From assembly GCA_020624805.1 (NCBI GenBank), contig JAHKVW010000009.1, positions 1-37,816 on the forward strand: DNA of 37,816 nt, in the 5' to 3' direction. A program made the position numbers and the translations under genes. Below are positions 1 to 37,816 of this stretch, one piece after another (position 1 is the first letter of the stretch; every line of letters begins with the position of its first letter). Origin of the DNA: a bacterium (GTDB lineage Bacteria; Bacillota; Clostridia; Oscillospirales; Acutalibacteraceae). The notes beneath the pieces were generated by a model that saw only the letters and a program-made list of their open reading frames with translations, was not told the origin of the DNA and did not search any database.

Positions 1-1388
1 ATACGGGCACCAATGAAGTGTATGTCAGTTCAAAAGACGATACAGATTTTTATAATCACGGAAAAGAACGTTTTCTCAGTGAGGCAAGAACGCTCGCAAG
101 GTTCAGTGAAGAACCGGGCGTCGTGTCGGTGACGGATTTTATCGAAGAAAACGATACGGTCTATCTCGTGATGGAATATCTCAGGGGCGAGACGTTACAG
201 AAGTATTTGAAAAAGCACGACAAGTTGAGCGCCGATGAAGCATTTCGTATGCTTGAGCCCGTGATCAAAACGCTGGAAAAGATCCACGCAGCCGGCGTGA
301 TCCACCGTGATATCAGCCCCGATAATATCATGGTGCTAAAAAACGGTCAGCTTAAGCTAATGGATTTCGGCGCCGCGAAAGAATATATCGACGATAACCG
401 CTCTATGTCCGTTATGCTCAAAAAGGGCTATGCGCCGATGGAACAATACCGCCGCAACGGCAAGCAGGGTCCATGGACGGATGTCTATGCGATGTGCGCG
501 ACGATCTATCGCTGTATCACAGGAAAGACACCCGATGACGCGCTTGACAGAGTAGTGGAGGACAATCTGCAAAAGCCCTCCGCGCTCGGTGCGGATATCA
601 CCCCGCCAAAAGAGGCTGTGTTAATGCACGGTATGGCGGTTCATCAGCAGGATCGATGCCGGAACATGACAGAGCTGCTCCGACTGTGGAATGGTGCGTC
701 GGATAGTACCATCGGAATAAATCAAACAGCGGATCCGAACGCGACCATCTACGCGGACGAAGCCGTATTTGATTCGAACGCGACGGTATACGCAGACGAG
801 TCCCCGGTTACAGGGCAAACTGCCAAAGTACAAAAGCCGATCACGACGCATCAAATGCCGATGGCGAATCCGCAGGAGCCAAAGCCGAAGAAAAAGAGTA
901 AAGCCGGCGTTATTATCGGCGTTGTCGCGGCAGTGCTGGTGGTTTTGATCATAGCGGGAGTTGTGCTCGTCAAACCGCTTTTCAGCAGCATTTCCGGCGC
1001 AGGCAACAAGAAGAACGCTTCCACAGTGCCGACGTTGTCTTCCGGTAATTCATCCAGCTCATGGTTGGTGACGGATACGGCATGGAATATCAAAAAAGAT
1101 GATAATAAGACAAAGTTGACGAGTGTTTCGATCTATCAGACTATCTATTTCCATTTCAAACTGAAGAGTACTAAGAAAAACGCTACAATCAAGCCGATAA
1201 TCAAGATCACTAAGCCCGATAAAACAGAAGAAACTTATGTTTATTCGGAAGCTCTAAAGGACGGATGGTCATGGTATAGCTTTTCGTATGATGACCCTAA
1301 ATCTGCCAAAGCGGGTACATTGGTCGTAACGGTAGCTGATGAATCCGGCAATAAAATATTTACGGATTCCATTTTATTGAAAGATTGA
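1..1388 (+). CDS. Membrane Ser/Thr protein kinase, 5' end cut by window
   Basis: The frame is open from base 3, so the true start, the glycine-rich loop and the ATP-anchoring lysine lie outside the window; the GTG at 18 is not a convincing start. The catalytic loop HRDISPDN is at about 303-326 and DFG at about 363-371, followed by GYAPMEQY in place of a standard APE segment. A Pro/Lys-rich linker leads to one membrane helix (about 895-975), then an outside domain of about 130 residues with no PASTA repeats. This is a transmembrane Hanks-type kinase with an intracellular catalytic domain. The catalytic loop has Ser where most kinases have Lys, which I have seen in other Firmicutes kinases of this kind. 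The linker carries two copies of NAT(I/V)YADE, possible autophosphorylation sites (inference). No clear terminator follows; a 7-bp hairpin without a T-run lies at 1473-1491. Confidence 0.88.
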   Translation, partial: TGTNEVYVSSKDDTDFYNHGKERFLSEARTLARFSEEPGVVSVTDFIEENDTVYLVMEYLRGETLQKYLKKHDKLSADEAFRMLEPVIKTLEKIHAAGVIHRDISPDNIMVLKNGQLKLMDFGAAKEYIDDNRSMSVMLKKGYAPMEQYRRNGKQGPWTDVYAMCATIYRCITGKTPDDALDRVVEDNLQKPSALGADITPPKEAVLMHGMAVHQQDRCRNMTELLRLWNGASDSTIGINQTADPNATIYADEAVFDSNATVYADESPVTGQTAKVQKPITTHQMPMANPQEPKPKKKSKAGVIIGVVAAVLVVLIIAGVVLVKPLFSSISGAGNKKNASTVPTLSSGNSSSSWLVTDTAWNIKKDDNKTKLTSVSIYQTIYFHFKLKSTKKNATIKPIIKITKPDKTEETYVYSEALKDGWSWYSFSYDDPKSAKAGTLVVTVADESGNKIFTDSILLKD

Positions 1389-1520
1389 TATTAATAGAAA
1401 CGTCGGCTGCCGTAATGCTTTGGATCGATATCTGACAGCGCAAGATCCCTGCTGTGACAGCATCGAAAATATCATCCCGGATATCGGGATGGTATCTGCT
1501 TTGACAAAAGGAGTACATGA

Positions 1521-3569
1521 ATGAAAAAATGGGTGACCCGAAAACTGAATAAAGAAAACGCGGTCGCCATCTCTCAGCGCTATGACCTGCCTATGCTGAT
1601 CGCCATGCTGCTCGATATCCGCGGCATCACCGATGAAGACGCGATCATCGACTTTTTGTCGAATGATACACTCACCGCATCTCCGTTTGAGATCAAGGAT
1701 ATGGACAAGGCGGTCGAGCGGATCCAAGCGGCGATCGAGGGCGGTGAACGCATCTGCATCTACGGCGACTTTGACGCCGACGGCGTCACCTCGACCGCGC
1801 TGCTGTACTCCTATCTGTCCGATATCGGCGCGGACGCGATGTACTATATCCCCTCGCGTGAGACCGAGGGCTACGGGATGCACCGTGAGGCGATCGCGCG
1901 GCTGTATGAGCGCGGTGTAAAGCTGATCATTACGGTAGATAACGGGGTAGCCGCCGTCGACGAGGTGGCGTACGCGAAGACCTTGGGGATCGATACCGTT
2001 ATCACCGATCATCACGCCATCCCCGAGACCCTGCCCGACGCGGTCGCGGTCGTCGATTTGCACCGTCCCGACTGCAATAGTTCTTTTAAAGAATTATCGG
2101 GCGTGGGCGTCGCCTTCAAGCTGGTACAGGCGATCGAGGGCGAATATGCCGATGTGGACGGACTTTTGGAGAATTATTCCGACCTTGCCGCGATCGGCAC
2201 CGTGGGCGATATCGTCACCCTTCGCGGTGAGAACCGCGTACTGGTCAAAAACGGTCTGCGCCATATCAATAACGGCGACCGTTTGGGCATCGCCGCTCTT
2301 GCCGAGGACGCGGGTCTGAGCGGAAAGGAGATCTCCGCGGGCAATCTGAGCTTTACGTTGGTACCGCGCATCAACGCGGGCGGACGGTTGGGACTGTCCA
2401 AAAAATCCGTCAAGATGCTGTTGACGGATGATGAGGAATACGCGGCGGATATTGCCGCGGAGCTGAGCTCCGACAACACGGAGCGTCAGCAGATCGAGCG
2501 CGATATCCTCAGCGAGATCGACGGGATGATCCGACAGAATCCTTCCCTCGTGAACAATCCGATCATCGTCGTCTACGGCGAGGGCTGGCACAAGGGCGTG
2601 ATCGGCATCGTCGCCTCGCGCATCAAAGAGGTATACGCAAAGCCCGCCGTGGTGATCTCGATGGAGGGCGACGTCTGCCGCGCGTCCGGCAGATCGGTCA
2701 GCGGTTTCTCGCTGATCGACGCGGTGTTCTCCTGCTCCGACATCCTCACCCAATGCGGCGGCCATCCGATGGCGGTCGGCTTTGGGATCAAGCGCCATCA
2801 GATCGAAAACTTCATCGAGCGGATCAACCGCTATACCTTGACCCATCCCGTCCCGCAGCCGGTGTTGGAGCTGGATTGCAAGCTCAATCCCGCTCAGCTG
2901 AGTGTGGAGCTCGCACGGGGACTGAGCCTGTTGGAGCCGTTCGGCGCGGGCAATCCGACGCCGCTGTTCGGGCTGTACAACATGACCCTGCGCGATATCC
3001 GTGAGATCGGCGGCGGCAAGCACCTGCGGCTGACGCTTTCACGCGGTGAGAGCACGGTGCACGCGCTGCGCTTTTCCACGACTCTCGCTGAATTCCCCTA
3101 CAATGTCGGCGATGTGGTGGATCTGGCGGTTACGCTGGATATCAATACATATAATAATAACGAGAACCTGTCGATCTTCATCCGCGATATGCGGTTCGCG
3201 GACAGGGAAGAGGACGAGATGCTCCGATCAAAGGAGCTGTTCGAGCGCTTCTGCCGCGGCGAGATCATTTCGGCAGAGGAAGCAGGCGCGCTTCTGCCCG
3301 ATCGCGCGGAGTTCGCGGTGGTTTACCGCTTCCTGCGTTCGAACGGCGGCTATCGCTATTCCTTTGACAGCCTGCTGTGTCGGCTCAAATCCGATATCGG
3401 ATACGGAAAGCTGCGGGTCATCTTAGAATGTATGAACGAGCTGCAGCTGATCGAGATCGACGAAGGAATGTATGACTTTGAGATCAAGATGTGTGAGGTC
3501 GGCGCGAAGGTCGATCTTGACACATCCGTTATCATAACAAAACTCAGGGAGGTGAGCTTGGATGAATGA
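1521..3569 (+). CDS. recJ: Single-stranded-DNA-specific 5'-3' exonuclease RecJ
   Basis: The protein has 682 residues. DHH-family motifs are in order: YGDFDADG (81-88), TVDNG (about 138-142) and TDHH (162-165) for Mn/Mg binding, then the DHHA1 segment with RASGRS and GGHPMAVGF, an OB-like domain and a C-terminal extension of about 130 residues. RecJ degrades single-stranded DNA 5' to 3' in RecF-pathway recombination and in base-excision and mismatch repair. The ATG at 1521 follows AAGGAG at 1508-1513 with 7-nt spacing; an out-of-frame ATG at 1517 is ignored. The stop overlaps the next gene by 8 bp, so recJ and relA are translationally coupled. recJ beside relA is common in Clostridia. Confidence 0.95.
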   Translation: MKKWVTRKLNKENAVAISQRYDLPMLIAMLLDIRGITDEDAIIDFLSNDTLTASPFEIKDMDKAVERIQAAIEGGERICIYGDFDADGVTSTALLYSYLSDIGADAMYYIPSRETEGYGMHREAIARLYERGVKLIITVDNGVAAVDEVAYAKTLGIDTVITDHHAIPETLPDAVAVVDLHRPDCNSSFKELSGVGVAFKLVQAIEGEYADVDGLLENYSDLAAIGTVGDIVTLRGENRVLVKNGLRHINNGDRLGIAALAEDAGLSGKEISAGNLSFTLVPRINAGGRLGLSKKSVKMLLTDDEEYAADIAAELSSDNTERQQIERDILSEIDGMIRQNPSLVNNPIIVVYGEGWHKGVIGIVASRIKEVYAKPAVVISMEGDVCRASGRSVSGFSLIDAVFSCSDILTQCGGHPMAVGFGIKRHQIENFIERINRYTLTHPVPQPVLELDCKLNPAQLSVELARGLSLLEPFGAGNPTPLFGLYNMTLRDIREIGGGKHLRLTLSRGESTVHALRFSTTLAEFPYNVGDVVDLAVTLDINTYNNNENLSIFIRDMRFADREEDEMLRSKELFERFCRGEIISAEEAGALLPDRAEFAVVYRFLRSNGGYRYSFDSLLCRLKSDIGYGKLRVILECMNELQLIEIDEGMYDFEIKMCEVGAKVDLDTSVIITKLREVSLDE

Positions 3570-5751
3570 TGTGGTTCATTATCAGGATTTTGATGAATTG
3601 CTGTCGCTGCTGGATAAAAGTAACGTCAGGTATAACAAAAAGAAAATCAAGAAGGCGTATGAGTTCGCAAACCTTGCCCACGGCGACCAGCGCCGTGTGT
3701 CGGGCGTACCGTTCATTCTGCATCCCACCTCTGTCGCCTGTATTCTGGCGGAGATGGGCATGGATACGGATTCGATCGTCGCGGCGCTGCTGCACGATAC
3801 CGTAGAGGATACCGACGTCACGCTCATACAGATCGGCGATATGTTCGGTGAGGACGTCATGAATCTTGTCGATGGTCTGACCAAGATCAGCAAGATCAAG
3901 TTCACCGACCGTGAGGAACGTCAGGCGGAGAATGTCCGCAAGATGCTGATCGCGATGAGCAACGATATCCGCGTGATCATCGTCAAGCTCGCCGACCGTC
4001 TGCATAATATGCGCACCATCGAGTGCGTCAAGGATCAAAAGCGCCGTGATAAGGCGCTGGAGTGCATGGAGGTCTACGCGCCGATCGCCCATCGTTTAGG
4101 TATGAAGGCGATCAAAGACGAGTTAGAGGATCTGTCCATGCGCTACCTCGATCCCGTGGCATATCACGAGATCGAGACTCGTCTGCAGCTGACAGAAAAT
4201 GAGCGCAACGCGTTTATCGAAGAGATCAAGCGGCAGATACTCGACAAGATCGGCTTCTCCATCTCTCATGTCACCATCGAAGGACGCGTCAAGTCGGTCG
4301 TGTCCATCTATCGCAAAACCTATATGCAGGGGCGTGACGTTGACCAGATCTTCGATGTGTTCGCGGTACGCGTGATCGTCAATACGATCGGCGACTGCTA
4401 CAATGTCCTCGGACTGGTACACGATATCTTTACCCCGCTGCCCAACCGCTTCAAGGACTATATCTCCACCCCAAAGGCGAATATGTACCAGAGCCTTCAC
4501 ACGACGGTGTTCGGCAGTAACGGCATCCCCTTTGAGGTGCAGATCCGCACCTATGAGATGCACCATACCGCGGAATACGGAATCGCGGCGCACTGGAAGT
4601 ATAAGCTCAAGCTGCGCGGTGGTAAGCAGGATAACCTTGCTGAGAACCTCGCGTGGATCCGCAAGATGATCGAGGTACAGAACGAATCCGAGGACGCCGA
4701 GGATATCGTCAAGACCATCAAATATGACCTCTCCACCAACGAGGTCTATGTCTTTACCCCCAAGGGCGACATCATCAATCTGCCTGCCGGCGCGACCGTC
4801 ATCGACATGGCGTACGCGATCCATTCAGGCGTCGGTAATCGCATGGTCGGCGCCAAGGTCAACGGACGTATCGTCCCGATCGACTACAAGGTCAAGAGCG
4901 GCGATATCGTCGAGATCCTGACCCAGAAGGGCAACGGTCCCAAGCGTGACTGGCTCAAGATCGTCAAGACCAATTCCGCGCGCACCAAGATCCGCCAGTG
5001 GTTCAAGAAGGAGCGCCGTGAGGAGAATATCACCGAAGGTAAGGCGATGTTCGAGCACGAGTGCAAGAAGGCGGGTATGCAGTTTGCCGATGAAGATCTG
5101 GAAGAGTGCATGCAGCCGATCATCCAGCGCCATCACTGCAATTCGATCGATGACTTCTACGCGTCGATCGGTTACGGCGGAATCCAGCTCTGGAAGATCA
5201 TGCCGCGCGTCAAGGAGATCTATACCAAGAAATATAAAAAGTCCGATGAGCCGCCTCAGCCGATCAGCGAGGAGCGCAGCTCCAAACGCAAAAAGCATGT
5301 CGGCTCCGGCGTTACCGTCGAGGGCTTGGACGATTGCCTGATCAAGTTCTCTCGCTGCTGTAATCCGCTGCCGGGCGACGACATCATCGGATATATTACC
5401 CGCGGCTTCGGTGTGAGTATCCACAAGCGCAATTGTACCAACGTGCCCGAGGATATCTCGCTTTGCGAGGAGCCCGAGCGCTGGGTCAACGCCCACTGGG
5501 ATGACGAGATCCATGAGAGCTTCCAGAGCACGTTGGAGATCGTTTGCAACGACCGCACCGGCTTCCTTGCCGACGTCACCCGCGAGCTGTCCAATATGCG
5601 GATCTTCATCCACATGATCAACTCGCGTGAGCTCAAGGATAATCAGGCGATGGTGACGATCACGATCGAGATCAACAACATGGATCACCTGCGTTCGGTC
5701 ATGGCGCATCTGGCGCAGATCAACGGCATCGTGTCCATCACGAGAATATAA
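3562..5751 (+). CDS. relA: Bifunctional (p)ppGpp synthetase/hydrolase, long RSH
   Basis: The protein has 729 residues, the usual length of long RelA-SpoT homologues. The N-terminal HD hydrolase domain keeps H54 and the HDTVED motif (78-83). The synthetase domain contains RFKD (296-299), the RXKD-type motif of bifunctional Rel rather than EXDD of synthetase-only RelA, followed by YQSLHT. A TGS domain begins at about 395 (VYVFTPKGD), then a Cys-rich zinc-finger-like segment with SRCCNPLPGD, and an ACT domain ends the protein. It makes (p)ppGpp from GTP/GDP and ATP on amino-acid starvation and also degrades it. It starts with ATG inside the last codons of recJ. Its stop codon is directly abutted by a palindromic repeat element, so the 3' UTR of the messenger consists of that element. 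Confidence 0.95.
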   Translation: MNDVVHYQDFDELLSLLDKSNVRYNKKKIKKAYEFANLAHGDQRRVSGVPFILHPTSVACILAEMGMDTDSIVAALLHDTVEDTDVTLIQIGDMFGEDVMNLVDGLTKISKIKFTDREERQAENVRKMLIAMSNDIRVIIVKLADRLHNMRTIECVKDQKRRDKALECMEVYAPIAHRLGMKAIKDELEDLSMRYLDPVAYHEIETRLQLTENERNAFIEEIKRQILDKIGFSISHVTIEGRVKSVVSIYRKTYMQGRDVDQIFDVFAVRVIVNTIGDCYNVLGLVHDIFTPLPNRFKDYISTPKANMYQSLHTTVFGSNGIPFEVQIRTYEMHHTAEYGIAAHWKYKLKLRGGKQDNLAENLAWIRKMIEVQNESEDAEDIVKTIKYDLSTNEVYVFTPKGDIINLPAGATVIDMAYAIHSGVGNRMVGAKVNGRIVPIDYKVKSGDIVEILTQKGNGPKRDWLKIVKTNSARTKIRQWFKKERREENITEGKAMFEHECKKAGMQFADEDLEECMQPIIQRHHCNSIDDFYASIGYGGIQLWKIMPRVKEIYTKKYKKSDEPPQPISEERSSKRKKHVGSGVTVEGLDDCLIKFSRCCNPLPGDDIIGYITRGFGVSIHKRNCTNVPEDISLCEEPERWVNAHWDDEIHESFQSTLEIVCNDRTGFLADVTRELSNMRIFIHMINSRELKDNQAMVTITIEINNMDHLRSVMAHLAQINGIVSITRI

Positions 5752-5966
5752 GGCTCCCTTTGGTAAAGGTGAGGTGTTGTCCAAATCTTTGATTTGGGAC
5801 ACAATACCCATACAAAGGAGAGCTCCCTCCGCAGGAGGGTGAGGGATTGTACAAAAGGAGCATAGCGACCAACTGAATAATCAGGTCGCCATGATGATCG
5901 GTGATTAATACAATCCCTCCGAGTCAAAACGAGTTTTGACCCACCTCCCCTTCCCAAAGGGAGGCT
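5752..5966. repeat. Nested palindromic (MITE-like) element
   Basis: The ends form imperfect terminal inverted repeats: GGCTCCCTTTGG at 5752-5763 extending to about 5776, matched in reverse by CCAAAGGGAGGCT within 5942-5966. Inside lies a second inverted repeat, GAGGGATTGTA (5841-5851) against TACAATCCCTC (5909-5919), enclosing GCGACC (5865-5870) and GGTCGC (5884-5889). A third perfect hairpin, GTCAAAAC-GA-GTTTTGAC, is at 5923-5940. There is no coding potential. It starts at the base after the relA stop and ends about 22 bp before dtd, so any relA-dtd cotranscript would contain strong secondary structure. Confidence 0.75.
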
Positions 5967-5988
5967 GATAAAGAAAGGGCTGATACAA

Positions 5989-6444
5989 TTGAAAGCAGTG
6001 ATCCAGCGCGTCACACGCGCGAGTGTGACCGTTGACGGCGAGAGAGTTTCCGCCATCGATAACGGCTTGCTGATCTTTCTCGGCGTTGCCGACGGCGATA
6101 CCGAGCGCGACGCACAGGTGCTTGCCGACAAGATCGCGAACCTGCGTATTTTCAGCGACAGCGACGACAAGATGAATCTCAGCCTGCTGACCACGAACGG
6201 CGCCGCGCTGGTGGTGTCGCAGTTCACCTTATGCGCGAACTGCTCCCACGGCAGGAGACCCGATTTCTTCGGCGCGGCGAAGCCTGATCTGGCAAATGAA
6301 TTGTACGAATATTTCTGTAAAAGAATAAAAGAGGCGGGCGTGACCGACGTGCAAAAGGGCGTTTTCGGCGCGGATATGAAGGTCGAATTGCTCAACGAGG
6401 GGCCCGTCACCATCATGATCGATAGCGGGGAGCTGAAAAAATGA
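5989..6444 (+). CDS. dtd: D-aminoacyl-tRNA deacylase
   Basis: The protein has 151 residues, the full family length. It starts MKAVIQRVTRASVTVDG and carries both DTD signatures, SQFTL (77-81) and NEGPVT (136-141), where the GP motif forms the chirality-checking cross-subunit pocket. It hydrolyses D-aminoacyl-tRNA (and Gly-tRNA-Ala) in the cytoplasm, freeing tRNA from mischarged residues. The start is a TTG at 5989, chosen because the family N-terminus begins exactly there; an AAAGGG stretch lies just upstream. The end overlaps the next gene by 4 bp (ATGA), so the two are translationally coupled. Confidence 0.95.
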   Translation: MKAVIQRVTRASVTVDGERVSAIDNGLLIFLGVADGDTERDAQVLADKIANLRIFSDSDDKMNLSLLTTNGAALVVSQFTLCANCSHGRRPDFFGAAKPDLANELYEYFCKRIKEAGVTDVQKGVFGADMKVELLNEGPVTIMIDSGELKK

Positions 6445-7061
6445 TGAATGTTACTTGTTTTGTGATCGGTATGATCGGCACAAACGTCTATCTGCTCGAA
6501 GATGAAGCGACCGGGAAGCTGGCGGTGATCGATCCCGCCGACCATTCCGATGAATTGCTCGAACAGATCGAGGAACACGGCGGCGATCTGGCATACATCC
6601 TGCTGACCCACGGCCATTATGACCATATCATGGGTGCGGCGGAGCTGTGCGAAAAGTATCACCCCACCGTATGCGCGTCACGCGTCGAGCTTCCCGTGAT
6701 CGAGGAGCCGGGTTATAATCTCTCCAAGTACCACGACATCACGGTAAAGCCCTTTACGGTGGACAGAGCGTTGGAGGACGGCGATACCGTCATGCTGGGT
6801 GAAACGGAACTGCGTTTCATTCTCACGCCCGGTCACACGATGGGCAGCGGCTGTTATATGACGGACGACTGCATCTTCTCGGGCGATACGCTGTTTTGCT
6901 CCAGCGTCGGACGCACCGACTTCCCGACCTCATCGATGCGGGATATGATGGCGTCTGTCGAGCGTTTGAAGAACTTAGAGGGCGATTACCGCGTCTATCC
7001 CGGACATGATATCTTCACATCCCTCGAGAGAGAAAGAAAACACAATCCCTTTATGAGATGA
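6441..7061 (+). CDS. MBL-fold metallo-hydrolase, glyoxalase II-like
   Basis: The protein has 206 residues. Metal ligands of the metallo-beta-lactamase fold are present: HGHYDH (57-62), H132 (TPGHT), D149 (SGDT) and H189 (YPGHD). The length and motif spacing match the short YcbL/YqgX-type hydrolases, which act on thioesters such as S-lactoylglutathione analogues; the true substrate cannot be read from sequence. It overlaps dtd by 4 bp. The pair dtd-MBL hydrolase after relA is a frequent Clostridia arrangement. A second ATG at 6444 is an equally possible start. Confidence 0.9.
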   Translation: MMNVTCFVIGMIGTNVYLLEDEATGKLAVIDPADHSDELLEQIEEHGGDLAYILLTHGHYDHIMGAAELCEKYHPTVCASRVELPVIEEPGYNLSKYHDITVKPFTVDRALEDGDTVMLGETELRFILTPGHTMGSGCYMTDDCIFSGDTLFCSSVGRTDFPTSSMRDMMASVERLKNLEGDYRVYPGHDIFTSLERERKHNPFMR

Positions 7062-7062
7062 A

Positions 7063-7180
7063 TCCAGAGAACAATTAACAAGATAATAGATAACAATGAA
7101 TGGTGGGCTTCACCCACACCCGTTTTTTAAGATCTGATCGGGCTTTTCTCAACTGTTATCTGTTATCTATTCTCTGATAT
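7063..7180. repeat. Small inverted-repeat element between MBL hydrolase and hemZ
   Basis: An AT-rich left arm (7063-7097, containing AGATAATAGATAACA) is matched imperfectly in reverse by the right arm (7149-7180, containing TGTTATCTATTCTCTG). The arms flank a central hairpin with a T-run. The whole spacer between the two genes is this element. There is no coding capacity, so it is probably a MITE or a decayed relative. Confidence 0.6.
7103..7128 (+). terminator. Possible rho-independent terminator within the repeat
   Basis: GTGGG (7103-7107), loop CTTCA, CCCAC (7113-7117), then five bases and six T (7123-7128). The stem is short and the T-run is displaced by five bases, so it is a moderate candidate for ending the recJ-relA-dtd-MBL transcript. 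Confidence 0.45.
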
Positions 7181-7190
7181 CTAAATAACT

Positions 7191-8624
7191 ATGAATCTAT
7201 ATATCGACAATCACAAATACCATTATGAAATGGAAAACCTATGCCGCGCCTTCCTCTTCACCGAGGAGGTCGCGGTGTTGCACGAATATACGGAATTATC
7301 CGCGCCTTATGTGCTGACCTCGGTGCATGACGATGTGCGCGTTACACTATGTACATCCACGTTTAACAAGACGTTGTCAGCGCCTTTGGGCGATGATGAC
7401 GAGCTGACGATGGGTCAACTGCTCTATCAGCTGCTCAGTCAGGCGTATGACCGCGAGCTGCCGTGGGGCATCCTTACCGGCGTGCGCCCGATCAAACTCT
7501 ATTCTCGCTTGTGTGTCAGCGAGGGAGAGGAATCAGCAGCACGCTGCTTTCGTGATACGCTCTATGTCAGCGACGAGAAGATCGCGCTGGCACAGCAGGT
7601 GCGAAAGAATCAGCAGGTCATCCTGTCGCGCTCCGATCGACGATCCTTTTCGCTGTATGTGAGTATCCCGTTCTGTCCGACGCGGTGCAGTTACTGTTCC
7701 TTTGTCAGTCAGACGGTCGAAAAGGCGAAGAAGCTGATCGGCGAGTACCTGCCCCTGCTGTTGTCCGAAATTCGTTATACAGCGGATTTGGCAAAGGAAC
7801 TGGGTCTGCGGTGTGAGTCCGTCTACATCGGCGGCGGTACGCCTACGACGCTGAGCGCCAAAGAGCTCGATCTGCTGCTCAATGAGATCGAGGCGGATCT
7901 TGACCTGTCGCATTGCGCCGAATTCACCGTAGAGGCAGGTCGTCCCGATACCGTGACCCGTGAAAAATTACTCGCGTTAAAGAAGCACCCTGTCACGCGG
8001 ATCTCGATCAACCCCCAGACCTTCAACGACAGTGTTCTGGAGCGCATCGGGCGCAGGCATACGGCACAGCAGACGATCGACGCGTTCCGTCTGGCGCGTG
8101 AGCTGGGCTTTGACAACATCAACATGGATCTGATCGCGGGACTGACATCCGATACACCCGAGAGCTTTAACAGGACGCTCGATATCGTGCGGGAGTTGGA
8201 TCCCGAGAGCATCACGGTGCATACCCTCGCCGTCAAGCGATCCGCGCGGCTGAACTCGACGGACGCGGTCAAGGAGCAGGAGTATACCGCGCAAATGCTC
8301 ACTGACGCGACAGCCCGCCTGACCGAGGGCGGCTGGGAGCCGTATTACCTCTACCGCCAGAGCAAGATGCTCAGTAATCTCGAGAACACCGGATGGGCAA
8401 AGCCCGGGTATTTCAGCCCCTACAACGTCTACATCATGGAGGAGACCCACAGCATCCTCGCCTGCGGCGCCGGAGCGGTCAGCAAGCTCCGCGACGTCGA
8501 TTCCGACTACATCGAGCGCATATTTAACTTCAAATATCCGTATGAATATATCAGCCGTTTTGACGAGATGATACAGCGTAAAGCGCGTGTGCGCTCATTT
8601 TATGGTGAATACAACAAATCGTAG
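7191..8624 (+). CDS. hemZ: Oxygen-independent coproporphyrinogen III oxidase-like radical SAM enzyme, HemZ type
   Basis: The protein has 477 residues. A radical SAM cluster site C162-X3-C166-X2-C169 (IPFCPTRCSYCSF) comes after an N-terminal domain of about 150 residues, the layout of HemZ rather than HemN or HemW. GGGTPT follows, then the HemN-type C-terminal domain. HemZ-family proteins are annotated as anaerobic coproporphyrinogen dehydrogenases in haem synthesis. Clostridia of this kind often lack a complete haem pathway, so the real substrate may differ (inference). The ATG at 7191 lacks a recognisable Shine-Dalgarno site, unusual here, because the preceding repeat element runs almost up to the start. 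Confidence 0.87.
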   Translation: MNLYIDNHKYHYEMENLCRAFLFTEEVAVLHEYTELSAPYVLTSVHDDVRVTLCTSTFNKTLSAPLGDDDELTMGQLLYQLLSQAYDRELPWGILTGVRPIKLYSRLCVSEGEESAARCFRDTLYVSDEKIALAQQVRKNQQVILSRSDRRSFSLYVSIPFCPTRCSYCSFVSQTVEKAKKLIGEYLPLLLSEIRYTADLAKELGLRCESVYIGGGTPTTLSAKELDLLLNEIEADLDLSHCAEFTVEAGRPDTVTREKLLALKKHPVTRISINPQTFNDSVLERIGRRHTAQQTIDAFRLARELGFDNINMDLIAGLTSDTPESFNRTLDIVRELDPESITVHTLAVKRSARLNSTDAVKEQEYTAQMLTDATARLTEGGWEPYYLYRQSKMLSNLENTGWAKPGYFSPYNVYIMEETHSILACGAGAVSKLRDVDSDYIERIFNFKYPYEYISRFDEMIQRKARVRSFYGEYNKS

Positions 8625-8639
8625 GAAAAACGGTTGAAT

Positions 8640-8842
8640 TCTCACATCCACTGTGATAAAATACCTCATTGATAAGTCAGGCTCAAAAAAGGAGCGACTG
8701 ACGCGCGCTTTTCCCCGAGGGAAACGAATGGATAAGGAAAAGCCTTTCCGGTATTGCCTTTTACCGGATGGGCAGGAAGCGTTTCCACCTCATCCGTCAC
8801 CGCCTCAGCCGGCGGCGACACCTTCCCCTCAAGGGGAAGGCA
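8640..8842. repeat. Clostridial intergenic palindromic repeat
   Basis: Fills the gap between hemZ and the flippase gene. It contains a perfect palindrome CCTTCCCCT-CA-AGGGGAAGG (8821-8840), CCGGT (8748-8752) pairing with ACCGG (8763-8767), and a GC-rich dyad with GCCGGCGGC around 8810. The CACCTCATCCGTCACCG plus CCTTCCCC layout resembles a dispersed repeat I recognise from Oscillospiraceae genomes (from memory, not searched). A 70-codon reading frame across it is not a gene. Confidence 0.65.
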
Positions 8843-8861
8843 TTAAAAACGGAGCGATGTT

Positions 8862-10664
8862 ATGAACAACGACAGTTTCAGTAAGAACACATCAAAAACC
8901 TTTTTGAAGGGCGCGATGATCATGACCGTCAGCATGGTCGTGGTCAAGGTGCTCGGCATGCTGTACAAGATTTTCCTGTACCGTATGTTTGCCGCCTATG
9001 ATGACGCGGCGGGCTTCTCGATGAGCAGTGTCGGTATCGGACTGCTGAGCAACGCCTATGAGGTTTACACCCCGCTTTTCGCGCTGGCGACGGCGGGATT
9101 TCCGATCGCGGTATCGCGTCTGATCGCGGAGAGTATCACGCAAAAGCGGTATCGGGATGTAGACGTCATCTATAAAACATCCAAAAAATTCTTTATTTCG
9201 ATGGGCGTGATCTGCTTCGCGCTGATGGTCGGTATCAGCTTCATTTATGTACAGCTGATCAAATCGCCTGATTCCATCTACGCGATGATGACCCTCGCGC
9301 CCTCGATCTTCATCGGCTGTCTGGTCGCGATCTACCGCGGCTACTTTGAGGGACAGCGCAATATGTTCCCCACCGCGTGCAGCGAGGTCATCGAAATGCT
9401 GGTCAAGGTCATCAGCGGTTTGTCGATGGGCTTCCTCGTGATGAAGTTCGGTATGGACGAATTCGGCGCAAAGGGGACGGTTTTCGGTAAGATGTATCCC
9501 ACTGCCGAAATGGCGATGCAGCGGCTGCTCGCGTATTCCGTAGCGGCGGCGATCGCGGGTATCGCGCTGGGATCGTTGGTCGCGTTCCTGTTCCTGCGCA
9601 TCTACTATTCCAAGCACAAGTTCATCGTTACCGACGAGATGTATCGCGATTCGGTCGACGCGCGTACACAGCGAGAGACCTTCCGTATCCTGCGCAACAC
9701 CGCGATCCCGATCATCCTCTCGGCGTTTATTATGAATATCTCCACGACCATCGACGCGGTCGTGATCCAGAATGTCCTGTACAACACCTGCCGCGTGAAC
9801 CTCGACGGACTGATCTCACAGTTCGATCCGAAGTATTCGGCGGAGCTGTACAACATGGTACAGGGCGAAGAGATCAAGCTGCATACCTCCTTGTGGGGTT
9901 GCTTTGCCAACGCTCTGCCGCTGATGCAGCTGGTCACCACGGTCACGCAGGTGTTCGGTACCTCGGCGCTGCCGAACGTCACCGCCGCCTACACCTCGGG
10001 TGACAAAAAAGAGCTCAAGCAGAGCATGGAGACTGTCATCAAGCTGACGATGATCTTCACCCTGCCCGCGGGACTCTCTCTGTTCGCGCTGGCGAATCCG
10101 ATCATCGCGCTGCTCTACGGCGGCGGCTTCGAGGCGGAGGTCTCCGCTTCTATCCTGCGTCTGATGGGCTTCTCGTGCATCGTAGTTGCCGCGTCGACTC
10201 CGGTGATGAGTATGCTGCAGAGTCTGGGCAAGGTCAACCTGCCGCTGATCCTCTGCTCCATCGCGATGGTGCTCAAGATATCGACCAACTACCTCTTCGT
10301 CAGCATGGCGGAGCTGAATGTCACCGGCGCCGCGATCGGCTCACTGGTCGCGTTCACCTTTGTTTTTGTCGCCGGTATGTACCTGCTCATCAAGCACTCC
10401 GGCGTCAGACCCGACTTTATCAATACGATCTTAAAGCCCTTTATCTGCGCGGCGCTCTGCGCGGCGACAGCGTACGGCGTTTATATGCTGATGAATCGTT
10501 TTGTTAGCTATGTGATCGCGCTGATGGTCGCGATCGTAGCGGCGGTGATCGTTTACATAGTTGCGCTGATGCTGATCAAGACTTTTGATAAAGAAGAGAT
10601 ATATATGCTGCCAAAAGGCAACAATATTGTAACAATTCTTGAAAAACTCCATTTATTAAGGTAA
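8862..10664 (+). CDS. MOP-superfamily flippase, SpoVB/YabM-like
   Basis: The protein has 600 residues and is very hydrophobic, with about 14 predicted membrane helices typical of the multidrug/oligosaccharidyl-lipid/polysaccharide exporter superfamily. The N-terminus resembles SpoVB, YabM and YtgP (MurJ). Family members flip lipid-linked cell-wall or polysaccharide precursors across the membrane. The next genes are mazG and hup, as in the yabM-yabN(mazG) region near spoVT of Bacillus and Clostridia, which favours the YabM branch. The ATG at 8862 follows an ACGGAG site. Which lipid-linked substrate it carries cannot be told. Confidence 0.87.
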   Translation: MNNDSFSKNTSKTFLKGAMIMTVSMVVVKVLGMLYKIFLYRMFAAYDDAAGFSMSSVGIGLLSNAYEVYTPLFALATAGFPIAVSRLIAESITQKRYRDVDVIYKTSKKFFISMGVICFALMVGISFIYVQLIKSPDSIYAMMTLAPSIFIGCLVAIYRGYFEGQRNMFPTACSEVIEMLVKVISGLSMGFLVMKFGMDEFGAKGTVFGKMYPTAEMAMQRLLAYSVAAAIAGIALGSLVAFLFLRIYYSKHKFIVTDEMYRDSVDARTQRETFRILRNTAIPIILSAFIMNISTTIDAVVIQNVLYNTCRVNLDGLISQFDPKYSAELYNMVQGEEIKLHTSLWGCFANALPLMQLVTTVTQVFGTSALPNVTAAYTSGDKKELKQSMETVIKLTMIFTLPAGLSLFALANPIIALLYGGGFEAEVSASILRLMGFSCIVVAASTPVMSMLQSLGKVNLPLILCSIAMVLKISTNYLFVSMAELNVTGAAIGSLVAFTFVFVAGMYLLIKHSGVRPDFINTILKPFICAALCAATAYGVYMLMNRFVSYVIALMVAIVAAVIVYIVALMLIKTFDKEEIYMLPKGNNIVTILEKLHLLR

Positions 10665-10707
10665 TATATAGGATATAAGTGGTTTTCTGCCGCTTTTTGG
10701 AGAGACT

Positions 10708-11493
10708 ATGGATTTTCAGTACAAGGATACATATGATATCAATGATCTGATCCACATCATGCGGATCCTGCGCGCTCCCGACGGATGTCCCTGGGACAGG
10801 GTACAGACGCATGAGAGTATCCGCCAGAATTTCATCGAAGAGACCTATGAGGCGGTCGAGGCGATCGACAAGGGCGATTCACCCCTGCTCAAAGAGGAAC
10901 TCGGCGATGTGCTGATGCAGGTGATCTTCCATTCACTGATGGAGGAAGAAGCGGGACGGTTCGATTTTAACGACGTCTGCAACGATGTGTGTCAGAAGCT
11001 GATCATCCGTCATCCCCATGTCTTCGGTAATATCGAAGCCGATACCCCTCAAGAGGTGCTCAAAAACTGGGACGCCATCAAGATGCGGACCAAGTCGCAG
11101 AAGAGCAATGCCGATTCTGTCGACGACGTAGCGCGATCTCTGCCGGCGCTCATGCGTGCCCAAAAGGTGCAGAAGCGCTCCGCCAAGTCGGGTATGGACT
11201 TCCGTTCTGCCGAAGAAGCCGCCGTCAAGGTGCCGGAGGAACAGCGTGAGCTGTTCGCGGCGATCGACAGCGGCGATCAAGCGAAGATCGAAGAAGAGTT
11301 GGGAGATCTGTTGTTCTCTGTCGTCAACATCGCACGGTTTGCCGGTGTGGACGCGGAACAGGCGCTCACTCGCTCGACCGATAAATTCGCCAAGCGTTTT
11401 CGCGCGGTGGAGGCGCTCGCAAAACAGCGCGGCATCGATATGAAAAACGCACCTGATTCGTTAATCGATTCCCTCTGGGAAGAAATTAAATAA
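10708..11493 (+). CDS. mazG: Nucleoside triphosphate pyrophosphohydrolase MazG
   Basis: The protein has 261 residues with two MazG domains. The first begins DGCPWDRVQTHESIR and holds the metal-binding EE..E (E44, E45, E48) and EELGD (63-67). The second repeats EELGDLLFSVVN near residue 195. MazG hydrolyses (d)NTPs to NMP and pyrophosphate, removing abnormal nucleotides, and can lower ppGpp in some bacteria. The ATG at 10708 follows GGAGAG. It lies between the SpoVB-like flippase and HU, a conserved gene order. Confidence 0.93.
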   Translation: MDFQYKDTYDINDLIHIMRILRAPDGCPWDRVQTHESIRQNFIEETYEAVEAIDKGDSPLLKEELGDVLMQVIFHSLMEEEAGRFDFNDVCNDVCQKLIIRHPHVFGNIEADTPQEVLKNWDAIKMRTKSQKSNADSVDDVARSLPALMRAQKVQKRSAKSGMDFRSAEEAAVKVPEEQRELFAAIDSGDQAKIEEELGDLLFSVVNIARFAGVDAEQALTRSTDKFAKRFRAVEALAKQRGIDMKNAPDSLIDSLWEEIK

Positions 11494-11526
11494 ACAACAA
11501 GCGAAACTATTCGCAAAAAAGATTAA

Positions 11527-11817
11527 TTGGAGGAAACTAAAATGAAAAAGTCAGAACTCATCGCAGTTGTAGCTGAAAAGGCTGCTATTTCCAAGAAGGA
11601 CGCTGAGGCTGCTGTAGCCGCTACCTTCGACACCATCGTTGAGACCATCGCTGCCGGTGACAAGATCCAGATCGTTGGCTTCGGTACCTTCGAGAGAAGA
11701 GAGAGAAATGCTCGTACCGGCGTAGATCCCAGAACTAACGCTAAGATCGAGATCCCTGCTTCCAAGGTTCCCGCATTCAAGGCAGGCAAGGCTTTCAAGG
11801 ACGCTGTAAACAAGTAA
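11527..11817 (+). CDS. hup: HU-family DNA-binding protein
   Basis: The protein has 96 residues: [25 protein letters not shown] (helical dimer part), then [15 protein letters not shown] at the base of the DNA-binding arms, and a C-terminal [12 protein letters not shown]. It is a nucleoid protein that bends and wraps DNA as a dimer. A strong TTGGAGGAAAC ribosome site precedes ATG 11527. Codon choice shifts to GCT, GTA and AGA compared with the GCG/CGC-rich neighbours, as expected for a very highly expressed gene. A perfect-stem terminator follows. Confidence 0.96.
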
Positions 11818-11833
11818 TTTGATACAGATAAGC

Positions 11834-11868
11834 AGAGCTGACAGGCAACTGTCAGCTCTTTCCTTTTG
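11834..11868 (+). terminator. Rho-independent terminator after hup
   Basis: AGAGCTGACAG (11834-11844), loop GCAA, CTGTCAGCTCT (11849-11859), then TTTCCTTTTG. This is a perfect 11-bp stem with a stable tetraloop and a T-rich tail. Confidence 0.93.
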
Positions 11869-12063
11869 TTAGTGAGGAGTTAGGAGTTAGGAGTGAATAA
11901 AGGAAAACATTTGCTGCGGCGCAGCATTATCATCCCCTTTTGCTGACGATAGCTTCTTTTTTGAAGACCCCAAGAGAATATAGATTCAGCACAATGGAAG
12001 TGATAAAGATGAAAGCGATATTATCATGCCAATTCCTCATTTCTCATTTCTAATTCCTAATTA
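11868..12063. repeat. TTAGGAG-type inverted-repeat element
   Basis: The left end has tandem heptamers (GGAGTTAGGAGTTAGGAGTG, about 11875-11895). The right end (12028-12063) reads TTCCTCATTTCTCATTTCTAATTCC, whose complement is a diverged copy of the left arm. The interior of about 130 bp is non-coding. Fills most of the gap between hup and the next gene. Resembles the MITE-like elements with short TTAGGA(G/A)-rich ends found in many Firmicutes. Confidence 0.65.
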
Positions 12064-12066
12064 AAT

Positions 12067-12101
12067 ACGGCCGCCCTTTCGGACGACCGTTCTTTCTTTT
12101 T
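12067..12101. terminator. Strong hairpin, terminator between convergent genes
   Basis: ACGGCCGCCC (12067-12076), loop TTTC, GGACGACCGT (12081-12090), followed on the plus strand by TCTTTCTTTTTG. It lies just past the 3' end of the minus-strand lipoprotein gene. The T-rich side faces plus-strand transcripts, so it may act mainly as a second stop for hup or repeat read-through, and as a 3' hairpin for the minus-strand gene. Confidence 0.65.
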
Positions 12102-12107
12102 GCTTGA

Positions 12108-12572
12108 TTATTTCAGCGCTTTTTCGATATCGGCGTTGATGTCCGCCTGTTTATCGCTGATCACCAGCCAGACGAAGTTGCCGTTATCCTTGGGAGAACA
12201 AGCCTCGATCATGCTGACCTGCTCGGCGTTATAGCTTTTTGCGTCGCTGAGCTGAGAACGCAGGCGGCTGTCGAGCTGCGTCTTGATACGACCCGCTGCA
12301 TCCGCGTCGACGGCTTCGATGAGGATCACTTCGGTGTAGCCCTCGGATGCCGCTTTGGTGAACTCCGCTGCGAACTGCTTGACGTCCTCGGGCGGAATGG
12401 TGTAGTAGCGCTTGAGATTATCAGCACTATCCACCGCGGTCAGTGTGCTGAAACCGTATTTGCTGTTGATGTCATCCAGTACTTTCTTGAGGTCGACGTT
12501 CTTCGCGCCGCAAGCGGTGAGCATCGCCAGCGCCAGAACGGCGGCGATAATGATGGTAAATACTCTTTTCAT
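12108..12572 (-). CDS. DUF4358-like lipoprotein
   Basis: The protein has 154 residues from ATG at 12572 (MKRVFTIII), chosen because AAGGAA lies 6 nt upstream and the lipoprotein signal begins there; the frame itself is open further upstream. The signal peptide ends in the lipobox LTAC. The mature part resembles small Clostridia lipoproteins of the DUF4358 type, with EVILIEAVDADAAGRIKTQL and a C-terminal FVWLVISDKQAD. The function of that family is unknown; it is anchored outside the membrane. It is a diverged paralogue of the plus-strand gene at 15458-15922. It has its own promoter and is transcribed divergently from the alpha/beta hydrolase. Confidence 0.78.
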   Translation of the reverse strand: MKRVFTIIIAAVLALAMLTACGAKNVDLKKVLDDINSKYGFSTLTAVDSADNLKRYYTIPPEDVKQFAAEFTKAASEGYTEVILIEAVDADAAGRIKTQLDSRLRSQLSDAKSYNAEQVSMIEACSPKDNGNFVWLVISDKQADINADIEKALK

Positions 12573-12602
12573 TTCGGTTCCTTCTTTCGTTTTGTTTGTG
12601 CT

Positions 12603-12631
12603 ATTATACCGCATCTCGATGAAAAAATCAA
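12603..12631 (-). promoter_or_regulatory. SigA-type promoter for the minus-strand lipoprotein
   Basis: Read on the minus strand: TTGATT (12631-12626), 17-bp spacer, TATAAT (12608-12603). The -10 hexamer is a perfect consensus, about 30 bp before the chosen ATG at 12572. Confidence 0.8.
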
Positions 12632-12679
12632 CGGACGTGTCAGCATTGTAACATTGATACGTAAAAAACAGGGATGTTG

Positions 12680-12708
12680 TTGAGATTTTTAACCGCGTAT
12701 GTTATACT
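12680..12708 (+). promoter_or_regulatory. SigA-type promoter for hydrolase/radical SAM pair
   Basis: TTGAGA (12680-12685), 17-bp spacer, TATACT (12703-12708), ending 37 bp before ATG 12746. It is divergent to the lipoprotein promoter about 50 bp away. Confidence 0.78.
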
Positions 12709-12745
12709 GAATATTAGTATTAGTTTACGGAAATCAGGTGATCTG

Positions 12746-13537
12746 ATGAAAACAGATTTAGTTTGTGTCAACGGTATTGAAATGGAATACTTTTCCTTTG
12801 GCAGCGGAGAGAGGGCGTTTGTTATTTTGCCCGGCGTCTCGACCCGCAGTCTGATGCTTTCGGCAATGGCGGTCAGCGCGGCTTACAGAGCTTTCGGTGA
12901 GGAATACACCGTCTATGCCTTCGACCGCCGCCGCAATATGCCCGACGCTTATTCCGTCAGACAGATGGCGTCCGATACCGCCGCTGTCATGCAATCGCTT
13001 GGGATCGCCGACGCGGATATCTTCGGCGCGTCACAGGGCGGTATGATGGCGATGTGTATCGCTGTCGATCATCCCGAGCTGGTGCGTAAGATGGTGCTTG
13101 GTTCCACCGCTGCCAAGATGGATGATCGGGGGAGAGAGGATACAAAACGCTGGATCTCGCTCGCGCAAAGCGGTGATCTGACCGCCCTGACTGCCGAGCT
13201 GATCGACTCTCTGTACTCCGAAAACACCATCGGTAAGTATAAGGATATGCTGCTCCATATGAACGACGGGATGACGGAGTATGATATCAGGCGGTTCATC
13301 CTGCAGACGCAGGCGCTCGATGGTTTTGATATCACGGGTGAATTGCACAAGATCCAATGTCCCGTTCTGGTGATCGGCTCAGAGGGTGACAAGGTGCTCC
13401 CGCCGTCACAGTCGTGCCTGATCGCTGAGGCGCTCAACGCTTCATTATATATGTATAGCGATGAATACGGGCACTGTGTCTTTGATGAAGCTCCCGATTA
13501 TAAACAGCGTTTGCTCGACTTCTATCATCAGCCATGA
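12746..13537 (+). CDS. Alpha/beta-hydrolase
   Basis: The protein has 263 residues from ATG 12746; codons upstream in the same frame overlap the promoter and are excluded. The nucleophile elbow is GASQGG (S96). A late acid sits in GSEGDKVLPP and the catalytic histidine in YGHCVFDE, giving a complete Ser-Asp-His triad. It is a cytosolic serine hydrolase or esterase of the HAD-independent, lipase-like class with unknown substrate. The stop overlaps the start of the next gene by 4 bp (ATGA), implying coupled translation with the radical SAM protein. Confidence 0.87.
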   Translation: MKTDLVCVNGIEMEYFSFGSGERAFVILPGVSTRSLMLSAMAVSAAYRAFGEEYTVYAFDRRRNMPDAYSVRQMASDTAAVMQSLGIADADIFGASQGGMMAMCIAVDHPELVRKMVLGSTAAKMDDRGREDTKRWISLAQSGDLTALTAELIDSLYSENTIGKYKDMLLHMNDGMTEYDIRRFILQTQALDGFDITGELHKIQCPVLVIGSEGDKVLPPSQSCLIAEALNASLYMYSDEYGHCVFDEAPDYKQRLLDFYHQP

Positions 13538-14463
13538 ACGATACTTCGATGGAACAGGCTAATAATAGATGTTATTATTCTTTAAACGAATATTATAAAC
13601 AAAAATACGGCAAAAAGGTCTATCGCCTCGCCATCAGCGGCGGCATGACCTGTCCCAACCGTGACGGCACGATCGGGGAGAGAGGCTGTATCTTTTGCAG
13701 TGCGGGCGGATCGGGTGAATTCGCTTCATCCGCGGGGCTTTCCGTCGGTGAACAGCTCGAAGAAGCCAAACGCAGGGTGCGCGCAAAGACCCGCGACAAC
13801 CTGTATATCGCGTATTTTCAGCCGTTCACCAATACCTACGCCCCTGTCGAAAAACTGCGGGCGTTGTATGAGGCGGCGATCGCGCCCGATGATATCGTGG
13901 GGCTTTCGATCGGCACACGCCCCGACTGCCTGCCGCCCGAGGTGATCGAGCTACTGCGGGAGATCAACCGCAAAAAGCCCGTGACCGTGGAACTGGGATT
14001 GCAGACGATCCATGAGAGTACCGCCGCCTACATCCGGCGCGGCTATCCGCTCTCCGTTTACGATGAGGCGGTCAAGGCGCTTCATGCGGCGGGGATCGAG
14101 GTAGTCACTCATGTGATCCTCGGTCTGCCCGGTGAAACAGAGGAAATGATGCTCGAGACCGTCAAGTATGTCGGGCGAGTGACCGACGGCGTCAAGCTCC
14201 AGCTGCTGCATGTGCTCGAGGGCACCGACCTTGCCGCCGACTATCTCAGCGGTCGGTTCCGCACCCTCACGCTCGAGGAATACGCGCGCATTTTGTGCCG
14301 TTGTATCCGCATCCTGCCCGAAAATGTCGTGATCTATCGACTGACGGGTGACGGTGATAAAAAACATTTGATCGCGCCGCAATGGAGCGCGGATAAAAAA
14401 TGTGTATTGAATTATATCAACAAAATCTTAGCGGATAATCAGATACAGCAGGGTGAACAATAA
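13534..14463 (+). CDS. TIGR01212-type radical SAM protein (YhcC/YtqA family)
   Basis: The protein has 309 residues. It starts near YYSLNEYYKQKYGKKVYRL, followed by the unusual cluster site C40-X11-C52-X2-C55 (CPNRDGTIGERGCIFC) that marks the TIGR01212/YhcC family. SAM-binding segments follow (GLSIGTRPDC, VTVELGLQT). The Bacillus member YtqA has, to my recollection, been connected with tRNA wobble-uridine modification; I treat this as a lead, not as proof. Translation starts inside the stop of the alpha/beta hydrolase, and no terminator is obvious after it. Confidence 0.88.
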   Translation: MNDTSMEQANNRCYYSLNEYYKQKYGKKVYRLAISGGMTCPNRDGTIGERGCIFCSAGGSGEFASSAGLSVGEQLEEAKRRVRAKTRDNLYIAYFQPFTNTYAPVEKLRALYEAAIAPDDIVGLSIGTRPDCLPPEVIELLREINRKKPVTVELGLQTIHESTAAYIRRGYPLSVYDEAVKALHAAGIEVVTHVILGLPGETEEMMLETVKYVGRVTDGVKLQLLHVLEGTDLAADYLSGRFRTLTLEEYARILCRCIRILPENVVIYRLTGDGDKKHLIAPQWSADKKCVLNYINKILADNQIQQGEQ

Positions 14464-14542
14464 TCCGTGCAAAATGAATTAAAAATTATTGGGATATAGC
14501 ACCGCTATTATTCTTTATTAGAAATATATCGTGAAATTCGTG

Positions 14543-14551
14543 TGCTATACT
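14543..14551 (+). promoter_or_regulatory. Extended -10 promoter for SGNH lipoprotein
   Basis: TGCTATACT at 14543-14551 is an extended -10 (TGn plus TATACT). No convincing -35 lies at the right distance, which is usual for extended -10 promoters. It is about 68 bp before ATG 14620. Confidence 0.6.
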
Positions 14552-14619
14552 TTTTCCACATCATGTAGAAGTTTGTCAAATTTCAGATTTTTGGATACTT
14601 GTGGAGATGATTATTCCCG

Positions 14620-15378
14620 ATGAAAAAGTTTTTTGCAATTGTTTTGACACTGCTTTTATGTATGGCTGTGCTTCTCAGCGGCTGTAAAAGCGAGAAAAGC
14701 GCGCCTACCGAGGTCCAGCCCGAGACTGCCGCGGCGGCGACCGACTCCGGTTATGATACGACCACTCCCAAGAGTGCGGAGTGGTTCGATAACGCGGTAT
14801 TTGTCGGCGACAGCGTCACCTTAAAGCTCGACTATTACTGTCAGGAGCATCCCGAGGCGCTGGGCAAGGCTTCGTTCTACTGTGCCGGCAGTCTGGGATA
14901 CACCAACGCGCTGTGGGCGCTCGACAATCCCGAGGCGGTTCACCCCTTCTATGAGGGCGCCAATCACTTGGTTGAGGATTGTGTCGAGATCACCGGCAAA
15001 AAGAACGTCTTCATCATGCTGGGCATGAACGATATCGGCCTGTACGGTACCGACGGCGCGATGAACAGCTGTAAGCAGGTCGTGACTAAGATCCTCGAAA
15101 AGTCCCCCGACGCGCATATCTATCTGCAGACTGTCACCCCGATGATCGAATCGGCACAGCTTGAGAGCTTCAACAACACGTTGGTCAAGGAATTCAACGG
15201 TAAGCTCAAGGCGTATTGCGACGAAAAGGGCTATCATTATTTAGATGTATATTCCGCTCTCGCGGATGATAAGGGTAATCTGCCGAAGGAGCTGTGCAGT
15301 GATCCCGATAACATGGGTCTGCACTTCAACGACACCTCCTGCCAGATGTGGGTGGATTATCTGAAGAAGAACGCGTAA
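14620..15378 (+). CDS. SGNH/GDSL-hydrolase-like lipoprotein
   Basis: The protein has 252 residues. A signal peptide with lipobox LLSGC (C22) leads to an Ala/Thr-rich linker and an SGNH-hydrolase fold: GDS (63-65) with the nucleophile Ser, a Gly-rich block II region (AGSLGYTN), GMND (block III Asn) and LHFND with the likely catalytic His. It is a surface-anchored esterase or acetyl-ester hydrolase, perhaps acting on cell-wall or dietary glycans (inference). It has its own promoter and is followed by a short repeat and the second DUF4358-like gene. Confidence 0.85.
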   Translation: MKKFFAIVLTLLLCMAVLLSGCKSEKSAPTEVQPETAAAATDSGYDTTTPKSAEWFDNAVFVGDSVTLKLDYYCQEHPEALGKASFYCAGSLGYTNALWALDNPEAVHPFYEGANHLVEDCVEITGKKNVFIMLGMNDIGLYGTDGAMNSCKQVVTKILEKSPDAHIYLQTVTPMIESAQLESFNNTLVKEFNGKLKAYCDEKGYHYLDVYSALADDKGNLPKELCSDPDNMGLHFNDTSCQMWVDYLKKNA

Positions 15379-15382
15379 TAAT

Positions 15383-15436
15383 ATTGTCACTGCGAGGCGA
15401 TAATACTTGTTTTACAAGCTGTGGCAATCTCAACTG
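15383..15436. repeat. Short dispersed hairpin repeat (GTCACTGCGAGG...GTGGCAATCTC)
   Basis: ATTGTCAC (15383-15390) pairs with GTGGCAAT (15421-15428) with one G-T pair, and CTTGT-TTT-ACAAG (15406-15418) forms an inner stem. The outer words TCACTGCGAGG and GTGGCAATCTCAACTG are those of a very widespread bacterial intergenic repeat (recognised from memory). It lies in the 79-bp gap before the second DUF4358-like gene. Confidence 0.65.
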
Positions 15437-15457
15437 AATATAGAACGGAGGTCAAAA

Positions 15458-15922
15458 ATGAAAAGATTTCTTTGTGTGATCGCAGTGATCACCGTACTGG
15501 CTGTAACACTCTGCGCCTGCGGACAGGCGGCAAAACCGCTCTCTGAGATTTTCGAGAAGCTCAAGACCGATTACAATATCACCGATATGTTAGAGTACAA
15601 GAGCGCGGATGATCTGAGCCGTTACGGTATCAAAGCGGAGGATGTGGAAGAATCCGCCGGCGGCGTCAACAAGACCGGCGTCAATCAGGAAGAGATCGTT
15701 CTGGTCAAGACGAAGGACGCCGACGCGGCAAAGCGTGTGGAAGACGCGCTGAACAAGCGTCTGGAATCCAAGCTGAACGAGACCAAGAACTACAATCCCG
15801 AGCAGTACGCTATCGTCGAGAAATGCTCCGTTGATGTCGACGGCAACTATGTGTCCATGATCATCTCTTCCAATGCCGAAGCGATGAAGAAGGATTACAA
15901 AACCGCTATCGGCGTAAAATAA
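15458..15922 (+). CDS. DUF4358-like lipoprotein (paralogue)
   Basis: The protein has 154 residues from ATG 15458, preceded by CGGAGGT at 15446-15452; the upstream in-frame codons are part of the repeat. The signal peptide has lipobox LCAC. The mature domain shares the pattern of the minus-strand gene at 12108-12572: EEIVLVKTKDADAAKRVEDALNKR, then YNPEQYAIVEKCSV and YVSMIISS. It is an outside-facing lipoprotein of unknown role. A bidirectional terminator follows. Confidence 0.8.
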   Translation: MKRFLCVIAVITVLAVTLCACGQAAKPLSEIFEKLKTDYNITDMLEYKSADDLSRYGIKAEDVEESAGGVNKTGVNQEEIVLVKTKDADAAKRVEDALNKRLESKLNETKNYNPEQYAIVEKCSVDVDGNYVSMIISSNAEAMKKDYKTAIGVK

Positions 15923-15933
15923 TCAAAAAACTA

Positions 15934-15976
15934 CCGTGAATTTGAAGGCGCTTTCCTCAAATTCACGGTTTTTTTG
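15934..15976. terminator. Bidirectional rho-independent terminator
   Basis: CCGTGAATTTGA (15934-15945) and TCAAATTCACGG (15957-15968) form a perfect 12-bp stem. Seven T follow on the plus strand (15969-15975), and six A precede it (15925-15930), giving a T-run on the minus strand. It serves both the plus-strand lipoprotein gene and the convergent GTPase-ribonuclease gene. Confidence 0.93.
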
Positions 15977-16011
15977 TTTCATATCGGTTTTTAATAGAAA
16001 GAAGACAATTA

Positions 16012-18600
16012 TTATCGGGGCGTGTCACCGTCAATGATCGCCCTGATTTCTTTTTCCGCCGCGTCGATCTCCTCGCGGAATTCCCGCGCCGATACCCGTA
16101 TCGCGCCGTTGCCGAGGATGATCAGCTGTTCCATGCCGTCGGAGGTAACGACGCGAACGCGGTTGTTTTTTGCCAGCTTGTAGGAGGCGCGCTCGATGTA
16201 CATATCGGCGGTCTCGGCCTCTTTGGTATAGACGATGGTGATGTTATTGTACTTCTCAACTTCGCGCACGTGGCCTTTGATCTTGTAAGCGTCAAAGACG
16301 AGGATCAGCTCGCATTTTTTGTAGCCTTGATAATTACACAGGGTATTGATCAGCAGGTTGCGCGCGACGTCCATATGTTCGTTGACCATTTCGCGCAGGT
16401 TATCCCACGCGTGGATGATGTTGTAGCCGTCTACCAACACATATTCTACGCCGTTATAATCGGCGGGAAGATTCTTTTTCTTCTTTTGCTTTTGCGGATC
16501 GACGGTCTTGTAGCGCTTGGGTTCGCTGTACTGCTTTCGGCGCACGGGACCGTAGGTCTGCTCAAAGATCTGCATCAGCTCCTTGTCGGAGGCGAAAATG
16601 TCCTTTTGGTTCTTGAAGCGGGACAGATCCTTAGTCGGTGAAGGATCCGTACCACTGTCTTTCTTTTCGCTGAGCACAGAGGGAAGGTGCATATGCGAGG
16701 GCACTTCGTCCCATTTGACATTGTGTCCCGCGCCGTGAGAGCAGAACACTGAGTCCGCGGTGTTGTCGACGTCGCTGTCCGCGTCATAGCCGATCGCGGC
16801 GATCACCTCGTCGGCATTGTGACACGGCTCATACCCTTTCAACGCGGTGCTCAGGCTGCCGTTGCCGTGGGTGTACTGCATGACCTCCTTGGCGTAATCA
16901 CGCATGGTAGATACCGGCGCGGTACCGGTGAGCGTCGCGGTCTCGGCGTCGGTCTCGGGCGTTTCAAAGCTGCCGTGCATCCGTGTGATATCCGTCATCG
17001 CCCTGCCGATGTTCTCAGCGGGTACAGTCAGCGTAAAGCTGTAGATCGGCTCGAGCAGAACGCTTTGTGCCGAGCGCAGTCCCTGCCGTACCGCGCGGTA
17101 GGTCGCCTGACGAAAATCGCCGCCCTCGGTGTGTTTGGGATGCGCCTTGCCGGATTTGATGATGATCTCCATGTCGGTGATGGGGGAGCCTGTCAGTACG
17201 CCGATATGGGTCTTTTCATACAGATGGGTGAGGATCAGCCGCTGCCAGTTTTTGTCGAGCTTATCCTCGGGACATTCACTGCGGAATACCAGTCCGCTGT
17301 CGCGTTCGGCGGGCTGCAAAAGCAAATGTACCTCCGCGTAGTGGCGCAGGGGTTCAAAGTGTCCGACGCCCTCCACGGGTTCGGCGATGGTTTCTTTATA
17401 GATGATACTGCCCTGACTGAATCCGACGGAAAAGCCGAAGCGCTCTTCGATGATGCTTTGCAGGATCTCGAGCTGGATATCGCCCATCAGACGGAGCCGG
17501 ATCTCTTTATGATGCTCGTCCCACAGAATGTTCAGCTGAGGATCCTCTGCTTCCAGCAGGCGGAGCTTGGCAAGGGCGGTCTGCGCGTCGATCCCGTCGG
17601 GCAGGATGACGGAATAGGTGAGGACGGGCTCCAGCACCGGAAGTCCGGTATCGCTTTCCGCGCCGAGTCCGTCACCGGGCAGCGCAAAGGTGATCCCTGT
17701 CACCGCGCATACGGTTCCGCTTTCGGCGGCGTCGACGGTCGAGAATTTCTCTCCGTTATATACGCGGATCTGGTTCACTTTTTCTCCGTTTTTATTCTTC
17801 GCGGCATGCGGGACGGTCCTGACCTTCAGCTCTCCGCCCGTGATCTTCATGTGGGTGACCCTGCCGACCTGCTTGTCCTCGCTGATCTTGTATACCTTTG
17901 CGGCAAATTCCCTTCCGTAATCTTTCGCCGCAGTATATCGGTTCAATAACCGCAAAAAGTCCTCCACGCCGTCGAGCTTGAGCGCGGAACCGAACAAGCA
18001 GGGATAGAGATGACCCTTCGCAATCTCGCCGATGACGGCGGCGTCGCTGATACTGCCGTTATGATCGTATTCTTCAAGCAGATTCTCATCGCACAGGGCG
18101 ATGTTTTCATAGAGCTCCTCGGCGGAATTTGTGCTGAAATCGACGCAGTTGTCGCTGAGCTTGTTTTTCAGCTCGATAAGCACGCGCTCCTTTGAAGCGC
18201 CCTGCATATCCATCTTGTTGACGAACAGAAAGCAGGGCACATGGTATTTATGGAGCAGCTTCCACAGGGTAACGGTGTGGCTCTGCACGCCGTCGGTACC
18301 GCTGATGACCAAGATTGCGTAGTCGAGCACCTGCAAAGTACGCTCTGTCTCAGCGGAAAAATCAACATGTCCCGGCGTATCGAGCAGGGTGAACTCCGCG
18401 CCCTCGTATCGCAGGATCGCCTGCTTGGAAAAAATCGTGATACCGCGCTCGCGCTCCAGTTTGAAATTGTCGAGAAAAGAATCCTTGTGGTCGACTCTGC
18501 CGAGCCTTCTGATATTGCCCGACACATACATCATCGCCTCGGAAAGCGTTGTCTTGCCCGAGTCGACATGCGCCAGAATACCGATGACCGCCTTTTTCAT
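16012..18600 (-). CDS. TetM/EF-G-like ribosomal GTPase fused to Rae1/YacP-like NYN ribonuclease
   Basis: The protein has 862 residues from ATG 18600 (MKKAVIGILAHVDSGKTT), where TetM-family proteins begin; an open frame upstream would overlap the promoter. GTPase motifs: AHVDSGKTT (10-18), ERERGIT (switch I), DTPGH (74-78), NKMD (128-131). EF-G-like domains II-V follow to about residue 600. A linker of about 100 residues has ENTAD-like and SVFCSHGAGHN segments. Residues 718-862 (16015-16449) are a NYN/PIN-like domain close to Bacillus Rae1: VDGYNIIHAW, LVFDAYKIKGH, TKEAETADMYIE, VTSDGMEQ, with the acidic active-site residues kept. Tet(M) proteins are about 640 residues and lack this. Rae1 is known to cut mRNA in the ribosomal A site. 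I infer a GTPase that brings a nuclease to the ribosome; tetracycline protection is possible but unproven. Confidence 0.88.
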   Translation of the reverse strand: MKKAVIGILAHVDSGKTTLSEAMMYVSGNIRRLGRVDHKDSFLDNFKLERERGITIFSKQAILRYEGAEFTLLDTPGHVDFSAETERTLQVLDYAILVISGTDGVQSHTVTLWKLLHKYHVPCFLFVNKMDMQGASKERVLIELKNKLSDNCVDFSTNSAEELYENIALCDENLLEEYDHNGSISDAAVIGEIAKGHLYPCLFGSALKLDGVEDFLRLLNRYTAAKDYGREFAAKVYKISEDKQVGRVTHMKITGGELKVRTVPHAAKNKNGEKVNQIRVYNGEKFSTVDAAESGTVCAVTGITFALPGDGLGAESDTGLPVLEPVLTYSVILPDGIDAQTALAKLRLLEAEDPQLNILWDEHHKEIRLRLMGDIQLEILQSIIEERFGFSVGFSQGSIIYKETIAEPVEGVGHFEPLRHYAEVHLLLQPAERDSGLVFRSECPEDKLDKNWQRLILTHLYEKTHIGVLTGSPITDMEIIIKSGKAHPKHTEGGDFRQATYRAVRQGLRSAQSVLLEPIYSFTLTVPAENIGRAMTDITRMHGSFETPETDAETATLTGTAPVSTMRDYAKEVMQYTHGNGSLSTALKGYEPCHNADEVIAAIGYDADSDVDNTADSVFCSHGAGHNVKWDEVPSHMHLPSVLSEKKDSGTDPSPTKDLSRFKNQKDIFASDKELMQIFEQTYGPVRRKQYSEPKRYKTVDPQKQKKKKNLPADYNGVEYVLVDGYNIIHAWDNLREMVNEHMDVARNLLINTLCNYQGYKKCELILVFDAYKIKGHVREVEKYNNITIVYTKEAETADMYIERASYKLAKNNRVRVVTSDGMEQLIILGNGAIRVSAREFREEIDAAEKEIRAIIDGDTPR

Positions 18601-18634
18601 GGCATTACACTCTTTCGTGATGAACTGAGTATAG

Positions 18635-18662
18635 TTTATAATACGGTTCAAGGTTCTGTCAA
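18635..18662 (-). promoter_or_regulatory. SigA-type promoter for the GTPase-ribonuclease gene
   Basis: On the minus strand TTGACA (18662-18657), a 16-bp spacer and TATAAA (18640-18635), about 35 bp before ATG 18600. The -35 is a perfect consensus. Confidence 0.8.
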
Positions 18663-18738
18663 GCGGTGTTTTTCGGATTCAAACAGATACCGACGAATGA
18701 TAGGAAAGAATGAGAGATCGGTATGAAACCGGCATTCC

Positions 18739-18829
18739 TATATTTCTGAATTAGAAATATAAGCGCCTGTCTGTTTATAATGAATGATCGATCCGATGTA
18801 TTCGATCAATTGTTTTTCGATAATCGAAT
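18739..18829. promoter_or_regulatory. Palindromes in the divergent control region (candidate operators)
   Basis: The 485-bp gap 18601-19085 has no gene. TATATTTCT-GAATT-AGAAATATA (18739-18761) is a perfect 9-bp inverted repeat. TTCGA-TAA-TCGAA (18816-18828), with an outer ATTCGAT (18800-18806) matching ATCGAAT (18823-18829), is a second dyad. They lie between the two divergent promoters. No regulator gene lies beside them, so what binds is unknown. Confidence 0.5.
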
Positions 18830-18907
18830 AATAAAGGGATCTTACGCCTCTGAAGAAGAAATAATCAACCTTTTTTGGCAAAACATACAATTTAATGGCA
18901 AAAATCA

Positions 18908-18936
18908 TTGACTTGCCATGTGATTTGTTATAAAAT
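18908..18936 (+). promoter_or_regulatory. SigA-type promoter for the eight-gene operon
   Basis: TTGACT (18908-18913), 17-bp spacer, TAAAAT (18931-18936); an overlapping TATAAA sits at 18929-18934 with 15-bp spacing. It would give a leader of about 140 nt before ATG 19086. Confidence 0.7.
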
Positions 18937-19085
18937 ATTTTTTAGTATGTATTGATATATTGGGTTATTATGTTCCGCACCCTTTGTCGGAATCGGCGAT
19001 AAGATGCATGCACAACAGCATGATGTTTCACGCGTCATCAGTGACGGAACGATATCGGCGGCAAGAGGCGGTGCGAGAGGTCAGG

Positions 19086-20825
19086 ATGAAGGATTTCAAA
19101 CAAATTCTGCACTATCTAAAACCATATACTGTATTCGTTGTGTTTTCCGTGATCTTTGTGATCTTTGAGGTCGCGTCCAACGTGCTCCAGCCGAAATATA
19201 TGGAGCAGATCGTTGATGACGGCGTTTTGCAGATGGATCTTGACGTCGTTTTCAAGGCGGGCGTGATGATGCTTTCGGTAGCGGTTATCGGCGGTATCTG
19301 CGGCTATATCTCATGCGTATTATCCAACATTTATTCGCAGCGATTCGGCAACTCGCTTCGCAAAACGCTGTTCAGGAAGATCATGTCGTTATCCGCTCAA
19401 CAGGATGACGCTTACACCGCCGGCTCGCTGATCACCCGCATGACGAATGATACGAGAGTCGTGACGGAGTTTTCGAGCGTTTTTATCCAGATGGCGGTAA
19501 AGCCGCTGATGCTGTTCTTGCTTGGGATCATCATGGTACTGACGATCGATCCGATCTATGGTATCATCCTGTTGGTATCCCTGCCGGTGCAGTTTTTGAT
19601 CATACGTTTCTTTATCAAAAGAAGTGCGCCGGTATTCGCGACGATCCAAAAAAAGCTGGACAGGCTGAACAGCTTTGCGATGCATATCGTTTCCAACAAC
19701 CGTCTGATCAAATCGTATGTCCGTGAAAACTACGAGGCAGGCAGATTTGATAACCAGAACCGTGATTTGACCTCGACGGTGATGAATATACAGGTGTTTA
19801 TGGCGATCCTTAATCCGCTTGTGATGTTGATTTTGAACGCCGTTGTTTTGGCGGTCATTTTCATCGGCGGGTTTCAGGTAGAGGCGAGGATGATCCGCGT
19901 CGGTTCCGTCATGGCGGCGATCAATTACTCACAGCAGATCATGATGTCGATGATGACGCTGGGCGGTATCTTCCAGTATGTCGCGCGCTCCAAGGTTTCT
20001 GCGGAGCGACTCACTGCCGTGCTCAACAGGGAGCCGGAATTGCCGTCAGGCAAGCAGATGATCGATCGGATCGACACGCTGTCCCTTTCTCATGTCAGCT
20101 TTCGCTACCCGCAGAATCAGGACGCACAGCGCAATGTACTTGAGGATATCTCTCTGGAGGTCCGCGGGGGTGAATGTATCGGGATCCTGGGTACGACAGG
20201 ATCCGGAAAGAGTACCATAGCCCGTCTGCTGATCCGCGAGTATGACGCAACGGACGGTCAGGTGACCTATAACGGCGTCGACGTGAAGGATATCGACACC
20301 AAAAGCCTGAGGGATCAGGTGTCGGTCGTGTTCCAGAACAGCGACATGTTTTCTGCCTCGCTGCGTGAGAATATCACCAAGGGCGCTGTGTTCTCGCGGG
20401 AGGACTTCGATACGGCGGTCCACTCCGCCTGCGTCGATGAATTTGCGGATGATCTGCGCGGCGGATATGACGCCGTGATCTCGGAGAGAGGCGCATCTCT
20501 TTCCGGCGGACAAAAACAGCGTGTGGCGATCGCCAGAGCGTTGCTTCGAGCTCCGCAGGTGTTGGTTTTTGACGACTGCACCTCCAGTCTTGATCTGGAG
20601 ACCGAGGCGAAGGTGCTCGAGAGGATCCGAACCAATTTCCGCGATAAGACCCGTATTTTTATTTCTCAGCGTATCTCCACGATCATGGGCGCCGATCGCA
20701 TCATCCTGATGGATGACGGTCGGGTGGTGGCTTTCGGAAGTCATCGGGAGCTGCTTGATTCGTGTGAATTATACCGTTCGATTTATCAGACTCAGAATCC
20801 CGAAGGGGGTGACGAGCTTGAATAA
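19086..20825 (+). CDS. ABC exporter half-transporter A (permease plus degenerate NBD)
   Basis: The protein has 579 residues from ATG 19086 (MKDFKQILHYLKPYT), preceded by GAGAGG; a TTG at 18960 opens the same frame but adds a polar stretch with no family match. There are six membrane helices, then a nucleotide-binding domain with Walker A GTTGSGKST and signature LSGGQKQR. Walker B reads VLVFDDC, with Asp instead of the catalytic Glu. This is the degenerate half of a heterodimeric exporter of the BmrCD/TM287-288 kind; the partner is the next gene, which keeps Glu. The substrate is unknown: drug, lipid, or a product made by the downstream enzymes. Confidence 0.92.
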   Translation: MKDFKQILHYLKPYTVFVVFSVIFVIFEVASNVLQPKYMEQIVDDGVLQMDLDVVFKAGVMMLSVAVIGGICGYISCVLSNIYSQRFGNSLRKTLFRKIMSLSAQQDDAYTAGSLITRMTNDTRVVTEFSSVFIQMAVKPLMLFLLGIIMVLTIDPIYGIILLVSLPVQFLIIRFFIKRSAPVFATIQKKLDRLNSFAMHIVSNNRLIKSYVRENYEAGRFDNQNRDLTSTVMNIQVFMAILNPLVMLILNAVVLAVIFIGGFQVEARMIRVGSVMAAINYSQQIMMSMMTLGGIFQYVARSKVSAERLTAVLNREPELPSGKQMIDRIDTLSLSHVSFRYPQNQDAQRNVLEDISLEVRGGECIGILGTTGSGKSTIARLLIREYDATDGQVTYNGVDVKDIDTKSLRDQVSVVFQNSDMFSASLRENITKGAVFSREDFDTAVHSACVDEFADDLRGGYDAVISERGASLSGGQKQRVAIARALLRAPQVLVFDDCTSSLDLETEAKVLERIRTNFRDKTRIFISQRISTIMGADRIILMDDGRVVAFGSHRELLDSCELYRSIYQTQNPEGGDELE

Positions 20826-22617
20826 TATGCGGCCCGGTGAACCGGGGGAGAGAGTAGCTCCCGCTCATCCCGGAAAAACCGTCAAAAGAATGTTTCGTTA
20901 TTTGTCACAAAGCCGCGGCGTGATCATTTGGATGCTGGTGCTGTTGGCGTTATCGACAATTTTGGAACTGTTTATCCCCGATCTGATCGGTCGTGCGATC
21001 GACACGCTGAATATCAGCGAATGGCAGTTGACCGTCAATTGGAGCAGCTTGTTGCTGATCCTCGGCATCCTGCTGTTATTGTTCATCTTTTCATCCCTGT
21101 TCAAGTATTTGCAGGGCAGGTTGGCGGCAAAGCTGACCCGAACCACGATCGTTACCATCCGAAAGGATGTATCTACCAAGCTCGTCCGTCTGCCGGTGTC
21201 CTTCTTTGATACCCACCAAAACGGTGATATCCTGGCACGACTGACGAATGATATCGAAAACGTTTCCAACCTGATCAGTCAGGCGATCGCGGCGCTGTTA
21301 TCCTCTGTGATCGTGATCGTCGGCTGTATCGTGATCATGCTGATCAAAAGTCCTATTCTCACGGCAGTCTGTATGAGTACGGTGGTATTGAATATCCTCG
21401 TCACCGTCATCCTGTCAAAGAAGATGTTCGGCTTTTTCAGAAAACAGCAGAAGGCTGTCGGAAAAATGAACAGCCATGTGGAGCAGAGCATCTCCAATAA
21501 ACGCACGATCGACGCGTACAACCTTGACGATGAGTGTATTGAGGAATGTGACGCCCTCAGTGATGAGCTGACTGACGTCAGCGTCAAGGCGCAGGTGCTG
21601 GGCGGCGCGATGCCTCCGCTGATGTGTCTGATCGGTAATCTGAACTTTTTGCTGATCGTAGCGGTCGGCGCATTGCTGTTCATTCGCGGCGGATTCGGTA
21701 TCACGATCGGTACCATTCAGGCGTTCACGCTGTATTCCAGAGAGTTTACTCAGCCCATCAATGAGCTTTCGTCTGTATTCTCCCAATTCATGACGGCGCT
21801 CGCCTCGGCGGAGAGGATCTTTCAGATCATCGACACACCGCCTGAGATCGATGATGGAGATCGGGACATCGTACCCGACAGTTCCTGCAGCATTACCTTT
21901 GAGCACGTGACCTTCTCCTATATCAGGGGCGTCAAGGTGCTGGATGATTTCTCCCTGACGATCGAAAAGGGACAGAAGGTCGCTTTGGTCGGCAAAACCG
22001 GCGTAGGAAAGACCACGCTGATCAGCCTTTTGATGCGCTTTTATGAGCCCGACAGCGGGCGTATCCTGATCGACGGGGTCGATATCAAAACGATCCCGAA
22101 ATCCCGTCTGAGAGGAATGATCACGGCAGTGCTCCAGAGCACGGCGGTCATCGATGGCACCGTCAGAGAGAACATCGCCTACGCGCGTTTTACCGCGACG
22201 GAGGAAGAGATCAAAAACGCGGCGCGTGTCAGCTGTGCCGAACCGTTTATCGAACGCTTGGAAAACGGATACGATACGCATGTGCAGGGTGAAGAGTCAA
22301 AGCTCAGTCAGGGTGAAAGACAGCTGCTGTGTCTGGCGAGATCTTCGCTGACCTCACCGTCTGTATTGATTTTGGATGAGGCGCTCAGCTCCGTCGATTC
22401 GGCGACCGAGCAGAAGATCCAGGACGCGCTGTTGTCGATGATGGAGGAGCAGACCTGTATCATCATCGCGCACCGATTGTCTACGGTCAAAAACGCCGAT
22501 AAGATCGCTGTGTTCAGCGACGGCAGGATCGTAGAAACCGGAGATCATAAAGAGCTGTTGCATCAACAAGGTGTTTATTACAGTTTATATAAAAACCAAT
22601 ATATAGGAGTTCAATAG
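20818..22617 (+). CDS. ABC exporter half-transporter B (permease plus active NBD)
   Basis: The protein has about 599 residues from TTG 20818, chosen because GGGGG (20804-20808) lies 9 nt upstream; ATG 20827 is the alternative. It overlaps half-transporter A by 8 bp. Six membrane helices precede an NBD with Walker A GKTGVGKTT, signature LSQGERQLL and Walker B VLILDEA with catalytic Glu, then an H-loop IIIAHRLST. With its neighbour it forms one consensus and one degenerate ATP site. Only 10 bp separate it from the radical SAM gene, indicating cotranscription. Confidence 0.92.
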   Translation: MNNMRPGEPGERVAPAHPGKTVKRMFRYLSQSRGVIIWMLVLLALSTILELFIPDLIGRAIDTLNISEWQLTVNWSSLLLILGILLLLFIFSSLFKYLQGRLAAKLTRTTIVTIRKDVSTKLVRLPVSFFDTHQNGDILARLTNDIENVSNLISQAIAALLSSVIVIVGCIVIMLIKSPILTAVCMSTVVLNILVTVILSKKMFGFFRKQQKAVGKMNSHVEQSISNKRTIDAYNLDDECIEECDALSDELTDVSVKAQVLGGAMPPLMCLIGNLNFLLIVAVGALLFIRGGFGITIGTIQAFTLYSREFTQPINELSSVFSQFMTALASAERIFQIIDTPPEIDDGDRDIVPDSSCSITFEHVTFSYIRGVKVLDDFSLTIEKGQKVALVGKTGVGKTTLISLLMRFYEPDSGRILIDGVDIKTIPKSRLRGMITAVLQSTAVIDGTVRENIAYARFTATEEEIKNAARVSCAEPFIERLENGYDTHVQGEESKLSQGERQLLCLARSSLTSPSVLILDEALSSVDSATEQKIQDALLSMMEEQTCIIIAHRLSTVKNADKIAVFSDGRIVETGDHKELLHQQGVYYSLYKNQYIGVQ

Positions 22618-22627
22618 GAGGATCGCT

Positions 22628-24301
22628 ATGTTAGCAAAGACCGAATGCTCTGATGCACAGTATCAGGCTATTCGCAAAAAGGTCAGAGAGGTCGAAAAGA
22701 CCACACCCGAGTTCGTTGAAAATTCGCTGTATGTCAAGCATCGTGAGGAGATCATGGAAAAGGCAAAGGCGCGTGTCAACGAGGTTTTAGCGCTGCAAAA
22801 GAAGGGCTTGATCTGTACAACGGGTAAATTCGTACCCTCAGTTCATTATCCGCCTATCACACAGTATCCCTTCCATACACAGGAAGAGATCATGAGCACT
22901 TACAAAAACCCCGAGGACAATACCTTTGATATCTATGTCCACATCCCATACTGCGCACAGCATTGCAGCTTTTGTCATTACCCCGGCGAACTCGGCTCCT
23001 GCAAAGAACTCCGAGCGAACCAAGAAAAATATCTGTCCTATCTCGAAAGAGAGATGGATATCTATATGAAGGTGCTGGGCGTCGAAAAGATCAAGACCCG
23101 TGCAATCCTGTTCGGCGGCGGTACACCCTCGCATATGGACCCCGATCTGTTTGAAAGAATGTTGAAATTCTTTACCGATCGTATCGACCGCACCACTGTG
23201 ACCCAGTTCAATTTTGACGTCGACGAGTATTCGCTGGTCGGCGAGGACGGTATGAAGCGTCTGCAGATCATGGCAAAATACGGCGTCGACCGCCTGACCA
23301 TCGGCTCCCAGTCGCTCCATCCCGAGATCCTTAAGCTGATGTTCCGCAGAGCGACGGTCGATATGATCATGGAGGCTGTTGACAACTGCCGCAACAAAAT
23401 CAGTTGTGTCGATTACAGAAAGATCAATCAGTGGCGTGAAGAGGGTAAAGAGATCACCCAGGAGCTGCTTGACAATACACAGCGCAAGGGCTTTATCCTC
23501 AATCTGGAATTCATCTTCGGCTTTATGGGTATCAACGTCGATATCTTTGCCGATACCGTCGAACGCGCCTGCCTGATCCATCAACAGGGTCTGATCGATG
23601 AGATCCAGCTTTATCGCCTGAAGGTCGACGCCTACGGTGATTTCCAGGGCATCATCGGTCTGCTCTATGATCGTGAACCGTCGCTGTTCCCGGATTTTGA
23701 GGAGAACATGCTGCAAAAGGCGGTCGCCGAGGAGATCCTCAAGCTCTACGGCTTAAAAGGCAACCTCAGACGCGTCTACACCAAGGATCCGTACATCTAT
23801 TCACATTATGCTTACAACCAGTGCTGCGCGCAGTATGACCAGATCGGTCTGGGACTGACCGCGTTCAGCTCGCTGAGAGACCGCTTTTTGTTGAATACCG
23901 ACAGCTTTGACGAGTATTACAAGCTGATCGACAGCGGCAAAATGGCGTTCAACCGCGGTTATATCCGCGACAAAGAACAGCAGCTCAGATGGTCGATCGC
24001 ACTGCCGTTGAAGAATACCGAGGTCAGGAAAGACCGCTTTGAAAAGATCAACGGTATGCCGATCGAGAACTGCTTCAAGAAAAAGTGGAAGAAGCTCATG
24101 GATAACGGACTTGTCGTTGACAAGCCGATCCTCGGATATCCCTCCTACACGCTGACTGAGCTTGGAAAATTTGTTGCCGACGAGTGCGCCGAGGAATTCA
24201 ACAGCAACGAGTTTCTGCCGTGGAAGCCGGAAGAATACATCCACGGACCGCTTTTCCCGTATGATGATAACACGACCGAGGATGCCCTCGGGTTGATATA
24301 A
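22628..24301 (+). CDS. HemN-like radical SAM protein of unknown substrate
   Basis: The protein has 557 residues; the ribosome site AGGAGG is at 22617-22622. A helical N-terminal part of about 95 residues is followed by the radical SAM site C109-X3-C113-X2-C116 (IPYCAQHCSFC), GGGTPS and a HemN-like C-terminal region with a winged-helix-like tail. The N-terminal extension and the divergent tail set it apart from HemN, HemW and the HemZ in this same window. HemN-like enzymes include class C radical SAM methylases and cyclopropanases that bind two SAM molecules. It stands 13 bp before a double methyltransferase, so a role in making a modified product is a reasonable inference, not shown. Confidence 0.82.
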   Translation: MLAKTECSDAQYQAIRKKVREVEKTTPEFVENSLYVKHREEIMEKAKARVNEVLALQKKGLICTTGKFVPSVHYPPITQYPFHTQEEIMSTYKNPEDNTFDIYVHIPYCAQHCSFCHYPGELGSCKELRANQEKYLSYLEREMDIYMKVLGVEKIKTRAILFGGGTPSHMDPDLFERMLKFFTDRIDRTTVTQFNFDVDEYSLVGEDGMKRLQIMAKYGVDRLTIGSQSLHPEILKLMFRRATVDMIMEAVDNCRNKISCVDYRKINQWREEGKEITQELLDNTQRKGFILNLEFIFGFMGINVDIFADTVERACLIHQQGLIDEIQLYRLKVDAYGDFQGIIGLLYDREPSLFPDFEENMLQKAVAEEILKLYGLKGNLRRVYTKDPYIYSHYAYNQCCAQYDQIGLGLTAFSSLRDRFLLNTDSFDEYYKLIDSGKMAFNRGYIRDKEQQLRWSIALPLKNTEVRKDRFEKINGMPIENCFKKKWKKLMDNGLVVDKPILGYPSYTLTELGKFVADECAEEFNSNEFLPWKPEEYIHGPLFPYDDNTTEDALGLI

Positions 24302-24314
24302 AAGGGGTGATAGT

Positions 24315-26384
24315 ATGGATGAACAGAACAGGGCGTTGTACGAAACGCCGACCGAAATCGAAGTGACCGCAAAGGACAGTCTGGTCCATGTAGGCAGTCT
24401 GGACTCTTTTGATATCACCAAGGGCGGTATCAAGGCGGGCAAGCTGCTGTTGAAATACTTGGACAGCGGCAACGAAAAGCTCCTTCATCAGGCGATCAAG
24501 ACCTACGAAAAGATCATCCCGGATGAAAACTTCGGCGGAGAGTATACCGCGCTCGAGTGGCTTTGTAAATACTTCCTCGCTCCCGAGGAAGCGAAGCAGG
24601 ATCTTTTGAGCAAGCCGCTGATCAAGAGCTTCTATGATGTTCTCTCCAAGGACGATTTCGCCGATCTGAGAACATATATCCAGCTCAAATACCATATCGT
24701 AGAAGTGGATAAGAACGATATGGAAACCAAGCGCAAGCTGCGCTTTTTGGAGGACTTTATTCTCTTCAATAATCCCGACCGCGAGCGTTGGGAAAAGACC
24801 AGAGAGAATATGGAGAAGTTCAATATCCAACCCGGCGAGCGTATCGCGGACGTCGGCTCCGGTCCCGGATACTTCTCGTTCAAGTTCGCCGATATCGTCG
24901 GAGATGAGGGTAAGGTATACGCGATCGAGACCAACCCCATGCACCTTGATTTTCTCCGCAAACACATCAAGGAGAACGATATCAAAAACGTTGAGGTCGT
25001 CGTCAGTCAGTTCGAGGGTATCGGGTTGACAGAGGACGTCAGGGTCGATACCGTATTCGTTTGTTCTTTGTATCACAACGTATATGCCGCGTTCACTGAT
25101 TTTGAACGCGAGAAATTCGTCGGCAGCATCCGCCACGCACTGGTCGAGGGCGGTAAGCTGATCATCGTAGATAACGATCTGGTCGACAGCTCCGAGCTGC
25201 CGTATCACGGTCCTTATATCAGCAAGTCGCTGTTGACCTCTCAGCTTTATCACTATGGCTTCAAGCTGATCGATAACTACCAGTTCACTCCCCAGCGCTA
25301 TGTGCTGATCTATGAAAAGGTCGATGTTCCGAGCAACTTCAAGGGCAAGGAGAACAGCATCGACGATCCGTGTCACATCCACGTCAATACGGCAGGCTCG
25401 CTGATCCGTTACCGTATCATCGGTACCTCTACCGCGGGCTATTCCATCCGCGGTAAGGCGTGTGGCAAGATGATGTACGACGGCTTCATGGAGAATGATC
25501 CCGAAAAGGTCCAAAAGGCGCATGATATGTTCGCCGATCTGTGGCCGAAGGAACGCATCGGCGACGACTACACCGCCTTTATGTGGTTCTGTGAATACTA
25601 TCTCGCGGACGACCATAAGAAAGCAGAGATGCTCTCCGACTACCGCGACAAGATGTATTTTGACTTTTTCGGCGGCAATGATTACGAAAAGCTCAAGAAG
25701 TATCTGTATATCAAGTTCTATCTGGAGCATGAAGAAGAGGAAGACGCGGATATTGAGACCTGCTTTGAGTACGAGGGCAAGGATTTCCCCATCGGAACCC
25801 TGAATGAATGGAACGAGTATTTTGTTTTCAATAACCCCAACCGCTTCCTGTGGGAAAAGACAGACACCATGCTCGATCTGCTTGATATCAAGGAAGGCGA
25901 GAGTATCGCCGATCTTGGCTGCGGCGGCGGTTACTTCACCTATGAATTTTCCAAAATGGTAGGGGATAAGGGTACCGTATATGCTACCGAGATCAACAAA
26001 GACGCGATGAAGTATCTTGACGCGCTCAAGGATACCTACAATGTCAAAAATATCAAGACGCTCGTTACCCGTATGAACGACTGTAAGCTCAAGGAGAATT
26101 CCTGTGATAAGGTCTTCATGTGTTCGATGTATCACGCGGTATATATCACTGACATCGAGTTTGTCAAGGACGAGTTCATCGCCAGCATCAAAAAGGGTCT
26201 CAGACCCGGCGGTCAGCTGATCATCGTCGATAATGACGTTACCGACCGTTTTACACCCTCTTACTACGGCCCCGGCATCATGCCCGAGCTGATCATCTCA
26301 CAGCTTTCCTTCTACGGCTTCAAGCTCGTCAAGAAGGAGCAGCTGATTCCCCAGCGCTTTATTTTGGTGTTTGAATTACAGTAA
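24315..26384 (+). CDS. Tandem-duplicated SAM methyltransferase
   Basis: The protein has 689 residues built as two similar halves. Each half has a helical segment of about 100 residues (GGEYTALEWLCKYFLA and GDDYTAFMWFCEYYLA), a FNNP-R--WEKT stretch, and a class I Rossmann methyltransferase. Motif I is DVGSGPGYFSFKFA in half one and DLGCGGGYFTYEFS in half two; both have VYA(I/T)E-N for the SAM ribose, (V)FVCSLYHNVY or FMCSMYHAVY, and L-EGGKLIIVDND or LRPGGQLIIVDND. Both halves look able to bind SAM. It follows a GGGGTGA ribosome site and is 13 bp after the radical SAM gene. The substrate is unknown. I know no named family with this double layout. Confidence 0.82.
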   Translation: MDEQNRALYETPTEIEVTAKDSLVHVGSLDSFDITKGGIKAGKLLLKYLDSGNEKLLHQAIKTYEKIIPDENFGGEYTALEWLCKYFLAPEEAKQDLLSKPLIKSFYDVLSKDDFADLRTYIQLKYHIVEVDKNDMETKRKLRFLEDFILFNNPDRERWEKTRENMEKFNIQPGERIADVGSGPGYFSFKFADIVGDEGKVYAIETNPMHLDFLRKHIKENDIKNVEVVVSQFEGIGLTEDVRVDTVFVCSLYHNVYAAFTDFEREKFVGSIRHALVEGGKLIIVDNDLVDSSELPYHGPYISKSLLTSQLYHYGFKLIDNYQFTPQRYVLIYEKVDVPSNFKGKENSIDDPCHIHVNTAGSLIRYRIIGTSTAGYSIRGKACGKMMYDGFMENDPEKVQKAHDMFADLWPKERIGDDYTAFMWFCEYYLADDHKKAEMLSDYRDKMYFDFFGGNDYEKLKKYLYIKFYLEHEEEEDADIETCFEYEGKDFPIGTLNEWNEYFVFNNPNRFLWEKTDTMLDLLDIKEGESIADLGCGGGYFTYEFSKMVGDKGTVYATEINKDAMKYLDALKDTYNVKNIKTLVTRMNDCKLKENSCDKVFMCSMYHAVYITDIEFVKDEFIASIKKGLRPGGQLIIVDNDVTDRFTPSYYGPGIMPELIISQLSFYGFKLVKKEQLIPQRFILVFELQ

Positions 26385-26412
26385 CATATATTCTTAAGAA
26401 AGTAGGCGAATT

Positions 26413-27339
26413 ATGATGGAAATCAATGTTTCAAAAATCAGTAATCACGCGCAAAATCCCAACAACCCCGATAACTCCGTGTTTGAGATGAAGGGGCAAA
26501 AAGGTCTTGGCTGTCTGGTAGAGGGCTATAATACGCCCAAAGAAGGCGGCAATTCTGTCGAATCCAAGGTCACCAGGATCCTTGTCGAGAGCTTTATGAA
26601 GAGACCCGCTCTCAGCAATGAGGCAATGGCGAATATCTTTGAGAGAGCCAACAACGGACTGATGGTGACCCAAAGCCCTCAGTATCCGTCCTATGCGGCA
26701 GCCAGCGCAATATTCTTCCTTAAGAACAAGTTCGTATACGCTACCGCGGGCGATAATGTGATCTTCCATTTTGTCGACGGCAAGCTGGCGGATGTGTTCT
26801 GTTGTGATCCCGGTGAAGAGCCTCAGTATCTCGGCGTTCCGGGCTATACACAGCCTAAGATCGGCGACGTAGCCACTTTTTCAAAGGGCACCCACACCTT
26901 CCTGATCTGCTCCGCTGCCTTTGCCAACGCGATGGACGAGGGGCTTTTGGAGGGTTCCCTTTCCGCTAACACCCATTTCACCGACAAGGGTAAGCAGAAG
27001 CTCGCCGAGGTGAAATGCGACCGTTGGCTCAGAGAGCTTAAGGATAATATCAACGGTTATCACAACAGCAATGATAATTACTCCGCGATCGCTTTCTCGA
27101 TTCCGCCCAGAAAGAAATCCAAGCTTCTCCTGATCATCATTATCATTGTCGCGGTACTCGTGATCGCCGGCGGATTCTTCCTGTTCGGCGCAAGGAGAAG
27201 ACCGCCGCAGCAGGGTGGTCCTCAGCAGGGTCAGGAAGAGATGCTCGGACCGAACGGTGAGCGTCCGCCCGCACCGCCCGCAGGCGCAAAGCCCGGCGAT
27301 GAACAGCCTGCTCCTCCCACAAGACCTGCCCAGCAATAA
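26413..27339 (+). CDS. Membrane-anchored degenerate PP2C-like protein
   Basis: The protein has 308 residues. The first 230 show a PP2C pattern: NPNNPDNSVF (for the NED motif), GCLVEGYNTP (36-38 VEG where active enzymes have VADGMGG), YPSYAAASAIFFLKNKFVYATAGDN (GD at 113-114) and SNDNYSAIAFSI (DN at 221-222). The first metal-binding Asp is Glu and the glycine pair is lost, so activity is doubtful; it may be a pseudophosphatase that senses or blocks phospho-proteins. One membrane helix (about 237-260) is followed by a Pro/Gln-rich tail likely outside the cell. It has a weak ribosome site, ATG at 26413 or 26416. I infer the PP2C relation by eye. Confidence 0.6.
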   Translation: MMEINVSKISNHAQNPNNPDNSVFEMKGQKGLGCLVEGYNTPKEGGNSVESKVTRILVESFMKRPALSNEAMANIFERANNGLMVTQSPQYPSYAAASAIFFLKNKFVYATAGDNVIFHFVDGKLADVFCCDPGEEPQYLGVPGYTQPKIGDVATFSKGTHTFLICSAAFANAMDEGLLEGSLSANTHFTDKGKQKLAEVKCDRWLRELKDNINGYHNSNDNYSAIAFSIPPRKKSKLLLIIIIIVAVLVIAGGFFLFGARRRPPQQGGPQQGQEEMLGPNGERPPAPPAGAKPGDEQPAPPTRPAQQ

Positions 27340-27363
27340 TCTGATACGATAAGAGGTTAGACG

Positions 27364-28986
27364 ATGTTTATTTTTAAATATGCTTTTAAAAGTATCGGGC
27401 GTTCTATCGGACGCAACATACTGATCGGCATTATTGTATTCATCATCGCTGTATCCGCCTGTGTCGCCATGTCGATCCAACAGGCGGCTAAAACCGCTGC
27501 CGCCACCAGTCTGAAGAAAATGGACATTACGGCTCAGATCAACATTGACCGTGATTATGTTTATCAAAAGGCGTCAGAGAACAAAAACTCGACCAATATC
27601 CAGGAACTGATGCCGGAGATGACATCTCTGAACAAGCAGTATGCTCTTGATCTGGACGACATGAAGTCGTATGCCGAGATCAAGAAGGAGGGTTCGGATG
27701 ATCCTATCGTAAAGGATTATTACTATAATGCTTCTCTCTCGATCAACGGCAGCAGCATCAGCAAGTATGATTTAAAGAGCAGCTCGCAGAGCGCGACGAC
27801 TTCTTCGGGAACTGCCGAATCACCGACAGATCCCGCCGGCAATGTTGTCGAAACACCTCAGGCGCCCGAGATGCCGCAAGCACAGGAACAGAGCGGCGAT
27901 TTTGCTCTGATCGGCTACAGCTCCAAGAAGGCGATGGAGGACTTTGGATCGGATGAAGACGAAAGCACCTGTACGTTGGAGAGCGGCGATTTCTTTGAGG
28001 AAAACACCTCGGAGTACGTCTGCCTGATCGAGGACAGCCTCGCGACCTTCAACTCGGTATCCGTAGGCGATACCATCAAGCTGGTCAATCCCAAAAACGA
28101 GGATGAGACCTATGAACTGAAGGTTTCGGGTATCTATAAGAATTCGTCCAGCGACTCGGTCGACGGCGTCGATCCTCCCAACAGGATCCTTACCAGCTAT
28201 GCGGTCGTCAAGGATATCGAAACCAAGTCCGAGACAACGAACGCTTCTTCGACAAGTTCTTCTTCGAGTTCGTCCGATGAAGATTCCAACGCGATGACCT
28301 GTAAGTTCAACGGCACCTTTATCTTCGGCTCTGTTGATGACTATAACCAATTCAAGGAAGAGGTAAAGAATAAGGCTGAGGCAGACGGCTTGGACGGCGA
28401 TCTGTATATCGTGACATCCGGTGATATCGCCGCGTTCAAGGCGGGTCTCAAGCCTCTGGAAAACCTCAAATCCTTTGCGACGACCTTCCTTTATCTGACG
28501 CTCGCCATCGGCGCGATCGTCCTGATCGTGATTTCGGTCATCAGTATTCGTGACCGTAAGTATGAGATCGGCGCTCTTGCCGCGATGGGTCTCAAAAAGC
28601 TCAAGCTGAGCATGATGTTCATGATAGAGGTCTTAGCGGTCACGCTGATCGCGATCCTGATCGGCGCCGCGGTAGGTACTGCCATCTCGGCGCCGGTTAC
28701 CAACTATCTGCTCACTGCCCAGATCGAACAGCAGGAAGAATCCGACAACTCGCAAAAACAGCAGCAGCAGGGTCCCGGCGGAGCCCCCGGCTCACAGGAT
28801 CGTCCCGAAGACGGCGAGGTCAACGGTCCCGTTACCTACGTGTCATCGGTGGGCTTCTCTATTGATTTCTTCGTTATCCTGAAAATGCTGCTCATCGGTA
28901 TCGGACTTGCGGTCGTATCCGGATTCACATCGATATTGTTTATCCTGCGGTATGATCCGAAACAGATACTGGCGAGTCGAGATTAG
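27364..28986 (+). CDS. FtsX/MacB-type ABC permease
   Basis: The protein has 540 residues with the four-helix FtsX layout: helix 1 near the N-terminus (NILIGIIVFIIAVSACVAM), a large outside domain of about 340 residues, then three C-terminal helices (YLTLAIGAIVLIVIS, MIEVLAVTLIAILIGAA, ILKMLLIGIGLAVVSG). The outside domain holds Ser/Thr-rich low-complexity stretches (28236-28285) and a Gln/Pro/Gly insert before the last helix. Such permeases work as mechanotransmission devices or move lipoproteins, peptides and drugs; a substrate cannot be given. The partner ATPase follows directly. Confidence 0.87.
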   Translation: MFIFKYAFKSIGRSIGRNILIGIIVFIIAVSACVAMSIQQAAKTAAATSLKKMDITAQINIDRDYVYQKASENKNSTNIQELMPEMTSLNKQYALDLDDMKSYAEIKKEGSDDPIVKDYYYNASLSINGSSISKYDLKSSSQSATTSSGTAESPTDPAGNVVETPQAPEMPQAQEQSGDFALIGYSSKKAMEDFGSDEDESTCTLESGDFFEENTSEYVCLIEDSLATFNSVSVGDTIKLVNPKNEDETYELKVSGIYKNSSSDSVDGVDPPNRILTSYAVVKDIETKSETTNASSTSSSSSSSDEDSNAMTCKFNGTFIFGSVDDYNQFKEEVKNKAEADGLDGDLYIVTSGDIAAFKAGLKPLENLKSFATTFLYLTLAIGAIVLIVISVISIRDRKYEIGALAAMGLKKLKLSMMFMIEVLAVTLIAILIGAAVGTAISAPVTNYLLTAQIEQQEESDNSQKQQQQGPGGAPGSQDRPEDGEVNGPVTYVSSVGFSIDFFVILKMLLIGIGLAVVSGFTSILFILRYDPKQILASRD

Positions 28987-28997
28987 GAGGTGTGAGT

Positions 28998-29687
28998 ATG
29001 GGTGTTATTGAATTAAAGAACGTTAGCTTCACATATCCTAATAATCCTGTTATCAAAAACATGGACTATGAATTCCAGCGCGGACTGGTGTATTGTATCA
29101 CCGGTAAATCCGGCGCCGGAAAAACCACACTCCTTTCGATGCTGTCCGGTATCATGGATCCGACTTCCGGATATATCGTTTACAACGGTTATCCGATCGA
29201 CGAAAGCGACCGTTATGTTTATCGCAGTCGAGATGTAGGCGTTATCTTTCAGGAGTATAACCTCCTGCCTAAGTTCACTGTGCGTGAGAATATCCAGCTG
29301 TCGTTGGATATCTCCGGCAAGAAGCTCAGGGATCTCGACGGCTTCGGTACATTCAGCAATAAAAAGGATTATGTTGACCAGCTGATCCGTGAGGTCGGTC
29401 TGGATCCCGAGGAGGTCGGTAACCGACGCATCCTCAAGATCTCCGGCGGACAGCAGCAGCGTATCGCCATCGCGCGTGCGCTGAGCTTCAAGCCCGGTGT
29501 TATCCTTGCTGATGAGCCAACCGGCAATCTGGATATCGATACCAGTATCGATATCATGAACGTATTTTTGCACTTGGCGCATGAGCTGAACCGCTGTGTT
29601 ATTATCGTAACACATTCACCGCAGATCGCGGATCTGGCGGACGTCCGACTGGACTTAAAGCCTCTGTCAAGATACAAAAAAGTATAG
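28998..29687 (+). CDS. LolD/MacB-type ABC ATPase
   Basis: The protein has 229 residues from ATG 28998, with TAGGAGG at 28984-28990 and 7-nt spacing; a GTG two codons earlier is too close to that site. Walker A GKSGAGKTT, Q-loop FQEYNLLPKFTV, signature ISGGQQQR, Walker B VILADEPTGNLD and H-loop VTHSP are all intact. DEPTGNLD and the spacing place it with LolD, MacB and FtsE ATPases that drive FtsX-type permeases. It lies 11 bp after its permease. Confidence 0.93.
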   Translation: MGVIELKNVSFTYPNNPVIKNMDYEFQRGLVYCITGKSGAGKTTLLSMLSGIMDPTSGYIVYNGYPIDESDRYVYRSRDVGVIFQEYNLLPKFTVRENIQLSLDISGKKLRDLDGFGTFSNKKDYVDQLIREVGLDPEEVGNRRILKISGGQQQRIAIARALSFKPGVILADEPTGNLDIDTSIDIMNVFLHLAHELNRCVIIVTHSPQIADLADVRLDLKPLSRYKKV

Positions 29688-29728
29688 GCATACCGTATGA
29701 TAACGAACGTGACGGAATGCCTGTCATT

Positions 29729-29752
29729 CGGGATCGGGAGATATCCCGTTTT
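29729..29752 (+). terminator. Weak hairpin between ATPase and FHA gene
   Basis: CGGGAT (29729-29734) and ATCCCG (29743-29748) with an 8-nt loop, then TTTTCC. It may act as a partial terminator lowering expression of the last gene of the operon. Confidence 0.4.
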
Positions 29753-29772
29753 CCGGAATAGGAGATTTGATT

Positions 29773-32496
29773 ATGCCGATGAGTGAATATGAACTTTCCC
29801 TGGTAATGGATGCAAAAAAGGGAAAGAAAAAATCATTTGAAAGGTTATGCGACTCGTTTCACAAACAGCTCGTCGAAGTGATTGAGGGAGAGCTGTATTC
29901 CCGCGATAAGGCTGAGACGATCATCAAAAGCGTGACAGCCAGAGCCAAGACCGAGATCAAACAGATCCAAAATCCCGCGGATTTTGAGCGGATGATCATC
30001 AGCTTAACGATCGCGGAATGTGCGAATTATCCGCGCGGCGCCTCCGGCGGTCAGGGCGGAGCGGCTACCAGCTTTTCGGAGCAGAAAAACAATCGTGCAC
30101 AAGCTCGGATCAATCAGCAGGATTCCCGCAATGCCGTGCCTTACGCAGCATCGGGATTTGCCGGCGGATCTAACGTGAATGATTACGGTCGTGAGCCGGA
30201 TCGTCGCGACAGCCGGAATCGTGATCCGGAGCCTCGAAACGACTGGTATCGTGAACGCGAGCCTCGTAATGATTTGAACCGTGCGCCCGAGCGTCGGGAT
30301 CCCGAGCCGCGTAACGATTGGAACCGCACTCCCGAACGCCGCGATCCCGAACCGCGTAACGATTGGAACCGCGCACCCGAGCGCCGCGATCCCGAACCGC
30401 GTAACGATTGGAACCGTGCGCCCGAACGCCGCGATCCCGAACCGCGTAACGATTGGAACCGTGCGCCCGAACGCCGTGAGCCTGAGCCGCGTAACGATTG
30501 GAACCGTGCGTCGGAGCGTCAAGATCCGGAACCGCGTAACGATTGGAACCGTGCGTCGGAGCGTCAAGATCCGGAACCGCGTAACGATTGGAACCGTGCG
30601 CCCGAACGTCGCGAGCCTGAGCCGCGTAACGATTGGAACCGTGCGCCCGAACGTCGCGAGCCTGAGCCGCGTAACGATTGGAACCGTGCGCCTGACCGCC
30701 GCGAACCCGAGCAACGTAATGATCGGATCGGGGAACCGATGAACCGCGAGGCAATGCGCCCTATCACTGATAGGAATCGTGTCGGTTCCAATTCTGCTCA
30801 GCCCGTAATACAGGATAATGCTCCCTTTGCAAGACCTGTCGAGCCTACACCGCAGAATAACGCGCCTTTCGCAAAACCGGTACAACCCACACCGCAGAAC
30901 AATGTGCCTTTCGCAAAGCCTGTTGAACCCACACCGCAGAATAACGCGCCTTTTGCAAAGCCTGTTGAACCCACACCGCAGAATAACGCGCCTTTTGCAA
31001 AACCGGTACAACCTACACCGCAGAACAACGCGCCTTTCGCAAAGCCTGTTGAACCCACACCGCAGAACAATGTGCCTTTCGCAAAGCCTGTTGAACCCAC
31101 ACCGCAGAATAATGCGCCTTTTGCAAAACCGGTACAACCCACACCGCAGAACAACGCGCCGTTTGCAAGACCGGTACAACCCACGCAGCAGAACAACGCG
31201 CCGTTTGCAAGACCGGTACAACCCACGCCGCAGAACAACGCGCCGTTTGCAAGACCGGTACAACCCGCAGCGCAGAACAACGCGCCTTTTGCGAGACCGG
31301 CTCAACCCGTGCCGCAAAACAATGCACCTGCGACGCCGTTCAGACCTGCGATGCAAAACAATAACGGAGCTGTTCCTGCCGCCCGCGGCGCCGAGTTGCC
31401 ACGCGACAGATTTACGACTATGCCAACGGCTTTCCATTCACTGAATATGGGAAACCAAGCGCCTGTTGATAACAGCTCACGTACTCCTGTGCAGAATGTT
31501 CCGCAGCAGGGGGTTCGCCAACAACCGCATTATCAGGGTAAATCGGATTTCATCCGGCCTGTGCAGTCCAACCCGTGGTCTATGCCTCAGAATCAGATCG
31601 GGGATGACGCTAAAACAGAGCTTTTGATGGGAGATGAAAAGACGGAATTATTGGTCGAAGAACCCAAGACAGAGTTACTGAGAGAAAGTCCTGTCAGTGC
31701 TTCGGATATGGAGCCTAAAACAGAGCTTTTGGTGGAAACAAAGACCGAAAAAATGTCCGAACCCGAGCCCAAACCCGAGCCTGAGCCGAAGCCCGAACCC
31801 AAGCCCGAGCCGAAGCCTGAGCCGATGCCTGAGCCGAAGCCCGAGCCGAAGCCTGAGCCCAAGCCCGAGTCGAAGCCCGAGCCGAAGCCTGAGCCCAAGC
31901 CCGAGCAGATGCCTGAGCCGATTCCTGAGCCGAAGCCCGAACCCAAGCCCGAGCCGATGCCTGAGCCGAAACCCGAACCCAAGCCCGAGCCGAAGCCTGA
32001 GCCGAAGCCTGAGCCGAAACCCGAGCCGAAGCCTGAGCCGAAGCCTGAGCCGAAGCCTGAGCCGAAACCCGAGCCCAAGCCTGAGCCGAAGCCCGAGCCT
32101 GAAGGCGAGCTGCTTTTCAAGCCCGGGGAAGAGACGAAGGCGCCTGAGAAGGAAGCATCAAAACAGCCTGTGGTCGTCAATACGGCGCCCAAGGTCGGTC
32201 TGCTTGTATGCACCAAGGGCGAAAATGCCGGCGAGAATTTCAGCCTGATCACGGGCAGGAACCGCGTCGGTGTTTCCGAGAACTGTGATGTGCGAATCAA
32301 GGATGCTTCATTGACTGATGATTATAATTTTGAGATCGTATACGATGAAAGAAGAGAGAACTTTACACTGGTACCCGGCAAGCTATCGTCGCGTTTGTTC
32401 ATCAATAATGACTATGTTGACTCGTCGATCTTCTTGCAGCCGCACGATACCCTCCGTACCGGTAATTCCGAATTCTTATTAGTATCGTTCAAATAA
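29773..32496 (+). CDS. FHA-domain protein with three long repeat blocks
   Basis: The protein has 907 residues from ATG 29773, with GGAG 8 nt upstream; TTG 29767 is too close. The N-terminal 85 residues form a helical domain ([20 protein letters not shown]) that recalls sigma-70 region 2 (weak inference). Then come about ten 15-residue units [15 protein letters not shown], twelve 14-residue units [14 protein letters not shown], a segment with four KTELL motifs, and about 114 residues of Pro-Glu-Pro-Lys repeats. The last 100 residues (from about 805) are FHA-like: LITGRNRVG keeps the GR, but the SRxH motif reads LTDDYNF and NG reads NN. FHA domains bind phosphothreonine. There is no membrane helix, so it is probably a cytoplasmic scaffold working with a kinase. 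Confidence 0.82.
30226..30738 (+). repeat. 45-bp in-frame tandem repeat
   Basis: GATTGGAAC recurs at 30316, 30361, 30406, 30451, 30496, 30541, 30586, 30631 and 30676, exactly 45 bp apart, with degenerate units at both ends. It encodes a 15-residue Arg/Glu/Pro-rich unit. The near-identity of neighbouring copies suggests recent expansion. Confidence 0.95.
30820..31323 (+). repeat. 42-bp in-frame tandem repeat
   Basis: Twelve units of 14 residues (FA(K/R)PV(E/Q)PTPQNNAP) follow one another without a gap. Units alternate Lys/Arg and Glu/Gln in patches, showing duplication of multi-unit blocks. Confidence 0.93.
31759..32100 (+). repeat. Pro-Glu-Pro-Lys coding repeat
   Basis: About 114 residues of (PEPK)n with occasional Met, Ser, Gln or Ile. 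At DNA level it is a 12-bp repeat GAGCCGAAGCCT/C. It is likely an extended, stiff charged spacer in front of the FHA domain. Confidence 0.93.
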
Positions 32497-32505
32497 CAGC
32501 GACAC

Positions 32506-32549
32506 AGTATGACCGTTGTGCAAGAGCGCGTCGGTCATACTTTGTTCTT
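32506..32549 (+). terminator. Rho-independent terminator ending the eight-gene operon
   Basis: AGTATGACCG (32506-32515) and CGGTCATACT (32532-32541) form a perfect 10-bp stem with a 16-nt loop, followed by TTGTTCTTG. It starts 9 bp after the FHA stop. Confidence 0.8.
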
Positions 32550-32572
32550 GATGTAGGTTTCTTTTGAGAACT

Positions 32573-32588
32573 GAGAACGTCGGTTCTC
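32573..32588 (+). promoter_or_regulatory. Hairpin upstream of nitroreductase ribosome site
   Basis: GAGAAC-GTCG-GTTCTC is a perfect 6-bp stem with a 4-nt loop, with a second GAGAAC at 32566-32571 that could compete for the same partner. It lies about 18 nt before the Shine-Dalgarno site. Could be an operator or RNA switch; unproven. Confidence 0.35.
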
Positions 32589-32618
32589 TGCTCGAAGATC
32601 GATAGTTAGGAGGAAAAC

Positions 32619-33143
32619 ATTACAAACGATGTGTTGAACACCATTCAAAACAGAAGAAGCGTAAAGAAGTTCCTGCCCGACAGCGTTCCTGCCGATATCG
32701 TGGACGCGATCGCGCAGGCGGGATTATATGCCGCCAACGGAATGGGAAAGCAGTCGCCGATCATCCTGGAGATCACCGATAAGGCGCTTCGGGACAGATT
32801 GTCGGCTTTGAACGCTCTATACTTTCCGAAGGAGATTGCCGATCCGTTCTACGGCGCTCCGGTCGTATTGGTGGTACTCGCTGACAAAAGCGTGCCGACC
32901 TACCTGTATGACGGCAGCTTGGCGATGGGTAATCTGCTGCTTGCCGCACAGTCACTGGGCGTCGGCGCCTGTTGGATCCATCGCGCAAAGCAGATGTTTG
33001 ATTCCGAAGAAGGAAAGAAGATCTTAGCGGAACTCGGCGTTGAGGGTGACTATGAGGGCATCGGCAACTGTGTGTTGGGCTATCCCGACGGAGAGCTCAG
33101 ACCCGCTCCTGAGATCAAAGATAATCGCCTTTTTAAGGCGTGA
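32619..33143 (+). CDS. Small nitroreductase-family protein with probable ATT start
   Basis: The protein has 174 residues if it starts at ATT 32619: (M)TNDVLNTIQNRRSVKKF, the typical nitroreductase opening. TAGGAGG (32607-32613) lies 5 nt upstream of this ATT; the first in-frame conventional start, GTG 32631, is 17 nt from that site and would remove four family residues. Other marks are SRR-like NRRSVKKF for FMN phosphate binding, APVVLVVLADK, and LAMGNLLLAAQSLGVGACWI. It is an FMN-dependent NAD(P)H oxidoreductase; the substrate is unknown. It has its own terminator and no operon partner. Confidence 0.88.
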   Translation: MTNDVLNTIQNRRSVKKFLPDSVPADIVDAIAQAGLYAANGMGKQSPIILEITDKALRDRLSALNALYFPKEIADPFYGAPVVLVVLADKSVPTYLYDGSLAMGNLLLAAQSLGVGACWIHRAKQMFDSEEGKKILAELGVEGDYEGIGNCVLGYPDGELRPAPEIKDNRLFKA

Positions 33144-33194
33144 AGACAAAGCGCGGTTGTATCGTCTCACATCCAACGCGGCACTTGTCTTTTT
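33143..33194 (+). terminator. Terminator after nitroreductase
   Basis: AAGACAA (33143-33149) with GCG and TTG further in, pairs with CAA, GCG and TTGTCTT (33185-33191), followed by TTTT. The stem has internal mismatches. Confidence 0.7.
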
Positions 33195-33280
33195 GAGAAC
33201 ATGATATGGGTTCGCCGACCTCACGGGAGAGCCCGGTTACCGCGTATTATAATTCTTATTAAGAACAATATCAACTGTTC

Positions 33281-33306
33281 AGCCCTCGGGACTTCCGAGG
33301 GCTTTT
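33281..33306 (+). terminator. Second terminator-like hairpin
   Basis: AGCCCTCGG (33281-33289) and CCGAGGGCT (33295-33303) form a perfect 9-bp stem with a 5-nt loop, followed by TTTG. It separates the nitroreductase from the Liv operon promoter. Confidence 0.8.
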
Positions 33307-33358
33307 GCGCTATTTATACAAAAAATATCTGTTTAATCCAGTTTCATATTATATACTG

Positions 33359-33387
33359 TTGACAGGATTTACAAAATATGATATTCT
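33359..33387 (+). promoter_or_regulatory. Strong SigA-type promoter of the Liv-type operon
   Basis: TTGACA (33359-33364), 17-bp spacer, TATTCT (33382-33387) with an upstream TG (33379-33380) as in extended -10 promoters. Transcription from here gives a leader of about 155 nt before ATG 33549. The remaining gap 33195-33358 holds only the second terminator and an A/T-rich stretch. Confidence 0.82.
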
Positions 33388-33420
33388 TTTTTTGGCAAAA
33401 AAGTGATGTAGCGTTGATGG

Positions 33421-33449
33421 CGCAGGAACCGTTTGTTGGGTTCACTGCG
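33421..33449 (+). promoter_or_regulatory. Leader hairpin of the Liv-type operon
   Basis: CGCAGGAACC (33421-33430) pairs with GGTTC-A-CTGCG (33439-33449), a 10-bp stem with one bulged A and an 8-nt loop. A smaller GGGA-ATGA-TCCC hairpin follows at about 33467. I do not recognise a known riboswitch. It may be an attenuator or an mRNA-stabilising structure. Confidence 0.45.
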
Positions 33450-33548
33450 TATGGCTATGGAGATAGGGAATGATCCCGGTTCTGATCATCGTATACAAGC
33501 TGTATTTGCCGCATGTTTTGGATATAAAATATAAAAAGGAGAGAGAAC

Positions 33549-34835
33549 ATGAAAAAAATCATCGCACTGCTGCTCATCGGCGTGATGGTTCTGGCGGTGT
33601 CTGCCTGCTCGGCGCAGAACGGCGCTTCGTCAGATTCCAAAGCGAAGTCCGGTGACAAGATCAAGATCGGTTACGTCAATCCGACGACCGGTTCGCTTGC
33701 CGGCAACGGCGAGGGATGTGAATGGGTCGTCAAACAGATCACCGATTATGTCAAGGATCATCCTATCACCGTAGATGGTAAGGAGAAGGAGATCGAGGTC
33801 ATCGTATATGACTCCGAGTCCGATCAGAACCGCTGCTCCGAAATGGCGCAAAAGCTCTGTGAAGAGGATGAGATCGACTTGATGGTTGCGATCCAGACCC
33901 CGAACACCGTCATTCCCGTGGCGCAGGTCGCCGAGAGATACGGCGTTCCTTGTATCGCGACACAGTCGCCGGTCGATCCGTTGGCACATTCGTTGGATCA
34001 ATTCAATTGGACATATGATTTCTTCTATGCGCTGGACGAGGTTTATGAATCCCAAAGAGCGCTGTGGACAGCGGCAGGCTACGCGCCCAATTCCGGCGCA
34101 AAGGTTGGTTTGTTGTTTGCCAATGACAGCGACGGCACCGCGTGGCATGAGCTGTTCACCCGCAGACTTGCCGAGGATGGGTATACCGTCGTCGATCCCG
34201 GCCAGTATCCTTCCGGCACGACTGATTTTACCAATGTAGCCGATACCTTCAAGAAAGAGAAGATCGACGTGATCGCCGGAACAAATATCCCCCCCGATTT
34301 CAAAAACTCCTACAGCGCGATCATTTCCGCCGGCGTTGAGGTCGGTGCGGTCACGATGGGTTAATGCGCTCTGCTGCAGAGTGACGTCAACGCGTTGGGC
34401 GAACTTGCCGACGGTATCATGACCCAGGTATGGTGGGCGCCTACCAATCCCTTTGTGTCCGATCTGACCGGAATCAACTGTTCCGAGATCAATGAAAAGT
34501 ATAAGGAAGCTAACGGCACCGTCATGCCTCAGCCCGCCGCCTTTGCCTACGCAGGACTGGAGCTTGCCGTACAGACCTTTAAGGCTGCCGGTACGACCGA
34601 CAAGCAGAAGGTCTATGATGCGATCGGGACATTGAAGTGTCAGACGATCGTTGGTCCTGTCGACTATTCCAAGAAGATGGAGGGCTTGCCCTACAGCAGC
34701 TCTGTACTGACCGGCGGTCAATGGCAGCGTGATGAGAACGGAGAGCTGCAGCTGATCATCATCGATAACAGTCTCTATCCCGATATCCCTGTGACGGGCA
34801 AATATAAGGAAGGCAACGCTACTACGAAGAAATAA
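33549..34835 (+). pseudogene. Liv/HAAT-type amino-acid-binding lipoprotein interrupted by in-frame TAA
   Basis: One frame covers 428 codons, broken by a single TAA at 34362-34364 (VGAVTMG-stop-CALLQSDVNALGE). Upstream: signal peptide with lipobox VSAC, then a periplasmic-binding-protein type 1 domain (KIKIGYVNPTTGSLAGNG, VAIQTPNTVIPVAQVAERYGVPCIATQSP). Downstream the same fold continues to the usual end (QVWWAPTNPF, YAGLELAVQTFKAAG). The frame stays the same, so this is a point nonsense change, not a frameshift. ATG 33549 has a strong AAGGAGAG site. It would capture amino acids, peptides or a related small molecule for the ATPases and permeases downstream. Possible explanations are a recent pseudogene, a sequencing error, or stop read-through. 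Confidence 0.85.
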
Positions 34836-34901
34836 CAAAATGAACGGGCGCCGGGCGTGTCGATAGCGCATATCGATCCTTCCGGCGCTTTTGAGGTATG
34901 T

Positions 34902-35630
34902 ATGGGAAATATACTGGAATTCAGACATATCGACGCCGGCTACGGCAGAATACAGATTTTGAACGACTTGTCCTTCTCTGTGGAAGAAGGACAGGTTTTC
35001 GGCGTTATCGGACCGAACGGCAGCGGTAAGTCTACGATGTTCAATGCGCTGCTGGGAACCATCCGTCCCACCTCCGGCGCGATCTACTTCGATAACATCG
35101 ATATCACACGCACACCGCCGCATGTTCGCTGTCGCATGGGATTGGGCAGAACCTTCCAGATCCCAAAGCCTTTTGAAAACATGAGCGTATATGAGAATGT
35201 TCTCGTCGCGGCGGTGCACGGTACCGGACAATCGGAGAAAAAGGCGGGTCATGCCGCCATCGATGTCTTGAAACTGACGGGATTGTATGATAAACGCGAG
35301 ATGCTGTCCGGAGAACTGCCCCTGCTTGACCGCAAACGACTGGAGGTAGCCCGCGCGATCGGAACATCGCCGAAGCTGCTGCTGCTCGACGAGGTCGCGG
35401 CGGGACTGACCGACGCGGAGGTCAAGGATATGATGCGGTTGGTCAAGGATCTGAAAAACACCGGTTACTCCATTATTTGGATCGAGCATATCATCCAAAC
35501 GATGCTCGGCTCGACCGATCAGCTGATGTGTATGGCTGAGGGACAGTGTGTGATCACCGGCGATCCGGAAGAGGTCATCAATTCCAAGATCGTTCAAACA
35601 TTGTATCTGGGGGTGGACGACAGTGAATGA
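34902..35630 (+). CDS. livG: Liv-type ABC ATPase (LivG-like)
   Basis: The protein has 242 residues from ATG 34902 (MGNILEFRHIDAGYG) with GAGGT just upstream; a GTG at 34857 gives an N-terminus unlike the family. Walker A GPNGSGKST, the LivG-type GRTFQIPKPFENMSVYENVLVAA stretch and Walker B LLLLDEVAAGL are present. The signature is odd: LSGELPLLDRKRLE in place of LSGGQ-type or LSYGQQRRLE. The second ATPase keeps the standard motif. It powers uptake by the LivH/LivM permease pair. Its end overlaps the next gene by 8 bp. Confidence 0.88.
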   Translation: MGNILEFRHIDAGYGRIQILNDLSFSVEEGQVFGVIGPNGSGKSTMFNALLGTIRPTSGAIYFDNIDITRTPPHVRCRMGLGRTFQIPKPFENMSVYENVLVAAVHGTGQSEKKAGHAAIDVLKLTGLYDKREMLSGELPLLDRKRLEVARAIGTSPKLLLLDEVAAGLTDAEVKDMMRLVKDLKNTGYSIIWIEHIIQTMLGSTDQLMCMAEGQCVITGDPEEVINSKIVQTLYLGVDDSE

Positions 35631-36339
35631 CGCTTTGCTGAACATCGAAAACCTCAGTGTGAACTACGGGGATTTCATCGCCGTCGAGGACGCTTCACTC
35701 ACGGTGGAAGGAGGGCAGATCATCTCTTTGATCGGTCTTAACGGCGCCGGAAAAACAACGCTGGTATCCTCGGTGATGGGGCTGACAAAGCAAAAATCGG
35801 GAAAGGTGTATTTCGACGGCAGCGATATCTCCAACCTGCCGACCGACAAGATCGTCGCGCGCGGTTTATCCCTGATCCCGCAGGGCGGCAGATGCTTCAA
35901 TCGTATGTCTGTGCAGGATAACCTGCTGATGGGCAGCTTTCCGAAGTCCGCGCGAAAAGGGGCAAAGGAGACGCTCTCTCATATCTATGAGCTGTTTCCT
36001 GTATTAAAAGACAAAATGCGCGATCCTGCCGGATCGTTATCCGGCGGTCAGCGACAGATGGTCGCGATCGGAAGAGCGCTGATGGCGCGTCCGAAGTGTC
36101 TGATCTTTGATGAGATATCACTGGGGCTTTCTCCCTCGGTCATCAAAGATATCTACAACTGCATCAAAATGATCAACGAGACCGACAAGACCGCTGTGAT
36201 CCTGATCGAACAGGATACACAGCGCGCGTTGAAAATGTCCGACGTATTTTACGTCATGCTCAAGGGAAAAACCGTCCTCAGCGGCAAATCCGCCGATGTG
36301 GACGCCGATTCGCTCAAAGAAGCGTATTTCGGTATGTGA
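35623..36339 (+). CDS. livF: Liv-type ABC ATPase (LivF-like)
   Basis: The protein has 238 residues from GTG 35623, overlapping the LivG-like gene by 8 bp, with GGGGGTGG upstream. Walker A GLNGAGKTT, IPQGGRCFNRMSVQDNLLMG (Q-loop), signature LSGGQRQM, Walker B CLIFDEISLGLSP and the LIEQDT H-loop region with Gln are typical of LivF. It pairs with the LivG-like subunit to drive transport. Confidence 0.92.
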   Translation: MNDALLNIENLSVNYGDFIAVEDASLTVEGGQIISLIGLNGAGKTTLVSSVMGLTKQKSGKVYFDGSDISNLPTDKIVARGLSLIPQGGRCFNRMSVQDNLLMGSFPKSARKGAKETLSHIYELFPVLKDKMRDPAGSLSGGQRQMVAIGRALMARPKCLIFDEISLGLSPSVIKDIYNCIKMINETDKTAVILIEQDTQRALKMSDVFYVMLKGKTVLSGKSADVDADSLKEAYFGM

Positions 36340-36364
36340 TCCAAGGATCACTGTAGTTCAGCTC

Positions 36365-36390
36365 ACAGAGGAGAGATTTGCTCCCTCTGT
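36365..36390 (+). promoter_or_regulatory. Hairpin between livF and livH
   Basis: ACAGAGGAGAG (36365-36375) and CTCCCTCTGT (36381-36390) form a stem with one mismatch and a 5-nt loop, with TATA rather than a T-run after it. It may set relative expression or RNA stability within the operon. Confidence 0.4.
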
Positions 36391-36405
36391 TATAGGAAGA
36401 TGATT

Positions 36406-37248
36406 ATGTATATCTTACAAACGATTATTAACGGATTACTGCTCGGCGGGTACTACGCGCTCATCGGTATCGGCATGACGCTGATACTGGGCATCGTCAA
36501 GCTGACCAACCTTGCTCACGGAGAATTCGTGATCATCGGCGCGTATATGGCGTCAGTGATCACGACACAGTTCGGGATCGATCCGATCCTCTCGCTGGTG
36601 ATCTCTGTGCCGCTGATGTTTTTGATCGGCTTTGTCCTGCAATATGTGCTGATCGGCAACGCGATGAAGAAAGGCCCCGAACCGGCGCTGTTGGTTACCT
36701 TTGGATTGTCCATCATCATTATGGACGCACTGCGGATGGGCTTTACGGTCAATGAAAAAAGCATCGCGACGCCCTACAGCACAAAATCCATCACGATCGG
36801 CGGGATCAGTATTTCTGTCTTGAATCTGGTTCTGCTGGCGATCAGCCTGATTTCGATCCTGTTGCTGACGGTATTTCTCAGCCGTTCCTATGTCGGCAGA
36901 GCGATCCGCGCGACGGCGGATGACGCGCAGGCGGCAGCTCTCTCGGGCGTTAACATCAAAAAGGTCTATGCGGTGGCGATGGGCGTATCCATGGCAAGCG
37001 CCGCGGTCGCCGGATTATGCGTCGGAATGAAATCGACCTTCAATCCTACCTCGGGCGGTGCGTATCTCTCGACCGCGTTTGTCGTCGTGGTGATCGGCGG
37101 AATGGGAAGCATCCCGGGTACGCTGATCGCGGGATTCATTTTCGGCTTGGCACAGGTCATCGGCGGCGCGAGCTACGGACAGCTGATCAGTTATATCATG
37201 CTTTTGGCAGTCTTAGTGTTCAAGCCCAGGGGCATTTTAGGAAAATAG
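36406..37248 (+). CDS. livH: Liv-type ABC permease (LivH-like)
   Basis: The protein has 280 residues from ATG 36406, with TAGGAAG at 36393-36399 and about 7-nt spacing; ATG 36400 is too close. There are about eight membrane helices. The start YILQTIINGLLLGGYYALIGIGMTLILGIVKLTNLAHGEF and the loop RAIRATADDAQAAALSGVN are the family marks of LivH. It is one of two inner permeases of the importer. Confidence 0.93.
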   Translation: MYILQTIINGLLLGGYYALIGIGMTLILGIVKLTNLAHGEFVIIGAYMASVITTQFGIDPILSLVISVPLMFLIGFVLQYVLIGNAMKKGPEPALLVTFGLSIIIMDALRMGFTVNEKSIATPYSTKSITIGGISISVLNLVLLAISLISILLLTVFLSRSYVGRAIRATADDAQAAALSGVNIKKVYAVAMGVSMASAAVAGLCVGMKSTFNPTSGGAYLSTAFVVVVIGGMGSIPGTLIAGFIFGLAQVIGGASYGQLISYIMLLAVLVFKPRGILGK

Positions 37249-37261
37249 GGGAGGGGTCAAA

Positions 37262-37816
37262 ATGAAAAAAAAGAAGTTTACGCCCTCCCATGTCAAGGTG
37301 TTGGATTCACCGCCGATGCTGATCATCTGCGTTGTTTTAGTGGTCGCGTTATATATCGGGTGCTTTACCGGACTGATCTCCAATAAAACGATGCGTTATC
37401 TGGTTCAGATCTTTTTGTATATTACCATGGGTGAGATGTGGAACCTGTTGTCAGGATATGCCGGTATGACCAGCCTCGGTCAGCAGTTGTATATCGGCTT
37501 GGCGGGTTACAGTATCGCGATGGCGACCTCTCCGAAATTCGGGTTGCCGCTGTTTGGCGCACTGTTGTTGGGAGCGGGCATCTGTGTTGTCGTATCCTTA
37601 TTTATGTCGCTGATCCTGTTCCGATTGGAGGGGATGTACTTCTCGATCGCTACATTGGTAGCGGCAGAGGCGTTCTCGATGTGGTTTTTCTCATGGGATT
37701 TTGTCGGCAAAGGCGCGGGCCTGACGATCCGTGTCTCACCCTATCCGAAGATTCAGGAGATCTGCGTTCTCGCTTTGACGATCTGTGTGGTCGCGCTGGT
37801 GCTCGTCTACTGCTTG
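37262..37816 (+). CDS. livM: Liv-type ABC permease (LivM-like), 3' end outside window
   Basis: ATG 37262 with AGGGGAGGGG upstream opens a frame of 185 codons with no stop before the window edge. It starts MKKKKFTPSHVKVLDSPP, then membrane helices, and NLLSGYAGMTSLGQQLYIGLAGYS, the LivM signature, followed by RLEGMYFSIATLVAAEAF. It is the partner of the LivH-like permease, 13 bp after its stop. About the first half of the protein is present. Confidence 0.92.
   Translation, partial: MKKKKFTPSHVKVLDSPPMLIICVVLVVALYIGCFTGLISNKTMRYLVQIFLYITMGEMWNLLSGYAGMTSLGQQLYIGLAGYSIAMATSPKFGLPLFGALLLGAGICVVVSLFMSLILFRLEGMYFSIATLVAAEAFSMWFFSWDFVGKGAGLTIRVSPYPKIQEICVLALTICVVALVLVYCL

Follow-up and report, generated by a model that had tools for sequence, protein, structure and literature searches.

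Few bacterial nucleases are reported to cleave mRNA within the A site of the ribosome, and Rae1 (YacP) of Bacillus subtilis is among them (PMC12320835, PMC6613710). This role of Rae1 was described in 2017, later than Atkinson 2015 (PMC4342817), where it is reported that the Tet proteins of ten Clostridiales species acquired a YacP-like NYN domain, a domain for which a part in the maturation of rRNA and tRNA has been proposed; resistance or an rRNA RNase activity is suggested there as the role of those proteins. This fusion architecture is thus already known, and among the literature matches listed no other paper describes it.

Here we analyze a gene of this kind found in a 37,816-nucleotide stretch of clostridial DNA, hereafter the window. 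Its product has an EF2-type GTPase followed by a C-terminal YacP-like NYN domain and comes from Clostridia, in such a way that architecture and bacterial group are those given in Atkinson 2015, and both most likely represent the same family, the comparison being one of descriptions and not of sequence lists. Whereas the proteins were placed there, by its account, in a Tet subfamily of ten species, the tip loop, the profile cut-offs and the tree set ours in a separate subfamily, and beyond that account the fused form was found in 99 of 293 genomes of the class, with near-exclusion of free YacP. New here are the separation from Tet, the replacement of free YacP, a probable fission, the loss of the YacP tail and a helix in the linker.

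The fusion gene and its surroundings

The open reading frame lies on the minus strand with its stop-side end at position 16012. Its longest mechanical start is a TTG at 18651, and an ATG at 18600 yields 862 amino acids, the same length as in 15 of the 17 closest homologs among the matches listed. As anticipated in the original prediction, GTPase and nuclease belong to one protein, a single frame holding the Pfam domains GTP_EFTU, EF-G_D2, EFG_III, EFG_IV, EFG_C and NYN_YacP, all above their cut-offs. The features are the following:

16012..18600, minus strand: gene for the 862-aa fusion of a translational GTPase with a YacP/Rae1-type NYN domain (open reading frame, Pfam, homolog lengths)
17932..18588, minus strand: GTP-binding domain, residues 5-223 (Pfam PF00009, GTP_EFTU, E 2e-49)
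17665..17907, minus strand: EF-G domain 2, residues 232-312 (Pfam PF22042, 32.2 bits against a cut-off of 27)
17422..17631, minus strand: EF-G domain III, residues 324-393 (Pfam PF14492, 27.1 bits against 27, barely over the cut-off)
17065..17409, minus strand: EF-G domain IV, residues 398-512 (Pfam PF03764), the most conserved domain of the family
17110..17151, minus strand: domain IV tip loop GKAHPKHTEGGDFR, residues 484-497, with Lys-489 at the place of TetM Pro-509 and His-487 on the EF-G tip histidine
16816..17061, minus strand: EF-G domain V, residues 514-595 (Pfam PF00679, E 2.9e-20)
16681..16815, minus strand: conserved extension past domain V, residues 596-640, with SVFCSHGAG..VKWDEV; non-fused relatives stop there or shortly beyond
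16447..16680, minus strand: linker, residues 641-718 (pLDDT below 50 at 646-674 and 681-714)
16549..16590, minus strand: conserved short helix in the linker, SDKELMQIFEQTYG, residues 671-684 (by pattern; helix 666-683 in the predicted model)
16039..16440, minus strand: YacP/Rae1-type NYN nuclease domain, residues 721-854 (Pfam PF05991, E 1.3e-48; structures 5mq8/5mq9)
18633..18662, minus strand: promoter-like site TTGACA-18-TAAACT, about 32 nt 5' of the ATG (consensus match only; 5 in the region against 3.0 in shuffles)
15933..15969, minus strand: terminator-like hairpin of 15 pairs with a T-run, 3' of the gene (pattern match only; 3 in the region against 4.0 in shuffles)

The distance of about 32 nt between the promoter-like site and the ATG leaves scant room for a leader, and Rfam at its gathering threshold gave no matches in the window. 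The upstream neighbour is a divergent ABC-transporter pair; downstream, the opposite strand carries two small ORFs that match no NCBIfam family, and a tRNA-modification enzyme of the radical SAM type. No PADLOC defence family was matched, and the one PHROG match, to "translation elongation factor", covers residues 1-638 only. Clustering of 689 mechanically called ORFs from 69 fused loci, the fusion included, gave no family present in more than 8 loci apart from the fusion itself, so the context points to no genomic partner and yields no function.

The fusion is a genuine, single, intact protein and not an assembly artefact, since GTP_EFTU, EFG_IV, EFG_C and NYN_YacP were present in all of the best 120 of 7997 scored homologs (identity 67-92%). 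A chance or chimeric-assembly origin is also ruled out by named loci from Ruminococcus, Oscillibacter, Gemmiger, Monoglobus, Lachnospiraceae and other hosts: 64 of the 80 that were kept gave a full-length frame, with the DGYN motif in 64 of 64.

The NYN domain and the free YacP of other Clostridia

The NYN_YacP profile, whose cut-off is 24.6 bits, scored 165.5 on the protein and 170.6 when the whole genome was searched, and the motifs VDGYN, FDAYK, ETAD and TSD are all present where they had been predicted. Searched alone against solved structures (E 0.001), the NYN part matched only B. subtilis YacP/Rae1 (5mq8/5mq9, E 1.7e-25), in an alignment that spans Rae1 2-137 and sets D724, D770, D799 and D821 of the fusion on D7, D53, D81 and D104 of Rae1, bearing out the Rae1-type nuclease domain proposed at the outset. 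The Foldseek and VIA lists were filled, among the matches listed, by EF-G/EF-2-family chains across residues 1-618, so the NYN fold is judged here by sequence. In a 50-row alignment D724, D770 and D799 were found in 50/50 and D821 in 49/50, with Tyr in locus L168. The residues equivalent to Rae1 D53, D81 and D104 are conserved throughout a set of 47 fused and 25 free rows, Rae1 among them; these rows were excised by a motif around D7, whose conservation there is partly by construction. Rae1 E78 is replaced by Gln in 18/47 fused and 5/25 free rows. By analogy, the aligned Asp residues would form the active site, and in other NYN nucleases replacement of a conserved Asp is reported to abolish RNA cleavage (PMC11346440).

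The domain of the window protein differs from Rae1 in its position behind a GTPase and a linker and in the lack of the C-terminal part of YacP, as it covers positions 1-140 of the 166 of the profile and 141-166 are absent. Matches ending at or before profile position 155 were found in 61 of 99 fused copies, the window included, against 1 of 87 free ones (the fused count includes G071, whose match stops at 75), so the tail has been lost by most fused copies, as if the GTPase took over from a targeting tail. Among the rae1 suppressor mutations interpreted as loss-of-function alleles, one is reported to change Arg-166 to Pro (PMC6613710), and the missing tail spans the place of Arg-166, in such a way that the fused domain may act unlike Rae1.

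The strongest functional clue is the near-exclusion of the fused form and free YacP. In the 293 genomes of the class survey, YacP frames were taken as fused (at least 600 aa) or free (at most 220 aa) by open-frame length alone. The domain exceeded its cut-off in 191 genomes: 99 had the fused form, 87 the free one and 6 intermediate frames of 295-451 aa (G172, G156, G185, G235, G044, G286), which were placed in neither class; G261, with a weak 27-aa match, was treated likewise, and the Fisher table scores all seven genomes as neither. Both forms were found together in one genome only (G284), against 29.4 expected under independence (Fisher p 3.6e-18, uncorrected for phylogeny), sub-cut-off second matches in G120, G174 and G208 being left uncounted. 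The 618-aa frame of G190 matches window residues 6-858, and the 734-aa frame of G062, at a contig end, residues 42-848; two intermediate frames (L029 in G172, L030 in G156) begin at a contig end, and their NYN domains group with the fused clade. The exclusion could come partly from shared ancestry; six family codes (f22, f23, f27, f28, f47, f51) hold both forms, the sole double genome belonging to f51.

The genome of the window, 99% complete, has a single YacP match, the fused one, and no separate free Rae1/YacP was found in it by the profile search, so the fusion likely does the job of Rae1. Of 25 loci with free yacP that were read, 20 have rlmB directly before it, and among the remaining five L006 is truncated by the end of its contig, whereas the genome of the window keeps rlmB on a different contig from its only YacP.

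The fused rows group in a clade with 100/100 support in the NYN tree (the free L028 was left out because its LDGYN missed the search pattern; its aligned Asp residues are present). This clade includes one free protein, from G209, placed within it with moderate support (83/86). There the fused-type NYN stands free in a gene of 173 aa; the surrounding 9.5 kb hold no GTPase match, and a non-fused GTPase lies on another contig. A fission of the fusion is the simplest reading of this, and a probable one. The NYN domain can thus be exchanged between a carried and a free state, as would be the case if the job of Rae1 is kept.

These data suggest that the protein is a Rae1 carried by a GTPase, which would probably cut mRNA on stalled ribosomes and which would have replaced free Rae1, a reading to which we give even odds (around 0.5). 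Counted for it were the NYN score over the cut-off, the acidic set, the near-exclusion, the fused clade, G209 and the tail loss, and also the six mixed family codes, the rlmB adjacency of free yacP, tmRNA and MutS2. Counted against it were competition for the A site, the YacP-free genomes with the GTPase, the 13/87 co-occurrence detailed below, the missing place of Arg-166 and the Tyr of L168 at D821.

Its main rival, which we consider unlikely, is that the two halves are not coupled: the NYN domain would be an ordinary Rae1 and the GTPase a separate activity, linked only to keep equal amounts or proximity to the ribosome, with no GTP gating. Each part does occur on its own, YacP as a free protein in 87 of the 293 genomes and the GTPase in its non-fused form in 13 free-YacP and 7 YacP-free genomes, and in G209 the NYN domain is free again. 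The non-fused relatives have the tip loop and the SVFC..G..V extension as in the fusion and end there or soon after. They were found in 13 of 58 free-YacP genomes (14 copies) and in none of the other 28 searched (a set that also held G286), and G284, with both YacP forms, has the GTPase only as the fusion; this makes only 13 of 87 overall, so the GTPase and Rae1 are not generally partners. Their presence in 7 of 101 YacP-free genomes, two of which belong to the family of the window (in G203 the frame is broken), indicates that the GTPase subfamily has work of its own. A draw across the phylum gave the GTPase in 21 of 299 genomes; its frame has at least 857 aa in 18 of these and 651-657 aa in the other 3. 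Six of these 21 genomes, including that of the window, had also been drawn for the class survey.

The GTPase tree (79 rows, 78 of them different, built by a quick method with SH-aLRT support and no bootstrap) argues against uncoupled halves, as it gathers the 45 fused rows in a single clade (SH-aLRT 100), inside which no non-fused member of the 79 rows falls. The 20 non-fused rows are its sister group (SH-aLRT 82), for which reason a recent loss of the nuclease in these proteins was rejected.

The linker bears on both sides. It is predicted to be a long tether, disordered for the most part, as loosely joined activities would allow. However, it has one conserved helix, with the pattern EL..IF..(T/S)(Y/F/H) in 68 of 93 fused proteins and divergent variants in the 8 inspected of the other 25, which was not found in the non-fused GTPase set. 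Co-adaptation of the two halves is suggested by this helix and by the YacP tail, which 61 of the 99 fused copies have lost.

A carried Rae1 that cuts mRNA has also to be weighed against a ribosome quality-control RNase that would cut rRNA or tRNA on the ribosome, which we hold to be improbable. The maturation role proposed for NYN domains and the rRNA RNase role suggested for the clostridial Tet proteins (PMC4342817) point that way, but by sequence the NYN part has no relatives of solved structure other than Rae1, reported as an A-site mRNA cutter.

The GTPase half beside Tet proteins and EF-G

The G-domain residues lie where they had been placed beforehand (AHVDSGKTT from residue 10, T55, DTPGH at 74-78, NKxD at 128-131), and the G1-G4 motif residues do not vary in an alignment of 50 sequences. 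With these motifs and domains II to V the protein is a translational GTPase of the EF2 family with an EF-G fold. It shares the domain order G-II-III-IV-V with Tet(M)/Tet(O), and the kinship with TetM drawn in the original prediction stands in so far as TetO and TetM, and then EF-G, are the solved structures nearest to this half by sequence. It falls at the level of the family, as all Tet cut-offs were failed (411.2 of 775 bits for tet_protect, 265 of 1100, and 228.7 of 1420 for Tet(M)), whereas L099, a genuine Tet-type protein from the same surveys, reached 1001 bits and carries GLYYSPVSTPSDFR, with YSPVSTP in the loop.

The YSPVSTP loop is absent from the window protein, in which Lys-489 occupies the position of TetM Pro-509, a residue described as lying within the drug site and contacting C1054 (PMC8161019). 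Of 93 fused proteins, 92 have Lys at this position and the remaining one has Gln. The surrounding HxxHTxGGDF is found in 93/93, a conservation partly by construction for the 64 named proteins, which were picked by the domain IV patterns GH(F/Y)EPLRH and HT(E/Q/D)GGDFR with a GGDF filter; Lys-489 lies outside these patterns, and 29 further fused proteins were picked by the GYN and G1 motifs and not by the loop. His-487 aligns with the tip histidine of EF-G (HMMER alignment, S. aureus EF-G). In the 29 proteins domain IV has a mean identity to the window of 0.74, against 0.36-0.59 for the other parts, which makes it probable that its tip is important for the protein.

In the GTPase tree the Tet-like and EF-G rows fall outside the fused and non-fused groups ("Tet-like" is our own label for seven rows, five of them profile-scanned and one, L099, above the Tet cut-off). 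The scores below the cut-offs, the Lys at Pro-509 and this branching speak against membership of the Tet(M) type, and with it against the label "ribosomal-protection-type" given to the protein earlier; 279.6 bits against the EF-G cut-off of 659.4 and the separate branch do the same for EF-G. As judged by sequence comparison, the GTPase half is a translational GTPase subfamily of its own, apart from both, and differs from Tet(M)/Tet(O) also in its SVFC..G extension and its nuclease domain.

The least probable reading, a tetracycline or other drug resistance protein with an RNase domain aiding resistance, as proposed in Atkinson 2015 (PMC4342817), has on its side the closeness of TetO and TetM, the TetM-family names of some database records, and the presence of the full-length fusion in two records of large plasmids and in two others classed as phage, so that it can sit on mobile DNA, but it is opposed by the score of 411 bits against 775, the residue at Pro-509, the separate clade, the lack of any common resistance cassette in the 69 fused loci (no neighbour family being shared by more than 8), and plasmid matches that cover at least 80% of the query in only 2 of 163 records.

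That a nuclease may be hidden under a Tet annotation, as had been suspected, is supported: at least two homologs among the matches listed (P0022, P0026) and a relative of the fusion from Agathobacter rectalis (WP_306784676.1) are recorded as TetM/TetW/TetO/TetS family. Other relatives, such as WP_320690501.1, are named "translation factor GTPase family protein", a label with no mention of the nuclease that the fusion carries. Some "TetM family" calls in gut bacteria are thus likely to be translation-control nucleases rather than resistance genes.

A possible order of events at the A site

If the fusion is a Rae1 carried by a GTPase, it would be expected to bind ribosomes, to cleave there and to couple the cut to GTP. 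The GTPase half would engage the factor site of a ribosome with an empty A site, in the manner of EF-G. Domain IV and the Rae1-like domain would occupy the same part of the A site and are unlikely to act at once, so the steps would be sequential: domain IV would enter the A site, GTP would be hydrolysed and domain IV would withdraw, after which the tethered NYN domain could enter and cut the A-site codon. The truncated message would then be cleared by tmRNA, which is present in the genome of the window, as is MutS2.

In its complete form, which we put forward only tentatively, the proposal is that of a GTP-gated A-site mRNA endonuclease, in which domain IV, with an HxKHTxGGDFR tip in the place of the drug-displacing loop of TetM, would probe for an empty A site and GTP hydrolysis would hand the site to the tethered Rae1 domain for cutting of the codon. 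Such an enzyme would have replaced free Rae1 in Ruminococcus-like bacteria, Lachnospiraceae and related gut Clostridia, with relatives listed as tetracycline resistance proteins. About one third of the class genomes (99/293) tie a Rae1-type domain to a translational GTPase, 98 of them without the free enzyme, and this natural one-gene fusion makes GTPase-guided mRNA cleavage directly testable.

Linker helix and a free-standing NYN protein

The linker that joins the GTPase part of the window protein to its NYN domain is variable, apart from a conserved short helix motif (window 16549-16590), which was not detected in the non-fused relatives compared and is possibly a docking element for some partner. 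A NYN protein standing free was detected in one genome of the Clostridia survey, G209 (L019; L187:3287-3808, minus strand), and is placed within the clade of the fused NYN domains. This genome also encodes a non-fused GTPase, and the free NYN protein probably reflects a natural fission. Another genome, G106, carries two copies of the non-fused GTPase (L071 and L079).

Relatives in phage and plasmid records

The full-length fusion is encoded, without annotation, in MT835563.1 (55% identity) and MT835514.1 (51%), both filed as 'Bacteriophage sp.' from human stool; these may be misfiled bacterial contigs, or the fusion may be carried by a prophage. Plasmids of Ligilactobacillus salivarius (e.g., NC_007930.1, 226555-228444) encode a protein that shares around 50% identity with the window protein's residues 1-638. 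Of the 23 such records among the matches listed, 22 label it 'TetM family', and it is possibly a further mislabelled non-fused member.

Neighboring ABC transporter ORFs

Two ORFs, as mechanically called, are divergent from the fusion gene:

18960-20825, MsbA-like ABC transporter
20713-22617, MsbA-like ABC transporter

As called, they overlap by 113 bases. Tet(46) efflux subunits appear among their weaker matches, with scores far under the cut-off.
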